Part shown: positions 1 through 64,000 of the stretch, piece after piece
Position numbering within the stretch: position 1 is the first letter of the stretch
Layout: each line of letters begins with the position of its first letter
Source: Candidatus Sulfotelmatobacter sp.
GTDB taxonomy: Bacteria; Acidobacteriota; Terriglobia; Terriglobales; Acidobacteriaceae
NCBI GenBank assembly: GCA_025462865.1
Contig: JAOAPI010000128.1
Span: 62,001-126,000 of the forward strand
DNA length: 64,000 nucleotides
Direction of reading: 5' to 3'
Translations under genes and position numbers: made by a program
The notes under the pieces: generated by a model
Database searches by the model: none
Told to the model about the DNA's origin: nothing
What the model saw: the letters and a program-made list of their open reading frames with translations, nothing else

Positions 1-292
1 CGGGCTGCAGACTTACTTGCTCGTCAGAGATGTTTCCGTCTTCAAACTGGCGTTTTATTTTGTTGTACTCTTTTTTTTGCTGCTGCAGATCAGGCCACAC
101 CGCCAGCAACTCCTGAATGCTCTTGTGTTGGTAGGCCGCCAGATAACGCTGCAACGTAGCGTCGATCTGCGCTTGGTCCGGACTATTCGGAGTGGCCTTC
201 AACTCCTGCGGAGCTTGTTGACTGAAGACCACGGACACCGACAAACACATCGCTACACAGACTAACGATAGAGATGAAAATAAACGTCTCAT
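1..292 (-). CDS. Secreted protein, N-terminal part (runs off the window)
   Basis: The reverse strand reads open from an ATG at 292 to the window edge, giving about 97 residues and no stop. The first 25 or so residues are a clear Sec signal peptide (MRRLFSSLSLVCVAMCLSVS, cleavage probably just after the following VVFS), so the product is exported. The mature start is polar and Gln-rich and includes a helical stretch around AYQHKSIQELLAVWPDL, the style of small acidobacterial periplasmic proteins of the DUF4440/NTF2 kind, but too little is visible to name a family. The plus-strand ORF over the same bases is a shadow. Confidence 0.7.
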   Translation of the reverse strand, partial: MRRLFSSLSLVCVAMCLSVSVVFSQQAPQELKATPNSPDQAQIDATLQRYLAAYQHKSIQELLAVWPDLQQQKKEYNKIKRQFEDGNISDEQVSLQP

Positions 293-325
293 AATGCGGG
301 ATTATCGCGACGAATCGGAGAAGTG

Positions 326-2191
326 TCAAGGAGCATTACTTTTCTTGACAGCAATCCCCAACTCCCGCAACTGCGCCTCTCCCACCGGCGTGGGCGCATC
401 TACCATTAGATCCACCGCCCGCGCCGTCTTCGGGAACGGAATCACTTCCCTCAAACTCTCCGCGCCGGCAAGAATCATAACGATGCGGTCAAGCCCCAGC
501 GCAATCCCGCCATGCGGCGGCGTGCCATACTCCAGCGCCTCCAGAAAAAATCCAAAGCGCGCCCGCGCTTCTTCTTCCGTCATTCCCAGCGCACGAAAAA
601 TCTTGCTCTGCACATCCTGCCGGTGAATGCGAATCGACCCCGACCCCAGCTCCGTCCCATTCAGCACCACGTCATATGCCAAAGCCCGCACCGCGCTCAG
701 CGGCGACAGTGGATCGTTCAACGCCTCCACGCCCGTCTCCAGCTTCGCCATATCCTCTTCATGCGGCGAGGTGAACGGATGGTGCGCCGCGTTCCACCGT
801 TTCTCTCCCTCATCCCACTCGAACATCGGAAAGTTCGTCACCCACAGAAAGCGGAAGTCTTTTGCCGCATCCCCGCTCTTCTTGAAAATTCCGTGCCGCT
901 CCGCATACTTCTGTGCCAGTGCCAGCCGCAACAATCCCGCCGACGAATAAATCGCCAACTCCTGCGGCGTCACCTTGCGATGCTCGGGAAGCGCAGCCAA
1001 CGGCCCGCTTTGCGCACCTCCCGCCACCAGCACGATGAGATCGCCATCTTCCATCCCCGTCTTCTTCGCAATCGCCGCGGCCGCATCCGGAAATTTATTC
1101 GCGATGCGTTTGAAATCCTCATATACGCGAGCCCCGCCCTTCGCATGGAACATCGGCTTAATATCGTCCCGCTCTTTCCGCGAAAGCTCTCCCACCCTCG
1201 GCGTACGAACTGCAACCACCGGCAGATTCGAATTGATCGCTAACTCCTGCAAATTCTCAGCCGAGAAACAGTCGCGTACATCGGTAAACGCCGGCAGTCG
1301 CAAATCCGGTTTATCAATTCCATACAGCCGGATCGCTTCGTCATAATCCATGCGCGGAAACGGAGTCTTGATCGCGGACCCTGCCGCGGCAAACGCCGCC
1401 GTCAAAAATCCCTCCACCACCTCCCACACCCGCTCCGCCTGCGGATACGACATTTCCAAATCAATCTGCGTAAACTCCGGCTGCCGGTCGGCGCGCAAGT
1501 CCTCATCGCGGAAACACCGCACAATCTGAAAATATTTATCAAATCCGGAAATCATCAGGATCTGCTTGAACAATTGCGGAGACTGCGGCAGCGCATAAAA
1601 CGTCCCCGGCTGCACCCGGCTCGGCACCAGATAATCGCGCGCGCCCTCCGGCGTCGAGCGCGTCATGAACGGAGTTTCAATTTCAAAAAATCCCTGTCCT
1701 GACAAATTATCCCGGATCGCCTTCGCCACCTTATGCCGCAGTTCGATGTTGAACTGCATCACGTCGCGCCGCAAATCAATGTAGCGATACTTCAGCCGGG
1801 TCTCTTCATTCGTCAGCGCCGTGTCCGAAGGCAAAAAGGGCGGCAGCTTCGATTCGTTCAGAATGCGCAACTCCTCGGCCACCAGTTCTACTTCGCCCGT
1901 CGGCATATTCGGATTCACCGTATTGGCGTCGCGCAGCTTCACCGTCCCCGTCACCGCGATCACATACTCATTCCGCAGCGCCGCAGACTTTTCATGGATC
2001 GTCCGATCTCGTTCCGCATTGAAGACCACCTGCGTCACTCCCGAGCGGTCGCGCAAATCAACGAACAGAAGATTGCCATGATCGCGCCGCCGGTTCACCC
2101 ACCCCATCAACACAGCTTTTTTTCCTGCGTCGGAAGCGCGCAACGCCCCGCACATATGCGTCCGTCGTAGATCGCCTAAAAAATCGAGCAA
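326..2191 (-). CDS. aspS: Aspartyl-tRNA synthetase, bacterial type
   Basis: Charges tRNA-Asp with aspartate in the cytosol. The 621 residues show the bacterial architecture: N-terminal OB-fold anticodon domain (about 10-125), class II catalytic core with motif 2 (FRDEDLRADRQPEFTQID, about 225-245) and motif 3 (GLDRIVMILAG near the C-terminus), and a GAD insertion between them. The start is a TTG at 2191 preceded by AAGGA six bases upstream; an internal ATG (codon 13) would cut the conserved LGDLRRTH leader. The anticodon domain has RRRDHGN, with His where discriminating enzymes usually have Leu, which suggests a non-discriminating enzyme that also makes Asp-tRNA-Asn; this is inferred from one residue. 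Confidence 0.97.
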   Translation of the reverse strand: MLDFLGDLRRTHMCGALRASDAGKKAVLMGWVNRRRDHGNLLFVDLRDRSGVTQVVFNAERDRTIHEKSAALRNEYVIAVTGTVKLRDANTVNPNMPTGEVELVAEELRILNESKLPPFLPSDTALTNEETRLKYRYIDLRRDVMQFNIELRHKVAKAIRDNLSGQGFFEIETPFMTRSTPEGARDYLVPSRVQPGTFYALPQSPQLFKQILMISGFDKYFQIVRCFRDEDLRADRQPEFTQIDLEMSYPQAERVWEVVEGFLTAAFAAAGSAIKTPFPRMDYDEAIRLYGIDKPDLRLPAFTDVRDCFSAENLQELAINSNLPVVAVRTPRVGELSRKERDDIKPMFHAKGGARVYEDFKRIANKFPDAAAAIAKKTGMEDGDLIVLVAGGAQSGPLAALPEHRKVTPQELAIYSSAGLLRLALAQKYAERHGIFKKSGDAAKDFRFLWVTNFPMFEWDEGEKRWNAAHHPFTSPHEEDMAKLETGVEALNDPLSPLSAVRALAYDVVLNGTELGSGSIRIHRQDVQSKIFRALGMTEEEARARFGFFLEALEYGTPPHGGIALGLDRIVMILAGAESLREVIPFPKTARAVDLMVDAPTPVGEAQLRELGIAVKKSNAP

Positions 2192-2424
2192 GTTGTTTCC
2201 TTATGGTGAAGAATGCGGCAGAGCGCCGAATCGAAGATTATAAACGGTAGGCCTCTTATACGAATCGCGTAGGGACAGCCGCATCGGCTGTTCAGCCAAA
2301 CGCAGCGACGCTCGCACCTTACAGGTTGTCGGAAAGAAACGGGTGGATCAGGCCTTCAGGCCTGCATCAATGCCAGCTCTTGATTTGGGCTTCAGCCCCT
2401 GAGGTTCGTGCCAGGCCGAAGAAT
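2192..2424. repeat. Intergenic repeat block (families H and C)
   Basis: This 233-base gap holds two palindromic intergenic motifs. At about 2265-2295 is a GGGACAGCCGCATCGGCTGT-type hairpin. At 2347-2405 are two linked stem-loops, AGGCCTTCAGGCCT and GGGCTTCAGCCCC. The second type recurs at 21776-21836 and 23186-23244 and, in diverged form, inside pheT (about 29676-29742). No open frame of interest is present. Confidence 0.6.
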
Positions 2425-2949
2425 CTACTTCTTGGTAGCTTTCCCGTCCACCGCCGTCGTCCACTTCGTGCCATCTGGCGAAGTCTCGTAAGTAAAGTCG
2501 TAAGACGCCGCGGACGTCATCTTCATGACAAACCGTCCCTTTACCATCTTGTCACCCATCTTCTCGTCGCTGGTCCACGTCCAGATGTCGCCGTCCACCG
2601 CTCCCTTCGAATTCATCGCCTCGCCCCAGCTGTTGAACTCGTGGTAGGAGTAGCCCTTGTCATCCTTGGAATATCCCATCACACCCATGCCGTATCCGTT
2701 GCCCATCGTGCTCTTGAAATCGACATGGCATACAAGGAAATAGCCGCCCTCCATCCACTCGCACTTTTCGCTCTCCGTCATCTTTCCGCCCGGGCCCATC
2801 GGTCCCGGCTTAATGTCTCCCTCAATCGCCCACAACCCGGCCAGCACATCCAGTTTTTTCAGCTCCGGACCAGGTTTCGGCGGCTCCGTCTGCGCCATAG
2901 CCGCCGCCACCATCACCCATGCCGCTAATATGATTCCTGCTCGTTTCAT
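2425..2949 (-). CDS. Secreted DUF1579-family protein
   Basis: A 174-residue exported protein of unknown function. I take the ATG at 2949 because AGGAGAG lies just upstream and the product then begins with a signal peptide (MKRAGIILAAWVMVAAAMAQ). The mature part opens with PGPELKKLDVLAGLWAIEGD, followed by repeated short beta-strand segments and a basic tail, the pattern of DUF1579 proteins, which are predicted lipocalin-like beta-barrels. It is followed on the same strand by aspS across a repeat-containing gap. The longer frame that starts at 2997 adds 16 residues without a ribosome site. Confidence 0.75.
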   Translation of the reverse strand: MKRAGIILAAWVMVAAAMAQTEPPKPGPELKKLDVLAGLWAIEGDIKPGPMGPGGKMTESEKCEWMEGGYFLVCHVDFKSTMGNGYGMGVMGYSKDDKGYSYHEFNSWGEAMNSKGAVDGDIWTWTSDEKMGDKMVKGRFVMKMTSAASYDFTYETSPDGTKWTTAVDGKATKK

Positions 2950-3072
2950 GAATTCTCTCCTCGATTGTTCAACAGCGCTTGAAACCATCGCTCTCAAACA
3001 GCTTATCGACGCTGCCGAAGGTTAGACGCTCGCCGTCAGGAACTGAAAGCACCGAAAGCGTCGCCCAACCCG

Positions 3073-3546
3073 CTACCAGTCTCCCCAATGTGCCGCGGTC
3101 GCCTGATGAAATTTCAACTTCCACGCATCGCCCTGCTTCACCCACACCGAACTGAAATGCTGATAGCGCGGCGGAGGCCCCTGATCCTCCTCGGGCTTCT
3201 TGCGCACGACCGCGTCGTAAGTGACGATGGCTGCGTCATCGCCTACCGGCACAACCTTCATGTTGTACGTCATAATTTCTATCAGGCCAGAGTCTCCCAG
3301 ATCGTCGACGCCTTCCTGCCTTTGGAGCAGCGCCCCGTCGACTCCTACCAACGAAAAGTCATCGGTGACGGTCCGCTTGAGAAGCGCTCTATCATCTCTC
3401 TTCTGGGCCTCGATCAGACTCTTCTCGCTGGATATCAAACTCTGCTCCAGCGGACTAAGCGTCTTCCCCGCCCGTGATGTCTGCGCCACATCGACTCCGC
3501 AGGTAGTGACGAATAACAATCCCCAAACCAGCCAACCAGATTTCAT
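3073..3546 (-). CDS. Secreted DUF4440 / NTF2-like protein
   Basis: 157 residues with a signal peptide (MKSGWLVWGLLFVTTCGVDV) and an SnoaL/NTF2-like DUF4440 fold: an N-terminal helix (SLIEAQKRDDRALLKRTVTDDF) followed by strands ending in SSVWVKQGDAWKLKFHQAT. Such domains bind small ligands or act as stand-alone periplasmic proteins; no substrate can be deduced. AGAGGG sits upstream of the ATG at 3546. A second protein of the same family lies at 42894-43367 in this window. Neighbours are the DUF1579 gene downstream and an FMN-binding protein upstream, without obvious functional link. Confidence 0.75.
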   Translation of the reverse strand: MKSGWLVWGLLFVTTCGVDVAQTSRAGKTLSPLEQSLISSEKSLIEAQKRDDRALLKRTVTDDFSLVGVDGALLQRQEGVDDLGDSGLIEIMTYNMKVVPVGDDAAIVTYDAVVRKKPEEDQGPPPRYQHFSSVWVKQGDAWKLKFHQATAAHWGDW

Positions 3547-3589
3547 GACGCCCTCTTTCTACAAATCGCTGTGGGCTAGAGTCGCGCCA

Positions 3590-3626
3590 GCGACGCCATT
3601 CATTAGCCCCGCAGGTAAGTGCGGGG
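3590..3626. repeat. Dispersed palindrome family E, copy 1
   Basis: The stretch CCATTCATTAG followed by a CCCCGCAGGTAAGTGCGGGG hairpin recurs in degraded form at 58080-58110 (same CCATTCATTAGC leader and GTAAGT loop). It lies between two minus-strand genes and codes for nothing recognisable. Confidence 0.55.
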
Positions 3627-3692
3627 AACCTGACGGACGGAAACCCCAGTCCCTTCAGTGGACGACACGCACCTCGGTCGGCCCTCCGGAGT

Positions 3693-4238
3693 CTAACTCT
3701 CCAATCCCGGCAACCCATCAATACTCTTCCGGTTCTTCTCCTGCCGATAAACTTTCAACCCCTCCGCCCCTCGCTTGCGCGCCCACGCCTGCAGTTGTGT
3801 CCGTTCCCCTTCATAATTAAAAAGAGGAACACCATACCCACACGAGTCCGTGACACGCGAAACTTCGACCACAATCATGGAGCGCACACTCTCAAAAACT
3901 GGGAACGAACTCGTCAGCCCTGCGAATTCCGGTTCGTGCGCCTCGACCACCCGCCCACTTCCGTAGAGTCGCAAAATATCCGGCGGGCCCTGAAACGCAC
4001 AGAACATCAGAACAATCCTGCCGTTCTCTTTCAAGTGAGCGATCGTCTCCACTCCACTTCCATTGAAATCCAGGTAAGCGACCGTCGTCGGCCCCAGAAT
4101 GCGGAACGTGTCCAAACCTTTTGGCGAGACGTTCACATGCCCGCCGGCATCCAGCGGCGCCGAGGCGACAAAAAATATCTTCTGCGCCGCAATAAACTCT
4201 CTCGCCGCATCGTCGATTTCCGATCGAACTTTCCCCAT
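3693..4238 (-). CDS. Pyridoxamine 5'-phosphate oxidase-family FMN-binding protein
   Basis: A 181-residue cytoplasmic flavoprotein of the PPOX-class split-barrel family. Diagnostic features are the N-terminal helix with AQKIFFVASAP, the VNVSPKGLDTFRILGPTTVAYLD core (about 35-58), and GRIVLMFCAFQGPPDILRLYGSGRV, the usual strand pair around the FMN site. The C-terminal VFESVRSMIVVEVSRVTDSCGYGVP fits the acidobacterial/actinobacterial subgroup. Family members reduce or oxidise diverse substrates, so no pathway is assigned. AGAGG four bases before the ATG at 4238 is the likely ribosome site and directly abuts the dispersed repeat at 4246-4335. Confidence 0.85.
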   Translation of the reverse strand: MGKVRSEIDDAAREFIAAQKIFFVASAPLDAGGHVNVSPKGLDTFRILGPTTVAYLDFNGSGVETIAHLKENGRIVLMFCAFQGPPDILRLYGSGRVVEAHEPEFAGLTSSFPVFESVRSMIVVEVSRVTDSCGYGVPLFNYEGERTQLQAWARKRGAEGLKVYRQEKNRKSIDGLPGLES

Positions 4239-4245
4239 AAACCTC

Positions 4246-4335
4246 TGTCATCCTCAGCGAGGAATTTGCTTTGCGATCAGCAAAGCAAATCCGCAGTCGA
4301 AGAGCCTGCCCTGAGCGAAGCCGAAGGGACCCCTT
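4246..4335. repeat. Dispersed palindrome family A, copy A1
   Basis: Begins TGTCATCCTCAGCGAGGA and ends GTCGAAG..GGGACCCCTTACCCG. Inside is a perfect 11-bp stem, ATTTGCTTTGC / GCAAAGCAAAT with a 5-base loop (4264-4290). The flanks match the other family A copies in the window while the stem sequence is unique. It lies directly upstream of the PPOX-family gene. Confidence 0.8.
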
Positions 4336-4395
4336 ACCCGCCCGCGCGGTCACGGATCTCGCCTAAAATTTCCGTCGCAACACCATCGGTAGCGT

Positions 4396-5676
4396 CTATT
4401 GACGAATCTTCTTCGCCAGATCCGCCCGCTGCACCGAAACCTGCTCCCCCGTCGCCAGATTTTTCAGCGCAAAGGCATCCGCCTTCACTTCATTCTCGCC
4501 CACAATCAAAATGTATTTTGCTCCCGCCTTCGTTGCCGCCTCAAACGACTTTTTCAGCCGGAAGCTCTCGTCTCCCAAATCCACCACCAGATCATGACGC
4601 CGCAACTCCCGCACCAGCCGCGCGGCTTCACCATTCATCCCCTCGCCCAGCGCGGCCACATACACATCCGGCTTTTTCAAAACGCTCTCCGCCGGAGCCG
4701 ATTCCTGCAGAGACATCACCAGCCGGTCTTCTCCAATCGCAAACCCGATCCCCGGAGCCGCCGGACCACCTAGCGCTTCAGACAATCCGTCATAGCGTCC
4801 GCCGCCCAGAATCGCATTCTGCGCCCCCAGCGCTCCATGGGTAAACTCAAACGCCGTCCGCGTGTAGTAATCAAGCCCCCGTACCAGCCGGTCATTCAAC
4901 GAAAATGGAACCCCAACCTTCGTCAGAATTTCCTGCACCTGCTCAAAATGTTTTCTGCATCCTTCATCCAGAAACTGGCTGATGCGCGGCAACTTCTCGA
5001 TAATCGGCTGATCTTCCGGCACCTTACAGTCAAACACGCGCAGCGGATTCGTCACCGCCCGCCGCTGGCAATCCACGCACATCTTCCCTACTACCGGCTC
5101 CAAAGCCTTGCGCAGCGCCTCATTGAACGCTGCCCGATCGTTCGCGCACCCCACCGAGTTCAACTCAAGATTCCATCCGGTAATCCCGAGTCGATCCAGC
5201 AAAGTCGACAGCATCTCCAGCACTTCCGCATCCCGCGCCGGAGACTCGCTCCCCGCCGACGCCGGACCGATCACCTCCGCCCCAATCTGATAAAACTGCC
5301 GGTATCGCCCCTTCTGCGGACGCTCCCGCCGAAACTGCGGGCCAATGTAATAAAGCTTGTTCAATCCGCGATCCCACATCTTGTGCTCGATGTAAGCCCG
5401 CACCACCCCCGCCGTATTTTCCGGACGCAGAGTCAGCGACTGTCCCCGATCGCTCTCGGCTCGTCCGCGATCCTCCCACGTATACATCTCCTTCGCGACC
5501 ACATCGGTCTCTTCGCCCACGCCGCGCGCGAACAATTCCGTCGACTCGAAAATCGGCGTGCGAATTTCCTGGAAGTTGTAGGCACGGAACACATCCCGCA
5601 CCGCCGCTTCCACAAAATTCCACAACGCCGTTTCCGGCGGCAGCAAATCCCTCGTCCCTCGCACTGCTTTAATCAT
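4396..5676 (-). CDS. hisS: Histidyl-tRNA synthetase
   Basis: Class II synthetase charging tRNA-His, 426 residues, the normal length. Landmarks are TRDLLPPETALW at the N-terminus, motif 2 (RRERPQKGRYRQFYQIGAE, about 116-134), the histidine-specific VRGLDYYTRTAFE and GGGRYDGL segments, motif 3 (GIGFAIGEDRL) and a C-terminal anticodon-binding domain (about 325-420). The ATG at 5676 has no recognisable Shine-Dalgarno: the bases just upstream are an 8-unit heptamer array (5681-5736) instead. It follows the carbonic-anhydrase-like gene on the same strand with a 108-base gap made largely of repeats. Confidence 0.97.
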   Translation of the reverse strand: MIKAVRGTRDLLPPETALWNFVEAAVRDVFRAYNFQEIRTPIFESTELFARGVGEETDVVAKEMYTWEDRGRAESDRGQSLTLRPENTAGVVRAYIEHKMWDRGLNKLYYIGPQFRRERPQKGRYRQFYQIGAEVIGPASAGSESPARDAEVLEMLSTLLDRLGITGWNLELNSVGCANDRAAFNEALRKALEPVVGKMCVDCQRRAVTNPLRVFDCKVPEDQPIIEKLPRISQFLDEGCRKHFEQVQEILTKVGVPFSLNDRLVRGLDYYTRTAFEFTHGALGAQNAILGGGRYDGLSEALGGPAAPGIGFAIGEDRLVMSLQESAPAESVLKKPDVYVAALGEGMNGEAARLVRELRRHDLVVDLGDESFRLKKSFEAATKAGAKYILIVGENEVKADAFALKNLATGEQVSVQRADLAKKIRQ

Positions 5677-5680
5677 GTTT

Positions 5681-5736
5681 GGTCGTTAGTCGTTAGTCGT
5701 TAGTCGTTGGTCGTTAATCGTTAGTCGTCTGTCGTT
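5681..5736. repeat. Heptamer array H1 (8 x 7 bp) at the hisS start
   Basis: Eight contiguous 7-bp units of the form RGTCGTT (GGTCGTT, AGTCGTT x3, GGTCGTT, AATCGTT, AGTCGTC, TGTCGTT) end five bases before the hisS start codon on the opposite strand. No ribosome site remains between array and ATG. Confidence 0.9.
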
Positions 5737-5761
5737 CGCCGCGAAGCCAGTTTTTACTGAA

Positions 5762-5786
5762 AGCTGACAGCTGATAGCTGACAGCT
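5762..5786. repeat. Heptamer array H2 overlapping a stop codon
   Basis: AGCTGAC, AGCTGAT, AGCTGAC plus a partial unit. The last bases overlap the TAG stop of the carbonic-anhydrase-like gene, so the array starts exactly at the gene end. Confidence 0.85.
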
Positions 5787-6297
5787 ACTTCCCCCTCAAA
5801 TACTCCTCCGTATACCCCAAATAATTCCGGGCGTACCGCATGATCATCTCGTCTTCGCCTTTCTCCAACTTCCGCCGTAACTTTCCCGGAGACCCCATCC
5901 ACAACGATCCCGGCTCGACCACCGTCCGCTCCGGAATCAGCGTCCCCGCCGCGATAATCGATCCTGCCCCAATCTTCGCCCCATTCAAAATAATCGATCC
6001 CATCCCAATCAAACACCGGTCTTCGACCACGCATCCGTGCAAAGTAACCGAATGCCCCACCGTCACATACTCTCCCACCACCACGTTGTACTGCTCCCGC
6101 ATGCCGTGCAGCACGCTGCAATCCTGCACATTGGAATGCGCCCCGATCCGGATCGAATGCACGTCCCCGCGGAGCACTGCATTCATCCAAACCGACGCAT
6201 GCTCGCCCAGCACCACATCCCCAATAATCTGCGCCGACTCATCCACGTAACACGACGCCGGAATCACCGGCTTCATCCCTTTAAATGATCGAATCAT
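5785..6297 (-). CDS. Gamma-carbonic-anhydrase-like hexapeptide protein
   Basis: 170 residues of left-handed beta-helix built from hexapeptide repeats (IIGDVVLGEHASVW, VVVGEYVTVGHSV, CLIGMGSIILNGAKIG). Three histidines occupy the positions of gamma-class zinc ligands (His64, His82, His87), and the C-terminal helix RKLEKGEDEMIMRYARNYLGYTEEYLRGK is typical of the YrdA/CaiE branch. Trimeric members hydrate CO2 or have lost activity; which applies here cannot be read from sequence. It lies upstream of hisS on the same strand. The ATG at 6297 has only a weak CAGGG upstream, next to a partial family A repeat. Confidence 0.9.
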   Translation of the reverse strand: MIRSFKGMKPVIPASCYVDESAQIIGDVVLGEHASVWMNAVLRGDVHSIRIGAHSNVQDCSVLHGMREQYNVVVGEYVTVGHSVTLHGCVVEDRCLIGMGSIILNGAKIGAGSIIAAGTLIPERTVVEPGSLWMGSPGKLRRKLEKGEDEMIMRYARNYLGYTEEYLRGK

Positions 6298-6675
6298 GAT
6301 TGATAAGCCCTGTCATCCTGATACCGCCGTGAGATAACGCCCTGTCATCCTGATCGAAGTGAGTGCTTTCGCGGAGCGAAGCACTCACGAAGTCGAAGGA
6401 CCCCTTATTGCCTGCGCCAATAACTGACCCATTAAGAAATTCTCTCCAGACTCTGAATCGCTCCCGCAGGGAACACTGAACATAGCACGCCTCCACTCCC
6501 CGACGTAAAGCCGCTTTCCCACTCCGGCACTCGTCCTCAAAAAGAACTCGCCCCGTCCCTCTAATCCCCTCTCCGGCATGTTACAAAGAGTCTGGTTTCC
6601 CACCCCCGCTCGCCTCCGGTGATTCGCGCGGGATTCAACCTTCCGGGCCGCATCTCGACCACAGGTGGGATTCCT
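6298..6675. other. 378-base intergenic stretch between divergent genes
   Basis: Separates the divergent carbonic-anhydrase-like gene and the TonB receptor. The left third holds two family A repeat pieces (6311-6410); the remainder shows no recognisable gene or RNA. Short frames on both strands lack ribosome sites and family-like sequence. Confidence 0.5.
6311..6410. repeat. Family A palindrome, partial copy plus full copy A2
   Basis: A truncated TGTCATCCTGAT copy at 6311-6340 is followed by a full one at 6343-6405 with a 10-bp stem GTGAGTGCTT / AAGCACTCAC, flanked by TGTCATCCTGATCGAA and CGAAGTCGAAGGACCCCTTA. Confidence 0.8.
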
Positions 6676-9600
6676 ATGCCGCGTGCTTTGCTCCTAATTG
6701 TTCTAACTCTCTCCTTATTACTACTTCCGTTCGCCTTCTCCCAGGACGCCGCCACCGGAGCCCTCCACGGCACCGTCCTCGATCCCGCCGGCAGTCGCAT
6801 CGCGCAAGCTTCCGTTGTCGCCGTCAACACCGCCACCGGCCTTCGTTACTCCGCAACTTCCAATGCCGAAGGACGCTTCTCCCTCGACCTGCTTCCTCCC
6901 GGCGACTACACCGCGCGTGCGGTCGCGCAGGGCATGTCGCCGCAAGTCACGCCGTCGCTTCACATCGATGTCGGAGCCGCAACCGAAATTGAATTTCATC
7001 TCTCGATCGCCGGCGCCCAGGAAAAAGTTACTGTCTCCGGCGCGCCTCAACTTGTCGACACAAAATCCAGCGCCGTCTCCACTCTCCTCGACGAACGCGC
7101 CATCGCCGACCTTCCTATCAACGGCCGCCGCTTCTCCGATCTCATGCTGCTCTCTCCGGGCGTCACACAAGACCCTCGCAGCCTGACCTCCGCCACCAAC
7201 GGCGATCTCTCATTCGGCGGCCTGCGCGGATTTCACAACAGCTTTCTGGTCGACGGCGGCGACTTCAACAATGCCTTCTTCGCTCAGGCCCGCGGACGCT
7301 ATCGCGCTCCCTACCAATTCTCTACCGAAGTCGTGCAGGAGTTCCGCGTCTCTTCCAATTCCTACGGCGCCGAGTTAGGACGCTCCGGCGGCGCAGTCGT
7401 TAACGTCATTACCAAATCCGGCTCGAATCATTGGCACGGCACCGGATTCCACTTTCTTCGTGACAGCTCGTTCGGCGCCGCCAACTCCTTTCTCGCCTTC
7501 CGCCCTCACAATCGCCAGCAGCAGGCCGGAGGCACCATCGGCGGCCCCATCAAGAAAAATAAAATCTTCTTCTTCGCCGGATTCGATCGGCACTACTTCC
7601 ATGTCCCCGACGTCGTCGAGTTCCTGAACGGCAGTTCCCAGGTTATCCCGCAAGCTGGCACCGGCCCCTACACTCCCGGTGACTATGAAACCAGCGATCA
7701 GGCCCTCGTCTTCGCCGCGGCCACACAACTTACATCGCTCGCCGGAGAATATCCCGCCGGTCAAATGGGCAACTCCATCTATGCCAAGCTCGATATCAAT
7801 CTCTCCCCGCGAAACCAACTCGCTCTCCGCCTCAGTACCTCCCGCTACTGGGGATCGAACAACGTCTTCCTCGATCCCAGCAGTCCCCTTTCCTACGACG
7901 CCATCTCGAACAACGGCGAAGAAACCGTCGCCACCGAAACGGGCTCCCTATCCCTCACCTCGGGACTCTCTTCGCGCCTTATCAGCCACCTCCGCGCGCA
8001 GTTCTCGCGCGACCTGCAGCAGTCCTACACCAACAGTACCGCCACGCTCGTCAAAATCCCCACCATCATTGATGCTATTGGCCGCTCCAACTTGCTCCCG
8101 CGCGCCACCCGCGAGCACCGCCTCCACCTCGCCGAGACCCTGAGTTTCGATACATCCCGCCACTCTTTCAAGTTTGGGGGCGACTCGCTTCTCACCTGGA
8201 TCTACGACTTCTTCCCCAGCCAGCAGAGCGGCGAATACCTTTTCTATCCCATCAAAGTGGATCCCTTCACCTTCGCACCGATGGAAGCCGGACTCCCTCT
8301 CTCTCCCCTGCGCGCCTATGCCCACGAAGTTCCCAAGTACTATCTCCAGAACTTCGGCCAGGCCGCGTCTCATCCTGACTCCAACGATTACGCCGCCTTC
8401 GCCCAGGACACCATCCGCGTCACCAACCACCTCGCCGTCAATCTCGGTGTCCGTTGGGATCTCCAGACTTTCACCACCGCCGGACTTTTCTCGAACCCTC
8501 TCTTCCCGCCTTCCGGCAAAGTCCCCTTCAAGCCCTACAACTTCGGCCCTCGCGCCGGACTCGCCTACTCGATCGGCCGCGATCATCCACTCGTCATTCG
8601 CGCCGGCTATGGACTCTTCTACGTCCGCATCCCACAGATCTACAACTCAGTGGTCGCCACCAACAATGGCATTACGAATTCCAGCCTGTTTCTCAACAAC
8701 TCGAACTATTACGACCACCAGGTCTTTCCCACCTATCCCAATCCGCTGGTCGCCTGCCCCGTTATGTCCGCCTCCTGCGCTTTACCAGCTGGATTCACTC
8801 AGGGCGTCACCAACACGGTCTCAGCCTTCGCTTCCAACTTTGTCACTCCACGCGTGCAGCAAACCAGTGTGACCCTCGAGCGCGAAGTCGCGACCCACAC
8901 CACCGTCGCCATCTCTTATTTGTACGTCCACGGTGAACATCTCATCCGCGCTCTTGACGTCAATCTGCCGCAGCCCGCCGCTGTTAGCTATCCCATTTTT
9001 GATTCCACAGGTTCCATCTTTACCGGCGGATACTACACCGTCGATTCCTTCGCTACCTGGCAATTCTCTCGCACCCTGGACTGCCCCTTTCCCCCCTGCA
9101 TCAATCCGCTCGGCCGTCCCATCGCCCAGCTCGGTGCCATCAACGAATTCCAAAGCGCCGCTTCGAGCGTCTACAACGGCGCTACCCTTTCCATCAACCG
9201 ACGCATGGCGCGCGGAACCTATCTCCGCCTGTCCTACACCTACGCCCATGCCATCGATGACGGCCAGGACGCTCTCATCGCCGGCTCTCCCGCCACCGTG
9301 CAGAATTCCTACAATCCCACCGGCGAGCGCGGACCCAGCGTCACTGACCAGCGCAATCGACTGGTGGCCGCATTCTCCGCCGAACCTCGTCCCTTCCACC
9401 GCGGACACGAGCTCCTCGGCCACATCTTCAACGACTGGAAAATTTCCAGCATCGTCAACATCGGCAGCGGACGCCCTGTCAACGCGACCGTCGCCGGCGA
9501 CCCCAATCAGGACAGCAATGACCTCAACGACCGCCTTCCCGGCTACAGACGCAACGGATTCACCGGACCCGACTACGCCACCACCGATCTCCGCCTCACC

Positions 9601-9855
9601 CGCAAAATTCATCTCGCCCGCGGCTACCGCCTCGATTTCACTGCCGATTCCTTCAACCTCTTTAACCGCGACAACCAGCGTGTCACCATCACCACCAACG
9701 GACTCACCGTGAACGCCACCAGCTTTGTCCAATCTTCCGCTGTCGCTGGTCTCGCCCCCTATCCCGGCTATTACCAGCTTCCCAAAAACTTCCTCAAGCC
9801 GAACGCCGCCTACCCGCCCCGGCAAGTCCAACTGGGAGTAAAGATGGTCTTCTAA
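6676..9855 (+). CDS. TonB-dependent receptor with carboxypeptidase-regulatory domain
   Basis: A 1059-residue outer membrane protein of the Oar-like type that is expanded in Acidobacteria. The ATG at 6676 is chosen because AGGTGGGA precedes it and the product begins with a signal peptide (MPRALLLIVLTLSLLLLPFA). Domains in order: Cna-B/carboxypeptidase-regulatory fold (about 28-110, GTVLDPAGSRIAQASVVAVN), plug-like region (about 120-220, with LPINGRRFSD and FLVDGGDFNN), then a long beta-barrel ending in a C-terminal aromatic (KMVF). These proteins are thought to import or bind large nutrients such as oligosaccharides, but no substrate is indicated. The gene stands alone, and its coding strand is strikingly C-rich. 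Confidence 0.93.
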   Translation: MPRALLLIVLTLSLLLLPFAFSQDAATGALHGTVLDPAGSRIAQASVVAVNTATGLRYSATSNAEGRFSLDLLPPGDYTARAVAQGMSPQVTPSLHIDVGAATEIEFHLSIAGAQEKVTVSGAPQLVDTKSSAVSTLLDERAIADLPINGRRFSDLMLLSPGVTQDPRSLTSATNGDLSFGGLRGFHNSFLVDGGDFNNAFFAQARGRYRAPYQFSTEVVQEFRVSSNSYGAELGRSGGAVVNVITKSGSNHWHGTGFHFLRDSSFGAANSFLAFRPHNRQQQAGGTIGGPIKKNKIFFFAGFDRHYFHVPDVVEFLNGSSQVIPQAGTGPYTPGDYETSDQALVFAAATQLTSLAGEYPAGQMGNSIYAKLDINLSPRNQLALRLSTSRYWGSNNVFLDPSSPLSYDAISNNGEETVATETGSLSLTSGLSSRLISHLRAQFSRDLQQSYTNSTATLVKIPTIIDAIGRSNLLPRATREHRLHLAETLSFDTSRHSFKFGGDSLLTWIYDFFPSQQSGEYLFYPIKVDPFTFAPMEAGLPLSPLRAYAHEVPKYYLQNFGQAASHPDSNDYAAFAQDTIRVTNHLAVNLGVRWDLQTFTTAGLFSNPLFPPSGKVPFKPYNFGPRAGLAYSIGRDHPLVIRAGYGLFYVRIPQIYNSVVATNNGITNSSLFLNNSNYYDHQVFPTYPNPLVACPVMSASCALPAGFTQGVTNTVSAFASNFVTPRVQQTSVTLEREVATHTTVAISYLYVHGEHLIRALDVNLPQPAAVSYPIFDSTGSIFTGGYYTVDSFATWQFSRTLDCPFPPCINPLGRPIAQLGAINEFQSAASSVYNGATLSINRRMARGTYLRLSYTYAHAIDDGQDALIAGSPATVQNSYNPTGERGPSVTDQRNRLVAAFSAEPRPFHRGHELLGHIFNDWKISSIVNIGSGRPVNATVAGDPNQDSNDLNDRLPGYRRNGFTGPDYATTDLRLTRKIHLARGYRLDFTADSFNLFNRDNQRVTITTNGLTVNATSFVQSSAVAGLAPYPGYYQLPKNFLKPNAAYPPRQVQLGVKMVF

Positions 9856-9977
9856 TGGGGCTTGGAGGAACAAAACTAGAGGGATAGGAACAATAAACAA
9901 AAGAAGAACAGCTGCAGCCGCCACTATTTGAGTTGAGCCCAGACTTGGGTTAGAGGGGCGGGGAGGCCGAAACGACG

Positions 9978-10166
9978 CTAGTCCTTATCTCTTGATCGAG
10001 GCTCGGGGCGGATGGGATAGTCGGCCACCATCTTTCTCATGCGCTGGGCGTGTTCATGGAGCGCCTTCTGTAACTCTTGGAGAATTTCTTCCAGCTCAGG
10101 AGAAGGAGGGGTGGAGATCGCCTTACTGCACAGTTCTTTGATCCGGTCGTCCAGTCGTTCCGTCAT
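9978..10166 (-). CDS. Small conserved-looking helical protein, 62 aa
   Basis: From an ATG at 10166 the frame gives 62 residues, mostly two amphipathic helices (ERLDDRIKELCSKAI and PELEEILQELQKALHEHAQR) and a charged tail. The even helix periodicity and high Glu/Leu content argue for a real protein. A longer frame from a TTG at 10202 is possible, and a perfect palindrome (10209-10226) sits just upstream. Ribosome-site evidence is weak. No function can be assigned. Confidence 0.6.
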   Translation of the reverse strand: MTERLDDRIKELCSKAISTPPSPELEEILQELQKALHEHAQRMRKMVADYPIRPEPRSRDKD

Positions 10167-10208
10167 CCGGAGAAAAAGTAGCTTGCCACAGTGGTATCCC
10201 AAGGTTCG

Positions 10209-10226
10209 ATACAGTACATACTGTAT
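10209..10226. promoter_or_regulatory. Perfect 8-2-8 palindrome upstream of the 62-aa gene
   Basis: ATACAGTA-CA-TACTGTAT is a perfect inverted repeat 43 bases upstream of the ATG at 10166. Its size and position fit an operator for a dimeric regulator. It is not the LexA arrangement (CTGT-N8-ACAG), being inverted with respect to it. The regulator is unknown. Confidence 0.4.
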
Positions 10227-10293
10227 TTTGAATAAAGGGGAAGTCCATCCGTTTAATGCGTGAGACGGATTGGTGCGAATCAGGCTTGATGTG

Positions 10294-10315
10294 GAGCGGG
10301 CGCCCTCGCCCGCTT
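10294..10315. repeat. Dispersed palindrome family G, copy 1
   Basis: AGCGGGCG-CCCT-CGCCCGCT is a perfect 8-bp stem-loop. The same stem recurs at 51122-51141 (loop AGGG, i.e. the reverse orientation) and a 7-bp version at 43475-43491. The following bases (10315-10365) are loose CTTTTGAC/CTTGCT-type repeats. Confidence 0.7.
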
Positions 10316-10429
10316 GCTTTTGACCTTGCTATTGCTCTTGACCCTGCCTACTTTTGACTGCTCCGTTCGGAAACTCCCGGCGGAAATTCTGCGGAAATCA
10401 GACTGGGATCATGCTCTAAACCCCATTTC

Positions 10430-10903
10430 CTAAACGCCCTGCGCCTTACGGGCCAAAAACGCCCCCGCTGGAGGCGGTTGATTGATCAGCAGCCAAAACA
10501 TCCCGATCTGCCGGATTGTTTCCGAAAACTGGTCAAAATCCACTGGCTTCTGAATGTAGGCGCTCACTCCCAGGTTGTACCCATCAATCAGATCTCTCTG
10601 TTCTTTCGAAGATGTGAGAATCACCACTGGGATCGCTTTCGTGCGCTCGTTGCCTCTGATCTCTTTCAGGACCTCCAGGCCGTCGACCTTGGGCAGCTTC
10701 AGGTCAAGCAGCACCAGCTTCGGGGGATGAGAAAATGAACGCTCCTTGTGGGGACCGCGGCAAAATAGAAAATCCAAAGCCTCCGCCCCATCCTCCGCAA
10801 TCTGTATGTCATTTGAGAGTTTGTGGCGGCGCAATGCAAGCACCGTCAACTCCACATCCTCGGCACTATCGTCGACCAGCAGAATTTCTACCTCGTGAGA
10901 CAT
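10430..10903 (-). CDS. Single-domain response regulator (Rcp1-like)
   Basis: 157 residues, essentially only a receiver domain. The acidic pair is Asp11-Asp12, the phospho-acceptor is Asp67 in KLVLLDLKLPKVDG, the switch Thr is Thr96 in VVILTSS and the Lys is Lys118 in YIQKPVDF. The spacing and the GNERTKAIPVVILTSSKE segment match the Rcp1 group that partners phytochrome-type or CHASE3 kinases. There is no output domain, so it probably acts by protein contact or relays phosphate. Its start lies 3 bases after the stop of the upstream histidine kinase, so the two form an operon and very likely one signalling pair. Confidence 0.93.
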   Translation of the reverse strand: MSHEVEILLVDDSAEDVELTVLALRRHKLSNDIQIAEDGAEALDFLFCRGPHKERSFSHPPKLVLLDLKLPKVDGLEVLKEIRGNERTKAIPVVILTSSKEQRDLIDGYNLGVSAYIQKPVDFDQFSETIRQIGMFWLLINQPPPAGAFLARKAQGV

Positions 10904-10906
10904 GAA

Positions 10907-12319
10907 TCACCTCATGGTTGAGAATTTTGTTTCGCTTCTCGCTATGTTGGTTCCGGGCAGCCCGAGCGTGAAAAAGAACGTCGCTCCTTCATTGAGTTTC
11001 GCTTCCGCCCAAATCCGCCCACCGTGCTTGCGAATGATGCGTTGCACAATCGCCAGTCCCACGCCGGTACCTTCGAAATCCCGCGTCTTGTGCAGGCGCT
11101 GAAAAACTCCGAACAGCTTATTCACGTACTGCATCTCAAAACCCGCCCCATTGTCGCGGACGAACACCACGCGCTCGTTATTGCGGCTCATCTGCCCCAC
11201 CTGGATTACGGCGCGCTCTTTTTTCCGCGTGTACTTAACCGCGTTCGAAAGCAGATTCACAAACACCTGCTTCATCAATCCCGGGTCGCACTGTGCGCTG
11301 AACAGATTACCGACCTGCCACTCCACTTCTCGGCCGGAACAGTCTGGCGCAAGGTCTTCGACGACTTGCCGCAGCAGAGAATCCAGCGGCGTGGTTTCAA
11401 GCGAAAGTTCCTGCCGTCCTACCCTCGATAGACTTAGCAGGTCATCCACCAGGCGTCCCATCTTTCGCGCGCCCTCTTCCACCTTCTCCAGGTAGCGTCG
11501 CGCCTCCGCGTCCAGGTGTGGACCGTGGTCTTTTACGAGGACGCTGGAATATCCGCCAATTTGCCGCAACGGCGCGCGCAGGTCGTGCGCCACGGAATAA
11601 GAAAAGCTCTCCAGTTCAATATTTGTTTCAGATAATTCCAGGGTGCGGAGTTCCAACCGCTCATTGCTATGCTTCAGGTCCTGCTCCGCCAGATTGCGCA
11701 TACCGGTTTCACGGTAAGTTACAAATCCCGCCGCCAAAAAGAACAGTACGGCTAAGGCGTTTCCAACAATGATGATGGCTTTCATCTTCCGCGTACTGGC
11801 CGCCGCCGCGCTCAGGCGCGGGACCAACAACTGTTCTTCCGTATGGCGCATTCCGGTGATCCGTTCGCGAATTTCATCCATCAATTCTTCGCCATTATTC
11901 CCCGTCGCCACCGCCTTCGATCCAGCCTCCAGTCCGCTCCGGCTCCGTATCTCCATTCGCTCGACAAGTGCCGCAAGCCGTGACGCGATGAGCGGCTCCA
12001 GATGCTGGATTGCCTCCTGTTGCACCGGATTGTCGGACGTCAGTTCGTGGAATTCTCCAATGTCCTGGTGAATCCTCTTGGCGCCTGCCTCGAAGGGCTT
12101 CAGATACTTCTCGTCACCGGTCAATATGTAACCCCGCTGGCCGGCTTCAGCCTGGGTAACGTCGATTAGAATCTCCTCAAGACTCTCTACAACAACGTGA
12201 GTATGAGTCACCCATCTCCGGTCTTCCTCCTCCCGCAGGGTGCTCCGGAAGGAAAACCACCCAATGCCCAGCAGTATCATCAGCGCGCATGCCGCGATCG
12301 CCTTGCTAGTAGGGCTCAT
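10907..12319 (-). CDS. CHASE3-domain sensor histidine kinase
   Basis: 470-residue membrane sensor. Layout: first membrane helix (about 8-25), periplasmic CHASE3 domain (about 35-175, with the typical AEAGQRGYILTGDEKYL), second helix (about 182-202), a short coiled linker, then HisKA with phospho-acceptor His245 in SVAHDLRAPLRQIGG and an HATPase domain (N-box VNLLSNAVKYT, DNGAGFEM, GTGVGLAI). CHASE3 senses an unknown extracellular cue. The gene lies directly upstream of the single-domain response regulator on the same strand, which is its probable partner. Confidence 0.94.
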   Translation of the reverse strand: MSPTSKAIAACALMILLGIGWFSFRSTLREEEDRRWVTHTHVVVESLEEILIDVTQAEAGQRGYILTGDEKYLKPFEAGAKRIHQDIGEFHELTSDNPVQQEAIQHLEPLIASRLAALVERMEIRSRSGLEAGSKAVATGNNGEELMDEIRERITGMRHTEEQLLVPRLSAAAASTRKMKAIIIVGNALAVLFFLAAGFVTYRETGMRNLAEQDLKHSNERLELRTLELSETNIELESFSYSVAHDLRAPLRQIGGYSSVLVKDHGPHLDAEARRYLEKVEEGARKMGRLVDDLLSLSRVGRQELSLETTPLDSLLRQVVEDLAPDCSGREVEWQVGNLFSAQCDPGLMKQVFVNLLSNAVKYTRKKERAVIQVGQMSRNNERVVFVRDNGAGFEMQYVNKLFGVFQRLHKTRDFEGTGVGLAIVQRIIRKHGGRIWAEAKLNEGATFFFTLGLPGTNIARSETKFSTMR

Positions 12320-12469
12320 GGGGAAACGCAGAAATCCGTCTGCTATTTCAATCGGATAAAAAGCGTTGCGACTTTAGCCGAACTTCGCAGACCACATCAT
12401 CGTCCCGACCCACTGCGTCCACTCCTTGCCTTCAACCTTTCCGCGCGCAACTTTTTTCCCCTTGTCCTC

Positions 12470-12497
12470 TTGACTTCCCGTAGAATCCTTGTAATAA
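12470..12497 (+). promoter_or_regulatory. Sigma-70-type promoter for rpsU
   Basis: TTGACT (12470-12475) and TAATAA (12492-12497) are 16 bases apart, about 40 bases before the rpsU start, in an otherwise gene-free gap between divergent genes. Confidence 0.6.
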
Positions 12498-12536
12498 CTA
12501 TTCGGTCCTTCCGGACGGGTTTGGGGGTGTGTCAGT

Positions 12537-12734
12537 TTGGCGGAAATTCGACTGCAAGAGGGTGAATCCCTCGAAAACGCTCTGCGCCGCTTCAAGCGCA
12601 AAGTGCAGCAGGAAGACATCATCAAAGAGGTTAAACGCCACTCTTTTTACCTCAAGCCAGGTGAGAAAAAACGCGTAAAGGCTGCGCTCGCTCGCAAGCG
12701 CGCTCGTAAGAAAGTTCGCAAAGAACAGGACTGA
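12537..12734 (+). CDS. rpsU: 30S ribosomal protein S21
   Basis: 65 residues, strongly basic, with the S21 signature LENALRRFKRKVQQEDIIKE and the C-terminal KRARKKVRKEQD tail. The protein joins the small subunit near the anti-Shine-Dalgarno end of 16S rRNA. The start codon is TTG (the frame reads MAEIRLQEGES), with GGGGGTG upstream; no ATG is available. A consensus-like promoter precedes it and a strong hairpin follows at 12769-12796, so it is probably monocistronic. Confidence 0.96.
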   Translation: MAEIRLQEGESLENALRRFKRKVQQEDIIKEVKRHSFYLKPGEKKRVKAALARKRARKKVRKEQD

Positions 12735-12768
12735 AGAGCAGCATTGAAGGAGTTAGGCTAACGCAGTA

Positions 12769-12796
12769 AGGGTCGTCCCCTTCCCGGGGCGGCCCT
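12769..12796 (+). terminator. Hairpin terminator after rpsU
   Basis: AGGGTCGTCCC pairs with GGGGCGGCCCT over 11 bp (two G-U pairs) around a short loop, 35 bases after the rpsU stop. No T tract follows, so intrinsic termination is probable but not certain. Confidence 0.55.
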
Positions 12797-13017
12797 GCTC
12801 TGCCGACCCCCACCAGGCAGGGTTGCAACAGGGATTATTCAATACTCATCATCATTCGGCATTCTGTAGGAATAGCTGTATCCACGCCCCGTTCTGGGTG
12901 CGTGGCGGGCCGAGTCCAGGGCAGTTCGAGGGGGATGTACACATCCTGTGTTTGCTCTGCGCACACCGCTTCCCCGCGGGTGTTCGGCGCTCCACGGGCA
13001 CAAGGGAGCCACCCTCA

Positions 13018-13335
13018 ATGGAATTTCAGGATAAAGTTCTCACCTGCATCGACTGCGGCGCCGAGTTTACCTTTACCGCCGGTGAACAACTCTTTTTCCA
13101 CGACAAGCAGTTCAAGAACGAACCCAAACGCTGCAAAACCTGTAAGTCCAAACGCGTCGCCGTCCTCAGTTCTCCCTCTGCTCGCGGTGAGGGCCAACAC
13201 TATGCTCGCGTGGAAACTCGTACCACCTGTTCACAGTGCGGCAAGGACACCACCGTCCCCTTCCGTCCCACACAGGGCCGCCCCATTCTCTGCCGGGAAT
13301 GCTTCCAGCAGAAAAAGACCACCGCCACCGCCTGA
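13018..13335 (+). CDS. Zinc-ribbon protein with CxxC-x17-CxxC motif
   Basis: 105 residues from an ATG at 13018 with AAGGGA upstream. Two zinc modules are visible: an N-terminal ribbon (CIDCGAEF...CKTCKS, about 9-45) and a C-terminal CSQCG...CREC in which exactly 17 residues separate the CxxC pairs, the hallmark of the CxxC-x17-CxxC family. These small proteins are thought to bind nucleic acid or zinc, but no biochemical role is established. The gene lies between rpsU and mtaB. A longer upstream frame (from 12823) has no ribosome site. Confidence 0.85.
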   Translation: MEFQDKVLTCIDCGAEFTFTAGEQLFFHDKQFKNEPKRCKTCKSKRVAVLSSPSARGEGQHYARVETRTTCSQCGKDTTVPFRPTQGRPILCRECFQQKKTTATA

Positions 13336-13350
13336 GCAACACGATCGCAT

Positions 13351-13377
13351 CGTAGAGACGTAGCTTGCTACGCCTCT
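13351..13377. repeat. Dispersed palindrome family F, copy F1
   Basis: CGTAGAGACGTAGCTTGCTACG forms a stem CGTAGC/GCTACG; related copies are at 15287-15308 and 35623-35649. It lies between the zinc-ribbon gene and mtaB. Confidence 0.75.
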
Positions 13378-13448
13378 GCCGCCGCCATTCCTAAAGCACG
13401 TACCGACACGCGCTCCGCACTCCTGCGCAGATGCGTTACCATAATTCC

Positions 13449-14858
13449 GTGCCCACCTTCCACGTCGAAAATTTCGGATGCCGTGCCACCCAAGCCGACG
13501 GCGCCGCTCTCGAACGACAGTTCGAATCCCGCGGCCTCGCACGCGCCCCTTCCGCGCAAGCCGATCTGGTAATTCTGAATACTTGCACCGTCACAAATTC
13601 CGCGGATCAGGACGCGCGCGCCGCCATCCGCCGCGCCCAGCGGCAGAACCCGCTGGCAAAAATCATCGTCACCGGATGCTACGCTCAGCGCGCTCCCGCC
13701 GAAATCGCCGCCCTTCCCGGTGTCACCTGTGTCATCGGCAACTCGCACAAACACCAACTCGCCGAAATCGCCCTCCATGAAATCACTCCTTCGCGCGAAG
13801 CTTTCTTCCCTCTCTCCGCACTCGCATCACCGCGCGGACGGCTAACGACCAATGACCAACGACCGCTTTACGTCTCCGACATCTTCGCCCACACCGAACT
13901 TCTCGCGGCGCCAGTCTTCGAATCCGCAGCCGGTCCTTCATCGAACGACCGCACGCGTCCCAACCTCAAAGTTCAGGATGGATGCGACAACCGCTGCTCT
14001 TTCTGCGTGATCCCCAGCGTCCGCGGCCATAGCCGCTCACTGAAGTTGCCGGAAATTATCAGCGAAGTGAACGCGCTCGTCGCCGCCGGCTACCGCGAAC
14101 TCGTGATCAGCGGCATCAACCTCGGCCGCTGGGGACGCGACCTCGACGCTTCAGGGTCGGGCTTCCCGCAACCACGCTTTGAGAATCTGATTGAAGCGAT
14201 ATTGTCCGAAACGCAACTCGAAAAACTCCGCATCTCCTCTGTCGAGCCGATGGATTGGACCGACAACCTCATCGCCCTCGTCGCCTCTTCCCCGCGCATC
14301 GCCAAGCACGCGCATGTGCCTCTGCAATCCGGTAGCGACACCGTACTCCGCCGCATGCATCGCAAATATCGTCCGTGGCACTATCGCGAGAAGATCGAAA
14401 AGATTCGCGCCGCCCTGCCCACCGCCGCCATCGGAGCCGACGTCATGGCCGGATTCCCAGGCGAGACCGACACCGAATTCGAAGCCACCCGCCGCCTCAT
14501 CGAAGACTTGCCCTTCACCTATCTGCATGTCTTCACGTATTCCGCGCGCCCCGGCACCCCCGCAGCGGCGATGCCTAATCAGGTTCCGGTCCAAGTCGCC
14601 CGCGAGCGCAACAAAATCTTGCGCGACCTCGCCGCAGAAAAGAAACTCGCATTCATGCAATCGTTCATCGGAAAACAGTTGGACGCCATCACGCTCAACG
14701 TTATTCACGCCGAAGGCGAAGAGGATTTCACCGAGGCCCTCACCGACAATTATCAGAAGTTATATCTGAAGGGACGCCACGATTCCAACCGCTGGATCAC
14801 CGCTCAGGTCGCCACCATAGAAGACGGTGCATTTGTAGCCGAGCAAGCAATGTCGTAG
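13449..14858 (+). CDS. mtaB: tRNA t6A37 methylthiotransferase (MtaB family)
   Basis: A radical-SAM enzyme adding a methylthio group to t6A at position 37 of ANN-reading tRNAs. The N-terminal UPF0004 domain has its three cluster cysteines (FGCRATQ, NTCTVTNS, TGCYAQR), the radical-SAM centre has the CxxxCxxC motif CDNRCSFC (about residue 180), and a C-terminal TRAM-like domain follows (about 405-465). I prefer the GTG at 13449 over the ATG at 13431 because family members begin near VENFGCRATQ and a CATAAT -10-like box lies between the two, implying a leaderless mRNA. An insertion near residue 130-140 contains three AACGACC-type heptamers in frame (13844-13864). Confidence 0.92.
   Translation: MPTFHVENFGCRATQADGAALERQFESRGLARAPSAQADLVILNTCTVTNSADQDARAAIRRAQRQNPLAKIIVTGCYAQRAPAEIAALPGVTCVIGNSHKHQLAEIALHEITPSREAFFPLSALASPRGRLTTNDQRPLYVSDIFAHTELLAAPVFESAAGPSSNDRTRPNLKVQDGCDNRCSFCVIPSVRGHSRSLKLPEIISEVNALVAAGYRELVISGINLGRWGRDLDASGSGFPQPRFENLIEAILSETQLEKLRISSVEPMDWTDNLIALVASSPRIAKHAHVPLQSGSDTVLRRMHRKYRPWHYREKIEKIRAALPTAAIGADVMAGFPGETDTEFEATRRLIEDLPFTYLHVFTYSARPGTPAAAMPNQVPVQVARERNKILRDLAAEKKLAFMQSFIGKQLDAITLNVIHAEGEEDFTEALTDNYQKLYLKGRHDSNRWITAQVATIEDGAFVAEQAMS
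13844..13864 (+). repeat. Heptamer array H3 inside mtaB
   Basis: AACGACC-AATGACC-AACGACC is the reverse complement of the GGTCGTT units in array H1 upstream of hisS. It is read in frame (encoding part of RLTTNDQRPL) between conserved segments of MtaB. Confidence 0.75.
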
Positions 14859-14869
14859 TGCAAGTATTT

Positions 14870-15259
14870 CTATCCCGGGGGCAGTGGATACAGATTCAGC
14901 TCGCGCATAGGAAAGTCTTTGCGGTTATCAGTAGCGAGCGGACAGCCTTGCTCCAGTGCGACTGCCGCGACCATCGCATCCGCCAAGGTGAGGGTGCGGC
15001 CCTTCCGACTCCATTGGCTTTTTAGTTTGCCGGCTATCTCACCCACGTCAGCCGTAATTTCATGACAACCCAGGGCGTTTAGAAAATCCTTGGTTCGCGC
15101 TTCCTCCTCCGGACGCATTCCGGCGAAGACTTCCGCTAAATTAAGCGCCGAAGTCGTCAGGCTGTGCCCTGCTCGTACAAGTTCCGCCAGCCATTGCCTT
15201 CGTCCACGGTGCGACCGTAAGACATCGATCAGCACTGACGTATCCAGCAGAATCTGCAT
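14870..15259 (-). CDS. vapC: VapC-type PIN-domain ribonuclease toxin
   Basis: 129 residues of PIN domain. The acidic metal-binding residues are in place: Asp6 (ILLDTSVLID), Glu43 (LNLAEVF), Asp94 (LTLADAMVAA) and Asp111 (LATDNRKDF). Family members cut tRNA or other RNA when released from their antitoxin. I use the ATG at 15259; a longer frame would begin inside the palindrome at 15287-15308. The antitoxin gene lies upstream on the same strand, but with an 89-base gap containing a dispersed palindrome rather than the usual overlap, which is odd for a co-translated pair. Confidence 0.88.
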   Translation of the reverse strand: MQILLDTSVLIDVLRSHRGRRQWLAELVRAGHSLTTSALNLAEVFAGMRPEEEARTKDFLNALGCHEITADVGEIAGKLKSQWSRKGRTLTLADAMVAAVALEQGCPLATDNRKDFPMRELNLYPLPPG

Positions 15260-15286
15260 ACTGTAAACAATCGCCCAAACTTTCGC

Positions 15287-15308
15287 CGTAGAGACGTAGC
15301 TTGCTACG
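15287..15308. repeat. Family F palindrome F2 between antitoxin and toxin
   Basis: CGTAGAGACGTAGCTTGCTACG, matching the first 22 bases of copy F1 at 13351. It sits in the gap between the vapB-like and vapC-like genes and would form a hairpin in their shared transcript. Confidence 0.75.
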
Positions 15309-15348
15309 TGTTGCCGCCAGCGCAACGAATCTTAATATCCACCACCGA

Positions 15349-15627
15349 TTATCTCCGCTTTCGGCGGCTCTTAATCTCCCCATCCTTGTCACTCTGCGAG
15401 CGCAAATCTCGCACCCATGCCTCCGCTCCTCCGCCGAGTTCAGGATGATCCTCCGCCTTCCATGCAGCCTTGCCGCTTTCGAGGAAACGCAGCAACTTCC
15501 GCCGCTGCACCTCCTGCCGTGCGGTCTCCAACAAAAAGGCGCTGCGGCCGCGAGGCCCAACTAAGGCATCGATTTCCCGCAAAAGATCGCTCGGGATTAG
15601 GATGTGCGCTCTTTGTGTGCCTTCCAT
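15349..15627 (-). CDS. vapB: VapB-like ribbon-helix-helix antitoxin
   Basis: 92 residues from an ATG at 15627. The N-terminus (RAHILIPSDLLREIDALVGPRGRSAFLLETA) is a ribbon-helix-helix DNA-binding domain: one strand, then two helices with a G-R-S turn. The rest (RRKLLRFLESGKAAWKAEDHPEL...WVRDLRSQ) is the usual toxin-wrapping tail with its conserved Trp residues. It would neutralise the adjacent PIN toxin and repress the operon. An in-frame extension to 15717 is unlikely because it adds non-family sequence without a ribosome site. Confidence 0.85.
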   Translation of the reverse strand: MEGTQRAHILIPSDLLREIDALVGPRGRSAFLLETARQEVQRRKLLRFLESGKAAWKAEDHPELGGGAEAWVRDLRSQSDKDGEIKSRRKRR

Positions 15628-15857
15628 ATGTGTATTACAAGTGTGCCATAGTTCCCGCTTGTGGATCAAGCTCCATCGGAATTCGGCAATTGTGTGGGTT
15701 GACTCAGGGGCGCCCATTCAGAGCTGCCCTCATTGGAGGCATCATCTCAAAGCCCGGCATACTTCAGCCGGGCGAGAAATCTCGCGCGATGGCGAGCTGA
15801 GAGTTCGTGGTGCTCCGATTTCTTATCGGCGTAATTGTAAACGCGCCGAAGCGTCGC

Positions 15858-16019
15858 TTACATTTGCGCCGGCTCGTCCGGATCCGGCTCGCGTACCGGA
15901 GCATCAGGATTCTCAGGCGCGTCGGGCGGTTCTTTAATCGGCGGGGGCGAAGGCTCCGGCGGTTTGCGAACGTGAAGGAAGCCGGGCGTCAGGCTTTCGA
16001 GTTGCCATGAGAGGGTCAT
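15858..16019 (-). CDS. Possible small proline-rich protein, 53 aa
   Basis: The frame reads MTLSWQLESLTPGFLHVRKP and continues with EPSPPPIKEPPDAPENP and PVREPDPDEPAQM. The proline/glutamate repeats suggest a disordered protein rather than random sequence, and the length is plausible for a conserved small ORF. There is no clear ribosome site and the opposite strand is also open, so I give it modest weight. It lies between the vapBC pair and the antiporter, with no inferred role. Confidence 0.35.
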   Translation of the reverse strand: MTLSWQLESLTPGFLHVRKPPEPSPPPIKEPPDAPENPDAPVREPDPDEPAQM

Positions 16020-16332
16020 GCCACTCAGATGCCATAATCTCAAAGATGGAAGCCGCCGCCCTGTACCGCGGACGACGATGCGATTTCAATAGCTGTTCCA
16101 TCCATAACTGGCATCTAAGCGTGCGAACAAAACCCCGCAGCCGCAGGGTCAAGGCTTGGACAATCGAAGACGAACAGTGTCAGAGAGTCGGCGGAGGATG
16201 TGAGGCGAAGAAATTCAGATTTTTACTGTTTCTCTGAACGGAGCCAAAAATGATCTACACCGGCTTAAAGTCCAACCCTGAAGAAGGCTGCCACGGCAGC
16301 GTGTGATTCCATCCTGACTCGCACCAACAAGC
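16020..16332. other. 313-base stretch upstream of the antiporter
   Basis: I see no gene, strong hairpin or array here. Short open frames on both strands (for example at 16007-16237) have no family resemblance or ribosome site. Confidence 0.4.
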
Positions 16333-17625
16333 ATGTCTAATTCCGATCTCACATCGATCCTCTTCGTGCTGCTGCTGCTGGTGGCCCTCGCCCAGCTTCT
16401 CGGCTACCTCTTCGTAAAACTCCGCCAGCCGAAAGTGGTCGGCGAAATCATGGCAGGAGTTCTGCTTGGCCCGGCCCTTCTCGGCCGCTTGCCGCTGGCT
16501 TCGCGCTTTATGGAAACGTCGCAGCATCAGGCCAACGTTTTTAATTTCGTCTATTGGCTGGGATTGTTGCTCTTGATGTTTCTCTCCGGAGCGGAAACTC
16601 GCGAGCTCTTCACGCGCGACGAACGCCGCGAAGTCGCATGGCTTTCCATCGTTGGCAGTGGAGCGCCCTTCCTCCTCGCGCTGTTGCTGGGTCCCTGGCT
16701 GGTTCGTCCCTCGCTCGCCGGTCCCAACGGCAATCGCCTTTCTCTGATCATCATTTTGGCTGTCGGTGTGGCGGTAACTTCTGTTCCAGTGGTGTCGAAG
16801 ATTTTCGCCGATCTGAAAATTCTTCACACTCGCTTCGCGCGTCTCGTTCTCGGCGTTGCCGTCCTTGAGGACATCGTACTGTGGCTCGCGCTGGCCGTCG
16901 CAACTGCTCTGGCTGGAAAAAATCAGCTCAACTCCCGCCAGATCACGGTTCACCTCATCAGCACCATTGGATTCTTCGGCCTGGGTCTGACAATTGTCCC
17001 TCGCATCGTAAAGCGAATCAACAAGTCCCGCTTCAACGTCCTGGCAAAACACGCGCCGGTGGCATACGCCATCGGAGTTCTTCTCGCCTACTGCGTCGTC
17101 GCCGGAGCGCTCGACGTCAGCGTGGTATTCGCCGCATTCCTCGCTGGTTTCGCCGTGGTGCATAAGAAACGGAAACTGTTCGCCGAGGCGCTCGACGCCA
17201 TCGGAAAAGTATCGTTCGCATTTTTCATTCCGGCATATTTCGCAATCGTCGGCTTAAAACTCGATCTCGTACGCGGCTTCTCCTGGAGAATGGTCGCCGC
17301 TTTCCTCATCGGAAGTTGCGTAGTCAAAATTCTTTCGGTATCGCTCGCCGGACGGTGTGCCGGATTTCGCGGCCTTGATCTGATGAACCTTGCGATCACT
17401 ACTAACGCACGCGGCGGTCCTGGAATCGTCCTGGCCAGCGTGGCCTTTGACGCCGGTATCATCAGTCCGACTTTCTACACCACGCTGGTGTTAGCCGCCG
17501 TCCTCACCTCTCAGATGGCAGGCGCATGGCTCGACTACGTGCTCCGCCGAGGATGGCCATTGCTCACGCCGGACCCGGGGACTGATCCGGTCAGCGTACA
17601 CGTGGAAAGTCCTACTGCGGCCTGA
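16333..17625 (+). CDS. Cation:proton antiporter, CPA2 (KefB/NhaS) family
   Basis: 430-residue inner membrane protein with about 12 hydrophobic helices across its length. The N-terminal LRQPKVVGEIMAGVLLGP motif, the GVAVTSVPVVSKIF helix and LGVAVLEDIVLW, with the acidic pair expected at the ion site, are typical of CPA2 exchangers. The C-terminal RGGPGIVLASVAFDAGIIS is the conserved last-helix region. It would exchange Na+ or K+ for H+ across the membrane. There is no cytoplasmic TrkA-N/RCK domain, so regulation by nucleotides is unlikely. The gene stands alone in a repeat-free gap. Confidence 0.92.
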   Translation: MSNSDLTSILFVLLLLVALAQLLGYLFVKLRQPKVVGEIMAGVLLGPALLGRLPLASRFMETSQHQANVFNFVYWLGLLLLMFLSGAETRELFTRDERREVAWLSIVGSGAPFLLALLLGPWLVRPSLAGPNGNRLSLIIILAVGVAVTSVPVVSKIFADLKILHTRFARLVLGVAVLEDIVLWLALAVATALAGKNQLNSRQITVHLISTIGFFGLGLTIVPRIVKRINKSRFNVLAKHAPVAYAIGVLLAYCVVAGALDVSVVFAAFLAGFAVVHKKRKLFAEALDAIGKVSFAFFIPAYFAIVGLKLDLVRGFSWRMVAAFLIGSCVVKILSVSLAGRCAGFRGLDLMNLAITTNARGGPGIVLASVAFDAGIISPTFYTTLVLAAVLTSQMAGAWLDYVLRRGWPLLTPDPGTDPVSVHVESPTAA

Positions 17626-17897
17626 AACGGAAGCTGACCACCGGCAGCTTCGAGGCCAACCTGCTCAAAAAGTTCTATTGCCGCGCGCCGACAATCCACT
17701 TAGGAAGAGGCGCCTCGGCTGTGCAAGCCTGGGCGCAGCCCGGCGCACAAGGGCATGATTTAACTGGGCAAACCTACCCCGCCTGGAGGCTGAACGAGTT
17801 CCCCAACCTCTCACACCCCAAAGTGCATCTGACTTCAGAATACTTTTCGAGAATCTCGCAGCACCCCTGGAATCTATGCTGCCCTGCGAAAGCGCGT

Positions 17898-17903
17898 TAT
17901 AAC
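17898..17903 (+). promoter_or_regulatory. -10-like box six bases from a start codon
   Basis: TATAAC ends six bases before the ATG of the NlpC/P60-like gene and no Shine-Dalgarno is present, so transcription may begin at the start codon itself. Confidence 0.35.
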
Positions 17904-17909
17904 CGGACG

Positions 17910-18458
17910 ATGCGATTACCCGCCAAAGCCGCTTTCCTCCTGCTAAGCCTGCTGGCGATCCCGGCCGCGCAGGCGCAGAAGAATCAGGCGCAACAAAAGC
18001 GGGAAAACCCGAACCGGCCCTATCAAATCGGCCGAGAAGACGCCGACTCACAACAGGACCGACCGCTATCTCTCGATGAAGGCCTCGCCATCATCGGCGC
18101 CGCCCTGGACTCCCGCCATCATCCCTCCCGTGCCGATTGCTCCCACTTCGTCCACGGACTTTATTCCCGCGCCGGATTCCCGTACGCCTACGCTCCCTCT
18201 TCCGACCTCTACGCCGGCGTCGACGAATTTCGCCGCGTCGCCACGCCGCAACCCGGAGACCTCGCCGTCTGGCCCGGACACGCCGGCATCGTCATCAATC
18301 CCGCTCAGCATTCTTTTTTCAGCCTCTTACGCTCCGGCCCCTCCGTCGCCTCGTACGATTCGCGCTATTGGAGAAAAAAAGGACATCCTCGTTTTTACCG
18401 TTACGTCAGCGCAAATCGACACGCCGTCCTCTCCAGTTCGCTCCACACGCCACGCTAA
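17910..18458 (+). CDS. Secreted NlpC/P60-like peptidoglycan hydrolase
   Basis: 182 residues. From the ATG at 17910 the product begins with a signal peptide (MRLPAKAAFLLLSLLAIPAA). The catalytic domain shows the Cys of RADCSHFVHGLYSRAG, the PQPGDLAVWP strand and the His of WPGHAGIVIN, i.e. the Cys-His arrangement of NlpC/P60 endopeptidases that cut peptide stems in peptidoglycan. It probably acts in the periplasm in wall turnover. A longer frame from 17721 has no signal sequence. The box TATAAC six bases upstream suggests a leaderless transcript. Confidence 0.85.
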   Translation: MRLPAKAAFLLLSLLAIPAAQAQKNQAQQKRENPNRPYQIGREDADSQQDRPLSLDEGLAIIGAALDSRHHPSRADCSHFVHGLYSRAGFPYAYAPSSDLYAGVDEFRRVATPQPGDLAVWPGHAGIVINPAQHSFFSLLRSGPSVASYDSRYWRKKGHPRFYRYVSANRHAVLSSSLHTPR

Positions 18459-18777
18459 CCGTGGGTGGAACAGTGCTTCGGTCTCGACACGGCCGCCCAT
18501 TCCCGACGGCGTCATCCTGCGCGCAGCCGTTCTTCAGGCGGAGCGAAGGATCTCGCGCGCACAAACATAGATTCCTTTCCCTCACCGGTCTTCCTGAGCG
18601 CAGTAAACCGATTCGCCCTTCGCGTCAGTCTGCGGTCGAAAGCCTGCCCTGAGCGAAGCCGAACGGGACCCCGATCTGCGCCCAAAGATCGATACAGAAA
18701 GCTCCGCACGGAAATACACAGCCGCAGGGATTCGCTCTACCTGCCGATTGAAGCACCCTACGTGATGGAGGTAGTTT
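18459..18777. repeat. Repeat-filled gap with two family A copies
   Basis: At 18510-18562 is a GTCATCCTG...GGCGGAGCGAAGGATCTCGCG copy, and at 18588-18672 a CTTCCTGAGCGCAG...GTCGAAAGCCTGCCCTGAGCGAAGCCGAA copy that seems to be two elements joined. Nothing else is evident up to the small gene at 18778. Confidence 0.65.
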
Positions 18778-18927
18778 ATGGACCGCGAAGGCAAGCCCGA
18801 AGGTAGCGCCGCCAACGATCCCAAGCTGAATCGGGAAAAGAATCAGGGGACCGGCACCAAGACAACGGATCAACAACCCCAAAGGAAAAATCCATTCGAT
18901 ATGGAGGACAACGCAAAAGCTGAATAG
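18778..18927 (+). CDS. Small hydrophilic protein, 49 aa
   Basis: An ATG at 18778 preceded by TGGAGGTAG opens a frame of 49 codons. The product is highly polar and probably disordered (MDREGKPEGSAANDPKLNRE, then NQGTGTKTTDQQPQRKNPF, ending EDNAKAE). The strong ribosome site and the bidirectional terminator that follows at 19093 support translation. No family is recognised; the composition is like small stress-related hydrophilic proteins, which is only an impression. Confidence 0.6.
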   Translation: MDREGKPEGSAANDPKLNREKNQGTGTKTTDQQPQRKNPFDMEDNAKAE

Positions 18928-19092
18928 TTTGCGCGAAAGTGTCTTCCTGAGCGCAGCAAACCGACAGGTGACGGGTGGCCCATTCAAGCCGTCCTTTGGC
19001 TTGAGTGGGGCAGTTCCACCGCTGGACGCCGTGAAGAATGACACACCAGAGTTGACTATCGGATAGAGCAACGATCCAGCACGGCAAAACAA

Positions 19093-19123
19093 GAAGCCAG
19101 AGCTCCCCCGGGGCTCCGGCTTC
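19093..19123. terminator. Bidirectional hairpin between convergent genes
   Basis: GAAGCC-A-GAGC pairs with GCTC-C-GGCTTC around a C/G-rich centre. It lies between the 49-aa gene (plus) and the small secreted gene (minus); read on the minus strand it is followed by TTGTTTTG, so it can serve as an intrinsic terminator there. Confidence 0.7.
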
Positions 19124-19145
19124 TTCGGTTCGGATTGATCGCCCT

Positions 19146-19568
19146 TTAACGAAGAGCAATCAGGACATCTTCCCCGACTTTGGAACGGCCACTTGCAAGC
19201 TGCAATTCCTTCTCCAGCTGCTTCTCCATTTTTGAGCGGCCAATCACCATGCCGGTGCTGTCCGCGCCTCTCCATATCTCCGCCAGGAAGTATTGGCTAC
19301 CCAAATGGTGGAAGACCAACTTCGAACCCGTGTTGCGGGGAGACTCGCGCCGGACGCTGGAAAGCGCCGTGGTCCGGCCGTTCCCGATGGCGATGGCGTT
19401 ATCGCTCGTAGCGCTGATTTTGTACGTGCCAGCCGGAAGCTGCGCCGAACCTACCCTGAAAGCAAACGGCACATCGGCCTTCACAACAGACTGAGCGTAT
19501 GCACCGGTGGCGTTGAGCATCAGCGACATCACAACGAGCGGCAGGATCCCGATAAGGTTGCGTTTCAT
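19146..19568 (-). CDS. Small secreted protein under a sigma-54-type promoter
   Basis: 140 residues from an ATG at 19568 with a perfect AAGGAGGA site. A signal peptide (MKRNLIGILPLVVMSLMLNA) is followed by a beta-rich mature part opening with KADVPFAFRVGSAQLPAGTYKI, a pattern of small acidobacterial exported proteins of unknown function, and a charged C-terminal helix (KMEKQLEKELQLASG). A sigma-54-type -24/-12 element lies 93 bases upstream, and the divergent neighbour encodes a sigma-54 activator, so expression is probably switched on by that protein. The much longer frame reaching 20135 is an artefact of the open leader. Confidence 0.85.
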   Translation of the reverse strand: MKRNLIGILPLVVMSLMLNATGAYAQSVVKADVPFAFRVGSAQLPAGTYKISATSDNAIAIGNGRTTALSSVRRESPRNTGSKLVFHHLGSQYFLAEIWRGADSTGMVIGRSKMEKQLEKELQLASGRSKVGEDVLIALR

Positions 19569-19660
19569 GACATCCTCCTTGGGGCTCCTTGCAGTGGAAC
19601 CCAAACTGAATTTGTCACTCAAGCTCTCTTCATCTTTTGGCTTGCTCGTGACGCTTTTGG

Positions 19661-19680
19661 ATATTGCATCCGCCGTGCCA
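19661..19680 (-). promoter_or_regulatory. Sigma-54 (-24/-12) promoter
   Basis: On the minus strand TGGCACG-GCGG-ATGCA matches TGGCACG-N4-TTGCA except for one base, with the required 10 bases between the invariant GG and GC. The start of transcription would fall near 19653, giving a leader of about 85 bases before the ATG at 19568. Confidence 0.75.
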
Positions 19681-19786
19681 AATCCCAATCGCCCATAATT
19701 CCGGCCCATTCTGCTGGTTTTGCAACAACATAAGCCCCCGTAGTCCTCGTCAACATCGTCGGAACGTGGCTGGACGGTAGTTGAAC

Positions 19787-19804
19787 GGCTACCGGCGAGT
19801 AGCC
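19787..19804. promoter_or_regulatory. Candidate upstream activator site
   Basis: GGCTAC-CGGCGA-GTAGCC, a perfect 6-6-6 inverted repeat about 110 bases upstream of the -24 element, the distance expected for an enhancer-binding protein. A partly overlapping CGGTAG...CTACCG repeat lies at 19775-19794. Confidence 0.4.
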
Positions 19805-19883
19805 TTTCGGTTCCCCTCGCAGAGAATCGATTCCACGATTCGTCTCGGAGTAGTTTCGGCGCTACACTAAGCAAACTCGGAGG

Positions 19884-21764
19884 ATGACTTTGACCAACCC
19901 GAGATTGCTCGCTCTCTCCGGCTTTCCCAACGAAAGAGTCCGGGTCATAAAGGACGGCCCGTTGTTCCTCGGACGAGATCCATCCAACCAGGTGGAGGTG
20001 CGCGATCCGGCGGTTTCGCGAAAGCACTGCTCGGTGAGCGAAATTTCCAGCGGCGTTTTTGAAATCGCCGACCTCGAAAGTCAAAACGGGACTTTCGTCA
20101 ACGGAACCTCGGTGAGCCGCAAAACCCTCCAGCATGGCGACCGCATCCGCATAGGGAGCAGCGAGTTCGTTTTCTTCACCGGCCCTGATGACGATGCCCT
20201 GTTGTCATCTTGCCCCGACGGTCAGTGGACGGGCCCCGACTTGAGAGCCGAATGGAGAACACTGTCCCTCGATCCCTCCGGTCTGCCCGCCGATGCTTCC
20301 GGCGTAGGCCGAATGGCTCGCGATCTGAATGCGCTGTTCAAGATTGCGAATGTCATCAATTCAAGCTGCGACACGCAGGCCTTGCAGCGCCAATTGCTCG
20401 AGCTGATTTGCGAAGTGATCCCGGCCGCACAGGCTGCAATCGTGCTTCACCCGGGCCCGCATGAGGAAGCCAGCCCTCCCTGTATCTGGAATAGAAAGGG
20501 CATCACACCTCACGAAATGCTCATCCGCAAAGAATTGGTACAGCGGGCGACTTGGGAACGCTGCGCCGTCTTCACCTCCGATTCGCCTGACACAACAGTC
20601 ACCGAGTACGTGCTCTGCGTGCCACTCGTGGCGGTTGAAAAAATCCTCGGAGTCATTTATCTGAGCTCGCCCTACCCTTCGCCCCCATTCGGCGAGGATC
20701 ACGCCTACTTCCTCAGTTCGGTTTCCCGCATCGCCGCGGTCACGCTCGAGAACCTCTCGAAGCTGGATTCTTTGCGCACCGAGAACCAGCGCCTCAGGGC
20801 GGAGGTTAAAGCTGACAGCAACTTCATCGGCGACACCCGGCCGATGCAGCGCGTCACCGAGTTCATCGCGCGCGTCGCCAAAGGTGATTCGACCGTGCTC
20901 ATCCGCGGCGAGAGTGGAACCGGCAAGGAACTCGTGGCTCGCGCCATTCACGCCAACAGCTTGCGCCCGGACAAACCCTTCGTCGCCATCAATTGCGCCG
21001 CCATACCGGAAACTTTGCTCGAGAGTGAACTCTTCGGCCACGAAAAAGGCGCTTTCACCGGCGCAGTCGGCACCAAGAAGGGCAAGTTCGAAGGCGCGGA
21101 GGACGGGACGCTCTTTCTCGACGAAATCGGAGAGATGTCTCCTCTCTTGCAAGCCAAGCTATTGCGGGTCTTGCAGCAGCGTGAATTCGAACGCCTCGGA
21201 GGAAATCGGCTGCTGCCGTTTAACGCACGCGTCATCGCCGCCACTAACAAGAACCTTGAGCAGGCCATTAAGGCCGCTGAGTTCCGCCAGGATTTGTATT
21301 ACCGCCTGAATGTCGTTTCCGTCACTCTGCCTCCGCTGCGCGAGCATCGTGAGGACATCCCGTTGCTGGCTCTCCATTTCGCCAACAAGTGTGCGGCAAA
21401 GTGCAAGCACGGCTTCACAGGGATCGCTGCCGAAGCCCGCGCTTTGCTGATGCAATACAGTTGGCCGGGCAACGTTCGCGAATTGGAGAACGCCATCGAG
21501 CACGCAATCGTCATGGGACTAACCGACGAAATTCTTCCCGAAGACCTGCCCAACGCGGTGCTCGAGGAACAGTCTTCCGGATTGGACGCCGCGCGCTACC
21601 ACAACACTCTCAACCAGACGAAAAAACAGCTGGTACTCACTGCGCTGGATGAAACCAGCGGCAACCACGTGGAAGCCGCCCGCCTCCTGGGAATTCACCC
21701 CAAATATCTGCACCGCCTGATCCGGAACCTGAACCTGAAATCCGACGTAAAGCGACTCGCGTAA
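19884..21764 (+). CDS. FHA-GAF sigma-54-dependent transcriptional activator
   Basis: 626-residue bacterial enhancer-binding protein. Domains: FHA (about 25-98; Arg31, SRKH at 45-48, NGT at 68-70), which binds phosphothreonine; GAF (about 145-290); AAA+ core with Walker A GESGTGKE (342-349), the sigma-54 contact loop GAFTGA (389-394) and Walker [11 protein letters not shown] (408-417); Fis-type helix-turn-helix at the C-terminus (about 580-620). An FHA domain in place of a receiver implies control by a Ser/Thr kinase or by protein contact. It diverges from a secreted-protein gene with a sigma-54 promoter, its likely target. Confidence 0.95.
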
Positions 21765-21775
21765 GTACGGTGGCG

Positions 21776-21836
21776 CAGCGCTTCAGCGCTGCGATAAGAC
21801 AATGACTCAGAGAAACTGGGCTTCAGCCCCCGAGTC
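21776..21836. repeat. Dispersed repeat family C, copy C2
   Basis: GCGCAGCGCTTCAGCGCTGCG stem-loop, a variable middle, then CTGGGCTTCAGCCCCCGAG. The same two-stem arrangement is at 23186-23244 and, diverged and in reverse orientation, inside pheT at about 29676-29742. Confidence 0.75.
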
Positions 21837-21841
21837 GAGAA

Positions 21842-21911
21842 GTGTCTTCCTGCCCGCAGCAAACCGATTCGCCCTTCGAATCGGTTTGCGAAGTCGAAGG
21901 ACCCCTTACCC
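21842..21911. repeat. Family A palindrome, copy A4
   Basis: Perfect 13-bp stem GCAAACCGATTCG / CGAATCGGTTTGC (21859-21889) between CTTCCTGCCCGCA and GAAGTCGAAGGACCCCTTACC. The closing CCCCTTACCC contains the stop codon of the next gene. Copy A6 at 23246 shares nearly the same stem. Confidence 0.85.
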
Positions 21912-22457
21912 GCCGCCACTACCAAAACCTCCGCCAGGCATTCCCACCACCGCCCCATACCCATCCCGACTCTCGCCCCTTCGCCCGTCCCCACTCACCG
22001 CTCGGCTCTTCCCTTCCTTCCTTCCGTACGACCCTCCTCTCCACCGCCGCAGCAAATGCCACGCCTCCAAATATCGTTCATACTTGTTCTGCCTCCTCCA
22101 CGGAGCCAGCCAGATGCTTCCCTTCCGCAGCGCCACCACTCCCGCCGGAATGATGTACCACAGGTCCAGCGTAATCAGATACGCTGCCACATAATCAATC
22201 TCCTCCAGAATGTGCGCCAACCTTTTTCCCGACGGCATATGGCACGGATACGCCCCTCCCTTCGGCTTCCTGATCGTCGACTTCACCTGCACCCGGTTCA
22301 CCAGCCCCTCCCGCTCCACCATCAGGTCATAAGGAGCACATTCTCCCCACGGCTTCGCCACTCGAAACCCCTGCTCCACCGCCCGCCCCAAAAATCGCGC
22401 CTCTGCCCACTCCCCCCGCTCCTTCGCGTTCTTGAACTGCATCCCCCGCTGTCCCAT
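21906..22457 (-). CDS. PD-(D/E)XK endonuclease-like protein (group I intron-associated type)
   Basis: 183 residues. The core (about 10-120) resembles the PDDEXK_5 family: RGEWAEARFLGRAVEQGFRV, then PYDLMV with the catalytic Asp, and RVQVKST supplying the Q-x-K of the active site. Members occur as intron-encoded homing nucleases but also as lone genes. Here the catalytic residues seem intact and no intron boundary is visible. The last 45 residues are a Gly/Arg/Ser-rich tail (GGSYGRKEGKSRAVSGDGRR and on to GGGFGSGGG) that ends at a TAA lying inside repeat A4, so the original C-terminus may have been altered by the repeat. Confidence 0.75.
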   Translation of the reverse strand: MGQRGMQFKNAKERGEWAEARFLGRAVEQGFRVAKPWGECAPYDLMVEREGLVNRVQVKSTIRKPKGGAYPCHMPSGKRLAHILEEIDYVAAYLITLDLWYIIPAGVVALRKGSIWLAPWRRQNKYERYLEAWHLLRRWRGGSYGRKEGKSRAVSGDGRRGESRDGYGAVVGMPGGGFGSGGG

Positions 22458-23490
22458 CGCCGCTCCTCGCCCTCCAAAAACAAAAAGCGCAGCTCGCGTT
22501 GAAACACAGACGAGCCGCGCCCAGATTTTTTAGGATTTTTTACCCTGTACTTCCAGTATATCAATTAGCAAAGTGTGATTGGGACACCTTAGCCACAATT
22601 ATTTCCCCTTTCCCTGCCATCACATACCCCGAATCGGGTAATTTCTCCCTATTGACAAGATTTCCCGGAACGCGAAAGAGGACAACGGTTGGTTCGGGAA
22701 CTGTTGAATGATTACCGACTTAGAAAAGCGCGGCGCCCCGCACCAGCCGCGAAAGCGGCGACAGAATGCAGCCCACGGCGCAAGCCGTGGGACAGCCCGC
22801 CCCCGAAACCGCCAAGCCAGGGCGAAGCCCGGCGCCCCTTTTCATCGCCCGCTTGAACCGTGTCATCTTGAGCGGAGTGAAGGGATTCGCCCCGCGAATC
22901 CCTTCGCGCAGTCGAAAGACCCCATGCCCGCCTGCGCCGCCAACTGGCTTGTAGAGGAGTTCTCACCACGACCCTCGCCGGACGAAGTTTGTACATAGAA
23001 CTCCCTGCCGGGCCGCTGTTGCCGCCAACACGCATGGGGTTTCTCGACTCCGCATGACCATCCTCCGGACGCCCACGCTCCGTCCGGGATGACAGAGCCG
23101 AGGAGGAGCCGGCAAGAAGTGTCGTTCCGAGTGCAGCCCGCACCATCGCCCCGTCTTCTCCGCGAACCCGTCCCGACCGCGCAAGAGCGGCGCTTCAGCG
23201 CCGCGTCAGCCTGCCAAAAGTGAACCGGGCTTTCAGCCCCCGACACCTGTCTTCCTGAGCGCAGCAAACCGATTCGCCCTTTGAATCGGTTTGCAAAGTC
23301 GAAGGACCCCCTTACCCGTTCGCCCGACCACCAACCCCGCAAGGCATTTCCATCACGTCGCCACTTGCACCGGACGGGCACGGATCGAGAAGGCAGGGAG
23401 GCACCAACGGGAAGGGCACGAGTTTTACTCGTGCCGTAGAAAATGACGGCCGACAGAGCGGAAAACGACCGGAGACACGCAAATTATTTA
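22458..23490. repeat. One-kilobase repeat cluster without genes
   Basis: No convincing gene in 1033 bases. The first 250 bases are AT-richer. From 22741 come, in order: a family D unit (22741-22840, CCAGCCGCGAAAGCGGCGA then CCCACGGCGCAAGCCGTGGG), family A copy A5 (22861-22930, 12-bp stem GAAGGGATTCGC), an inverted A-like copy (23034-23094), family C copy C3 (23186-23244) and family A copy A6 (23246-23318). Long frames here (for example 22863-23381) are translations of repeats. Confidence 0.75.
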
Positions 23491-24534
23491 TCATGGACGC
23501 CGATTTACTGAATCGCCTGTGTGCTCAGTACCGCTGAACTCTAGTGCAGCCGAATCATGGCAAGGTTTGCACATTCCATCGTTTTCAGTTGGTGGCGCTT
23601 TACATGGGTTCTCATGCCCATGCCGCGTATTCGTACATCTGCAATGCTCCAGCACTTCAACTTTGACGTTTGAGACGCCTTGGAGGGCTAGTTTCTCTAC
23701 TGCATCTTGCACGATCTGCTGGTATCGAGTTGGTGGCAATGGGTAGCGGATGTTCAACGACGCGATGTTGTCGTCAGGAAGATAGAAATTGCCATCTCCT
23801 GCGATAACTCTCCAGTAATCCCCTGATTCCTTTGCCTTACCTGCTTTCCTATCGTCTTCAAGTTTGTCGCGCTGAAAACGCTGGGCACTCTTTAGCAACA
23901 ATCCAGATAGTTCTCCCACTGAGCCAATGAAATAATCGGCCAAATTGCCCCGATAAAGAATATTATCCCGCGTAATGACATCAACTTGTACTGACCGATG
24001 CTCTCCCGGCGGGAAGCTGAAATCAGTCAGAAGAACATGCCACTCAGAGACGGCGGGAAGGAGAAAACGCGCGGCGAACCACGCATAGGGCTTGAATTTC
24101 TGCAGTCTACCGTAGGAACTGGTTAAAGCAACGAACCCAATTGCCTCTCCCAACAACAAGAGGTAGTTCCATGTTAGAAAATTTGCTTGACGCTGAGACA
24201 CTCGCTCGATTGCGTCCCATGCTTCGGTCTGATGTTCCTTGAAAAAGTTTTCGCTATACGCCGCTGCAAATACAGTTTGATAATCCCCTGCCTTTTGTTG
24301 AGGAGAATCGACCAGTGGGAACGGGGCGACACTCCCGTTGATCCAGCCGGACCAGCATAATAAAAGAGTTAGAACAAACGGCAATACAGCCAGGAGAATA
24401 CCGAATGCGATCTCCTCTGTCTTCGTGCGCTGGAGTTTTTTCAGCCGGATGAATAAGGAACAAAAACGATGGAAGAGAATGTACGGTACAAAGACATACA
24501 GCGCCAACAAAACCGAGGCGATAAGAGCTACCAT
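23491..24534 (-). CDS. Membrane-anchored protein of unknown function
   Basis: 347 residues. Two N-terminal membrane segments (about 1-22 and 42-65) and a third hydrophobic stretch (about 122-142) are followed by a soluble domain with VQVDVITRDNILYRGNLADYFIG, which resembles the DUF6338 type of small-molecule or RNA-like SH3 fold, a weak resemblance only. The C-terminal tail is Cys/His-rich (CRCTNTRHGHENPC and MCKPCHDS), possibly a metal site. The ATG overlaps the stop of the upstream 58-aa gene (TAGATG), so both are co-transcribed. Codon use and lower GC differ from the housekeeping neighbours, suggesting acquisition. Confidence 0.75.
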   Translation of the reverse strand: MVALIASVLLALYVFVPYILFHRFCSLFIRLKKLQRTKTEEIAFGILLAVLPFVLTLLLCWSGWINGSVAPFPLVDSPQQKAGDYQTVFAAAYSENFFKEHQTEAWDAIERVSQRQANFLTWNYLLLLGEAIGFVALTSSYGRLQKFKPYAWFAARFLLPAVSEWHVLLTDFSFPPGEHRSVQVDVITRDNILYRGNLADYFIGSVGELSGLLLKSAQRFQRDKLEDDRKAGKAKESGDYWRVIAGDGNFYLPDDNIASLNIRYPLPPTRYQQIVQDAVEKLALQGVSNVKVEVLEHCRCTNTRHGHENPCKAPPTENDGMCKPCHDSAALEFSGTEHTGDSVNRRP

Positions 24535-24711
24535 CTACCGAGGCTTCACATCAGCGGAGATACGTATGCCGAGACTTCGATCAAGATAGACCCCGTCTCT
24601 CTGCAAGGCTCGCTGAATTTCGGTCGCTTTCCTGCTGATCTCTTGCTCAGCTACCTTTTCGGGGGTGTCTTTAGAGAGCGCTTGGCTCAGTTTTTCAAGA
24701 TTGCTAACCAA
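24535..24711 (-). CDS. Small protein, 58 aa, first gene of a two-gene operon
   Basis: The frame starts at a TTG (24711) with AAAGGAG six bases upstream and ends with a TAG that touches the ATG of the membrane-protein gene. The product is charged and helical (MVSNLEKLSQALSKDTPEKV, then QEISRKATEIQRALQRDGVY, ending RISADVKPR). A good promoter lies at 24736-24763. The tight coupling to the downstream gene implies a shared function, for example a partner or immunity-like component, but nothing in the sequence identifies it. Confidence 0.75.
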   Translation of the reverse strand: MVSNLEKLSQALSKDTPEKVAEQEISRKATEIQRALQRDGVYLDRSLGIRISADVKPR

Positions 24712-25012
24712 GATATTCTCCTTTTGTTCACCTATTTTATATTCCGACGTGACTGAAAGTCAACAGATCATTAGACTTGTTCATTTCGCCTTCCGCCACG
24801 CCCTCTATTACCCCAATGGCTCGTACAGTGTCTCAGGACCGAAGGCAACGCATTTGCGATCTCACCCGGCGCTGCGAGTGCCGCTAGACTGTGCACTATG
24901 GATGAAGTACGCAAGCGCGTGCCTGCTACGATCAGCGCGATAGCGGACGCCAGTCCGGTGGGATGAAGAGATTATGTGTGAGATTGACAGGCGATGGCCG
25001 GTGAGATGAGGA
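24712..25012. other. 301-base divergent intergenic region of the island
   Basis: Contains the promoter of the leftward operon and, towards the right, a 22-codon frame (24898-24966, MDEVRKRVPATISAIADASP) that could be a decayed gene start. No repeat family of the window is present here. Confidence 0.45.
24736..24763 (-). promoter_or_regulatory. Sigma-70 promoter of the small-protein operon
   Basis: TTGACT (24758-24763) and TATAAA (24736-24741) on the minus strand, 16 bases apart, about 25 bases before the TTG start at 24711. Confidence 0.7.
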
Positions 25013-26212
25013 ATGGACCGCGTTTCGCGCAACAGACCATGCGACTGTGGAAGCGGCAAGAAGTTCCGTTGGTGCTGCGGAACGCAGAGAAAGTCTGCAA
25101 AGGAGGGGAGAGTGAAACAACCCGAATCACAAGGGACACCACAGGCTCAATCGGCTTCAATCATTTCCTTTCGGGGAGAGGATGCACAGATAACGATGGT
25201 TCCTTTTTTTGTAGAAGGAGCGATCCCCGATCCCCGCGAAGCTGCCGGCTATCCCGGCAAGTACAAGCTCATCGTCACTCTTAGCCGTCCGAGATACGTT
25301 GCTGCCTCTGAAACGGTATACAAGTGGGCTGAAGATTTAAAGGGAGATTCGCATCTAGCAATCACGCGTCCTGCATACACCCCGCCTAGTTCCCCTGACG
25401 CCGTGAAAATAAAAGTTCGAGTATGGGGCGACAATGGCTTCTATGTCGAGTACGATGGCACGCCCAACGAGAAGGGTTATCTAGGCAAGCTTGAATCCGA
25501 ACCCTTCGACGCGAACGATTTTCGAGACGCAGAGGTTAAAGCCTATACTCCTTTGCTGCCCATTCTTAGCAATTGGTCAGTTCATCTCGACATTCCCATC
25601 TACGTTGCTCAAATCGAAATAGCGGAACTTCGAACCGGCGCTCGGAGCGGTCGGTTGTTCACACCCCCTGCGGAATCGTCCTTTGCTGTGAAAGGAGAAT
25701 TGACTTTCAAACCAGGCTCAGAGTTCGCTCACTACGCGAGCTTGTACAGGGAAGCACTAAACAGCAACAGCGCCCCGTACCGGTATCTTTGTCTCTTCAA
25801 AATCATCGAAGCAATTCGTGTCAGACGTGAGAGGCTTGCGAATGAATCGGTCAGGAGTGGGCAGAAACCCCGATCTCTGGTCGAGCGCGTACCTGCGTCG
25901 GAGACCGACTTTCAAAACTACCTTGATCCGATCTATCACATTCGAGAATGGCATTCTATGGCCCTGAGCCAAGTATTTCCGCCTGCCATCAGAGGCAAGA
26001 AGTTCAATCAGATAATAGACGATGAGTTGAGACCGCTGAGAGACAAGGTGGCTCACGGAATCATGGATTCCGGCGAACTCGGGATTTCGGCAGATGATCT
26101 TGTAAAAGTCGAAAGAGTTAACTTCTGGCTGCCACTCACAAGAACGATGGTGCGGAGGATGCTGAAGAATGATTTCGGAAATGAGTTTCTGTCATATTTA
26201 GTTCAGGCTTGA
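25013..26212 (+). CDS. SEC-C motif protein, MauJ-like C-terminal region
   Basis: 399 residues. The N-terminus carries a SEC-C zinc motif (PCDCGSGKKFRWCCG, about 9-23), known from SecA tails and many stand-alone proteins. A beta-rich middle (about 50-250) follows, then a helical C-terminal part (YASLYREALNSNSAPYRYLCLFKIIEAIRVRR ends about 290; ELRPLRDKVAHGIM about 345) resembling proteins annotated MauJ-like, whose biochemical role is unknown. It diverges from the 58-aa/membrane operon and shares its lower GC. No partner genes of methylamine metabolism are nearby, so that name should not be read as function. The start follows GGTGAGATGAGGA. Confidence 0.75.
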   Translation: MDRVSRNRPCDCGSGKKFRWCCGTQRKSAKEGRVKQPESQGTPQAQSASIISFRGEDAQITMVPFFVEGAIPDPREAAGYPGKYKLIVTLSRPRYVAASETVYKWAEDLKGDSHLAITRPAYTPPSSPDAVKIKVRVWGDNGFYVEYDGTPNEKGYLGKLESEPFDANDFRDAEVKAYTPLLPILSNWSVHLDIPIYVAQIEIAELRTGARSGRLFTPPAESSFAVKGELTFKPGSEFAHYASLYREALNSNSAPYRYLCLFKIIEAIRVRRERLANESVRSGQKPRSLVERVPASETDFQNYLDPIYHIREWHSMALSQVFPPAIRGKKFNQIIDDELRPLRDKVAHGIMDSGELGISADDLVKVERVNFWLPLTRTMVRRMLKNDFGNEFLSYLVQA

Positions 26213-26396
26213 ATCCTTGATCTTTGCGGGTTACCCATCCTTTGCGCCTTCCGCAACGGGGCATTCCCGGGTTTGGCTGCGAGAATTGTGAGTTGAACTT
26301 TTACCGAATCGACGATAATCCTCGCTTCATCGAGAGGCGCGAAGGATCCGCTATCCATCTAGGGTTAATCGGGATGTCCCTCCCGATCCCCCATGC

Positions 26397-26402
26397 TATA
26401 AT
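26397..26402 (+). promoter_or_regulatory. Extended -10 box of the infC operon
   Basis: TGCTATAAT (TG-n-TATAAT) lies 38 bases before the infC start codon; the -35 region is weak, as expected for an extended -10 promoter. Confidence 0.6.
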
Positions 26403-26439
26403 TTCTCTATTCCCAGTCGCTTAGAGCGCGGAGGACCGT

Positions 26440-27123
26440 ATCGATAAACGTTTTATCCGAACCAATGACCGCATTCGAGCCCGCGAAATTCGCGTGATCG
26501 GAGATGAAGGTGAACAGATTGGCGTAATGCCCCCCTTCGAAGCGCTGAAATTGGCCCGCAGCAAGAACCTGGACCTGGTTGAGATTTCTCCCACCGCGCA
26601 GCCTCCCGTGTGCCGCATCATGGATTACGGGAAATATCTCTACCAGCAGGAAAAGAAAGAGCGCGAAGCTAAGAAGCACCAGAAGACGATTACCGTAAAA
26701 GAGGTCAAGTTCCGCATCAATGTGGACGACCACGATTACGAGACCAAAAAAAATCACGTGCTGCGCTTTCTGGATGGCGGCGACAAAGTTAAGGCGACGA
26801 TTTTTTTCCGCGGCCGCGAAATGACGCGCACCGGCCTGGGTCGGCAGATTCTGGAGCGCCTGATCAAGGACGTGGAACCGTTTAGCATCGTGGAGTTCCG
26901 TCCGCGGCAGGAAGGCAACACGCTGCACGCGATTCTGGCGCCGAAGAAAACCGCCGCCGAGCGCGAGAAAGAAAGAGAAAAAGAAGCCAAGGCGAAAGCC
27001 AAACTGGAAAAGAAACTGGCGCAGGAAAAAGACAAAGATAAAGATAAAGCGGAGCCGGAAAAAGAAAAGCAGCCGGCCGCAGCGGCAACCGAAGAAACTC
27101 CCGCCGCCGTTTCGCGGGCCTGA
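26440..27123 (+). CDS. infC: Translation initiation factor IF-3 with AUC start codon
   Basis: IF-3 binds the 30S subunit and rejects wrong start codons. The conserved N-terminus IDKRFIRTNDRIRAREIRVIG is encoded from an ATC at 26440, with GGAGG five bases upstream; the first conventional start in frame (GTG, 26494) would delete 18 conserved residues. A non-AUG start allows IF-3 to repress its own translation, as known for the AUU start in E. coli. Both domains are present (about 10-80 and 95-175). After them comes a 50-residue Lys/Glu-rich tail (EREKEREKEAKAKAKLEKK, DKDKDKAEPEKEK). First gene of the infC-rpmI-rplT-pheS-pheT run. Confidence 0.95.
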   Translation: MDKRFIRTNDRIRAREIRVIGDEGEQIGVMPPFEALKLARSKNLDLVEISPTAQPPVCRIMDYGKYLYQQEKKEREAKKHQKTITVKEVKFRINVDDHDYETKKNHVLRFLDGGDKVKATIFFRGREMTRTGLGRQILERLIKDVEPFSIVEFRPRQEGNTLHAILAPKKTAAEREKEREKEAKAKAKLEKKLAQEKDKDKDKAEPEKEKQPAAAATEETPAAVSRA

Positions 27124-27222
27124 CCCTTCGCCGACGGATCGAAAGTGAGAACCTCCACAGTTCACGCCCACGATTCCAAAGCAATTTAATTTTAGACGTT
27201 AAGATAAATATTCAGCGCTGAA

Positions 27223-27248
27223 AGCTGATAGCTGACGGCTGATCGCTA
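27223..27248. repeat. Heptamer array H4 upstream of rpmI
   Basis: AGCTGAT-AGCTGAC-GGCTGAT-CGCTA, matching array H2. It ends ten bases before the rpmI start and leaves the GAGGA ribosome site intact. Confidence 0.8.
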
Positions 27249-27257
27249 CGAGGACTT

Positions 27258-27455
27258 ATGCCGAAATTGAAAACGCACAAAGGGGCGGCCAAGCGCTTCA
27301 AGAAAACCGGGACCGGGAAAGTGAAGCGCGGACATTCGCACCTGCGCCACATCCTCACGTCAAAAGACAAGAAACGTAAACGTAAACTGGGCAAGGGCAC
27401 GCTGGTAAGCCCCGGCGATCTCCGCAAAGTAAAGCGGATGATCCCGTATCAGTAA
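27258..27455 (+). CDS. rpmI: 50S ribosomal protein L35
   Basis: 65 residues, very basic, with the L35 opening [20 protein letters not shown] and the [17 protein letters not shown] centre. Part of the large subunit. Preceded by GAGGA and placed between infC and rplT as in most bacteria, but with repeat-filled gaps of 134 and 162 bases on either side. Confidence 0.97.
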
Positions 27456-27456
27456 A

Positions 27457-27541
27457 TCAGTGGTAAGTGTTCAGTGATTGGTGGCCAGAAAAGTCAGTCG
27501 AAGGTTTCGCTGACCACTAGCCACTGATCACTGCCCACTGA
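27457..27541. repeat. Inverted pair of heptamer arrays H5 between rpmI and rplT
   Basis: Left array TCAGTGG-TAAGTGT-TCAGTGA-TTGGTGG (27457-27484) begins right after the rpmI stop; right array CCACTAG-CCACTGA-TCACTGC-CCACTGA (27514-27541) is its approximate reverse complement. Together they can fold into a long imperfect hairpin in the operon mRNA. Confidence 0.85.
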
Positions 27542-27617
27542 TTCAGGCGCGTGAAGAGGTCAGAGAATCATCCTTACCTCCAGCCGCCATAAATAGAAAG
27601 AAAAAAAGGAGAACACC

Positions 27618-27974
27618 ATGCCTCGTGTAAAACGCGGAACCAAACGCCGCGCCAAACGCAAAAAAATATTAGACCGCGCCAGCGGATACTTCCTCACTAA
27701 ATCAAAACTCTACCGCTCCGCCAAAGAAGCCGTCGAACGCGGCCTCAAGTTCGCTTATAGCGGGAGGAAGCAGAGGAAGAGGCAATATCGGTCACTGTGG
27801 ATTGTGCGCATCGGCGCGGCCTCGAAGCTCAACGGGTTGAGCTATAACCAGTTCATCCATGGGTTGAAAGTCGCGGGAGTCGAGTTGGACCGCAAAATTC
27901 TGGCGGACCTCGCGGTGAAGGATGCGCCGGCGTTTAAGACGCTGGTCGAACAGGCCAAGGGCGCGCTGGCATAA
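27618..27974 (+). CDS. rplT: 50S ribosomal protein L20
   Basis: 118 residues with the L20 signatures [20 protein letters not shown] and [20 protein letters not shown]. Early-assembly protein of the large subunit; in other bacteria it also represses its own operon. AAAGGAGAA precedes the ATG. The usual operon position between rpmI and pheS is kept. Confidence 0.97.
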
Positions 27975-27976
27975 CT

Positions 27977-28020
27977 TTCAGCTCGCAGTTCTCAGCTCTC
28001 GGCTTTCAGTCATCAGCTGT
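27977..28020. repeat. Heptamer array H6 after rplT
   Basis: TTTCAGC-TCGCAGT-TCTCAGC-TCTCGGC-TTTCAGT-CATCAGC-TGTCA, degenerate 7-bp periodicity starting within a few bases of the rplT stop codon. Confidence 0.75.
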
Positions 28021-28032
28021 CAAATCTACAGG

Positions 28033-28152
28033 TTGTCATTCTGAGCCGCTCGCAACCGCGCAAGCGCGGAGAGAGCGAAGCGAGGGTCCTGCTGTCTGCT
28101 GTTGGTGAGAGAACAGCAGGTTCCTCACCGCTGAAGCGGTTCGGAATGACAA
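28033..28152. repeat. Compound family A element upstream of pheS
   Basis: A 120-base unit bounded by inverted ends TTGTCATTC and GAATGACAA, with an inner inverted repeat CCTGCTGT...AACAGCAGG. It looks like two family A copies facing each other. It ends 22 bases before the pheS ATG. Confidence 0.75.
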
Positions 28153-28174
28153 GTTCTGAAAGTTCTCGGGAAGA

Positions 28175-29347
28175 ATGGCTTACACCATTTCCAAGTTGAC
28201 GGATTATTCGGCGGCGGCGCTGGAACGCGCCTCCGCTGAACTTTTTTCTGCGCTCGGCGATGAAGCTTCTACTGTGAAGAACGAGGGTGATTGGAAGATC
28301 TTTCGCGATCGATGGATGGCGCGAAAGAACGGCGTGTTGACGCAGATTAACGATCTCTGGCTGAAGGCTGCTCCGAAAGAAGCGAAGCGCGAAGTCGGGC
28401 TGCGAGTAAACCTGATCAAAGAACAGGTTGAACAACAAGTAGCGGACGCTAAGGTCCGATATCAGATTCCCGAACTTCCCATCTCAAGCGCGACGTCCGA
28501 AATTTCTGAGACCAACCTTCGGCGGGATGCGATCGGCAAAGCAGGAATTATAGACATTACCTTACCAGGTATCCGCCGCCCCATTGGGGCGGAGCACCCG
28601 GTGGTCAAAACGACGAACGAGATGGTGCGAGTGTTTCAGAGGCTTGGCTACTCGGTGGCCGAGGGGCCCGTCGTCGAGACGGATTATTACAATTTCGAAT
28701 CATTAAATTTTCCGCCGAACCATCCGGCGCGCGATACGCAGGATACTTTATTCATCGCCGGGCAGCAGGCGAAGCCTCAGCGGGAGCGGTTGCTGTTGCG
28801 TACGCATACTTCTCCGGTGCAGATTCGGACCATGGAAAAGATGCGGCCTCCGCTGCGCATTGTGATTCCCGGGACCGTGCATCGCAACGATCCGCTTGAT
28901 GCCAGCCACTCTCCGATGTTTCACCAGATCGAGGGGCTGGCGGTCGACACCAACATCACGTTCGGCGATTTGAAAGGGACGCTCGATCACGCCATGAAGG
29001 AGTTTTTTGGGTCGAGTGTGAAGACAAGTTTTCGTCCGTCATTTTTTCCGTTCACCGAGCCGAGCGCGGAGATGTTTGTTTCGTGCTTCATCTGCGGCGG
29101 AAGCGGGAGACGAGGAACAGACCCGTGCCGTCCGTGCAAGCAGACGGGATGGATTGAAATTCTCGGGTGCGGCATGGTCGATCCTAATGTGTTTGAGTTT
29201 GTGAAGGACAACGGGTATGACCCGAGGAAAGTTTCAGGGTTTGCGTTTGGCATGGGCGCGGATAGGATCGCGCTGTTGAAGTATGGAGTGGATGATATCC
29301 AGTTGTTTTTTCAGGGGGATGTCAGATTCCTGCGGCAGTGGGCGTAG
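28175..29347 (+). CDS. pheS: Phenylalanyl-tRNA synthetase alpha subunit
   Basis: Catalytic subunit of the (alpha-beta)2 enzyme. 390 residues: N-terminal coiled-coil (about 10-100), then the class II core with HPVVKTTNEMVRVFQRLGY, motif 2 (LRIVIPGTVHRNDPLDASHSPM, split around 230-250) and motif 3 (GFAFGMGADRIALLKYG). The region CFICGGSG...CRPCKQTGWIEILGCGMV is the usual Cys-rich loop of this branch, slightly longer than most. The ATG at 28175 has GGGAAG close upstream. Confidence 0.97.
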   Translation: MAYTISKLTDYSAAALERASAELFSALGDEASTVKNEGDWKIFRDRWMARKNGVLTQINDLWLKAAPKEAKREVGLRVNLIKEQVEQQVADAKVRYQIPELPISSATSEISETNLRRDAIGKAGIIDITLPGIRRPIGAEHPVVKTTNEMVRVFQRLGYSVAEGPVVETDYYNFESLNFPPNHPARDTQDTLFIAGQQAKPQRERLLLRTHTSPVQIRTMEKMRPPLRIVIPGTVHRNDPLDASHSPMFHQIEGLAVDTNITFGDLKGTLDHAMKEFFGSSVKTSFRPSFFPFTEPSAEMFVSCFICGGSGRRGTDPCRPCKQTGWIEILGCGMVDPNVFEFVKDNGYDPRKVSGFAFGMGADRIALLKYGVDDIQLFFQGDVRFLRQWA

Positions 29348-29410
29348 AAGCTTTTAGCCATTAGCTCTTGGCTTTTAGCTAAAGGCCAAGAGCTAAAAGC
29401 CAAAAGCTTC
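29347..29410 (+). repeat. Heptamer-built nested hairpin between pheS and pheT (H7)
   Basis: Nearly the whole 67-base gap is palindromic: outer stem GAAGCTTTT / AAAAGCTTC (29347-29355, 29402-29410) and two mutually exclusive inner stems, AGCTCTTGGC / GCCAAGAGCT and TTGGCTTTTAGCT / AGCTAAAAGCCAA. It is composed of GCTTTTA/GCTCTTG-type heptamers and occupies the place where the pheT ribosome site would be. Confidence 0.85.
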
Positions 29411-29414
29411 ATTC

Positions 29415-31670
29415 ATGAAAATTTCTTCATCATGGGTGCGTGAATTTGTTGATCTATCCGTCGATGACCGGCGGCTGGCGGAGGATCTGACTGCCGTCGG
29501 GATTGCTGTTGAGGGGATCAGCGGATCGGGCGCGGATACCGTTTTCGAGATGGAGATTGGGACGAACCGTCCGGACGCGATGAATCATTATGGCGTCGCG
29601 CGGGAGGCGGCGGCGATTTATGACTTGCCGCTGAAGGAGCTGTCAGCTTTCAGCTGTCAGCTTTCAGCGAAGGCATCGGGGGCCAAAGCCCAGTCCAGTG
29701 TTAAGGCGTCTAACGCTGCGCAGAAGCGGCGTTCCTCCACGGGGGGTGGCGCGAAGAAGGCCTCAGCGGCTAAAGCCGATTCTTCTTCGGCCTCTCGCGG
29801 CGCGGCTGGAAGCCGCGCCCCTTCAAAGCAATCCTCTCAACGAGCGTCCGAAGACGCGGCCTTCCCTATAACTGTCGAAGAGCCGGAGCTTTGTCCGCGG
29901 TTTTCGGCGCGGGTCATTCGTGGGACAACGATAAAGCCTTCGCCGGAGAAGATTGCGCATCGCTTGCAACTGCTCGACCAGCGCCCAATCAGCAATGCTG
30001 TCGACGCCACCAATTATGTTTTGTGGGAGATGGGGAAGCCCACGCATGTTTTTGATATGGATTTACTGGAGGGCGGCAGGCTGATTATCCGGCGCGCGAA
30101 AGATGGCGAGAAGTTGAAGACGCTCGATGGTGTGGAGCGCACGCTTTCTTCCGAAGATCTTGTCGTCGCGGACGCGAAGCGGCCGGTCGGGCTCGCGGGA
30201 GTGATGGGCGGATTCGACACCATGATTACCGATAAGACCAAGAATGTTCTGATCGAGTCGGCGTGGTGGGACCCGGGGACGGTGCGGAAGACGTCGCGCC
30301 GGCACGGGATTCATACGGACGCTTCGCACCGGTTTGAGCGCGGCGCGGATTTTGAGTCGACGGTTTTGTCCTGCGATCTGGTCGCGAAGCTGATTCTGGA
30401 ATCGGGCGGCGGAGAATTGGTGGGCGGCGCGATTGATGTGGTCTCGCGACAAATGGATCAGGCCCCGATTGTGTTGCGCCTCTCCGAGGTGCATCGCATA
30501 CTCGGCAGCAAACTGACCACGGGAGAGATTTTCCGCATCCTGAAGAAGCTTGGCTTTGGCGTGATTCCGGAAGGGCAGGCTGACGCGAAGTTCCGCGTCC
30601 AGATTCCCAGTTGGCGGCTGGATGTGGAACGCGAAATCGATTTGATCGAAGAAATCGCGCGGCTGCACGGCTACGACAAATTTGAAAATACGTTGCCGGC
30701 TTACAGGGGCGCGGTGGTCGAACTGCCGCACGCGGCCGCGGATGCGACTTTGCGTGAGCGGGCCTTGGCGCTGGGATACAACGAGGCGGTGTCGCTGACG
30801 TTTATTTCGCACGCGGCGGCAGAGAGTTTTTCTTCCGGCGCGGCGGTGCTCGAGGTGGAGAATCCTCTGAGCGAAGAAGCGTCGGTGATGCGGACGTCAC
30901 TGGCTCCGGGGATGCTCGACATGCTGGCGCGGAATTTGAATCGCGATGCGGAAGACGTGCGCCTGTTTGAGATGGGTCGGGTTTATGAAATGCGCGGCGG
31001 AGAGCGGGTTGAGCCGGCGCGCTTGTGCCTGGGGGCAACACTGACGGCGGTGAAGAACGCGCTGCCTGCGGGTGCGGTGCTCGATGTCAGCAAGGGCGAA
31101 CATGCCGCGGCGGCCGAGACTTTCCGTTCGTTCAAGGGGGATGTTGAGAATTTGCTGGCTGCGTTTGCGCATAACCAGTTGAGTTTCGATCGGGAGACGG
31201 CGGAGTATTTTCATCCGGGAAGGTCCGCGCGGGCGATCATGGATGGGGCGGCTGTGGCTCAGTTCGGGCAGATTGCGGACGATGTGAAGTCCGAGAGGAA
31301 GCTGCGGCAGGATGTTTTTCTGGCGGAGATCGATTTGGAGCAGCTTCATAGGCGCGGGCTGCGGCAAGTGCGGTTTGCGCCGTTGGGAAAATATCCGGCG
31401 GTGGAGCGCGATTTTTCGTTTGTGTTTAGCGATGATATGGGATTTGAGGCGATGCGGCGGGCGGTGATGGGGTTGGGCATTCCCGAGTTAAGTGAATTCA
31501 AAGCGGTGGAGATCTTTCGCGGCGGGGCGATTCCGACGGGAAAGTATTCCATTTTGCTGCGGGCGCGATTGCAGTCCGATGAGGGAACGCTGCGGGATGA
31601 ACAGATTGCAGCATGGTCGGGGCAGATTGTGAAGGCGTTGCAGGAACTCGGTGGAGTTCAGCGGGTATAG
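29415..31670 (+). CDS. pheT: Phenylalanyl-tRNA synthetase beta subunit with repeat-derived insertion
   Basis: 751 residues. The order is odd at the N-terminus: after about 40 residues the protein passes straight to FEMEIGTNRPDAMNHYGVAREAAAIY, so the EMAP-II-like tRNA-binding domain normally found here is missing. The B3/4 editing domain (ITVEEPELCPRFSARVI, about 155-330), B5, catalytic-like core and C-terminal anticodon (FDX-ACB) domain are present. Between residues about 76 and 150 lies a low-complexity Ser/Ala/Lys insertion (AKASGAKAQSSVKASNAAQK and more) encoded by heptamer and palindromic repeats typical of intergenic DNA. No Shine-Dalgarno is visible; a hairpin precedes the ATG. Confidence 0.95.
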   Translation: MKISSSWVREFVDLSVDDRRLAEDLTAVGIAVEGISGSGADTVFEMEIGTNRPDAMNHYGVAREAAAIYDLPLKELSAFSCQLSAKASGAKAQSSVKASNAAQKRRSSTGGGAKKASAAKADSSSASRGAAGSRAPSKQSSQRASEDAAFPITVEEPELCPRFSARVIRGTTIKPSPEKIAHRLQLLDQRPISNAVDATNYVLWEMGKPTHVFDMDLLEGGRLIIRRAKDGEKLKTLDGVERTLSSEDLVVADAKRPVGLAGVMGGFDTMITDKTKNVLIESAWWDPGTVRKTSRRHGIHTDASHRFERGADFESTVLSCDLVAKLILESGGGELVGGAIDVVSRQMDQAPIVLRLSEVHRILGSKLTTGEIFRILKKLGFGVIPEGQADAKFRVQIPSWRLDVEREIDLIEEIARLHGYDKFENTLPAYRGAVVELPHAAADATLRERALALGYNEAVSLTFISHAAAESFSSGAAVLEVENPLSEEASVMRTSLAPGMLDMLARNLNRDAEDVRLFEMGRVYEMRGGERVEPARLCLGATLTAVKNALPAGAVLDVSKGEHAAAAETFRSFKGDVENLLAAFAHNQLSFDRETAEYFHPGRSARAIMDGAAVAQFGQIADDVKSERKLRQDVFLAEIDLEQLHRRGLRQVRFAPLGKYPAVERDFSFVFSDDMGFEAMRRAVMGLGIPELSEFKAVEIFRGGAIPTGKYSILLRARLQSDEGTLRDEQIAAWSGQIVKALQELGGVQRV
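29640..29860 (+). repeat. Repeat cluster inserted in frame in pheT
   Basis: Starts with a perfect heptamer array CTGTCAG-CTTTCAG-CTGTCAG-CTTTCAG (29640-29667). A diverged family C unit follows (29676-29742, CGGGGGCCAAAGCCCAGT then GCTGCGCAGAAGCGGCG), then AGCGGCTAAAGCCG and GGCGCGGCTGGAAGCCGCGC stem-loops (29764-29820). The reading frame stays open through all of it. Confidence 0.85.
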
Positions 31671-31720
31671 GGCTGGTCGGTGATGGAATTCCTTGTGGAG
31701 GCTGTGATGGTGCAAACAGG

Positions 31721-31787
31721 TAAGGGGTCCTTCGACTTCGCATTTGCTTTCGCTTCGCGATAGCAAATGCTTCGCTCAGGATGACAA
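31721..31787. repeat. Family A palindrome, copy A7
   Basis: Reverse orientation: GGTAAGGGGTCCTTCGACTT, stem GCATTTGCT / AGCAAATGC, then TTCGCTCAGGATGACA. Lies between pheT and the aminotransferase gene. Confidence 0.8.
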
Positions 31788-31821
31788 ATCGTAAGTTACC
31801 TCTTGTGCTAACCTGCCAGCT

Positions 31822-33030
31822 ATGGCGGATGTCATTTCTTCTTTATCCCACCGAAAACAATTTCTAAGCGATAAGGTCTCGCAGTTTACCGAGTCGGTGA
31901 TTCGGGAGATGACGCGGCAGGCGATGCTGCATGGAGCGGTGAACCTGGCGCAGGGGTTTCCGGATTTTGCGGCTCCGGCGGAGATCAAAGCGGCGGCGCG
32001 GGCGGCGATCGACAGCGATGTAAATCAATACGCGATCACCTGGGGCGCGAAGAATTTACGCAACGCCATTGCCCGGCAGATGGGCGTGTGGCAAGGGATT
32101 GCGGTTGATCCGGAAAAAGAAGTAACAGTTTGTTGCGGCTCGACCGAAGCGATGATTTCCACTTTGCTTGCGGTTTGCAATGCGGGCGATGAAGTGGTGA
32201 TCTTCGAGCCGTTCTATGAGAACTACGGGCCGGATTCCGTTCTGAGTGGGGCGCGTCCGCGATTTGTGAAATTGCGGCCGCCGGCCAGCGAAGGCGATGA
32301 GTGGACGTTCGACGAAAAGGAATTGCGGGCTGCGTTTGATAAGAACACAAAAGCCATCATCCTCAATACCCCCAACAATCCAACTGGAAAAGTTTTCACC
32401 CGGGCGGAGTTGGAACTGATTCGCGATCTTTGCGTCGAGTTCGATGTGCTGGCGATTACGGATGAGATTTACGAACATATTTTGTACGACGGCACCGAGC
32501 ACATTTCAATGGCGTCGCTCGATGGCATGCGCGAACGAACGGTCACGATCAATGGAATGTCGAAGACCTACAGCGTGACGGGATGGCGCGTGGGATGGGC
32601 GGTTGCTCCGGAGAAGATTACGAATGCGATCCGCAAGGTGCATGATTTCTTGACGGTGGGCGCGCCGGCACCGCTGCAGGAGGCGGGCGCTGCGGCGTTG
32701 AGTTTGCCGGCGGAATATTATGCGAAGCTGGCGGAGGGCTATCGTACGCGGCGCGATCATTTGATTCCGGCGCTGCAGGCGGCGGGGTTTAAGTGTTTTC
32801 GTCCGCGAGGCGCGTACTACGTGATGACGGATATTTCTGAATTTGGATTTGAGGACGATGTTTCGTTTACGAAATATCTGGTGAAAGAGATTGGAGTGGC
32901 GGCGGTTCCGGGGTCGAGTTTTTATCGCGACGCGCGGGATGGGGCGCGGCAGGTGCGGTTTGCATTCTGCAAGAAATTGGAGACGCTGGATGCGGCGGCG
33001 GAGCGGTTGGGGAAGTTGCGGCCGCGGTAA
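31822..33030 (+). CDS. Class I/II PLP-dependent aminotransferase (methionine/kynurenine type)
   Basis: 402 residues of fold-type I aminotransferase. Features: NLAQGFPDFAAP near the N-terminus, substrate loop NQYAITWGAKNLRNAIARQ, NTPNNPTGKVF, ITDEIYEHILYD, and the Schiff-base lysine in NGMSKTYSVTGWRVGW. The Q-G-F-P-D-F opening is characteristic of the methionine/kynurenine aminotransferase branch, acting on hydrophobic or aromatic amino acids with 2-oxo acids. Exact substrate is uncertain. It stands between two family A palindromes. Confidence 0.92.
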   Translation: MADVISSLSHRKQFLSDKVSQFTESVIREMTRQAMLHGAVNLAQGFPDFAAPAEIKAAARAAIDSDVNQYAITWGAKNLRNAIARQMGVWQGIAVDPEKEVTVCCGSTEAMISTLLAVCNAGDEVVIFEPFYENYGPDSVLSGARPRFVKLRPPASEGDEWTFDEKELRAAFDKNTKAIILNTPNNPTGKVFTRAELELIRDLCVEFDVLAITDEIYEHILYDGTEHISMASLDGMRERTVTINGMSKTYSVTGWRVGWAVAPEKITNAIRKVHDFLTVGAPAPLQEAGAAALSLPAEYYAKLAEGYRTRRDHLIPALQAAGFKCFRPRGAYYVMTDISEFGFEDDVSFTKYLVKEIGVAAVPGSSFYRDARDGARQVRFAFCKKLETLDAAAERLGKLRPR

Positions 33031-33085
33031 TTTAGGGCCTGTGGTGAAAATTCCCTGCTACCTCGGACAAGGACTATAGAGGCTA

Positions 33086-33148
33086 GAGGTCCTTCGACTT
33101 CGTATGGGCTTCGCTTCGCGAAACCCATACTTCGCTCAGGATGACAAA
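33086..33148. repeat. Family A palindrome, copy A8
   Basis: AGGTCCTTCGACTTC, stem GTATGGG / CCCATAC with an inner TTCG...CGAA, then TTCGCTCAGGATGACA. Same orientation as A7, between convergent genes. Confidence 0.8.
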
Positions 33149-33171
33149 CGGAATTTATAACTCCTCAAAAC

Positions 33172-33687
33172 CTACTTCGTGACTACGCCGCAGGCGATGC
33201 GGTCGCCGGAAGCGCCGGCGGGATCGGTCTTGTAGTCATCCGCTTTTGCGTGGATGACGATTGCGGTGCCGCCGTTGCTGAAGAGCGAGTGGGCATCAGT
33301 GCCCAGGTTTACATCTTTGTCCTCGACTTTGGCATTGGCTTTGCCGTTCGCGTCGACGGTGAAGTTTTTCATGTCGCCGGAGTGGTGGCCTTCAGGATTC
33401 TCGAAGCCGTGCTTCTTCCCATCGGGATTAAAGTGCGAGCCTGCTGACTTAAAATCCGGCCCGTCGCACTTGGGAGTCTGATGAAAGTGGATAGCGTGCT
33501 CGCCGGGCGGAAGATCGTGAAGATGAAGCTGGAGGGCGACACCTGATCCCTCGGGCGAGACGATGACTGTGCCTACGGCTTTACCTTGTGCGTCCTTGAG
33601 TTCGACTGTGGTTTTGGCGGCGCTGGGCAGCGCGGCGAAAGCCAACATCACATTGAGGGCGATGAGTGAAAGTCCTAGATGTTTCAT
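33172..33687 (-). CDS. sodC: Cu/Zn superoxide dismutase, secreted
   Basis: 171 residues. Signal peptide ([20 protein letters not shown]), then the SOD beta-barrel: copper ligands in [11 protein letters not shown], bridging and zinc histidines in [20 protein letters not shown], and [13 protein letters not shown] with the last copper His, plus the disulfide Cys of RIACGVV. It removes superoxide in the periplasm. I start at the ATG (33687), since a TATAAT box at 33695-33700 lies only seven bases upstream and would exclude the longer TTG start at 33705; the message may be leaderless. Confidence 0.95.
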
Positions 33688-33694
33688 GCGGGGA

Positions 33695-33700
33695 ATTATA
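33695..33700 (-). promoter_or_regulatory. -10 box seven bases from the sodC start
   Basis: TATAAT on the minus strand, with the predicted transcription start at or next to the ATG. No good -35 hexamer is seen. Confidence 0.45.
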
Positions 33701-33799
33701 GCCAATTTCGGTCGTCGTGCACTAATGGGCTATGCTTGATCCACAATGATGTGGAGTATACTGCGAGAAAGTTTGGAATCCTTTCAGGAAAGTGCAAGC

Positions 33800-34093
33800 A
33801 TGGCTCTAAATGCAGTGGAGCAGGTGACGGAGCAGGTTCTGGTGGACGATTTTCAGGCGCTGGAAGACAAAGTTTATCGCACTATCGAGAGGTACAAGGC
33901 GGCCCGGCAGGCGCAGGCAGCCGCGGAACGCGATGCGCAGCGCGCGCGACAGCAACTGGAAGAGCGCGATGAGCAACTGGTCGCGTTGCGGCGCGAGGCA
34001 GTGCAGTTGAGGAAAGAGCGGGAAGAGATTCGCGGGCGCGTGGAAAAAATGCTGGAACAGATTGAGTCGATTGCGGAGGAGCGGGCGAGTTAG
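33800..34093 (+). CDS. Coiled-coil protein next to zapA (ZapB-like)
   Basis: 97 residues from an ATG at 33800 with AGGAAAG upstream; a longer frame starts at 33746. Nearly the whole product is a Glu/Arg/Gln-rich coiled coil (VYRTIERYKAARQAQAAAER, EERDEQLVALRREAVQLRKE). Its size, fold and position directly upstream of zapA are those of division-ring cross-linkers such as ZapB, and the spacing allows co-transcription. The assignment rests on context and coiled-coil character, not on a specific motif. Confidence 0.7.
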   Translation: MALNAVEQVTEQVLVDDFQALEDKVYRTIERYKAARQAQAAAERDAQRARQQLEERDEQLVALRREAVQLRKEREEIRGRVEKMLEQIESIAEERAS

Positions 34094-34095
34094 TT

Positions 34096-34123
34096 CGCTT
34101 CTGGCTGCTGGCTACTGGCTCAG
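34096..34123. repeat. Heptamer array H9
   Basis: CGCTTCT-GGCTGCT-GGCTACT-GGCTCAG begins two bases after the stop of the coiled-coil gene. Confidence 0.75.
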
Positions 34124-34182
34124 CTTCTCCAGGTGCAAGCATTCGGAACGATGGCAAGTGCAGAGGAATAGACGCTGAAACC

Positions 34183-34212
34183 AAGGTTCCTCGCTGCGCT
34201 CGGAATGACAAC
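34183..34212. repeat. Short family A copy A10 upstream of zapA
   Basis: AGGTTCCTCGCTGCGCTCGG followed by AATGACA, the compact TGTCATTCCGAGCGCAGCGAGGA form in reverse orientation. Confidence 0.7.
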
Positions 34213-34238
34213 GGTACTTTTGAATAGGGTTAGCGCTT

Positions 34239-34580
34239 ATGGCTACGGCTACTAAGGATTCGACGGCGAAGGACGCGCAGAATGCCAGCGTGCGAGTGGA
34301 AATTTTTGATCAGGCGTATAACCTGCGCGGGTCGGATCCGGAATATATTTTGAAGCTGGCGGAGTACGTGGACGCCAAGATGCGCGCGGTGGCCGAGGCG
34401 ACGAATACCATTGACACGGTGCGGCTGGCGGTGCTGGCGGCGCTGAATATTGCCGATGAGTATCACCTTTTGAAGCGAACAAAGGATACCGGGGCAACCG
34501 ATTATCAGAAGCGCGCGCATCTATTAGCAGATGCGCTGGATGAAGTGTTACGCGAAACCGACAACCGCAAGGCTGGGTAG
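34239..34580 (+). CDS. zapA: Cell division protein ZapA
   Basis: 113 residues. After a 15-residue polar lead the protein shows the ZapA globular head (VRVEIFDQAYNLRGSDPEYILKLAEYVDAKM, about 17-48) and a C-terminal helix bundle (IDTVRLAVLAALNIADEYHLL). It bundles FtsZ filaments at midcell. It follows the coiled-coil gene and is followed at once by a VWFA-domain gene. The ribosome site is weak (AGGG at a long distance). Confidence 0.88.
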   Translation: MATATKDSTAKDAQNASVRVEIFDQAYNLRGSDPEYILKLAEYVDAKMRAVAEATNTIDTVRLAVLAALNIADEYHLLKRTKDTGATDYQKRAHLLADALDEVLRETDNRKAG

Positions 34581-34581
34581 C

Positions 34582-35568
34582 TTGCGGCGGGCTGCGATCC
34601 ACCTTCTTGCGATCCGTTTTCTATTCTTTGCGCTGCTATCCGGCGGCGCACTTTGCCAGGACACAACTCTTCATAGCCAATCGAATGTGGTGGTAATCCC
34701 CGCGCTGGTTAAGAACGCGCAGGGCGAAGCTGTGTATGGGCTGACGGCGAAAGATTTTGTGGTTGACGATGACGGCGAGGAACAGGCGGTGCATCTCGAT
34801 GAGGCGGCGGAGGGGCAGGCCGTCTCGATGGTGATTGCGATTCAGCGCGGGCGGCGGGCAAATTATGAGTTTCCGCGGATGCGCGGGCTGAGTGCGATGC
34901 TGGATCCGCTGGTAGCCGAGGGACGTGGGTCGGTGGCAATTGTGGAATTTGACGGCGCGGTGCAGACTGCGCAGGAGTTTACCGGGAATTCCGAAAAGAT
35001 TGCGTGGACGCTGAAAGAATTGCAGCCCGGCGATGGCGGCGCGGCAATTCTTGATGCGGTGGATTATTCGGTGAAGATGCTGGAGCGGACTCCGAAAGAG
35101 CGGCAGAGAGTGCTGTTGGTGATCAGCGAAACCCGCGACCACGGCAGCCAGGCGAAGGTTGAGGACGTAGTTGCGGAGATTGGGCAGAGCAGCACGGCGG
35201 TATATGCGCTGGCGTTTTCGCCGTCGCGGTCAAATATTTTGGATACGATGCGGGGGAATAACAAAAACGAGATGAATCCGTCGCCGGATTTGCTCGCGCC
35301 GCTGCTCATGGCGGCGGAGGCGATGAAGAAGAATATGCCGAAGACCGTGGCGGCCATGACCGGCGGGGAGTATGAGATGTTCGCGACGGGGAAGAATTTT
35401 GATTTGAGAATGATCGATTTCAGTAATCATTTGCGCAGCCGGTATTTGTTGAGTATCGAACCAAAGACGCCGCATGCGGGGCTGCATCAGTTGCGGGTGC
35501 GCTTGCGGGATCCGGGGGATCGTGTGGTGCTGGCGAGAGGGAGTTATTGGGCGGCGGGAGCGAAGTAG
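34582..35568 (+). CDS. Secreted VWFA-related protein with degenerate MIDAS
   Basis: About 328 residues. The TTG at 34582, immediately after the zapA stop, gives a signal peptide (RRAAIHLLAIRFLFFALLSG); an ATG at 34531 overlapping zapA is the alternative. The N-terminal beta domain (VVVIPALVKNAQGEAVYGLTAKDFVVDDDG) and following Rossmann-like region match the acidobacterial VWFA-related family. The metal site D-x-S-x-S is replaced by VIAIQRGRR, so metal-dependent ligand binding is unlikely. C-terminus QLRVRLRDPGDRVVLARGSYW is the usual ending. Function unknown. Confidence 0.85.
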   Translation: MRRAAIHLLAIRFLFFALLSGGALCQDTTLHSQSNVVVIPALVKNAQGEAVYGLTAKDFVVDDDGEEQAVHLDEAAEGQAVSMVIAIQRGRRANYEFPRMRGLSAMLDPLVAEGRGSVAIVEFDGAVQTAQEFTGNSEKIAWTLKELQPGDGGAAILDAVDYSVKMLERTPKERQRVLLVISETRDHGSQAKVEDVVAEIGQSSTAVYALAFSPSRSNILDTMRGNNKNEMNPSPDLLAPLLMAAEAMKKNMPKTVAAMTGGEYEMFATGKNFDLRMIDFSNHLRSRYLLSIEPKTPHAGLHQLRVRLRDPGDRVVLARGSYWAAGAK

Positions 35569-36104
35569 CGCCTCGGGGGCTAGAGGTACACATCTCAAGG
35601 AAAAGGCTTAGGGTGCGCACCGAGAGACGTAGCAAGCTACGTCTCTACGATGGGAGGGTGTGGAGATTCAAGGGGGAATGCGATCGTCTGATTACTTTGG
35701 ATGCAAGTGGTCTGCCAACTATTTGCGGGATGCCTATTGCTAATTTACGGGGAGTTCTCCTAGCATCACAGATGAAAGCCGGCCTGCGGGGTTGGTGATG
35801 GCGGTAACCGATTTTTGAACCAATGCTGAATGAACGGGGACTCGACTCGAACTAGGATCCGGTGTGCAACGCTCCGCCATGCGGAGATGCCTAAAGGGTC
35901 TCGGCGGGTTCCCAACGTCTACCTGACGGTTCATTCTCGGCCCGTCACACGGCACAGTGGGTCGGCTTGAATTTTTTGCCGCAGGAATAAAACTCTGCGT
36001 TCCGTTCGTGCTTCCGTGCTGCGAAGCGTTTCCTGCCTCCGGCTCGTGCTGCCTGCTACACTGATTCAGGTACAAATTCCCGCGTTCGTGCATCCAACTT
36101 AACT
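35569..36104. other. 536-base intergenic stretch upstream of lgt
   Basis: Contains the family F palindrome at 35623-35649. The rest shows no supported gene. A 117-codon minus-strand frame (35740-36093) has no ribosome site and unnatural composition. Around 35835-35890 there is a tRNA-like snippet (GTTCGAGTC on the minus strand) whose stems do not pair, so I do not call a tRNA. Confidence 0.5.
35623..35649. repeat. Family F palindrome F3
   Basis: GAGACGTAGC-AA-GCTACGTCTC, a perfect 10-bp stem (35624-35645), the most complete copy of this family in the window. Confidence 0.8.
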
Positions 36105-36917
36105 GTGTATCCGCAATTAGTGCATTTCGGGCGGTTCTTTTTGCCGACGTACGGCTTCCTGGTTTCGTTGGGAGTGCTGATCGGGTTGTGGATCAGTGTG
36201 CGCAATTCCGAGAGGCTTGGAATCAACGGCGAGAAGGCGTGGAACCTGGGGATTCTGGTGGTGCTGTGCGGGATTGTGGGCGCCAAACTGCTCTTCGTTA
36301 TCAATGAGTGGAGCTACTATCGGGCACATCCATCGGAGATTTTCAGCCTCAACACACTGCAATCCGGGGGAGTTTTTTCCGGAGGACTGCTGGCCGCCTT
36401 TGTGGCGGCGTGGTGGTACGTACGCAAGAATCACATGCCGGCGCTTGGAACCGTGGATGCGTTTGCTCCGGGCCTTGCGCTGGGACATGCGATTGGACGC
36501 ATCGGATGTTTTGCGGCGGGGTGCTGCTACGGAAAAGAAACGCATCATGTTTGGGGAGTTGTGTTTCGCAATCCGCTGGCGAATCAGATTACAGGGACTC
36601 CGCTGAATGTGCCGCTTGAGCCGACACAACTGTTCGAGTCGGCGGTGGAGTTTGCGAATTTCTTTTTCCTGATGTGGCTGTTGAAGCGCCGGAAGTTCGA
36701 TGGCCAGGTATTCGGTGCGTTCCTGTTCATCTATGGTGTCGCGCGGTTCTTCCTGGAATTTTTACGGGACGATCCGGGACGCGGGTCGGTGTTTGGCGGC
36801 GTCATGTCAGGCACGCAGTTGATCGCGATCGGGCTGGTAATTGGCGGCGGGATCATCTGGTGGTTGCGGCCGGGCTCGAAGAGCGTGACGGCGCAGACGG
36901 TGGGAGCAACGCGGTAG
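36105..36917 (+). CDS. lgt: Prolipoprotein diacylglyceryl transferase
   Basis: 270-residue inner membrane enzyme transferring diacylglycerol to the lipobox Cys of prolipoproteins. Seven or so hydrophobic helices; the Lgt signature GHAIGRIGCFAAGCCYGKET is at about 126-145, with the essential Arg and the GGVFSGGLLAAF helix before it. The C-terminal YGVARFFLEFLRDDPGRG is also conserved. The start is GTG (36105). No neighbour is functionally linked. Confidence 0.95.
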   Translation: MYPQLVHFGRFFLPTYGFLVSLGVLIGLWISVRNSERLGINGEKAWNLGILVVLCGIVGAKLLFVINEWSYYRAHPSEIFSLNTLQSGGVFSGGLLAAFVAAWWYVRKNHMPALGTVDAFAPGLALGHAIGRIGCFAAGCCYGKETHHVWGVVFRNPLANQITGTPLNVPLEPTQLFESAVEFANFFFLMWLLKRRKFDGQVFGAFLFIYGVARFFLEFLRDDPGRGSVFGGVMSGTQLIAIGLVIGGGIIWWLRPGSKSVTAQTVGATR

Positions 36918-36941
36918 TCGCGTAGCGCAGCCAGGAATTTC

Positions 36942-37064
36942 CTATCGACTTGTCGCGCGGCGAGTCTTCAAGAGCTTCTTTGCCTCTCGTAGAAGTCGCG
37001 TTCCTTTTTCTGCCGCGACCTCTAAATAGTCGTCAGCCTCCGATTTGTTGGTAGGTCGCGGCAT
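36942..37064 (-). CDS. Possible small basic protein, 40 aa
   Basis: From an ATG at 37064 the frame gives MPRPTNKSEADDYLEVAAEK and continues with GTRLLREAKKLLKTRRA, a short amphipathic basic helix. The composition is protein-like, but there is no Shine-Dalgarno and the longer in-frame reading to 37193 looks random. Convergent with lgt. Treat as tentative. Confidence 0.35.
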   Translation of the reverse strand: MPRPTNKSEADDYLEVAAEKGTRLLREAKKLLKTRRATSR

Positions 37065-37273
37065 GGCTTTCGATTGTAAGAGTCCAACGACGCCGCGTCT
37101 CAGTCGTGCCCTTTCAAACCTCTTCACTTTCGAATCTGTGGCGGCATTCTTCTGTGACGTTCGCCTCAGGTGATTCCCTGACCCGCGCAACAAACGGCAA
37201 CCATCCTAACTCGGAATTTCATCTGATCTGTCTGTTCTGTGACCTATCTCAATTCCCCCAGGAGAAATTTAAT

Positions 37274-38428
37274 ATGAGGCGCTCAGCCCTGTTTTTGACG
37301 ATCCTCTGCTGTTCGTATTTTGCTCTCGCTCAGGCCGCGACTTCGTCGGTACAAGTGGTATATGTGATCGACGGTTCCACGCTCACTACTTACGATGTGG
37401 ACCCGCAGACCTTTCAGGCTACGCAGGTCGGAACCATCACGCTGCAAGAATCCGTTTATCCCTACGTGACAACTTCTACGGATGGGCGCTTTCTGTACCT
37501 CAGGGCGTACCAGAATACTTTGCAGCAGGGCCAGCGCATTTACGTATATGGCACGAACGCTTCGGGCGCACCGGGCAATTCTCCCATTCAGGTCGTCAAC
37601 GCCAGCGGGCTGTACGATATGAAGGTTGATCCTGCAGGCAAATTTTTCTACACGGTCTACGCGGGCAGTCCCGGAACCCAGTACACTCCTTACGCGATCG
37701 TGCGTTATGCGGTGGATTCCAGCACGGGCAAGCTCAGCCAGCCTGCGACGGAGGCGAAGTACCAGTTGCAATCGGGCTCGGGAGGCTCCGAGATTTGCGG
37801 ATTAGGGATTCTGGGGTTTAGCGCAACCGGAAGCAAAATGTATGACGAAGTGAGCTGCAGTTACCACGGCGGCTCCTCGGCAACTTATAACGAGCGCAGC
37901 ATTAATCTTCAAAGCGGCGCCCTCGGACCCGATGTCCAGGTTTACAGTTGGGATAATTCCAGTCAGGGTTTCGAGAACGTTCAGTTCGTCAGGAATCTGG
38001 TATTTGATTTCGTTATGCCGAACAACTACCAGCCAGGCGTGAACTACGTGAACATTTATCAGCTGCAGCCGAATATCAGCAATCCGCTGGTGAACTGCAC
38101 TGCCTCAATGCTGCAAGCCTGCGGCTATGACGGTGGCCACGCGCATCCTTCCGGTCAATATGTGTTCATGTTTGATGCGCAGGGAGCAACCGAGGTGGAC
38201 AAGGTCGAGCTGAGCCAGAAAAAGATCATCGGGCCCACGAGTTCAACTCCGTATGAGGTGCAACAATTCAGTCCTGACGGCACGATTGCTTACGCTGCCA
38301 ACGATGTGAATGGCGCGCTGCTGATCGAGATCTACGGATTCAGCGTATCGACGGGAGCGCTCACGCCAGGCGGGACGATCAGCGTGCCTTCGGATCTGGA
38401 TTCGTGGTTTACGGCGCAGAGGTATTAG
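37274..38428 (+). CDS. Secreted beta-propeller (lactonase/YncE-like) protein
   Basis: 384 residues. From the ATG at 37274 (AGGAGA upstream) a signal peptide (MRRSALFLTILCCSYFALAQ) leads into repeated four-strand blades: VVYVIDGSTLTTYDVDPQTF, VTTSTDGRFLYLRAYQN, MKVDPAGKFFYTVYAGSP, QQFSPDGTIAYAANDVNG, IYGFSVSTGALTPGGTISV. This is the pattern of seven-bladed propellers of the 6-phosphogluconolactonase/YncE type; secreted acidobacterial versions have no known substrate. Four or more Cys in the middle may form disulfides. Confidence 0.8.
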   Translation: MRRSALFLTILCCSYFALAQAATSSVQVVYVIDGSTLTTYDVDPQTFQATQVGTITLQESVYPYVTTSTDGRFLYLRAYQNTLQQGQRIYVYGTNASGAPGNSPIQVVNASGLYDMKVDPAGKFFYTVYAGSPGTQYTPYAIVRYAVDSSTGKLSQPATEAKYQLQSGSGGSEICGLGILGFSATGSKMYDEVSCSYHGGSSATYNERSINLQSGALGPDVQVYSWDNSSQGFENVQFVRNLVFDFVMPNNYQPGVNYVNIYQLQPNISNPLVNCTASMLQACGYDGGHAHPSGQYVFMFDAQGATEVDKVELSQKKIIGPTSSTPYEVQQFSPDGTIAYAANDVNGALLIEIYGFSVSTGALTPGGTISVPSDLDSWFTAQRY

Positions 38429-38472
38429 CGCAGACGTACGCCAAGTACTTATCGGAACGTAAACGAAAAAGG

Positions 38473-38506
38473 CCCCACTTCTCGCAAAAACATGCGAGAA
38501 ATGGGG
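38473..38506. terminator. Hairpin upstream of the pseudouridine synthase gene
   Basis: CCCCACTTCTCGCA pairs with TGCGAGAAATGGGG (one mismatch in 14) around AAAACA. It is 45 bases after the propeller gene. There is no T tract, but the stem is strong; the sequence type (GCGAGAAATGGGGCACCC) may also be a dispersed intergenic motif. Confidence 0.55.
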
Positions 38507-38572
38507 CACCCCCATATAGCCACTCCGCGCCCCTCAGCGCGCGTCCGGAGGACGTCTGGTATCCTCCAGCGA

Positions 38573-39541
38573 ATGCCGGAAGCGTTTCCTATTTTCATTT
38601 CTGTCCCGCCCGAAGATGTCGGCAAGCGCCTGGATCAGTTCCTAGTTGCACGTCTCGACTCCGTTAGCCGCGCCCGCGTGCAGGAGATGATTGCGGAAGT
38701 CCTCGTCCTGGTGAACGATTCTCCGGCGAAGGCTTCGCTGAAGTTGCGCGGCGGAGAGCGCATTACCGTGCTGGGCGAGGCGCAACGGGCGCCGATCAAG
38801 GCCATCGCGGAGGAGATCCCCCTCGACATCGTTTATGAGGATGATGATCTCGCGGTGATCAACAAACCTTCGGGAATGATGGTGCATGCGGGCGCCGGGG
38901 CAACTGAGGATGCGCGCAATCGCGGGACGCTGGTGAATGCGCTGCTACATCATCTCGAGAGTTTGTCAGGAGTAGGCGGGGAGTTGCGTCCGGGGATCGT
39001 GCATCGTCTGGATAAAGAAACGAGCGGATTGATTGTGGTGGCTAAGCGGGATGAGGCGCATCGCAAACTGAGCGCGCAATTTGCCGCGCGGGAAGTGAAG
39101 AAAAAATATGTGGCGCTCGTGCATGGATGGGTGAAAAAAGACTCGGGCACCCTGGCGCAGAGCATCAGCCGGGACCGCGTGCGTCGCACGCGGATGACGA
39201 CAAAAATCGAGGGCGGACGAACGGCGGTGACGCATTATCGCGTGGTGCGGCGACTGGATACGAAGTTTGGGAAGTTCACCTTGCTTGAGGTCAAGATCGA
39301 TACGGGGCGGACGCACCAGATTAGGGTGCATGTGGCGACGATGGGGCATCCGGTGGTCGGGGATACCATGTACGGGGCGCCGCGGCAGGCACGCGGGAAA
39401 AATGCGGTGATTGGGTTAGGGAGGAATTTCTTGCACGCGGCCGAGTTGGAGTTTCGACATCCGATGACCGGCGCAGTGGTGGCTTTGAAGAGTGAGTTGC
39501 CGGAGGAGTTGAGGGAGTTTCTGAGGAGGGTGGAGGAGTAG
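38573..39541 (+). CDS. RluD-type 23S rRNA pseudouridine synthase
   Basis: 322 residues from the ATG at 38573. N-terminal S4 RNA-binding domain (about 12-72, RLDQFLVARLDSVSRARVQEM) and the RluA-family catalytic domain with the active-site Asp in GIVHRLDKETSGLIVVAK, preceded by the INKPSGMMVHAG motif and followed by GRTHQIRVH. It isomerises uridines in the large-subunit rRNA, probably the RluD sites in helix 69, although RluC-like specificity cannot be excluded. An in-frame ATG upstream (38492) falls within the hairpin and adds no conserved sequence. Confidence 0.92.
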   Translation: MPEAFPIFISVPPEDVGKRLDQFLVARLDSVSRARVQEMIAEVLVLVNDSPAKASLKLRGGERITVLGEAQRAPIKAIAEEIPLDIVYEDDDLAVINKPSGMMVHAGAGATEDARNRGTLVNALLHHLESLSGVGGELRPGIVHRLDKETSGLIVVAKRDEAHRKLSAQFAAREVKKKYVALVHGWVKKDSGTLAQSISRDRVRRTRMTTKIEGGRTAVTHYRVVRRLDTKFGKFTLLEVKIDTGRTHQIRVHVATMGHPVVGDTMYGAPRQARGKNAVIGLGRNFLHAAELEFRHPMTGAVVALKSELPEELREFLRRVEE

Positions 39542-39715
39542 GAGAGTTTTTTAAGTTCGTTAACCACGAAGGTACACGAAGGTCGTACTTATTGGACCGC
39601 GCGTATTAGCCTAAAATCAGAGTTTTCCGCAGGATGTAACGGATTGCGGCGCAGTTAAGGTTCGACTTTTCAGAGCGAAATCAGATGGAATCACTGCGGA
39701 TATAATGAACAGTCA
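39542..39715. other. Gap before the VWFA gene with a -10 box
   Basis: Holds AACCACGAAGGTACACGAAGG (a common short intergenic motif) near 39562 and TATAAT at 39701-39706, nine bases before the next ATG. Nothing else recognised. Confidence 0.45.
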
Positions 39716-40744
39716 ATGAACTCCATGTTTAACAGAAACATCTCGCCGGGGCGGTGGGCTGCATTGGTAACGCTATTGGGGACGCTGTGCGCGTTCGCGA
39801 TCTCTCAGACGGGAACCGCGCCACCCGTTCCAGAGCAGGCCCCGCCCCCATCTGCGCAGAATCCGGAGCAAAATGCGGGGGAGCAAGGTAACGATCCCGG
39901 AGAAGTACCGAAGATCAGAGTGGGCACCAACGAAGTGAATGTAGTCTTCACGGTGACCGACAGGCATGGGAAGCGCGTGACCGACCTGAAGCAGAATGAT
40001 TTTCGTTTTGTCGACGACAGCAAGCCGGTCACCGAGGTTCGCAGCTTTCACGCAGAAACGAATTTGCCGCTGCAAGTCGGTTTGCTGATCGATGCCAGCA
40101 GTTCGGTGCGAGACCGGTTCAAGTTCGAGCAGGAGTCGGCGATTGAGTTCCTGAATCAGACGGTGCGCAAGCGCTATGATCTGGCCTTTGTAGTTGGCTT
40201 CGACGCCACACCGGAGGTCACGCAGGATTTCACCGATGACACGGAAAAGCTGGGGCACGGCGTGCGCGCGTTGCGGCCGGGTGGCGGGACTGCCATGTAC
40301 GATGCGCTCTACTATGCGTGCCGCGACAAGTTGCTGAAGAAGCCGCCGATCGGTCCGACGCGACGGGCAATTATTTTGTTGAGCGACGGAGACGATAACC
40401 AGAGCCACGTCACGCGCGAGGAAGCCATTGAAATGGCGCAGCGGGCGGAAACGATTGTGTACACCATCAGCACGAACGTGAGCGGAACCAAGGGTGCGGG
40501 CGACAAGGTGCTGGAGCGGATTGCCGACGCCACCGGGGGACGCGCGTTTGCGCCGTTTCAGATTCGCGATGTTGCGAACGCGTTTGCCGAAATTCAGGAA
40601 GAGCTGCGCAGCCAGTATGCGGTCTCTTATCAGCCGGCGGCATTCAAGTCGGATGGGCACTATCGCACGATTGAAATAGTAGCGAACGACCGGAAGACTT
40701 TCCGGGTCAGAGCGCGGCGGGGATATTACGCTCCAGCGCAGTAG
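39716..40744 (+). CDS. Secreted VWFA-related protein with intact MIDAS
   Basis: 342 residues: signal peptide (to about 31), a Pro/Gln-rich linker, an N-terminal beta domain (VNVVFTVTDRHGKRVTDLKQ, about 74-93), then a VWA domain with the complete metal motif D126-A-S128-S-S130 and GGGTAMYDALYYA. The C-terminal RVRARRGYYAP matches the end of the acidobacterial VWFA-related family. Such proteins are exported and may bind partners through a metal, but none has a proven role. TATAAT nine bases before the ATG points to a nearly leaderless message. Confidence 0.9.
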   Translation: MNSMFNRNISPGRWAALVTLLGTLCAFAISQTGTAPPVPEQAPPPSAQNPEQNAGEQGNDPGEVPKIRVGTNEVNVVFTVTDRHGKRVTDLKQNDFRFVDDSKPVTEVRSFHAETNLPLQVGLLIDASSSVRDRFKFEQESAIEFLNQTVRKRYDLAFVVGFDATPEVTQDFTDDTEKLGHGVRALRPGGGTAMYDALYYACRDKLLKKPPIGPTRRAIILLSDGDDNQSHVTREEAIEMAQRAETIVYTISTNVSGTKGAGDKVLERIADATGGRAFAPFQIRDVANAFAEIQEELRSQYAVSYQPAAFKSDGHYRTIEIVANDRKTFRVRARRGYYAPAQ

Positions 40745-40747
40745 TGT

Positions 40748-40782
40748 AGCTTCTGGCTTCTGGCTTCTGGCTTCTAGCTTGA
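40748..40782. repeat. Heptamer array H10 after the VWFA gene
   Basis: AGCTTCT, GGCTTCT x3, AGCTTGA: five contiguous units beginning three bases after the stop codon. Confidence 0.85.
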
Positions 40783-40818
40783 GACGAATCCGAAACGTTC
40801 TGTTGCAGGCCCATAGTC

Positions 40819-41235
40819 ATGCCGGGATATTCTGGGACACCACTTCCGAAAAAGTTGGGAATCAAGCCGGGATTTCGCGTGTTCCTGGTTAACGATCCCG
40901 CTGAAGTGCGGCGGGAATTGCGCGAGGCATTAGCGCAGTGCTCGACGGCAAAGGAGGGCAACGCTCTCGATTTCGCGATGGTGTTTACGAAGTCCCGAAC
41001 GGAATTAATTAAGCAGTTCTTGCAAATCGAGAAGGTGCTGGCTCCGGCGGGAATGTTATGGATAAGCTGGCCGAAGAAAAGTTCCGGCGTGGCAACTGAT
41101 TTAGATGAGAATGCGGTTCGAGGAATTGGCCTGGATGCCGGGCTAGTGGATGTAAAGGTGTGCGCGGTAACAGAGATCTGGTCAGGGCTAAAGTTTGTGC
41201 GGCGGGTGAAAGATCGCAAGCTTAGATCGAGCTAG
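40819..41235 (+). CDS. DUF3052-family protein
   Basis: 138 residues. The start MPGYSGTPLPKKLGIKPGFR and the segment LDFAMVFTKSRTELIKQFLQ followed by LAPAGMLWISWPKKSSG are the hallmarks of DUF3052, a small cytoplasmic family of unknown function. The C-terminal DVKVCAVTEIWSGLKFVRRV closes the domain. No operon partner is evident; a 12-bp inverted repeat with a long loop follows at 41272-41323. Confidence 0.85.
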   Translation: MPGYSGTPLPKKLGIKPGFRVFLVNDPAEVRRELREALAQCSTAKEGNALDFAMVFTKSRTELIKQFLQIEKVLAPAGMLWISWPKKSSGVATDLDENAVRGIGLDAGLVDVKVCAVTEIWSGLKFVRRVKDRKLRSS

Positions 41236-41271
41236 GAAAGCATCCGGCCAGAAAACATCCCGCAAAAAGCA

Positions 41272-41323
41272 ACCACCTCTCAGTGTTCTACGCCCGTTTA
41301 GCCGGAGCGCGCTGAGAGGTGGT
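41272..41323. terminator. Long-loop inverted repeat between convergent genes
   Basis: ACCACCTCTCAG (41272-41283) and CTGAGAGGTGGT (41312-41323) are perfect complements with a 28-base loop. It lies between the DUF3052 gene and the convergent small membrane-protein gene; a terminator role is plausible, but the loop is unusually long. Confidence 0.45.
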
Positions 41324-41409
41324 GCTGTCGCCGGTGTTAGGGCTAAAGGGCCTGGAAGAAGGAAGCGGAGCCGGTTAGCGTCCGCCCGATCAGCCAAGCC
41401 CGAAAAAAT

Positions 41410-41574
41410 CTATACCGCACTCCTGCTACCCATGAAGAAGTGCGCCACAAACGAGATGACCGCGAAAAGCAGCAGCAGATGGATCAGGCCGCTGGCTACG
41501 TGGAACATCAAAAAGCCACCCGCCCACAGAATGAGCAGTAACACAGCAATCATTAGAAAAGGTCCGAATCGCAT
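41410..41574 (-). CDS. Small two-helix membrane protein, 54 aa (DUF5670/lmo0937-like)
   Basis: An ATG at 41574 with AGGTGAG upstream encodes 54 residues: MRFGPFLMIAVLLLILWAGG, then FLMFHVASGLIHLLLLFAVI and SFVAHFFMGSRSAV. Two hydrophobic helices separated by a short His-containing turn are characteristic of the tiny DUF5670/lmo0937-type membrane proteins found in many bacteria, often stress-induced. The good ribosome site makes it a credible gene. Confidence 0.75.
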   Translation of the reverse strand: MRFGPFLMIAVLLLILWAGGFLMFHVASGLIHLLLLFAVISFVAHFFMGSRSAV

Positions 41575-41730
41575 TTTTCTCACCTGTTATACGAGTTAAC
41601 TTGCCAAATCCCAGTCACCGCCAATCACTCAACTGTTATACGATTCGGCGTGACGGCAGACTATCGGCAGAAAGCTGTAAGTGGCGGCGACTGTAGTTGT
41701 AGGAAGATGCGAAAAATCAAGGAGTTTGCC

Positions 41731-42789
41731 ATGGTGCGCGTGGGATTGATTGGATTTGGCCTTGCTGGGCAGGCCTTTCACGCTCCGGTGATCCGGGGCG
41801 TGCCGGGAATGGAGCTGGCGTGCATTCTGGAACGCCGGGGAATGCGGGCTAGCGAAAGGTATCCCGAGGTGCGAATCGCGCGCACGGTCGACGAGTTGTT
41901 GTCGGATAAAACGATCCAACTGTGCGTGGTCGCGACTCCGAATGATTCGCACTTCGAGTTGGCCCGGACCTGTCTGCTGGCGGGGCGGGACGTCGTGGTG
42001 GACAAGCCTTTTGCGCCCACGCTTGCCCAATCGGAAGAACTGGTGCGGCTGGCGGCGGAGCGCGGGCGGTTGATCACGGTGTATCACGACCGGCGATGGG
42101 ATGGCGATTTTATTACCGTGAAAAACCTTCTGGCGTCAGGAAGGTTGGGGAAGATTGTGGAATATGAGTGCCGCTACGACCGCTTTCGTCCGGAGCCGAA
42201 GGCTAATGCGTGGCGGGAGCGCGCCGACCAGCCGGGTGCTGGGGTGCTGTTCGATCTGGGGCCGCATGTGATCGATCAGGCGCTGGTTTTATTTGGAGAG
42301 CCTCGAAGCATAACGGCGTCGGCCTTTTGCCAGCGTGAAACGTCGCGAGTAGATGATTCGTTCGATGTTTGCCTGGAATATCCCCACCTGCGGGCGATGG
42401 GACGGGCGCGGATCATCGCGTTTGCGCCGGGACCGCATTTCCTGATCCACGGAACAAAGGGATCGTTTGTGAAGTATGGGATGGATCCGCAAGAGGCGCG
42501 GCTGCGTGGAGAGAATCTCCCCGACGGAATGGACTGGGGCGCGGATTGGGGAGAGGAACCGGAAAGTTCGTGGGGCACTCTGAGTCTGGTGGGCGAGCCC
42601 AGCGTGAAAGTAAAGACTGAGCGCGGAGATTATCGCGGGTTCTATGCTAACGTTCGGGATGCGATTGAGAAGAAGGCGCCGCTGGAAGTGACGCCGGAGC
42701 AGGCTCTGCGCGCGATGCGGGCGCTGATGCTGGCGCACAAGAGCAGCCGGGAGAAGCGGACGGTGGAATGGGGAGAGGAAGTGGAGTGA
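41731..42789 (+). CDS. Gfo/Idh/MocA-family oxidoreductase
   Basis: 352 residues from the ATG at 41731 (AAGGAG seven bases upstream). N-terminal NAD(P)-binding Rossmann domain (VGLIGFGLAGQAFHAPVI, about 3-20) with the conserved VVVDKPFAPT around 90-100, then an alpha/beta substrate domain containing FDLGPHVIDQAL with the usual catalytic-site His. The subgroup resembles YvaA/scyllo-inositol or sugar dehydrogenases, but substrate is not determined. It stands alone. Confidence 0.9.
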   Translation: MVRVGLIGFGLAGQAFHAPVIRGVPGMELACILERRGMRASERYPEVRIARTVDELLSDKTIQLCVVATPNDSHFELARTCLLAGRDVVVDKPFAPTLAQSEELVRLAAERGRLITVYHDRRWDGDFITVKNLLASGRLGKIVEYECRYDRFRPEPKANAWRERADQPGAGVLFDLGPHVIDQALVLFGEPRSITASAFCQRETSRVDDSFDVCLEYPHLRAMGRARIIAFAPGPHFLIHGTKGSFVKYGMDPQEARLRGENLPDGMDWGADWGEEPESSWGTLSLVGEPSVKVKTERGDYRGFYANVRDAIEKKAPLEVTPEQALRAMRALMLAHKSSREKRTVEWGEEVE

Positions 42790-42860
42790 GGGTGGGACGC
42801 GATGTCTGTGTCGTGAGTCAGTTTGTGCCCCGAGAAATAGAGATTGATTGGGACATCCGA

Positions 42861-42866
42861 TATAAT
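42861..42866 (+). promoter_or_regulatory. -10 box of the second DUF4440 gene
   Basis: TATAAT at 42861-42866 leaves a short leader with a GGAGG site (42880-42884) before the ATG at 42894. Confidence 0.5.
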
Positions 42867-42893
42867 GCGCGTCGATTGTGGAGGACGACAATA

Positions 42894-43367
42894 ATGAAAC
42901 GAATGTTGACATCGATTGCCTGTCTACTCATGTTGGTGACAGCTTCCGCACAGGAGCAAAAGAAGTCTGCTCCGGCAAAATCGGCGCGCATGGAGAATGG
43001 CGCGGCGGCCAAAGTTCTTGAAGGCAAGGTTCGGAAGGCATGGGAGGATTACCAGAAGAAGGATAAGAAAGCCTTCGCTGCCATTCTCGCCGATGACTTC
43101 GAAACCATGTCTAACGAGGCCGAGGGTCCGATCGGGAAGGACACAGAACTGGCAGAGATGGAAAAGTTTAATGTTGCGAAATACGAACTCAAAGATTTCA
43201 AGATGAGGCCGGCCGGCAAGGGCGCTGCGGTGATGACTTACAGGGTCGAATACAGCGGCACCTACGAGAACGAGCCGATCAAAATGAAGGCTCTCTACGG
43301 CGAGGTCTGGGTGCAGATGGGCGGCGCGTGGAAGCTGTTGTGGGAGCAGGAGACCAAATTGAAGTGA
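42894..43367 (+). CDS. Secreted DUF4440 / NTF2-like protein
   Basis: 157 residues with a signal peptide (MKRMLTSIACLLMLVTASAQ) and a Lys/Ala-rich segment, then an NTF2-like domain (KVRKAWEDYQKKDKKAFAAI ... MTYRVEYSGTYENEP ... EVWVQMGGAWKLLWEQ). Same family as 3073-3546, with which it shares the final W-x-L-x-W/F strand. GGAGG nine bases before the ATG. Role unknown; probably periplasmic. Confidence 0.78.
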   Translation: MKRMLTSIACLLMLVTASAQEQKKSAPAKSARMENGAAAKVLEGKVRKAWEDYQKKDKKAFAAILADDFETMSNEAEGPIGKDTELAEMEKFNVAKYELKDFKMRPAGKGAAVMTYRVEYSGTYENEPIKMKALYGEVWVQMGGAWKLLWEQETKLK

Positions 43368-43474
43368 GTTCAATTCGATTGGATGGGCGGGGCGGGCTTA
43401 TAAAAGAAAGCCAAAATCAAGGTCAAAGACGACGGAGAGGGGTTCCCACCTATCAGGAGCTGATGGACGCAGAC

Positions 43475-43491
43475 GCGGGCGGGGCGCCCGC
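43475..43491. repeat. Family G palindrome, copy 2
   Basis: GCGGGCG-GGG-CGCCCGC, a 7-bp stem matching the copies at 10294 and 51122. Confidence 0.65.
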
Positions 43492-43522
43492 GCCACACAA
43501 AAATCTCGACACGAACCAGACT

Positions 43523-44632
43523 TCAAACAGTAGCCATCCGCCACCCTAGTGAAAGTCCGTTGGCGGCGAAGTCGAGCGGTGACAGGGCACCCACGTGCAT
43601 GGCGAGCATCCGGCTGAAGAGGCGGGGATCGGAATTGAACGCGCGCATCACGCGCTGGCGCAGAGAAGTTTTCCAATCAAGCGTAAGCATTAAGCGCGCC
43701 ATCATCGCCGGACGCCGCGCTAATTTTCTGTGCTCGTGCTGATAGCGGCGTAGATCTCCGGCGACAAAGCATTCCGCCAAAACCTGTGCCTGACGAAATG
43801 TGAGGCAGAGGCCTTCGCCGGTGATGGAATCGACCGCGCCTGAGGCGTCTCCTACCAGGGCCACATGACCGTGATATACCTGCCGCAGCTTGCGGGTTGA
43901 AGATGTGGCACCGCGCTCGGCGGACGAAGGATCGGCATCGCGCAGCCGCGAAGCCAATTCCGGGAACGCAGGGAGTGCGGCGTCCAAACGCAGATGAGGA
44001 TCGCAGGAGACGAGGGCGACGCAGATTTCATCGCCCGCAACGGGCGTGACGTAGATCTGGCATTTCGGTCCCCAGTGAAGCTCCATGCGGTCAGTCCAGG
44101 GCCGGATGCGGTAGTGCCGGCGGAAGGCGAAGCGCGTGCGGTCACTGCGGAAACGGTCGAGGCCCGCCCAGCGACGAACCAGCGAGTGGCCTCCGTCCGC
44201 TCCCACCACCCAGCGCGAACGCACCAATTGCTTCCCGAGCAGAACGCCCTCCGGATGAATACCTGTTACCGGAGTGCTCCAGCGGAGAGAAACTCCAACT
44301 GCCTCAGCCCGTTCAACCATCAGGCGATGCAGGATAGTGCGGCGCACGCCGATACCGCAGCCGGCGGGAAAATTCGCTTCGGCGCGCAAGCCGCCGCTGA
44401 CGAAGCTGATGCCGCGAAACGGTCGCGAGACATCTTCCGGGACAGAAATCCCAAGCTGCGCAAGCGCGGCGCGGCCGTCGGGCATCAGGCCTTCGCCGCA
44501 AGGTTTGTCGATCGGCGGGCGTGAACCGTCGGCCACGACAACGCCGAGACCCAACTGGCGCGCCGCGATGGCCGCCGCCAACCCAGCGGGGCCACCACCA
44601 ATCACGAATACGTCGGTTGCTCGTTCCATCAA
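43523..44632 (-). CDS. FAD-dependent oxidoreductase (geranylgeranyl reductase/hydroxylase type)
   Basis: 369 residues. The dinucleotide fold VIGGGPAGLAAAIAA (about 10-24), the DG motif VVGADGGHSLVRRW and the GD motif HVALVGDASGAVDSITGEG identify a group A flavoprotein of the PHBH/geranylgeranyl reductase class. PCGEGLMPDGRAAL near residue 45 is typical of the reductase-like branch acting on isoprenoid or lipid substrates. It is followed upstream on the same strand, 89 bases away, by a class III aminotransferase, so a shared lipid-related pathway is possible but unproven. Confidence 0.88.
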   Translation of the reverse strand: MMERATDVFVIGGGPAGLAAAIAARQLGLGVVVADGSRPPIDKPCGEGLMPDGRAALAQLGISVPEDVSRPFRGISFVSGGLRAEANFPAGCGIGVRRTILHRLMVERAEAVGVSLRWSTPVTGIHPEGVLLGKQLVRSRWVVGADGGHSLVRRWAGLDRFRSDRTRFAFRRHYRIRPWTDRMELHWGPKCQIYVTPVAGDEICVALVSCDPHLRLDAALPAFPELASRLRDADPSSAERGATSSTRKLRQVYHGHVALVGDASGAVDSITGEGLCLTFRQAQVLAECFVAGDLRRYQHEHRKLARRPAMMARLMLTLDWKTSLRQRVMRAFNSDPRLFSRMLAMHVGALSPLDFAANGLSLGWRMATV

Positions 44633-44721
44633 ATAAATGCTCAGGTACAGCCTCTAGATTGTCACTTCCTACTCTTATTTTTACAGTTGTTTGTCACCAA
44701 ATTGTCTGCGGCTTGCCCGCA

Positions 44722-46077
44722 CTATGCCGCAACAGCTCTCCGCGCCAGACCTAAAGCTTCTGACCAGAAGGCGCCGGGATGGTGCGCAACCTCGACAACT
44801 TCCTGCACTGCAGAGACAAATTCATCGACCTGTGCCGAAGTCACCACCAGCGGCGGAGCCACTTTCAGCACCATGAAATCATTTCCGCAGATTTGCGTCA
44901 GAATGTTTCCGTCGCGGAACAGTCGCATCACCAGAATCTGCCCGAACATGGCGGGATGAATGTGAGCGAAGGCTTCGAACGGCGCTCGCAGCGCGAAGCG
45001 CCGTGGGGCCATAAACTCAATGCCCAGCAACAGGCCCTGGCCACGAACTTCTTTTACCATCTCGTAACCGCTTAGCGCTGCCGACAGCCTGTGCCGCAAT
45101 TCAATTCCAATGCTAGTGGCGCGATCGCCCAACCTTTCGCTCTCCAGCACGTCGAGTGTCGCTAGTCCCGCACGCATAGACAATGAATTTTCGCTGAAGG
45201 TGGATGCGTGGACGATCGAACGCTTGAAGGAACTGAACACTGAACTGTGGATTTCATCCGACATGAGGACAGCACTCACCGGGATAAGGCCGCCGCTCAA
45301 GGCTTTCGCCAGCACAACTATGTCGGGCTCGATTCCAAAGTGATGCGACGCGAGGAAAGATCCGGTGCGAAACATTCCTGTCTGCACTTCGTCGGCAACC
45401 AGTAGCGTTCCGTATCTCCGGCACATCGCCTGCGCATCGTTCAAATAGCTTTGTGGTGGAACGCGAATGCCGCCCTCCGCCTGGATGGGCTCGATAAAAA
45501 ATGCGGCATAGCGCTTCGTCGATAATTCTCTTTCGAGGGCTGCGAGATCGCCGAATGGTACGAATGCGGTATCGGGAAGAAGCGGTCCGAAGCCCTTCCG
45601 CCAGTATTCGCCGTTCATCAGGGACAACGCGCCGCAAGTCAGCCCGTGAAAAGCACGGTCGCAGGAGAGCAATCCAACGCGGCCGGTGTGCGCCCTGGCA
45701 AACTTGATTGCAGTTTCCACTCCTTCACTGCCCGAACTCGCGAAGAAAACTTTGGTGAGCCCGCCGCCCGCCAGTCTGCAGAGACGGCCCGCTAGGTCGC
45801 CCGCCAGTTCCGCAACGTTGCTTTGCAGCATCACCGGGCCCGACCGGTCTAATTCTCCTTTCAGGGCATCGATAATTGCGGGATGGTTGTGGCCGGTATT
45901 GTGAACGCAATAACCGGAGAGAAAATCGATGATGCGGCGGCCGTCGGCTGTGAACAATTCTGCGCCTTCGCATCGCTCGTACCTGACATTCATTTCGAGG
46001 AGGCTGAGGAGCTTTACCCACTGCGGATTCACGTGGTCTGCATAGGCGTCGGTAGCGAGGAGTTCAGCAATGGGCAT
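44722..46077 (-). CDS. Class III PLP-dependent aminotransferase
   Basis: 451 residues of the ornithine/acetylornithine aminotransferase class: FFASSGSEGVETAIKFAR, FIEPIQAEGGIRVPP, ADEVQTGMFRTG and the lysine in VVLAKALSGGLIPVSA are all present. The N-terminal extension (HVNPQWVKLLSLLEMNVRYE) is like that of long-chain or hopanoid-side-chain aminotransferases (HpnO type) rather than arginine biosynthesis, a suggestion based on general resemblance. Its proximity to the FAD-dependent oxidoreductase supports a role in lipid or isoprenoid modification. Confidence 0.88.
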   Translation of the reverse strand: MPIAELLATDAYADHVNPQWVKLLSLLEMNVRYERCEGAELFTADGRRIIDFLSGYCVHNTGHNHPAIIDALKGELDRSGPVMLQSNVAELAGDLAGRLCRLAGGGLTKVFFASSGSEGVETAIKFARAHTGRVGLLSCDRAFHGLTCGALSLMNGEYWRKGFGPLLPDTAFVPFGDLAALERELSTKRYAAFFIEPIQAEGGIRVPPQSYLNDAQAMCRRYGTLLVADEVQTGMFRTGSFLASHHFGIEPDIVVLAKALSGGLIPVSAVLMSDEIHSSVFSSFKRSIVHASTFSENSLSMRAGLATLDVLESERLGDRATSIGIELRHRLSAALSGYEMVKEVRGQGLLLGIEFMAPRRFALRAPFEAFAHIHPAMFGQILVMRLFRDGNILTQICGNDFMVLKVAPPLVVTSAQVDEFVSAVQEVVEVAHHPGAFWSEALGLARRAVAA

Positions 46078-46435
46078 AGTTCTAAGTGGTAGAGTCGCGA
46101 AAGCATGCGCCGGACTCTGACTCTTTGTAAATTATTGTAAGGGTCGAAAACCTACTGAACGGGCGTCGTGGCCGGTTGGTTCGTATGATGCGGCCGCTCG
46201 AAGGACTGGTTGCCAGCGGGTCAAGGCTTCTTGGACTGCGGTCCTGCTAAGGCTTCGACGCTTTTAGCATTGTCATTTTCCGCTCTTGTTCATTCCCCGC
46301 TCTGCCTTTTGTCGTTCCGAACCGCGGGAGCGGTGAGGAATCTGCTTTCTCTCTCCACAGCAAACCACTCGTTGCGCATGTCCCAACGACTACCTCGCGC
46401 ATCCAAGTCTTATTCCGATCAAAGAGGTTTAATTC
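46078..46435. other. 358-base gap with a degenerate family A copy
   Basis: At 46310-46352 is GTCGTTCCGAACCGC-GGG-AGCGGTGAGGAATCTGC, the compact form also found inverted near pheS (28115-28151) and at the right end. The rest of the divergent gap between aminotransferase and cytochrome c shows no gene. Confidence 0.55.
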
Positions 46436-46759
46436 ATGAAAGCGTTCCGTTTCGCCTTTACACTTTTCTCTTTTTTCCTGATGCTGACCGGTGCTGACCT
46501 TTACGCTCAATCGCCTTCCGACTTGATGCAAAACCCAGTCTTCAAAAATGACTGCGCCAAGTGTCATGGGAAAACCGCTGAGGGCCGCCACTTCGCCGGA
46601 CCATCGCTGATCTCCGACAAGACCAGAGCAGCATCCGATGACGAATTACGCGAGATCATTACGAACGGAAAGGGTCGCATGCCGAAGTTCGGCGGAAAGC
46701 TTACGCCACAAGAGATCGACACTCTGGTGACGCAGATCAAGGCTCTCAATAAGAAATGA
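46436..46759 (+). CDS. Periplasmic c-type cytochrome, class I
   Basis: 107 residues. Signal peptide (MKAFRFAFTLFSFFLMLTGA, cleavage before Gln25), one haem-binding motif C40-A-K-C43-H44, and a candidate axial Met82 in GRMPKFGGKLT near the end, as in small cytochromes of the c6/cbb3-subunit type. It carries single electrons in the periplasm. AGAGG lies upstream. No oxidase or reductase genes are nearby. Confidence 0.92.
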   Translation: MKAFRFAFTLFSFFLMLTGADLYAQSPSDLMQNPVFKNDCAKCHGKTAEGRHFAGPSLISDKTRAASDDELREIITNGKGRMPKFGGKLTPQEIDTLVTQIKALNKK

Positions 46760-46780
46760 AGGTCCCAGCATTCCGCGAAA

Positions 46781-46999
46781 TCATCTCCACTTGCGCAACT
46801 GCTTCCACGCTTGAACGAGCTCCTGGATGGATCGGGTTGGAGGAAATGTGTGGCTGTTGATGATTCGGCATTCGCGGTAGGCCCGATCATAAAACTCCCG
46901 CACAGCATGTTCGCTGAGGAAAGATAAGTTCCGCGCAATCTCTTTCAGATCGTCCTTTCCCCACATTTTTTCTTTCTCGCGATCCGGACGCCGGGACAT
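46781..46999 (-). CDS. Hypothetical small basic protein, 72 aa
   Basis: 72 residues (MSRRPDREKEKMWGKDDLKE, then LSFLSEHAVREFYDRAYREC and a basic end LVQAWKQLRKWR). Helical, Arg-rich and with conserved-looking aromatic spacing; no family recognised. TACGAT seven bases before the ATG could be a -10 box, implying a leaderless message. Convergent with the cytochrome gene 21 bases away. Confidence 0.6.
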   Translation of the reverse strand: MSRRPDREKEKMWGKDDLKEIARNLSFLSEHAVREFYDRAYRECRIINSHTFPPTRSIQELVQAWKQLRKWR

Positions 47000-47182
47000 A
47001 TTTGAAATCGTAGCATATTCGCCTTTTGTTCGCCATCCGTCTCGAACATTTTTCTTAAGCTATCGAAGCAAGGAAAAGGGAGCGCGACCGCTCGCTCCAG
47101 ACTTTTGACATTCTTTTGACAATTGCGACGCCGCCGCGTGGAAAGATCGAGCGAGTTTAGAGAAGCCCCGGAAGGAGCAGTT

Positions 47183-48211
47183 ATGAATGTCTCCACTGGT
47201 CTTTGGCGAGCAGTTCTCGTTTTTCTTCTGGCTGCGGGAATATCCTCTTTGTGCATCGCACAAACTTATACCGTCACCGACCTCGGCACATTGTCTGGCG
47301 GCAGTTTCAGCGGGGCCAAAGCGATCAACGCCACGGGGAAGATCACGGGCTACGCGTACGACTCCAACAATGCCATCTCCGATGTTTTTTTATACAGCAA
47401 CGGAGCGATGAAAGATCTTGGCACACTGGGAGGAACGTCCGGCATCGGCAACGGGATTAACGCATCCGGGCAGGTGGCCGGCTATTCCACAGTTGCGTCA
47501 GGCACATACCATGCTTTTCTATCGAGCGGTGCGCAGTTGATCGACATCGGAGACCTGGGCGGCGGGAGTGCGGTAGCCTATGCCATCAACGATGCGGGAC
47601 AGGTAGTGGGTTCGGCTGTAACCCCGAATGCCGCCAACCATCCATTTCTTTATAGCAATGGGCAGATGACCGACCTCGGAACCCTGGGATCTCCAGACGG
47701 GGTTGACTGGTGGAACAGCGCGCAGGGCGTTAATAAATTCGGCGTGGTGGTGGGCACATCCTACGATGCTCATGGCAACTTTTTCGGATTCATGTGGAAA
47801 AACGGAACCATGATCAAGATGGGGACGCTCGGCGGTCCGTGGAGCCAGGCATACGCTGTCAACAATAAAAATCAGGTCACCGGTCTGGCATATACCAAGA
47901 ACGGATCGGGTCACGCATATCTCGCCACCAACGGCGTGCTCAAGGATCTCGGAACCATCAACGGGGCGACCAGCACGACGTGGGGCTTTGGAATTAATGA
48001 CGCCGGGATTGTTGTGGGGCAGTCGACTTTCCAATCCACATACCACGCCTTCGTCTATAGCGGCGGGGTGATGAAGGACTTGAACAAGCTGATTCCCGCA
48101 GGGTCAGGTTGGGTCTTGCTGTCGGCGAACGGAGTCAACAACGCGGGACAGATTGTCGGCGAAGGCTTTCATAATGGCAAGGAACACGGGTTTCTGCTGA
48201 CGCCGCAGTAA
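47183..48211 (+). CDS. Secreted HAF-repeat protein
   Basis: 342 residues from an ATG with GAAGGAG upstream. After a signal peptide (to about 27) the protein is built of about seven HAF repeats, a bacterial extracellular repeat of about 40 residues with the recurring pattern DLGTLGG...AxxINxxGQVVGxS...HAFLY. These form a propeller-like beta structure in secreted proteins of unknown role. The C-terminus INNAGQIVGEGFHNGKEHGFLL completes the last repeat. A strong intrinsic terminator follows directly. Confidence 0.88.
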   Translation: MNVSTGLWRAVLVFLLAAGISSLCIAQTYTVTDLGTLSGGSFSGAKAINATGKITGYAYDSNNAISDVFLYSNGAMKDLGTLGGTSGIGNGINASGQVAGYSTVASGTYHAFLSSGAQLIDIGDLGGGSAVAYAINDAGQVVGSAVTPNAANHPFLYSNGQMTDLGTLGSPDGVDWWNSAQGVNKFGVVVGTSYDAHGNFFGFMWKNGTMIKMGTLGGPWSQAYAVNNKNQVTGLAYTKNGSGHAYLATNGVLKDLGTINGATSTTWGFGINDAGIVVGQSTFQSTYHAFVYSGGVMKDLNKLIPAGSGWVLLSANGVNNAGQIVGEGFHNGKEHGFLLTPQ

Positions 48212-48233
48212 GTAACAACGATTCACCGTATGA

Positions 48234-48271
48234 GCGGCCACGTCCCTACAAAGACGTGGCCGCTTTTTTTT
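48234..48271 (+). terminator. Rho-independent terminator after the HAF-repeat gene
   Basis: Perfect 11-bp stem GCGGCCACGTC / GACGTGGCCGC with an 8-base loop followed by eight T residues. Confidence 0.95.
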
Positions 48272-48436
48272 GTAAAGAAATATTGATGCAGGAACGAAGT
48301 AGAGCTGGCGGCGGAAGGGCACCCGCGACGTACAGATTCCTTTCAGAAACGTTTCATGTGTTTATGATATTGATTTTATTTGCCTGCGCTGATGAATCGG
48401 CAGATCCGCTTCTGTATGTTTCTTCAAGGCGATTGA

Positions 48437-51082
48437 GTGAGATATCATTTTTGTCGATTGATGGTTGTGGCGATCGTAGTCGCGTGCTCCGCCACGTTGT
48501 TCGCCCAGGCCGATGGGCCTGGGGCCGGCACCAATGCGACGAGTATTTCCGAAGAGCAGGCAGGTTCTCGTGCGAATGCCATCAGCGGAAGTGTCGTCGA
48601 TCCCTCGGGAGCGGCAATCGCCAATGCGCAAGTCTCGCTTGTAGCCCCGGACAATAAGCCGATCGGTGCGGTCGCCACTGACAATTCTGGCTCCTTCCAC
48701 TTTGACGGGATTCCTCCCGGCAACTACTCGCTGGATTGCAACGCTGAAGGCTTCCGCGAAACCCGCGTCAACTTCAGCATCGGCGCCAAAAGGCAGGCTG
48801 CGCTTCGCGTCGTGATGCCGATCGCGGTGCTCAACGAAAGCATCACTGTTGCCAGCGGCGAGTCGGTGCCACTGGTCAGCATCGAGAGTTCTGAAAACCA
48901 GAATGCCAACACCATCGATCGCAATGCCCTCGATCGCGTCCCAGTGTTCGATCAGGATTACATCGCAACTATGTCGCGCTTCCTCGACGACAATTCCACG
49001 GGCACTAACGGTGTGTCGCTCGTGGTGAACGGTATTGAAGCGAACGGACCGGGAGTCACTCCTTCCGCGGTTCAAGAAGTGAAGATCAACAACAACCCGT
49101 ACTCCGCGCACTTTTCGCGTCCCGGGCGGGCTCGGCTGGAGATCATCACCAAAGGCGGGACGCCGGCCTATCACGGCTCGCTGAATTTTCTGTTCCGCGA
49201 TTCCGTCTTTGATGCGACCAATGCGTTCGCCATCGTTAAACCTCCGGAGCGGCGGCAGTATTACGAAGGCTCGGTGACTGGCCCTATTGGACACAGCAAG
49301 CGCACCAGTTTCCTGCTCGCTCTCGACGAAGATCTTCAAGACCAGCAGGCGGTGATTGACTCCACAACTCTCGCTGCCGCCGAATCGCTCGGCTTCGGGC
49401 CAATCGCGCAAACCGTTTCTAACCCAACGCATCACTTTTTCGGTTCAGGACGCATCTTCCATGACTTCTCGAATGGCGATCAGTTCTGGATCGGCTACTC
49501 CTACGAACATCGTACCGTCGAAAATCAGAACGTGGGCGGGACCATTCTTCCCAGCGCCGGCACCAACACACATTTCCTGGAACACGAAATCAATGTGAGC
49601 GATCTTCACCAGTTCTCTCCGCACTGGCTGAACCAGTTGAGATTTCTGGTGGGGCACTTCGATAACTCGGTCAGCAGTATCAGCGCCAATCCGCAACTCG
49701 CGGTTTCAGGACTCTTTACCGCGGGGGGCGCGCAAGCCGATTCGCGCCGTACGGAATATCACTTCGATGGAACGGACTTCGTCACTTATGCCACCGGCAA
49801 GCACCAGCTCAGCTTTGGCGTCGACATCCCAGACATCAGCCGCCGTGGGCTCGACGACTTCACCAACCGCCAAGGCACTTACACCTTCGCCAGCAGTGCT
49901 GATTTCCTCGCCTCCAGTCCTACGACCTATCTTTTACAAACTGGGCAGGGTCACGTGGCTTTTCTGGAAAAGGTCGTCAGCGGATTCATCGAAGACAATA
50001 TCCGCCTGAAGCCGAACTTCTCTCTCTACGTTGGAGTTCGCTATTACTGGCAGAATTATTTCCACGACGATGCCGACAACTTCGCGCCGCGCGTCAGCTT
50101 CGCTTACGCGCCAACTGCCGGCAGCAAGACAGTGATTCGCGGCGGCGCCGGAGTTTTTTACGATCGCAGCGGGCCCAGTCCCATTGGAGATCTGCTGCAC
50201 TTCAACGGGGTGAACCTGCTGCGCTTCATCGTGGATCAGCCTCTGGTTTCGTATCCGATTAACCCTGCCCTGCTGGCGCAGGTTCCGACGAGCATTGTCA
50301 CGCTCGACCCTAAATCGCGCATGCCTTACCAGATTCAGTACAGCATTGGAGTCGAGCGGCAAGTCACGGCGAAAAGCACGTTCAGCGCGGTCTACATTGG
50401 CAACCGCGGCATTGATTCTTTTCGCTCGATCGATGCCAACGCGCCCATCGGCGGTGGGACCGTACTTCCCAATCCAACTGTTGGTCAAGTCCGCCAGATT
50501 CAGTCCGAGGGATATCTCAAGGGCAACGCGTTGGAACTTACGTTTCGCGGCAAACCCAGCAAATATTTCGCTGGCCAGGTTCAATACACGCTCAGCCGCA
50601 CCGACAACAACACCAGCGGCATCACGTTTTTCCCGGCCAACAGCTACAACCCGAATGCCGATTGGGGACGCTCCGATAACGATCGGCTGCATAAGTTCGA
50701 CCTGCTAGCTTCCAGTCAGCCCACGCGATTCTTCACGCTTGGGGCCGCGCTCTCGCTCTACGCCGGCAAGCCCGTGAACATCACGACCGGCGCGGACAAT
50801 AATCACGACGGCATCATCAACGACCGTCCCGCCGGCACTGAGCGCAATACGATGCCCGGACCGGGCACGATTAATCTCGACCTCAGCCTGTCGCACGACT
50901 TTCCGCTCTCGAAGCGCAAGGGAGAAACAAAGGTGCTTTCTCTGTCGCTGAATTCATTTAACGTCTTGAATCATCCCAACTACCTTACTTACATCGGGAC
51001 GATCTCTTCTCCGCTGTTTGGACAGCCAGTAGCAGCGCAGCCTCCGCGGCGGATGCAGCTGGATGTGCAGTTTAAGTTCTGA
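48437..51082 (+). CDS. TonB-receptor-like outer membrane protein with carboxypeptidase-regulatory domain
   Basis: 881 residues, shorter than the receptor at 6676. Start is GTG at 48437 (AAGG upstream) giving a signal peptide (HFCRLMVVAIVVACSATLFA). A Cna-B-like domain follows (SGSVVDPSGAAIANAQVSLV, about 48-125), a reduced plug-like region (VVNGIEANGPGVTPSAVQEV) and a barrel ending in MQLDVQFKF, the aromatic C-terminus needed for outer membrane insertion. The plug contains IITKGGTPAYHGSLNF, like Oar. Substrate unknown. Neighbouring minus-strand gene is the Tat aminotransferase. Confidence 0.9.
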   Translation: MRYHFCRLMVVAIVVACSATLFAQADGPGAGTNATSISEEQAGSRANAISGSVVDPSGAAIANAQVSLVAPDNKPIGAVATDNSGSFHFDGIPPGNYSLDCNAEGFRETRVNFSIGAKRQAALRVVMPIAVLNESITVASGESVPLVSIESSENQNANTIDRNALDRVPVFDQDYIATMSRFLDDNSTGTNGVSLVVNGIEANGPGVTPSAVQEVKINNNPYSAHFSRPGRARLEIITKGGTPAYHGSLNFLFRDSVFDATNAFAIVKPPERRQYYEGSVTGPIGHSKRTSFLLALDEDLQDQQAVIDSTTLAAAESLGFGPIAQTVSNPTHHFFGSGRIFHDFSNGDQFWIGYSYEHRTVENQNVGGTILPSAGTNTHFLEHEINVSDLHQFSPHWLNQLRFLVGHFDNSVSSISANPQLAVSGLFTAGGAQADSRRTEYHFDGTDFVTYATGKHQLSFGVDIPDISRRGLDDFTNRQGTYTFASSADFLASSPTTYLLQTGQGHVAFLEKVVSGFIEDNIRLKPNFSLYVGVRYYWQNYFHDDADNFAPRVSFAYAPTAGSKTVIRGGAGVFYDRSGPSPIGDLLHFNGVNLLRFIVDQPLVSYPINPALLAQVPTSIVTLDPKSRMPYQIQYSIGVERQVTAKSTFSAVYIGNRGIDSFRSIDANAPIGGGTVLPNPTVGQVRQIQSEGYLKGNALELTFRGKPSKYFAGQVQYTLSRTDNNTSGITFFPANSYNPNADWGRSDNDRLHKFDLLASSQPTRFFTLGAALSLYAGKPVNITTGADNNHDGIINDRPAGTERNTMPGPGTINLDLSLSHDFPLSKRKGETKVLSLSLNSFNVLNHPNYLTYIGTISSPLFGQPVAAQPPRRMQLDVQFKF

Positions 51083-51121
51083 TTCGCAGGGAACAATAAG
51101 AACAACACCAAGGTCAAAGGC

Positions 51122-51141
51122 AGCGGGCGAGGGCGCCCGCT
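51122..51141. repeat. Family G palindrome, copy 3
   Basis: AGCGGGCG-AGGG-CGCCCGCT, the same 8-bp stem as at 10294, between convergent genes. Confidence 0.7.
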
Positions 51142-51150
51142 CTACACGAG

Positions 51151-52332
51151 CTATGACGGCAGGACGCCGTTCCGGCGAATCGTTCTTACGGGCTTGCCCG
51201 GCTGAAGCGAGAAGGCTGTGGTGCCGCGCATTACTTTTTGGAAGGCCGTTTGGAACTGCTGCATTTCGTCATGAGTGCCAACCGTAATGCGAACACTCGT
51301 CGGCATCACGGGCCAGATGCGTCCAATAAAAATCTTTTGCTGCGCCATGGCGTCGATCACTTCTTTGCCGGGGCGTTTGGTCTCAAGCAGGAAGCAATTT
51401 GATTCCGAAGGGATGTAGGAGTAGCCGTTGCGGTCGAGCCACTGAAAAGTTTCGCGACGGATGGCGGCATTGATGCGCTTGCGTTCCGGAACCAGGTTGG
51501 AATCTTTCAGGCTCGCCGAAGCGGCGACCAGAGCGGTGACGGGCATGAAGTTCCATCCCGCGCGCTCCATAATTTTGTCGAGCAGGTCGGGACGCGCGAC
51601 GGCGAATCCGCAGCGCAGGCCGGCCATACCGTAAGTCTTCGAGAACGTGCGCAGCACAACAATATCTTTTCCGGCTTTCACCAGATCGAGTGTCGAAGGC
51701 GCCTCACAGAAATGGATGTAAGCTTCGTCGACCATCACGATGGAGCCCTTGGGTTTGTTCTCAACGAGATACTCAATGTCGGCATGCGGCGTGAGAGTGC
51801 CCGTTGGATTGTTGGGCGAGCAGATATAGAACAGTCCAGCATCGGGCGCTGCGGCCAGCATTGCCTTCACGTCATGCGCGTAGGTTTTGGTGAGCGGAAC
51901 CTTCACGACCCGGGCGTTGGAGTGGCTGGCGGCGAACATTCCCGCTTCGTAACCCGGGTCGGCCGTGACATAGCTTTTTTGTTGCGACGTGAAGGCGATC
52001 ACACCGAAATGCAGCGCCGGAGTCGAACCGGGAAAGGCATGAACATGATCCGGATTGAGGCCTTCTTGCTGGGCGAAGGTGTGGATGAGGTCGTCGGTAA
52101 GATTGTCGAGATAGCGTCCGCCTTGCGGAATGATGGCAGAGATGGCGTCACGCGCAGGCTGGCTTGGACCCAATGGATTCTCGTTGGAATCGATCATGAT
52201 TGCATCCATCGGCACGCTTTTGCGCGCCGCGGCCGCCAGCATGGGTTCGGAGACAATCTGCAAGGCTGCAGCGGCGGCCGAGAACTGCAGGAATGAGCGG
52301 CGTGAGAATGGCGAGAGATTTTTAGAGGGCAT
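51151..52332 (-). CDS. Tat-exported histidinol-phosphate-type aminotransferase
   Basis: 393 residues from an ATG at 52332 (GGAGG upstream). It begins with a twin-arginine signal (SPFSRRSFLQFSAAAAALQI), unusual for an aminotransferase. The mature part is fold-type I PLP enzyme of the HisC branch: DSNENPLGPSQPARDAI, FYICSPNNPTGTLTP, VDEAYIHFCE and the lysine in RTFSKTYGMAGLRCGFA. The Tat system exports folded, cofactor-loaded proteins, which fits a PLP enzyme. The periplasmic substrate is unknown; there are no histidine-biosynthesis neighbours. Confidence 0.9.
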   Translation of the reverse strand: MPSKNLSPFSRRSFLQFSAAAAALQIVSEPMLAAAARKSVPMDAIMIDSNENPLGPSQPARDAISAIIPQGGRYLDNLTDDLIHTFAQQEGLNPDHVHAFPGSTPALHFGVIAFTSQQKSYVTADPGYEAGMFAASHSNARVVKVPLTKTYAHDVKAMLAAAPDAGLFYICSPNNPTGTLTPHADIEYLVENKPKGSIVMVDEAYIHFCEAPSTLDLVKAGKDIVVLRTFSKTYGMAGLRCGFAVARPDLLDKIMERAGWNFMPVTALVAASASLKDSNLVPERKRINAAIRRETFQWLDRNGYSYIPSESNCFLLETKRPGKEVIDAMAQQKIFIGRIWPVMPTSVRITVGTHDEMQQFQTAFQKVMRGTTAFSLQPGKPVRTIRRNGVLPS

Positions 52333-52443
52333 GGTGAACCTCCGGTTCATCCAGCGTCAACACAGGTTAAATGCTTTTGCCCTTGCGCGATAGTGGGAAG
52401 AAAAAAGGAATAGAGGAGTAAGTTTTTGCTCTTGATCTAGCTC

Positions 52444-53508
52444 TTATTGGGGCAGCGGTTCGCGGGCAGTGGCATAGTAGCCGGCGCGCGATTGCACTTT
52501 ATGGTTCTGCTTACATTTGATTTCCAATTTGCGATAGCCACCGTCGAGTTTGGTATTCGTCGGAGTGTAGCCGAGGTTGTACTGGCTGCGTAGTTCCGCG
52601 GCGATCTGGTCAAACGCCTCTCTCAGCTTGTCGAATTTATTGCCCACATTGATGACGCGGCCTCCCGTGGCTTCGGTCAACTTGCGCATTTCGCCCTCGC
52701 CGGAGTAGCCCATCTGGAAAGATCCGTAAAAGCCACGATCGGCGCATAGCAGCACATAGACGATAGCGTCGGCTTTCTGCGCGGCCTCAACCGCGTCTTT
52801 AATTTTGAGGCGGCTGCCTTCGTCCTCGCCATCCGTGAGGATGATCATGGCTTTGCGGCCAATCTCCTTCGCCAGCATGTCGTGGGCAGAAAGATATACC
52901 GCGTCATAGAGCACGGTGCCCGGTGAATTAGCGGTGGGGACGGGCCCGCCACCGGCGCCGGGGATGGGACCGGTGGTATAGCCGGTATTGATTTTGACTT
53001 TATTCAAGGCCGCCTGCAGCCGATGAACGTCGCGGGTGTAATCCTGCACCAACTCGGCATCGATGTTGAAATCGATTACATAAGCTTCATCCTTGTCAGT
53101 GAGAATCTGGCGGAGGAACGCCCCGCCGACCTGCTTTTCCATGTCGAGCACATTGCGCTGGCTTCCGGAGGAATCGATCAGCATTCCGAGCGTAAGCGGC
53201 AGGTTCGAATCGGCGGAGAAATACTTGATAGTCTGCGGAGTGCCGTCCTCGAAGACCTGGAAGTCGTCCTTGGTCAAGTTGGGGATCAGGGCGCCGTGCT
53301 TGTCTTTCACGTTAAAAAAAAGGCCGACGACATTTACATTGACCTTCAGCGTCCCAGCCGGCCCCTGGTCGCTATCGGGCTTTTGAGACTCGGGGGGATT
53401 CTGGGCTGAAGCCTGGGGAGCCAAAACTGCCGCAATCATCAGAAGAGAGAACAGGCCCACAGATATGCCGGTCCGCAGAAACCTTGGAAAAGCGAACAAC
53501 TGTGTCAT
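52444..53508 (-). CDS. Secreted VWFA-related protein with canonical MIDAS
   Basis: 354 residues: signal peptide (about 1-36), N-terminal beta domain (VNVNVVGLFFNVKDKHGALI, about 56-75), VWA domain with D112-S-S114-G-S116 and MIILTDGEDEGSRLK, and the family C-terminus LEIKCKQNHKVQSRAGYYATA. Of the four VWFA proteins in the window this has the most canonical metal site. AGAGGG lies upstream of the ATG. It diverges from another VWFA gene across a striking palindrome at 53531-53563. Confidence 0.9.
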   Translation of the reverse strand: MTQLFAFPRFLRTGISVGLFSLLMIAAVLAPQASAQNPPESQKPDSDQGPAGTLKVNVNVVGLFFNVKDKHGALIPNLTKDDFQVFEDGTPQTIKYFSADSNLPLTLGMLIDSSGSQRNVLDMEKQVGGAFLRQILTDKDEAYVIDFNIDAELVQDYTRDVHRLQAALNKVKINTGYTTGPIPGAGGGPVPTANSPGTVLYDAVYLSAHDMLAKEIGRKAMIILTDGEDEGSRLKIKDAVEAAQKADAIVYVLLCADRGFYGSFQMGYSGEGEMRKLTEATGGRVINVGNKFDKLREAFDQIAAELRSQYNLGYTPTNTKLDGGYRKLEIKCKQNHKVQSRAGYYATAREPLPQ

Positions 53509-53530
53509 GCAATAATTCCCTCTAAGGGTT

Positions 53531-53563
53531 TTTGGTAGTCTAACTCAAGTTAGATGCACCAAA
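53531..53563. promoter_or_regulatory. Extended palindrome between divergent VWFA genes
   Basis: Inner perfect repeat TCTAACT-CA-AGTTAGA (53539-53554) is enclosed by TTTGGT and ACCAAA. Size and position in the 79-base divergent gap fit a shared operator. Confidence 0.55.
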
Positions 53564-53587
53564 TGTACGGGTTCGGGCATCCCAAGT

Positions 53588-55069
53588 GTGGCGGCGCTAT
53601 TTATTTTGCCGGTAAAGCCGGGAAATGGCAGGGTTTTAGCATCACTGAGAGCGCTAGAGAACGGACGGTGGTTCGTGGGGATACAGACAACGAAGGCTGG
53701 GGACTACAGGACGCGGTTGAAGCAGACCACTTTGCTTGCCGGGGCGCTCATCTTTATCGTCGGCTGTTTTATCTTCGCATGGGCGTTTACTGTTCCGGCG
53801 ATAGGCCAGGCTGCCACCCAGACCCAGAGCCAGCCCGCACAGGATATTCCGGACGCGCCTTCTTCGGTTCAGCCGCCTTCAGCGAACCCGGAGCCTCCTT
53901 CTCCCCCAGCCAGGCCCGAAGAAAAGAAGACGGAGCCGGTAGCCAGGGATCCGTGGACCAACCAGCCGATTAACAAGGCTGAGACCCCCGACGCCGGCGT
54001 GCCGCCGAGTGAAGGAGCCTCTGCGCCACCGGCAATGCCTCCGGTCAAGACGGTACCCTCAGGGACCACGAGGAAGCCAAGCGGCCAGGACCAGCTTTAC
54101 ACTTACGTGGTACACACCAACTTTGTGCAGGTTCCGGTGACGGTGAAAGATCGCGACGGCCGCAGGGTCGACGGACTGCTCTCCACCGACTTCACGGTGA
54201 AGGAAAACGGTGCGGAGCAAAAGCTCACCTTCTTTACCGCCGATCCCTTTGCGCTTTCGGTGGCGATTGTGCTCGACACTGGTATGCCGGATGCATCGCT
54301 GCAGAAGGTGAATCAGACATTTTCCGCGCTGGTGGGGGCCTTCGCTCCCTACGATGAAATCGCGCTTTATACCTACAGCAGCACGGTCAGCCAGGTTAGC
54401 GATTTTGCGCCACCAACGCAAAAAATAAACGCTTTGTTGAACCAGATGAAAACCGAACGTGGCCACAACAACGGTCCGCCCGTTCTGAGCGGGCCGCTGG
54501 CGCCCAACGGTCCCATTATTAACGGAGTACCGGTGGGCAGTCCCACGGAACCGGTCTATACGCCTCCGAAGGAATCGCACGTCCTCAATGACGCCATCCT
54601 GCGCGCGGCACTCGACATGAGCAAGCGCGACCGGACCCGCCGCAAAATTATTTTCGTCATCAGCGACGGACGCGAATCCGGCAGCAAGGCCAGCTATAAG
54701 GACGTACTGAGGCTGCTGCTCTCAAATGAAGTGCAAGTGCAGGCGGTCGCCGTGGACGCTGCCGCCCTGCCGATCTATGGCAGGCTTGAACGATTGCATC
54801 TGCCGAAGGAAGGTTACGGCAACATTCTTCCGAAATACGCGTCGGCGACGGGGGGAGCGCAATATACCGAGCTTTCCCGGAACGCAATTGAAAGTATCTA
54901 TGCCCAGGCTCTGAGCGAAGCCCGCAACGAATATACGCTTGGCTACATTCCCAGCCGCCCCAAGACGCCGACGGCCGCGCCCTACCGGGAAATTGAAGTG
55001 GTGGTGCACAAACCGGGGTTAAAGATCTCCGCCAAGAACGGATATTACCCGGCGCCGGCAGCACGATAA
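53588..55069 (+). CDS. VWFA-related protein with proline-rich linker and degenerate MIDAS
   Basis: 493 residues if started at the GTG at 53588; a TTG at about codon 44 just before the hydrophobic segment is an alternative. A signal-anchor-like helix (TTLLAGALIFIVGCFIFAWA, about 47-66) precedes a Pro/Ser-rich linker of about 90 residues, then the VWFA-related domain (VQVPVTVKDRDGRRVDGLLS, about 180-199). The metal motif is D230-T-G-M-P instead of DxSxS. It contains an extra Pro/Gly-rich loop (PPVLSGPLAPNGPIINGVP) and ends with the family motif ISAKNGYYPAP. Confidence 0.88.
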   Translation: MAALFILPVKPGNGRVLASLRALENGRWFVGIQTTKAGDYRTRLKQTTLLAGALIFIVGCFIFAWAFTVPAIGQAATQTQSQPAQDIPDAPSSVQPPSANPEPPSPPARPEEKKTEPVARDPWTNQPINKAETPDAGVPPSEGASAPPAMPPVKTVPSGTTRKPSGQDQLYTYVVHTNFVQVPVTVKDRDGRRVDGLLSTDFTVKENGAEQKLTFFTADPFALSVAIVLDTGMPDASLQKVNQTFSALVGAFAPYDEIALYTYSSTVSQVSDFAPPTQKINALLNQMKTERGHNNGPPVLSGPLAPNGPIINGVPVGSPTEPVYTPPKESHVLNDAILRAALDMSKRDRTRRKIIFVISDGRESGSKASYKDVLRLLLSNEVQVQAVAVDAAALPIYGRLERLHLPKEGYGNILPKYASATGGAQYTELSRNAIESIYAQALSEARNEYTLGYIPSRPKTPTAAPYREIEVVVHKPGLKISAKNGYYPAPAAR

Positions 55070-55264
55070 CGGAAGGGTCGTAATCGCCTGCAGTCATCCT
55101 TCTTTTGGAAGCTCAAACGGCCGTCCCGGACTCTGCCCCACCCCCGGGGGGTCACCTGAGTAACCTGCCCGGAAGCCAGTGCGTGTGATATAAAAGCCCG
55201 AAGCCCCTATAGGGATATTTTTGGCGCGCGGAAGAAGTGCGGACCCGCGCGATTGAGGAAAGTC
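55070..55264. other. 195-base leader region of mglA
   Basis: Contains a TGATATAAA box near 55183 that could be an extended -10, and short G/C runs (CCCCCGGGGGG at 55142). No gene seen. Confidence 0.4.
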
Positions 55265-55852
55265 TTGAGTTTCATCAACTTCGCAGCCCGCGAGATCAAT
55301 TGCAAAATCGTGTATTACGGCGCTGGCCTGGGCGGTAAGACCACGAATTTGCAGGTCATCTACCAGAAGACCGCGGAACAGCAGAAGGGCAAGATGATTT
55401 CGCTTGCCACCGAAACCGAGCGTACCTTGTTCTTCGATTTCCTGCCGCTCGATCTGGGTTCGGTGCGGGGCTTCAAAACGCGAATCCATCTCTATACGGT
55501 TCCGGGCCAGGTCTTCTACGATGCCAGCCGCAAGCTGATTCTGCGCGGCGTCGATGGCATTGTTTTCGTGGCAGACTCTCAGGAACAGCGCATGGACGCC
55601 AACGTGGAAGCGCTCGAGAATCTGATGTCCAACCTGAAAGAGCACGGCTACGACTTCAACAAAATTCCCTACGTGCTGCAACTCAACAAACGCGACCTGC
55701 CAAATATTTTGTCGGTCGATGCCCTCGGCAAAGAGCTGCGAAAAAAGAACGAGGCCGTGGTTGAGGCCGTAGCTTTCCAGGGAACGGGCGTGTTTGAAAC
55801 CTTGAAGGAAATCGCCAAGCAGGTGCTCACGGAGTTGAAAGCCGGCGGATAG
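55265..55852 (+). CDS. mglA: MglA-type small Ras-like GTPase
   Basis: 195 residues when started at the TTG at 55265 (AGGA five bases upstream), the same length as Myxococcus MglA, whose N-terminus [18 protein letters not shown] it matches; an in-frame TTG at 55253 adds four residues. P-loop [11 protein letters not shown] (about 20-30), switch regions and [18 protein letters not shown] (about 78-95), and the guanine motif LNKRDLP are present. MglA GTPases set cell polarity and motility with an MglB roadblock partner; no mglB is seen in the window. Confidence 0.92.
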
Positions 55853-56006
55853 CAGTTGTCAGTACTTCATTCCCTCACCCGAAAAGCTGCCCGACTTGGT
55901 CCAGTTTTTTTTGGCCGCCACATCGCTCACGAACTCGCCTCAATTCGTCTAAAATGACATCCGCAATCCGATTGAGTGTGCTCCCAACGTTTTTTCGAAA
56001 GAGGCA
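55853..56006. other. 154-base gap upstream of the M13 peptidase
   Basis: I see no repeat family, hairpin or gene here. The ATG at 56007 is preceded by AGAGGC. Confidence 0.4.
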
Positions 56007-58046
56007 ATGATGCGCCGGTTTGGAACCTGGTTCCTGATCTCGATTTGTTTCCTGTCTTCGCAACTTTTATTTTCGCAATCCACCACCCTGCACGGCATCG
56101 AGGTTACGGATCTCGATCGCAAGGCCGAGCCCTGCACTGACTTTTATGAATTCGCCAACGGAACGTGGCGGGCGAATAATCCGATCCCCGCATCGATGAC
56201 CCGGTGGAGCAGGCGATGGGCGGCGGGGGAGTCATCGAAAGATAAGCTGAAAGAGATTTTGGAAGTCGTCTCCGCGGACAAGTCCGCGGCCAAAGGCAGT
56301 CCAGAGCAAATTATCGGCGACTACTACGGCGCGTGCATGGATGAGTCGCGCGTAAACGCTCGCGGCATCGAACCGCTGAAGCCGTGGTTTGCGCGCATCG
56401 ACGCCGCCAAGGATATGGCCGAACTCCAGCGCGTCATGGCCGACATGCACGACATCCTGGCGACTGATCCCTTTGCGCTTGGCAGCCAGCAGGATCCGCA
56501 CAAGCCATCATGGGTGCTCGCCGATATCGGCGCCAGCGGGCTTGGATTGCCCGATCGTGACTATTACCTGAAACCTGAACCGCGCTTCAAAGAAGCGCGT
56601 GAAAAATATGTCGCGCACATTACAGCCATGTTCAAGCTCGCCGGGTGGAATGAGAAAACCGCGTCGGTAGCCGCCCAGCTGATCATGACGATGGAAACAA
56701 AACTGGCCGAGGCATCGCTCGACAACGTTGCGTTGCGCGATCCGGCAGCCACCGACCACAACACTACGTTTGCGCAGTTGCAAGCCATGGCGCCGCACAT
56801 TGAATGGGCGGAATACTTCAAGCACAAGCAAATTCCGCAAGATGTCGACATGAATGTGGACCAGCCGAAGTTCATGCAAGAACTCGACCGCCAAATACAC
56901 GAGGCGCCGCTTACGGACTGGAAAGTGTATTTGAAATGGCATCTGTTGAACTCAACCGCCGGTTCTCTTTCCGCTCCCTTCGTGGAGGAGGATTTCGCGT
57001 TCAACGGAAAATATCTGAGCGGCACCACGGAGATGAAGCCCCGGTGGAAGCGCTGCGTGGAATCCACCGACAGCCTGCTCGGCGAAGCGTTGGGAAAGAA
57101 GTACGTGGAAAAGTATTTTCCGCCTGAGGCCAAGGCCCGCATGCAGGAGATGGTGCGGAACCTTCTGGCTGCGATGCGCGACGACATCCTGACTCGTCCC
57201 TGGATGAGCGACGATACCAAGGAAAAAGCGATGGCGAAGATTGCCACGTTCAATCCTAAGATCGGATACCCGGACAAGTGGAAAGATTACAGTCATGTGG
57301 AAATTCGGCGCGACGCTTTCTTTGAAGACATGATTGCAGGACGAAAGTTCGTGGAGCAAGACGACCGGCTCACCATCGGAAAGACAGTGGATCGCGGCCG
57401 ATGGGGCATGACTCCTCCAACTTCCGACGCATACTACAATCCGCTGCTGAATGAGATTGTGTTTCCGGCGGGAATTCTGCAACCTCCGGCGTTTTACATT
57501 GACGCGGTTGATGCCGTGAATTATGGCGCGATAGGAGTTGTGATCGGCCACGAAATTTCCCACGGCTTCGACGATCAGGGCGCCCAGTACGACTACCTGG
57601 GCCGCCTGCGCAACTGGTGGAGTGATGCCGACATCAAGCAGTTCCAGGAGCGCGGGGCTTGCGTCGCGAATCAGTTCGACAGCTACTTCATCGAGCCCGG
57701 CGTGCACCACAACGGCAAACTCGTGCTGGGCGAAAGCATCGGCGACCTGGGCGGAGCACGAATCGCATTTCTCGCGTATCAGAAGTCGCTGGAGGGCAAG
57801 CCGCGTCCGGCGGACGTCGATGGATTCACTCCCGAGCAGCAGTTTTTTATTGCGTGGGGACAATTTCGCGGGGACGAGATTCGTCCGGAAGCGCAGCGTT
57901 TGATGGTGCAGACCGATCCGCACCCGATTGCAAAATATCGGGTGATCGGGCCGCTCTCAAATCTGCCGGAGTTTCAGAAAGTATGGAACTGCAAGGCCGA
58001 CGCAGCGATGGTGCGCCCCGAAGGAAAGCGCTGCGAAGTATGGTGA
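56007..58046 (+). CDS. M13 family metallopeptidase (neprilysin/PepO-like)
   Basis: 679 residues. Signal peptide (about 1-25), then the M13 N-terminal domain opening GIEVTDLDRKAEPCTDFYEFANG, and the catalytic half with zinc site HEISH (515-519) and the third ligand Glu576 in GESIGDLGG. The NAYYNP-like substrate motif is here SDAYYNPLLNE. It cleaves peptides in the periplasm or outside the cell. The conserved C-terminal W (CEVW) is present. Start: two adjacent ATG codons; either is possible. Confidence 0.95.
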   Translation: MMRRFGTWFLISICFLSSQLLFSQSTTLHGIEVTDLDRKAEPCTDFYEFANGTWRANNPIPASMTRWSRRWAAGESSKDKLKEILEVVSADKSAAKGSPEQIIGDYYGACMDESRVNARGIEPLKPWFARIDAAKDMAELQRVMADMHDILATDPFALGSQQDPHKPSWVLADIGASGLGLPDRDYYLKPEPRFKEAREKYVAHITAMFKLAGWNEKTASVAAQLIMTMETKLAEASLDNVALRDPAATDHNTTFAQLQAMAPHIEWAEYFKHKQIPQDVDMNVDQPKFMQELDRQIHEAPLTDWKVYLKWHLLNSTAGSLSAPFVEEDFAFNGKYLSGTTEMKPRWKRCVESTDSLLGEALGKKYVEKYFPPEAKARMQEMVRNLLAAMRDDILTRPWMSDDTKEKAMAKIATFNPKIGYPDKWKDYSHVEIRRDAFFEDMIAGRKFVEQDDRLTIGKTVDRGRWGMTPPTSDAYYNPLLNEIVFPAGILQPPAFYIDAVDAVNYGAIGVVIGHEISHGFDDQGAQYDYLGRLRNWWSDADIKQFQERGACVANQFDSYFIEPGVHHNGKLVLGESIGDLGGARIAFLAYQKSLEGKPRPADVDGFTPEQQFFIAWGQFRGDEIRPEAQRLMVQTDPHPIAKYRVIGPLSNLPEFQKVWNCKADAAMVRPEGKRCEVW

Positions 58047-58064
58047 TTCCTGGATTCACCGACT

Positions 58065-58152
58065 AGCCCCGAAGGGGTGCCATTCATTAGCACAGCACGT
58101 AAGTTGGGAAAGCCATGGAAGCGAATCGAGTCCCGTTAGGGACCGCACCGTT
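58065..58152. repeat. Dispersed palindrome family E, copy 2
   Basis: AGCCCCGAAGGGGTG, then CCATTCATTAGCACAGCACG and GTAAGTTGGGAA, then GTCCCGTTAGGGAC. The central part matches the copy at 3590-3626. Confidence 0.65.
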
Positions 58153-58209
58153 TTTGGTTTTCTCCGCGAAATAATAATGCCGCATCTCCGCTTCGCGACA
58201 CCACTCCCT

Positions 58210-59880
58210 CTAAACCCGCAACCATACCTTGTACCGATACTTGATCACTCGTTCCTCCCCGGCTTTCAGGCTGACTTCCCATGTCATTCGCGTGAGCGGA
58301 TTATCGACCGCGATCGCTTCGGCTAGTTTGTCGGCCTTGCCCTCGTCGGTCTGCGATTCCACGGTGCCCCGAACTTTATTTGCGATGCTCAATCGTACTT
58401 CTTTGCTTTTGTAATTCTTGATGGTCAGCTTGCCTTCAACGGTCACCTGATCGTAGTTGTAGTTGCGCCTCCGCTGAATTTCCTTTTGCCGCTCGACTTC
58501 ATTTTCCTCATGGCTGGCGCGAATGTCAGTGGCGATGGTCAGCTTCAGATTGGAGCTGGCGTTCTTCGGCGTGTAGGGAACGGTGTCCTGAGATAGCGGA
58601 CGCGTTCCGGAAATCACCATGGTGGGGGCGCTGGTCCAGGGAAATTTTGTCGTGTTCTTTAACCGAAGCGAGTGCCAGACGTTATCTTTCATGGAACGAT
58701 CGGAAGCCGAATTAGCATTGTTCTGCGCGTTGCCGAAGCCGTCCACGCGGGGCTGGTCTTCCAAGTTCCATTCGTAGATGTGTTGGCAATTCACGGTTTC
58801 TGAGAACACGTTGTAAGTCGCACGTTCGCCGCGAGCCAGAGTCACATTTTTTCGGCTGTACAGGAAGAGGTCTTCTTCCTGAACTCCTTGCAACTCTTCG
58901 GTCACGCTGCCAAAACTGGGCGACGCCGGTCCTTCATAAGCCATGAGCGCCGCGGCCTTCTGCCCCATTAATGCGTTTGAATAGCGGCTGTCCATCTCAT
59001 CTTTGCGTGCGGCCGCCTGCATGAAGTCGATCAGGGTCTGCTGCAGCGCCATGGGAGATGGAATATTTGAATAGGCAAAATTCGGAACGCCCACTACGAA
59101 AAAGAAATCTGTGTCCTTCAGATCCTCGGCGTCGTTCACCAGCACGGCCTGCATCGTGATCTGTGCCGTCTTGTCATCTTTCAGCGAAACCAAATAAGAA
59201 GGAGTCCAACCCAATCCATGTTCGAGATATCCCATCGTGAGATTGGCATGTTCAGTCGCGCCTTTTACTCTGAAGCGCAAAGCCTTGCGCTCCTCTTCTT
59301 GAGTCTGCTGAAAGATAGAGTTTTCGGGCAGAATGGCGCGCGCAATGTTGCGGAAGTAAAGAGCCAGCAGCTTGCCATCGGACTTCAGCAGCAAGAATTC
59401 CGGTACCACATGCAGCTGCGGGACAACTCGATCCGCCGCCTCAGTCCCCGCAGTTTCTGTGCCTGATTTTTCCCCCTGTCGAAAGCCGACAATTTCACCG
59501 GTATATTCCTTCTGGCTGTTGTCTACGACCGTGACAACTTTGCCGGCATTTGCCATTAGCACATCCGCCAGAGCAGTCAGGTTCTGCCGCCCGACGACCT
59601 TGTCGCGGTGGGCGACCACTTCATCCAGAGAGGCCCCGGCATCATTCGGCGCAATCCACAGAGAGCCTAGCGTCGCGTTCGGTATGGACGAAAGATTTCC
59701 CACTCCCGACTCAAGGCGCACATCGCCCTGCTTCACCACGAAGGCCAGGCCATTCTTGAAGGCTGCAACCGCCGCAGTCTTCAATTCGAGTTCGGGTTCG
59801 GGAGTCTCTCCAGAATGAGCGGCGAGTGACCAAATCACGCAGGTGCAGGCAACCAACACGAATCGACGCGAGACCTTCAT
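58210..59880 (-). CDS. Secreted beta-rich protein, DUF4139-like
   Basis: 556 residues from an ATG at 59880 with GGAGG six bases upstream. Signal peptide (MKVSRRFVLVACTCVIWSLA), then LKTAAVAAFKNGLAFVVKQG and further beta segments resembling the DUF4139/mucoidy-inhibitor-type layout: an N-terminal beta domain, a helical middle (IDFMQAAARKDEMDSRYSNA) and a C-terminal domain ending in EVSLKAGEERVIKYRYKVWL. Members are exported and of unknown function. It lies alone, downstream of the AAA gene on the same strand but separated from it by a terminator. Confidence 0.7.
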   Translation of the reverse strand: MKVSRRFVLVACTCVIWSLAAHSGETPEPELELKTAAVAAFKNGLAFVVKQGDVRLESGVGNLSSIPNATLGSLWIAPNDAGASLDEVVAHRDKVVGRQNLTALADVLMANAGKVVTVVDNSQKEYTGEIVGFRQGEKSGTETAGTEAADRVVPQLHVVPEFLLLKSDGKLLALYFRNIARAILPENSIFQQTQEEERKALRFRVKGATEHANLTMGYLEHGLGWTPSYLVSLKDDKTAQITMQAVLVNDAEDLKDTDFFFVVGVPNFAYSNIPSPMALQQTLIDFMQAAARKDEMDSRYSNALMGQKAAALMAYEGPASPSFGSVTEELQGVQEEDLFLYSRKNVTLARGERATYNVFSETVNCQHIYEWNLEDQPRVDGFGNAQNNANSASDRSMKDNVWHSLRLKNTTKFPWTSAPTMVISGTRPLSQDTVPYTPKNASSNLKLTIATDIRASHEENEVERQKEIQRRRNYNYDQVTVEGKLTIKNYKSKEVRLSIANKVRGTVESQTDEGKADKLAEAIAVDNPLTRMTWEVSLKAGEERVIKYRYKVWLRV

Positions 59881-59977
59881 CAAGACCTCCGGGACTGTAA
59901 ATCGACAATGATTATGCGTTGAGAACGGAGGCAGGGCGAGACGCAAGTAAGGTTCGGGCCATTTACGCGCCCGAAAG

Positions 59978-60005
59978 AAAAAAGGCGCCGGAGGGTACCG
60001 GCGCC
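59978..60005 (-). terminator. Rho-independent terminator of the AAA ATPase gene
   Basis: On the minus strand GGCGCCGG-TACCCT-CCGGCGCC forms a perfect 8-bp stem and is followed by six T residues. Confidence 0.95.
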
Positions 60006-60057
60006 AGAGGGGGACTCGCGAGATGCGGTCAAGCGAGTCGGTAAATTCTAAAAGAAC

Positions 60058-61221
60058 TTATTTGCTCTCCGCGATAGGGCTCGCGCCGAAATCGCGACGG
60101 TTGTTGGCAGCGGTGCGTGCCGCGCGTACGGCAGGCATGTTGGCGGCAGCCGCTCCGTAACGCTCCAGCAGTACGGGAGCCATGGTATTTTCCGCTTCCT
60201 TCACGAAAATCAGCTGGTTCTCCGAGGCCATATCCACGCGGACAAAGTCTCCCAGCTTCACCTGGGCGGTAGCGACCAGGTTGGCCAGCGGGAAAACCAG
60301 ATGGCGTTCGATAGCGCGCTTCAGATGGCGAGCACCGTAACGCGGATCGGTGCCTTCCTTCAACAGGAATTGCTTGGCGCCCTGCGTGCAGTTAAAAACA
60401 AACTGGTTGGTTCCGGCTGCCATCAGAACGCGCTGCTGCACCAGACCGAGTTCGATTTCGAGGATTCGTGCCAGATGTTCGTCGCGCAGGGTCTTGAAGA
60501 CCACAGTCGTGTCGATGCGGTTCATGAACTCCGGCGTAAATTTCCGGCGGGCCGCTTCGACCGCGGTGCGCTGAATCTTGTCGTCAAAGTTGTTGTCGAC
60601 CTCCACGACTCTTGGCGCAAAACCCAGACCGCCATCCACCAGGTCAGTCATTTCGCTGGCGCCCAGGTTCGAGGTCAGAATAATGATGCACTGGGAAAGA
60701 TCGACGCGGCGATTGTCGCCAAGCGTCAGCGTGGCCTTGTCCAGAATTCCAAGCAGGAGTTGCCAAAGCGAGTCGCTGGCCTTCTCAATTTCGTCGAAAA
60801 GCAGAATGGAGAGTTTCAGCTTCTCGGTGAACCATTGATTCAAAGCTTCCTGCGTCAGAAGGGGGTGAGTCTCGCGGTGACCGAGGTATCCCGGCGGCGA
60901 GCCGATGAGCTTGGCGATCTCATGCGAATGTTGGAACTCAGCGCAGTCGATCTTGATGCAGGCGCGCGCATCTCCAAATAACGCCTCCGCCATGGCTTCC
61001 ACCACGCGAGTCTTGCCCGAGCCGGTCGGCCCCAGGAAGAGCAGGTTCCCTACCGGACGTCCCGGGGCGTTCAGTCCGGCCAGAAACATCTGGTAAATCT
61101 CAGCTACCTTCTCTACGGCCTGGTCCTGACCCACGATACGTTTGCGCAGAGCCCCTTCGAATTCTCCAGCATCGTTGCTGCGACGGTTAGGATCAAGGAC
61201 GGTAGCGAGATTCGGTCTCAT
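60058..61221 (-). CDS. Single-ring Clp-type AAA+ ATPase (ClpB D2-like)
   Basis: 387 residues from an ATG at 61221 with AGGAAAG upstream; the longer frame to 61434 lacks any domain. Only one AAA+ module is present: Walker A GPTGSGKT (64-71), Walker B ILLFDE (139-144), sensor ILTSNLGASEM, arginine-finger region EFMNRIDTTVVF, and a C-terminal small domain with DPRYGARHLKRAIERH. The pore loop reads GSPPGYLGH, like the D2 rings of ClpA/B rather than ClpX, and no N-terminal domain or ClpP-binding loop (IGF) is seen. It probably remodels proteins on its own. Confidence 0.88.
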   Translation of the reverse strand: MRPNLATVLDPNRRSNDAGEFEGALRKRIVGQDQAVEKVAEIYQMFLAGLNAPGRPVGNLLFLGPTGSGKTRVVEAMAEALFGDARACIKIDCAEFQHSHEIAKLIGSPPGYLGHRETHPLLTQEALNQWFTEKLKLSILLFDEIEKASDSLWQLLLGILDKATLTLGDNRRVDLSQCIIILTSNLGASEMTDLVDGGLGFAPRVVEVDNNFDDKIQRTAVEAARRKFTPEFMNRIDTTVVFKTLRDEHLARILEIELGLVQQRVLMAAGTNQFVFNCTQGAKQFLLKEGTDPRYGARHLKRAIERHLVFPLANLVATAQVKLGDFVRVDMASENQLIFVKEAENTMAPVLLERYGAAAANMPAVRAARTAANNRRDFGASPIAESK

Positions 61222-61742
61222 AATAATTCGTCTTTCCTGTCGCAGGCCGTATCCTCGGCCTTGGCTTACTTTTCTCCGGACCTTCCAGGCCTTTGTACCT
61301 TGCGGCTGCCTACCGTCCAGGCTGACAAAATTTGTCACTCGGACCCAGCCGCTTGCCTGCCCCGATGGTACGTCCGGGCTGCCTGTGATTAAGCAAATGT
61401 CTGGCCACGGGAACCCGGGAGGTCGAAAAACCAAAACCCGCGTATCTGGCTGGTTTTAGGTGCCCGCCGACAATATTAGAACAGCCGAGGGTGAAAAATT
61501 AAGGAGGCGAAGAGAAATAGTTTGCGCAAGGGGGAAACAGCAATACCGATGTCCCAGTCCGCAGTTGGGAGAAAGCCGCCGGCCTCTCCCCTCTTTCGAG
61601 CCATCGGCGGATGCACGCGAAGGTGGGTCCGCCGCTGATCTCGCTGAACCCCCATGCCGCAAGGGTGAGATGACCCGGCGTAACTAGTAAGGGGGATGGG
61701 TGCAAGTTAGCATCGCGCTCAGGTATTTCTCGGAGGACTTCC
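61222..61742. other. 521-base divergent intergenic region with strong inverted repeats
   Basis: Separates the AAA gene (minus) and the DUF4015 gene (plus). Structures seen: palindrome TGACAAA-A-TTTGTCA (61323-61337); GGCCG...CGGCC in the AAA-gene leader; and on the plus strand stems GGGAGA / TCTCCC, CGGCGGA / TCCGCCG and GGGT / ACCC in 61555-61675, directly before the DUF4015 gene. No open frame is convincing. A structured leader RNA is possible. Confidence 0.5.
61323..61337. promoter_or_regulatory. Perfect palindrome in the AAA gene leader
   Basis: TGACAAA-A-TTTGTCA, 7-1-7, about 100 bases upstream of the ATG at 61221; a candidate operator. Confidence 0.45.
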
Positions 61743-63500
61743 TTGCGCCGCTCGTCACTTTTTGTCACGGTTTCTGTCGCCTGTCTTATGTTTGGAATGG
61801 CCGCGCTGCGGCTCAACTCGCGGCTTTTGGTTCCGACCGCATTAGCGCAGACCGCAAAACCTGTGCCTGAGGTGGCGGCAGCTCAAGGCACACGATTAAA
61901 GCCGGTGAATGCAACGTATCCCGCCGCGAAGACCGCGGACATTCCCCGGGTACAACTTACTGCCGCGCCGGGCACTGAGATTTACATCGCGAAGCGCGGA
62001 GAAAGTATTTCTGTCGTCGCGCGGCAATATCTGAAGCGAACCGGATACCTCACCTCCTCGGAACTATCGGACGCGATTCGCCACATCAACGGCAATCGTT
62101 CCGGCAATACACTCAGAGCCGGCGAGCAAATTGCGATCCCTGGAATTCTGTCCGCGCCGATCGTCGAGAAAACTGTCCCGGTCGCCAAAGATTTTGAAGT
62201 CCGCGCCATCTACCTGACCGGCATCATGGCGGCCAGCGACCATGGCATGCGCATCATCCGCCACTGGCGCGACGTCGGCGGCAACGCCGTCGTCTTCGAT
62301 ATCAAGGATTCCGACGGCAGCATCACGATTCCCTTCGAGCATCCGTTGCTTGGCAAGCATCAGGTTTACATCCACGACCTGCCGAAGTTCGTTCACTTCG
62401 TGCATTCGCAGAACATGCACGCCATCGCCCGCATCGCAATTTTCCGCGACGAGCGCATGGTGGTCGAGCATCCCGAACTCGCCGTGCAGTCGCGAAAAAA
62501 CAAGCAGCCCTGGCGCGAGAACGGCAAGCTCGTTTGGACTGACCCCTCGCAGCCGAAAGTTCAGGACTTCGACATTGCGCTCGCGAAATTCGTAGCGCAA
62601 TCCGGCGCGGATGAAATCCAGTTCGACTACGTCCGCTTCCCTGCCGAAGGCGATCAGAAAGATGCCAGCTTCCTCTATCAATCGGAACATCCCGAAGCGA
62701 GTCAGCCCGTAGACCCGACGCCAGCAATCGTGGTCCTCGAAGAAAATGCAGCGGCTTGCAAAGTTCCAGCCGCGAAGCGGCGAAAGCATGCAACCCACGC
62801 CGCAACTGGTGAGACAGAAGTGGGGAACAATAAAGCCCCGGAGGGGCGACAGGCGGTCTGTAGGGCACCTTCCAAGGCCGCGGCGCCTCGCGGATATCAG
62901 CGCTCTGACGTCATCACCGCGTTCCTGAAAAAAGCCTATGCCGAATTGCATCCCACCGGCGTGCTGCTCTCGCTCGACGTTTTCGGCGTGATGGCGTGGC
63001 AACGCCCCGTCGACCTCGCGCACACTGGACAAGACATCGTCGGCATGGCGAAATATTGCGACGTGCTCTCGCCCATGATCTATCCCTCGCACTTCTTCGG
63101 CATGGATAACATCGCGCACCCTGGCGATGCCCCCGAGCACTTCATCGGCGAATCCATGGCCCGCTTCGAACTGATCACCAAAGGCAGCGGCGTGGTCATC
63201 CGTCCCTGGCTGCAAGCCTTCCGGTGGCGAACTAAAACTTATTCGCCGGAGTACATCAAGGTGCAAGTCGCCACCGCCAAAGAAAAGGGCGGCATCGGAT
63301 TCTTATTCTGGAACGCCGCCAACGACTACTCGAAGCCCTACGAAGCCATGCCTGAAATGCGCTCCGCCAATTCGAAAGAGGGATCCAAAGATAAAGGCAA
63401 ATTTTTCCGCGGCGACGAACTGCCGGGCGTAACAGCTAAGGCAAGCCTGACGCCGACAGCTATCCCCGCTCCTGCGTCTGCGGCAACGGGAAGCCACTAA
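61743..63500 (+). CDS. Putative glycoside hydrolase (DUF4015) with repeat-derived insertion
   Basis: 585 residues. TTG start at 61743 with GGAGG six bases upstream. Signal or anchor segment (about 5-35), a LysM-like stretch (IYIAKRGESISVVARQYLKR ... LRAGEQIAIPG, about 80-135), then the DUF4015 putative TIM-barrel hydrolase: VRAIYLTGIMAAS, NAVVFDIKDSDG, IARIAIFRDE, DEIQFDYVRFPAEG, LSLDVFGVMAW, SPMIYPSHF. The domain is split at about residues 335-382 by a basic low-complexity segment (AACKVPAAKRRKHATHAATG and on) encoded by palindromic intergenic-type repeats. Likely acts on cell-surface polysaccharide. Confidence 0.88.
   Translation: MRRSSLFVTVSVACLMFGMAALRLNSRLLVPTALAQTAKPVPEVAAAQGTRLKPVNATYPAAKTADIPRVQLTAAPGTEIYIAKRGESISVVARQYLKRTGYLTSSELSDAIRHINGNRSGNTLRAGEQIAIPGILSAPIVEKTVPVAKDFEVRAIYLTGIMAASDHGMRIIRHWRDVGGNAVVFDIKDSDGSITIPFEHPLLGKHQVYIHDLPKFVHFVHSQNMHAIARIAIFRDERMVVEHPELAVQSRKNKQPWRENGKLVWTDPSQPKVQDFDIALAKFVAQSGADEIQFDYVRFPAEGDQKDASFLYQSEHPEASQPVDPTPAIVVLEENAAACKVPAAKRRKHATHAATGETEVGNNKAPEGRQAVCRAPSKAAAPRGYQRSDVITAFLKKAYAELHPTGVLLSLDVFGVMAWQRPVDLAHTGQDIVGMAKYCDVLSPMIYPSHFFGMDNIAHPGDAPEHFIGESMARFELITKGSGVVIRPWLQAFRWRTKTYSPEYIKVQVATAKEKGGIGFLFWNAANDYSKPYEAMPEMRSANSKEGSKDKGKFFRGDELPGVTAKASLTPTAIPAPASAATGSH
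62757..62885 (+). repeat. Family D-like repeat inserted in frame in the DUF4015 gene
   Basis: TTCCAGCCGCGAAGCGGCGA...CATGCAACCCAC..CGCAA matches the intergenic unit at 22741-22795. An AAGCCCCGGAGGGGCGACAG hairpin follows. Both are read through without a stop. Confidence 0.75.
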
Positions 63501-63506
63501 AGCAGG

Positions 63507-63596
63507 TTCCTACCGGGCTTCGCGCCCGATTCGGAATGACAAGGGTTCTTGTTGATGCACTTTCACTGCTCATGTGAGAACAGCAGGTCACCGCTA
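63507..63596. repeat. Compound family A element A11
   Basis: AGGTTCCTACCGGGCTTCGC then GCCCGATTCGGAATGACAAG, and after a spacer GAGAACAGCAGGTCACCGC, the same parts as in the compound element before pheS (28033-28152). Confidence 0.65.
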
Positions 63597-63637
63597 TCGA
63601 TTCAGCCCGGTCCGTATCGGGCCGCTGACTCCGTCCC

Positions 63638-64000
63638 CTATGTGACCCTCACATCCAGCAATGCCAGCCAGTATTGAAATGACTGCAGGGCAAATCCAAA
63701 AAAGATGAGCGCGATCCCAAACGCTCCCAGGCGCCGCTCCGGAAGGTTGTCGGCGTAGTTCTCGATCGACGGAACAATAGCGATCGCGACTCCAGTGACA
63801 GCGCCGGTTACTATTCCTACTCGCAGCGCAAACCACCACATGTGGTACGGCCGCCGTACCAAGGCGCTGCAAAAAAGGGCCGTCGCCGTGTAGCCAACGG
63901 TTCGCACCAGAATTCCCCAAACGTGACGTCGGGTCAGGCGGGGCTTGCCGGTCGCGGCGTAATCGAGCGCCGGACGCATGCCCCGGGAATACGCAAGGAT
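63638..64000 (-). CDS. Membrane protein, C-terminal part (runs off the window)
   Basis: The minus-strand frame is open from the window edge to a TAG at 63638 (121 codons); an internal ATG at 63979 may or may not be the start. Three hydrophobic segments are visible (GILVRTVGYTATALFCSALV; MWWFALRVGIVTGAVTGVAI; LGAFGIALIFFGFALQSFQY), with a basic N-terminal portion. No family recognised. A second minus frame at 63594-63920 is a shadow. Confidence 0.65.
   Translation of the reverse strand: MLAYSRGMRPALDYAATGKPRLTRRHVWGILVRTVGYTATALFCSALVRRPYHMWWFALRVGIVTGAVTGVAIAIVPSIENYADNLPERRLGAFGIALIFFGFALQSFQYWLALLDVRVT

Follow-up and report, generated by a model that had tools for sequence, protein, structure and literature searches.

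The locus described here raises the question of how the beta subunit of phenylalanine-tRNA ligase (PheT), part of an essential enzyme, acquired a Ser/Ala/Lys-rich stretch that puts 63-73 additional residues between its two flanking conserved blocks. The window, i.e. the whole 64,000-nucleotide stretch of DNA that was analysed (G000:C69:62001-126000), belongs to a 6.08 Mb draft genome of 189 contigs, and its pheT gene (29415..31670, + strand) encodes the subunit as a single open frame of 751 aa. This is the sole pheT found (one match genome-wide); it scores 543 bits against the NCBIfam model TIGR00472 (cut-off 402.65) and represents the short form of the protein, without a match to the tRNA_bind domain and with the Pfam B3_4 domain at residues 160-330. 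The variable linker insert (29643..29861, + strand) comprises the 73 residues 77-149 and is bounded by a first conserved block that ends in LPLKEL and a second that opens with FPITVEEPELCPRF. Residues 78-140 (29646-29834) are unmatched in P. aeruginosa PheT (4p71), with the gap falling between residues 190 and 193 of the latter. An AlphaFold model based on an alignment of 25 close sequences has a mean pLDDT of 41.1 and a pTM of 0.24, with 568 of 751 residues below 50; since pLDDT is low even in the conserved core, the model speaks neither for nor against a disordered surface loop.

Examination of the insert at the DNA level reveals a 7-nt array followed by two head-to-tail copies of an element that we term R1. 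The array (29638..29668, + strand) has 4.4 units of the type AGCTGTC/AGCTTTC, was scored as AGCTGTCAGCTTTC x 2.2 with 100% matches, and is read as LSAFSCQLSA. A sequence-only reading of this DNA had proposed an in-frame cluster of repeats in pheT, including a perfect heptamer array and one diverged double stem-loop. The cluster is borne out by the single open frame, the extra residues and the dispersed copies elsewhere, and the array by the above matches; the double stem-loop is likewise present, but in two copies rather than one, namely a diverged copy (29671..29744, + strand; 30.4 bits) read as KASGAKAQSSVKASNAAQKRRSSTG and a well-preserved copy (29758..29830, + strand; 74.3 bits) read as KASAAKADSSSASRGAAGSRAPSKQ. 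That the insert should have copies elsewhere in the genome also held: a search of the genome's own DNA with 251 bases around it matched at least 13 further sites at E<=1e-3, the highest-ranking among the matches listed being C62:12577-12731, with 74% identity over 154 bases (E 1.6e-15). An Rfam search of the insert gave no match at gathering scores.

R1 is a 73-nt double stem-loop, which in an alignment of ten copies begins with CCTCAG and continues with a 4-bp stem bearing a TAAA-like loop, a spacer, an 8-bp stem and then CTTTCAAAGC. Its copies were sought with a covariance model trained on ten copies, none of them from pheT, of which one (C107:100830) sits inside a gene for an MBL-fold protein and the other nine are absent from the listed open frames; the model was preferred to a strict scan for perfect stems, which recovered 11 places only. 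In its own genome R1 has at least 94 matches at E<=0.1 and at least 85 at E<=5.1e-4. Among the latter as listed, the 74.3-bit pheT copy ranks sixth, the five above it being training copies, and it is the best R1 copy outside the training set. With at least 85 copies, R1 fits the description of a short dispersed palindrome that occurs in tens to hundreds of copies, mostly outside genes. Head-to-tail dimers with similar spacing occur elsewhere, the gap being 14 nt in pheT and 19 and 9 nt at C62. At E<=1e-5, in a survey with stricter filters than the own-genome search, R1 was detected in 37/37 genomes of the genus, in at least one of 14 from another family of the order and in at least three of 10 others of the class.

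Three further R1 copies lie in the window, all on the - strand. The copy at 21763..21838 (61.4 bits) is situated just past the preceding gene, with a 2-nt overlap with the gene end, and those at 23175..23248 (55.3 bits) and 2336..2407 (37.3 bits) are outside predicted genes; the first two served as training copies. These two correspond to intergenic sites that the sequence-only reading had placed at 21776 and 23186, whereas at the third site that it named, 27223, the sequence is of the heptamer type and does not match R1. A pheT start at 29964, obtained with our own gene finder, was dropped because with the start so trimmed the pheT copies of R1 are miscalled as intergenic; in its place we used open frames with a codon score >8 on either flank.

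The heptamer arrays are mainly an intergenic class in this genome. In a 535-kb sample period 7 was the commonest, with 33 merged arrays of period 7, 14, 21 or 28, and one array besides that of pheT lies inside predicted genes. An array at 5757..5786 of the window is outside predicted genes, and a stretch overlapping it matches the pheT array at 94% identity when read in the opposite sense. The pheS-pheT spacer (29347..29410) holds a 7/14-nt periodic, self-complementary repeat with 32-nt arms of 88% identity. More generally, spacers of the infC-rpmI-rplT-pheS-pheT cluster (27510-27542, 27975-28009 and 29347-29410; infC, rpmI, rplT and pheS named from their reading frames) are occupied by 7/14-nt periodic arrays. 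The window also contains a 6S RNA (RF00013; 35778-35967, + strand, 57.3 bits) and an Acido-Lenti-1 RNA (RF01687; 22745-22791, - strand, 42.5 bits), both at or above the gathering score.

A link to mobility is provided by tyrosine transposases. The genome has eight Y1_Tnp matches, two of which (at C141 and C62) have inverted R1 copies on both sides, 61-138 nt away; by a crude estimate the chance of such flanks at two of eight genes is ~1.7e-9. Both of these genes match NF047646 (REP_Tyr_transpos) with 106.6 and 112.2 bits (cut-off 80). Among the matches listed, inverted R1 flanks are also present at G010:C20:8358-8762 (16-32 nt away), with a similar layout at G013:C16:9557-9955 (90 and 212 nt). 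As inverted copies flank two of the eight Y1 genes, and the model assigns both genes to the REP-associated type, R1 resembles a RAYT/TIRYT-type repeat, and in being a dispersed family with inverted copies around a tyrosine transposase it has the features by which TIRYT-type TIRs are recognized. The tail of the transposase frame at C141 overlaps an R1 copy; at L162 13888-14505 R1 element sequence encodes the C-terminal end of a RAYT frame. We infer that a RAYT-type transposase moves R1. Several results count against this part of the explanation: the other six Y1_Tnp matches have no R1 within 1.5 kb; an inverted R1 pair with RAYT-like spacing at C152 encloses no RAYT detectable by tblastn at E<=1; and inspection by eye of the junctions of 22 PheT linkers revealed no consistent target-site duplication. 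The 5' side of the hairpin also has no GTAG/GGAG foot, the conserved box in the ten-copy alignment, read by eye, being CCTCAG; R1 is for this reason not filed as a canonical REP.

Comparisons across relatives reveal that the PheT linker is a site of recurrent change. The closest relatives by PheT go by names such as Candidatus Sulfotelmatobacter, Acidobacteriaceae and Terriglobia, which make the host probably a Sulfotelmatobacter; drafts of the genus range from 3.5 to 8.2 Mb. The linker has 15-88 residues in 115 of 120 proteins, the other five not fitting the linker pattern, and 42 of the 115 display none of the repeat-derived motifs that were sought. At the DNA level R1 is found in the linker at 22 of 78 named loci (E<=3.1e-8), a count that leaves out L095 and L107, where the PheT N-terminus is missing, and does not count L106 (E 0.015 only). 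Empty sites are present in close kin of R1-bearing forms. On a tree of 81 PheT rows the presence of R1 requires at least 11 changes of state, seven of them forced by starred branches; this was a quick tree, built without the linker and without L148, L154 and L065 (too short), with weak support for 34 of its 78 inner branches, and it counts changes with gain and loss indistinguishable. The sequence-only reading had asked whether the segment is strain-specific and flanked by conserved residues. The conserved flanks are there, but the segment is not specific to a strain and varies instead between lineages of the genus. A conserved homologous segment at the site, named there as counter-evidence, is absent from the more distant PheT proteins examined, their linkers being mostly short.

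PheT is not the only host protein. The same reading held the elements to be otherwise intergenic, and this must be given up, since three more genes of this genome, namely recN, rlmN and one for an MBL-fold protein, carry R1 in frame. Of the 85 R1 copies listed, five lie in clearly conserved coding frames: two in pheT and one each in recN (TIGR00634, 514 bits), rlmN (TIGR00048, 354 bits) and the gene for an MBL-fold hydrolase, whose best model is the YtnP lactonase (177 bits, under the cut-off of 425). They were retained from 13 listed by an open-frame test, which would miss copies in genes of weak codon score; the other eight were set aside as start extensions, end overlaps or undecided. The copies in recN and in the MBL-fold gene have the opposite orientation. 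Among relatives, R1 is found in the insert at 15 of 29 RlmN loci, five of 30 MBL loci and three of 28 RecN loci, with RlmN L304 and RecN L281-L282 left out of these counts. Within the genus the MBL site is empty (nine residues) at 14 of 24 parsed loci and has 24-94 residues at the remaining 10, while the insert site varies from 20 to 59 residues in RecN (22 parsed) and from 27 to 103 in RlmN (25 parsed); eight of 30 RecN sites, five of 30 RlmN sites and six of 30 MBL sites were not parsed. Within genes, R1 copies of the same orientation are in phase 1 and those of the opposite orientation in phases 0 and 1 (in genes other than pheT the phase was taken at the first base only), and the single phase of the former would follow if the TAA in the first loop ruled out another. 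In L316, L319, L322 and L320 the MBL loop is filled by different inserts specific to their lineages (CHPEE- and SRAKRGIS-like peptides), whose appearance suggests translated copies of further repeats.

In light of these contextual connections, we consider it probable that the repeats of the PheT insert belong to dispersed families found normally between genes, that they landed in an enzyme loop able to tolerate them and that they are read through in frame. RAYT-type transposases would spread hairpin DNA in single-stranded form, and most insertions within genes would be purged. The survivors would be those in surface linkers that offer a stop-free frame and a total length in multiples of three, giving rise to a Ser/Ala/Lys-rich linker peptide; in PheT an insertion in the linker ahead of the B3/4 domain would be tolerated. 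Later repeats could then replace or join earlier ones; the loop would remain available as a landing pad over long periods, and the enzyme would be little affected. By the same reasoning the full PheT would be translated with its insert, the insert would lie at the surface, and its effect would be near-neutral.

The reading frame bears directly on two alternatives. If the insert were skipped by ribosomal bypassing or cut from the RNA, its frame would be irrelevant; the stable hairpins at 29636-29840 (z-score -2.75) speak for this view. Bypassing would require neither frame nor the lack of stops, whereas at 76 of 76 gap-free pheT loci the segment is a multiple of three without a stop codon, across 29 different lengths; we therefore rejected this possibility as very improbable. 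The same observation makes an artefact of metagenome assembly or gene calling harder still to credit. Such an artefact would be in keeping with the origin of the relatives, 79 of 80 named ones being titled as MAGs (from samples that by title are mostly soil and bog), and with L100 and L133, two loci on contigs with N in the segment that are out of frame and were set aside; but the frame holds in the 76 loci without gaps, and similar inserts recur across numerous separate assemblies and sources. It is also conceivable, if improbable, that selection maintains the insert because it has taken on a role, for instance in tRNA contact, regulation or condensate formation. Its occurrence in many species, with a Ser/Ala/Lys-rich peptide following the first conserved block, points in this direction, as does the pairing of the R1 stems, which involves 93.1% of cells in 33 pheT copies. 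For 22 copies in the other genes the value is 95.1%, and for 18 copies located elsewhere it is 94.6%, while shuffled controls have means of 72-79%, all of these percentages leaning upward because the alignment was fitted to the structure. Selective retention is hard to reconcile with a linker of such variable length that has unrelated content or is empty in close kin.

A more serious contender, which we nevertheless regard as rather unlikely, is a single ancient insertion in PheT followed by repeated deletion together with decay or gene conversion, instead of repeated insertion at a hot spot. It would account for the fact that linker copies of the same orientation share one codon phase and start mostly near pheT nt 229-262, and that the recN copies of three species agree in orientation and phase. 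It does not readily account for the nature of what occupies the site. L092 and L103, which form one branch with a support of 99, have R1 in the opposite orientation. L078 has R1, whereas in its sister L080 (joint path 0.035) the place of R1 is taken by a different palindrome of 38 nt, which has at least 40 further matches in the L080 genome, two of them 100% identical over 38 nt. Repeats of this second family occur in inserts of PheT (L080 and L144), RecN (four loci) and the MBL-fold protein (three loci) in different frames, being read, for example, as PLLAKDARNGAP in PheT, RKGREKWGTQ in RecN and HPLAEDARRVGHP in the MBL-fold protein; several of these nine matches are weak, some of those in MBL and RecN having 76-80% identity (E 2e-4 to 0.002). 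A copy of the L080 palindrome is also seen in the window at 38473-38511, with 89.7% identity. In G037, which belongs to another family, a third repeat, a double palindrome of ~95 nt, is present twice in PheT, in the same linker and further upstream (L069 720-845 and downstream); it has at least 47 matches in that genome, both pheT copies included, and R1 is not found there at E<=1e-5 among the matches listed. Finally, at a second PheT site, before ENPLSEE, an R1-like peptide is present in 10 of 120 proteins. Repeated landing and turnover of unrelated repeats remains our preferred explanation for the PheT linker.

This explanation relates R1 to elements described in other bacteria. Rickettsia palindromic elements (RPEs) occur in genes in more than one orientation and reading frame. 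R1 resembles them in this respect, being present in genes in both orientations and in phases 0 and 1, and resembles both RPEs and the WPEs of Wolbachia in being in frame in several unrelated conserved genes (pheT, recN, rlmN and the MBL-fold gene). The likeness to the in-frame palindromes of Rickettsia, here in an essential enzyme, had been suggested by the sequence-only reading, and it gains support from the homology of the repeats, the conserved flanks, the empty sites, the frame kept at 76 of 76 loci and the other genes affected. The account needed widening, however, to two copies in pheT, a link to RAYT-type transposases, more target genes and replacement by unrelated repeats. R1 differs from RPEs, which are here compared by description, in its host phylum (Acidobacteriota), in flanking a RAYT-type transposase gene, in the reuse of one PheT site by unrelated families and in its shorter unit of 73 nt, that of RPEs being given as 105-146 bp in a passage of PMC2229807. 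The same paper, citing Abergel 2006, mentions an RPE-bearing Gmk that is translated and active, and a passage of PMC3767692 points to the biotin ligase gene as a possible hot spot that Rickettsia and Wolbachia share.

A second comparison is with REPs. Section 15 of Di Nocera et al. 2013 (PMC3733652) reports REPs within ORFs of DNA-repair genes, tRNA synthetases and a tRNA-modifying enzyme; as intragenic REPs in tRNA synthetases are thus in print, the general kind of event is already known. According to the same paper, TIRYT genes of Acidobacteria are bounded by terminal inverted repeats, and in Koribacter versatilis one such repeat constitutes a repeated DNA family. Like the intragenic REPs and TIRtrons described there, R1 occurs inside genes and as inverted copies around a tyrosine transposase (PMC3733652); sections 15-16 of that paper describe neither acidobacterial TIRs inside genes nor swapping at the same site. 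The nearest named kind for R1 is the repeat flanking acidobacterial TIRYT genes, the comparison with the Koribacter ORF1552 TIR being by description only. Quentin et al. 2018 (PMC6006769), in a passage on TnpA_REP class 3, describe Y1 transposases of Acidobacteria that have multi-copy secondary structures of an atypical form on their flanks, with ~600 such structures in Solibacter usitatus; the foot given for that class is CnGA, whereas R1 starts with CCTCAG. In its manner of working R1 thus parallels the RPEs and intragenic REPs, as portrayed in the pertinent passages of PMC3733652, PMC2229807, PMC3767692 and PMC10969869. What appears new is the RAYT-linked R1 family, its acidobacterial setting and the turnover of unrelated repeats at the same site; among the open-licence PMC papers listed, none was seen to report palindromes in frame in genes of Sulfotelmatobacter or other Acidobacteriota.

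The best-known cases of translated selfish DNA are those of Rickettsia and Wolbachia; as the genomes of these bacteria are reduced, its persistence there is readily put down to weak selection. We tentatively raise a broader possibility, short of an even chance in our estimation, that the same loops of core enzymes serve across Acidobacteriota as long-lived landing pads: unrelated palindromes would invade the PheT linker independently and in both orientations, an essential tRNA synthetase would evolve through the exchange of translated selfish modules, and coding DNA would in effect become a second niche for the repeats. With 3.5-8.2 Mb drafts, a plausible transposase and closely related members whose sites are occupied, empty or swapped, the genus makes the origin, survival and loss of insertions in essential proteins amenable to testing. 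Translated repeats of this sort also explain some of the lineage-specific, low-complexity inserts in these four proteins, inserts that might otherwise be mistaken for functional domains.
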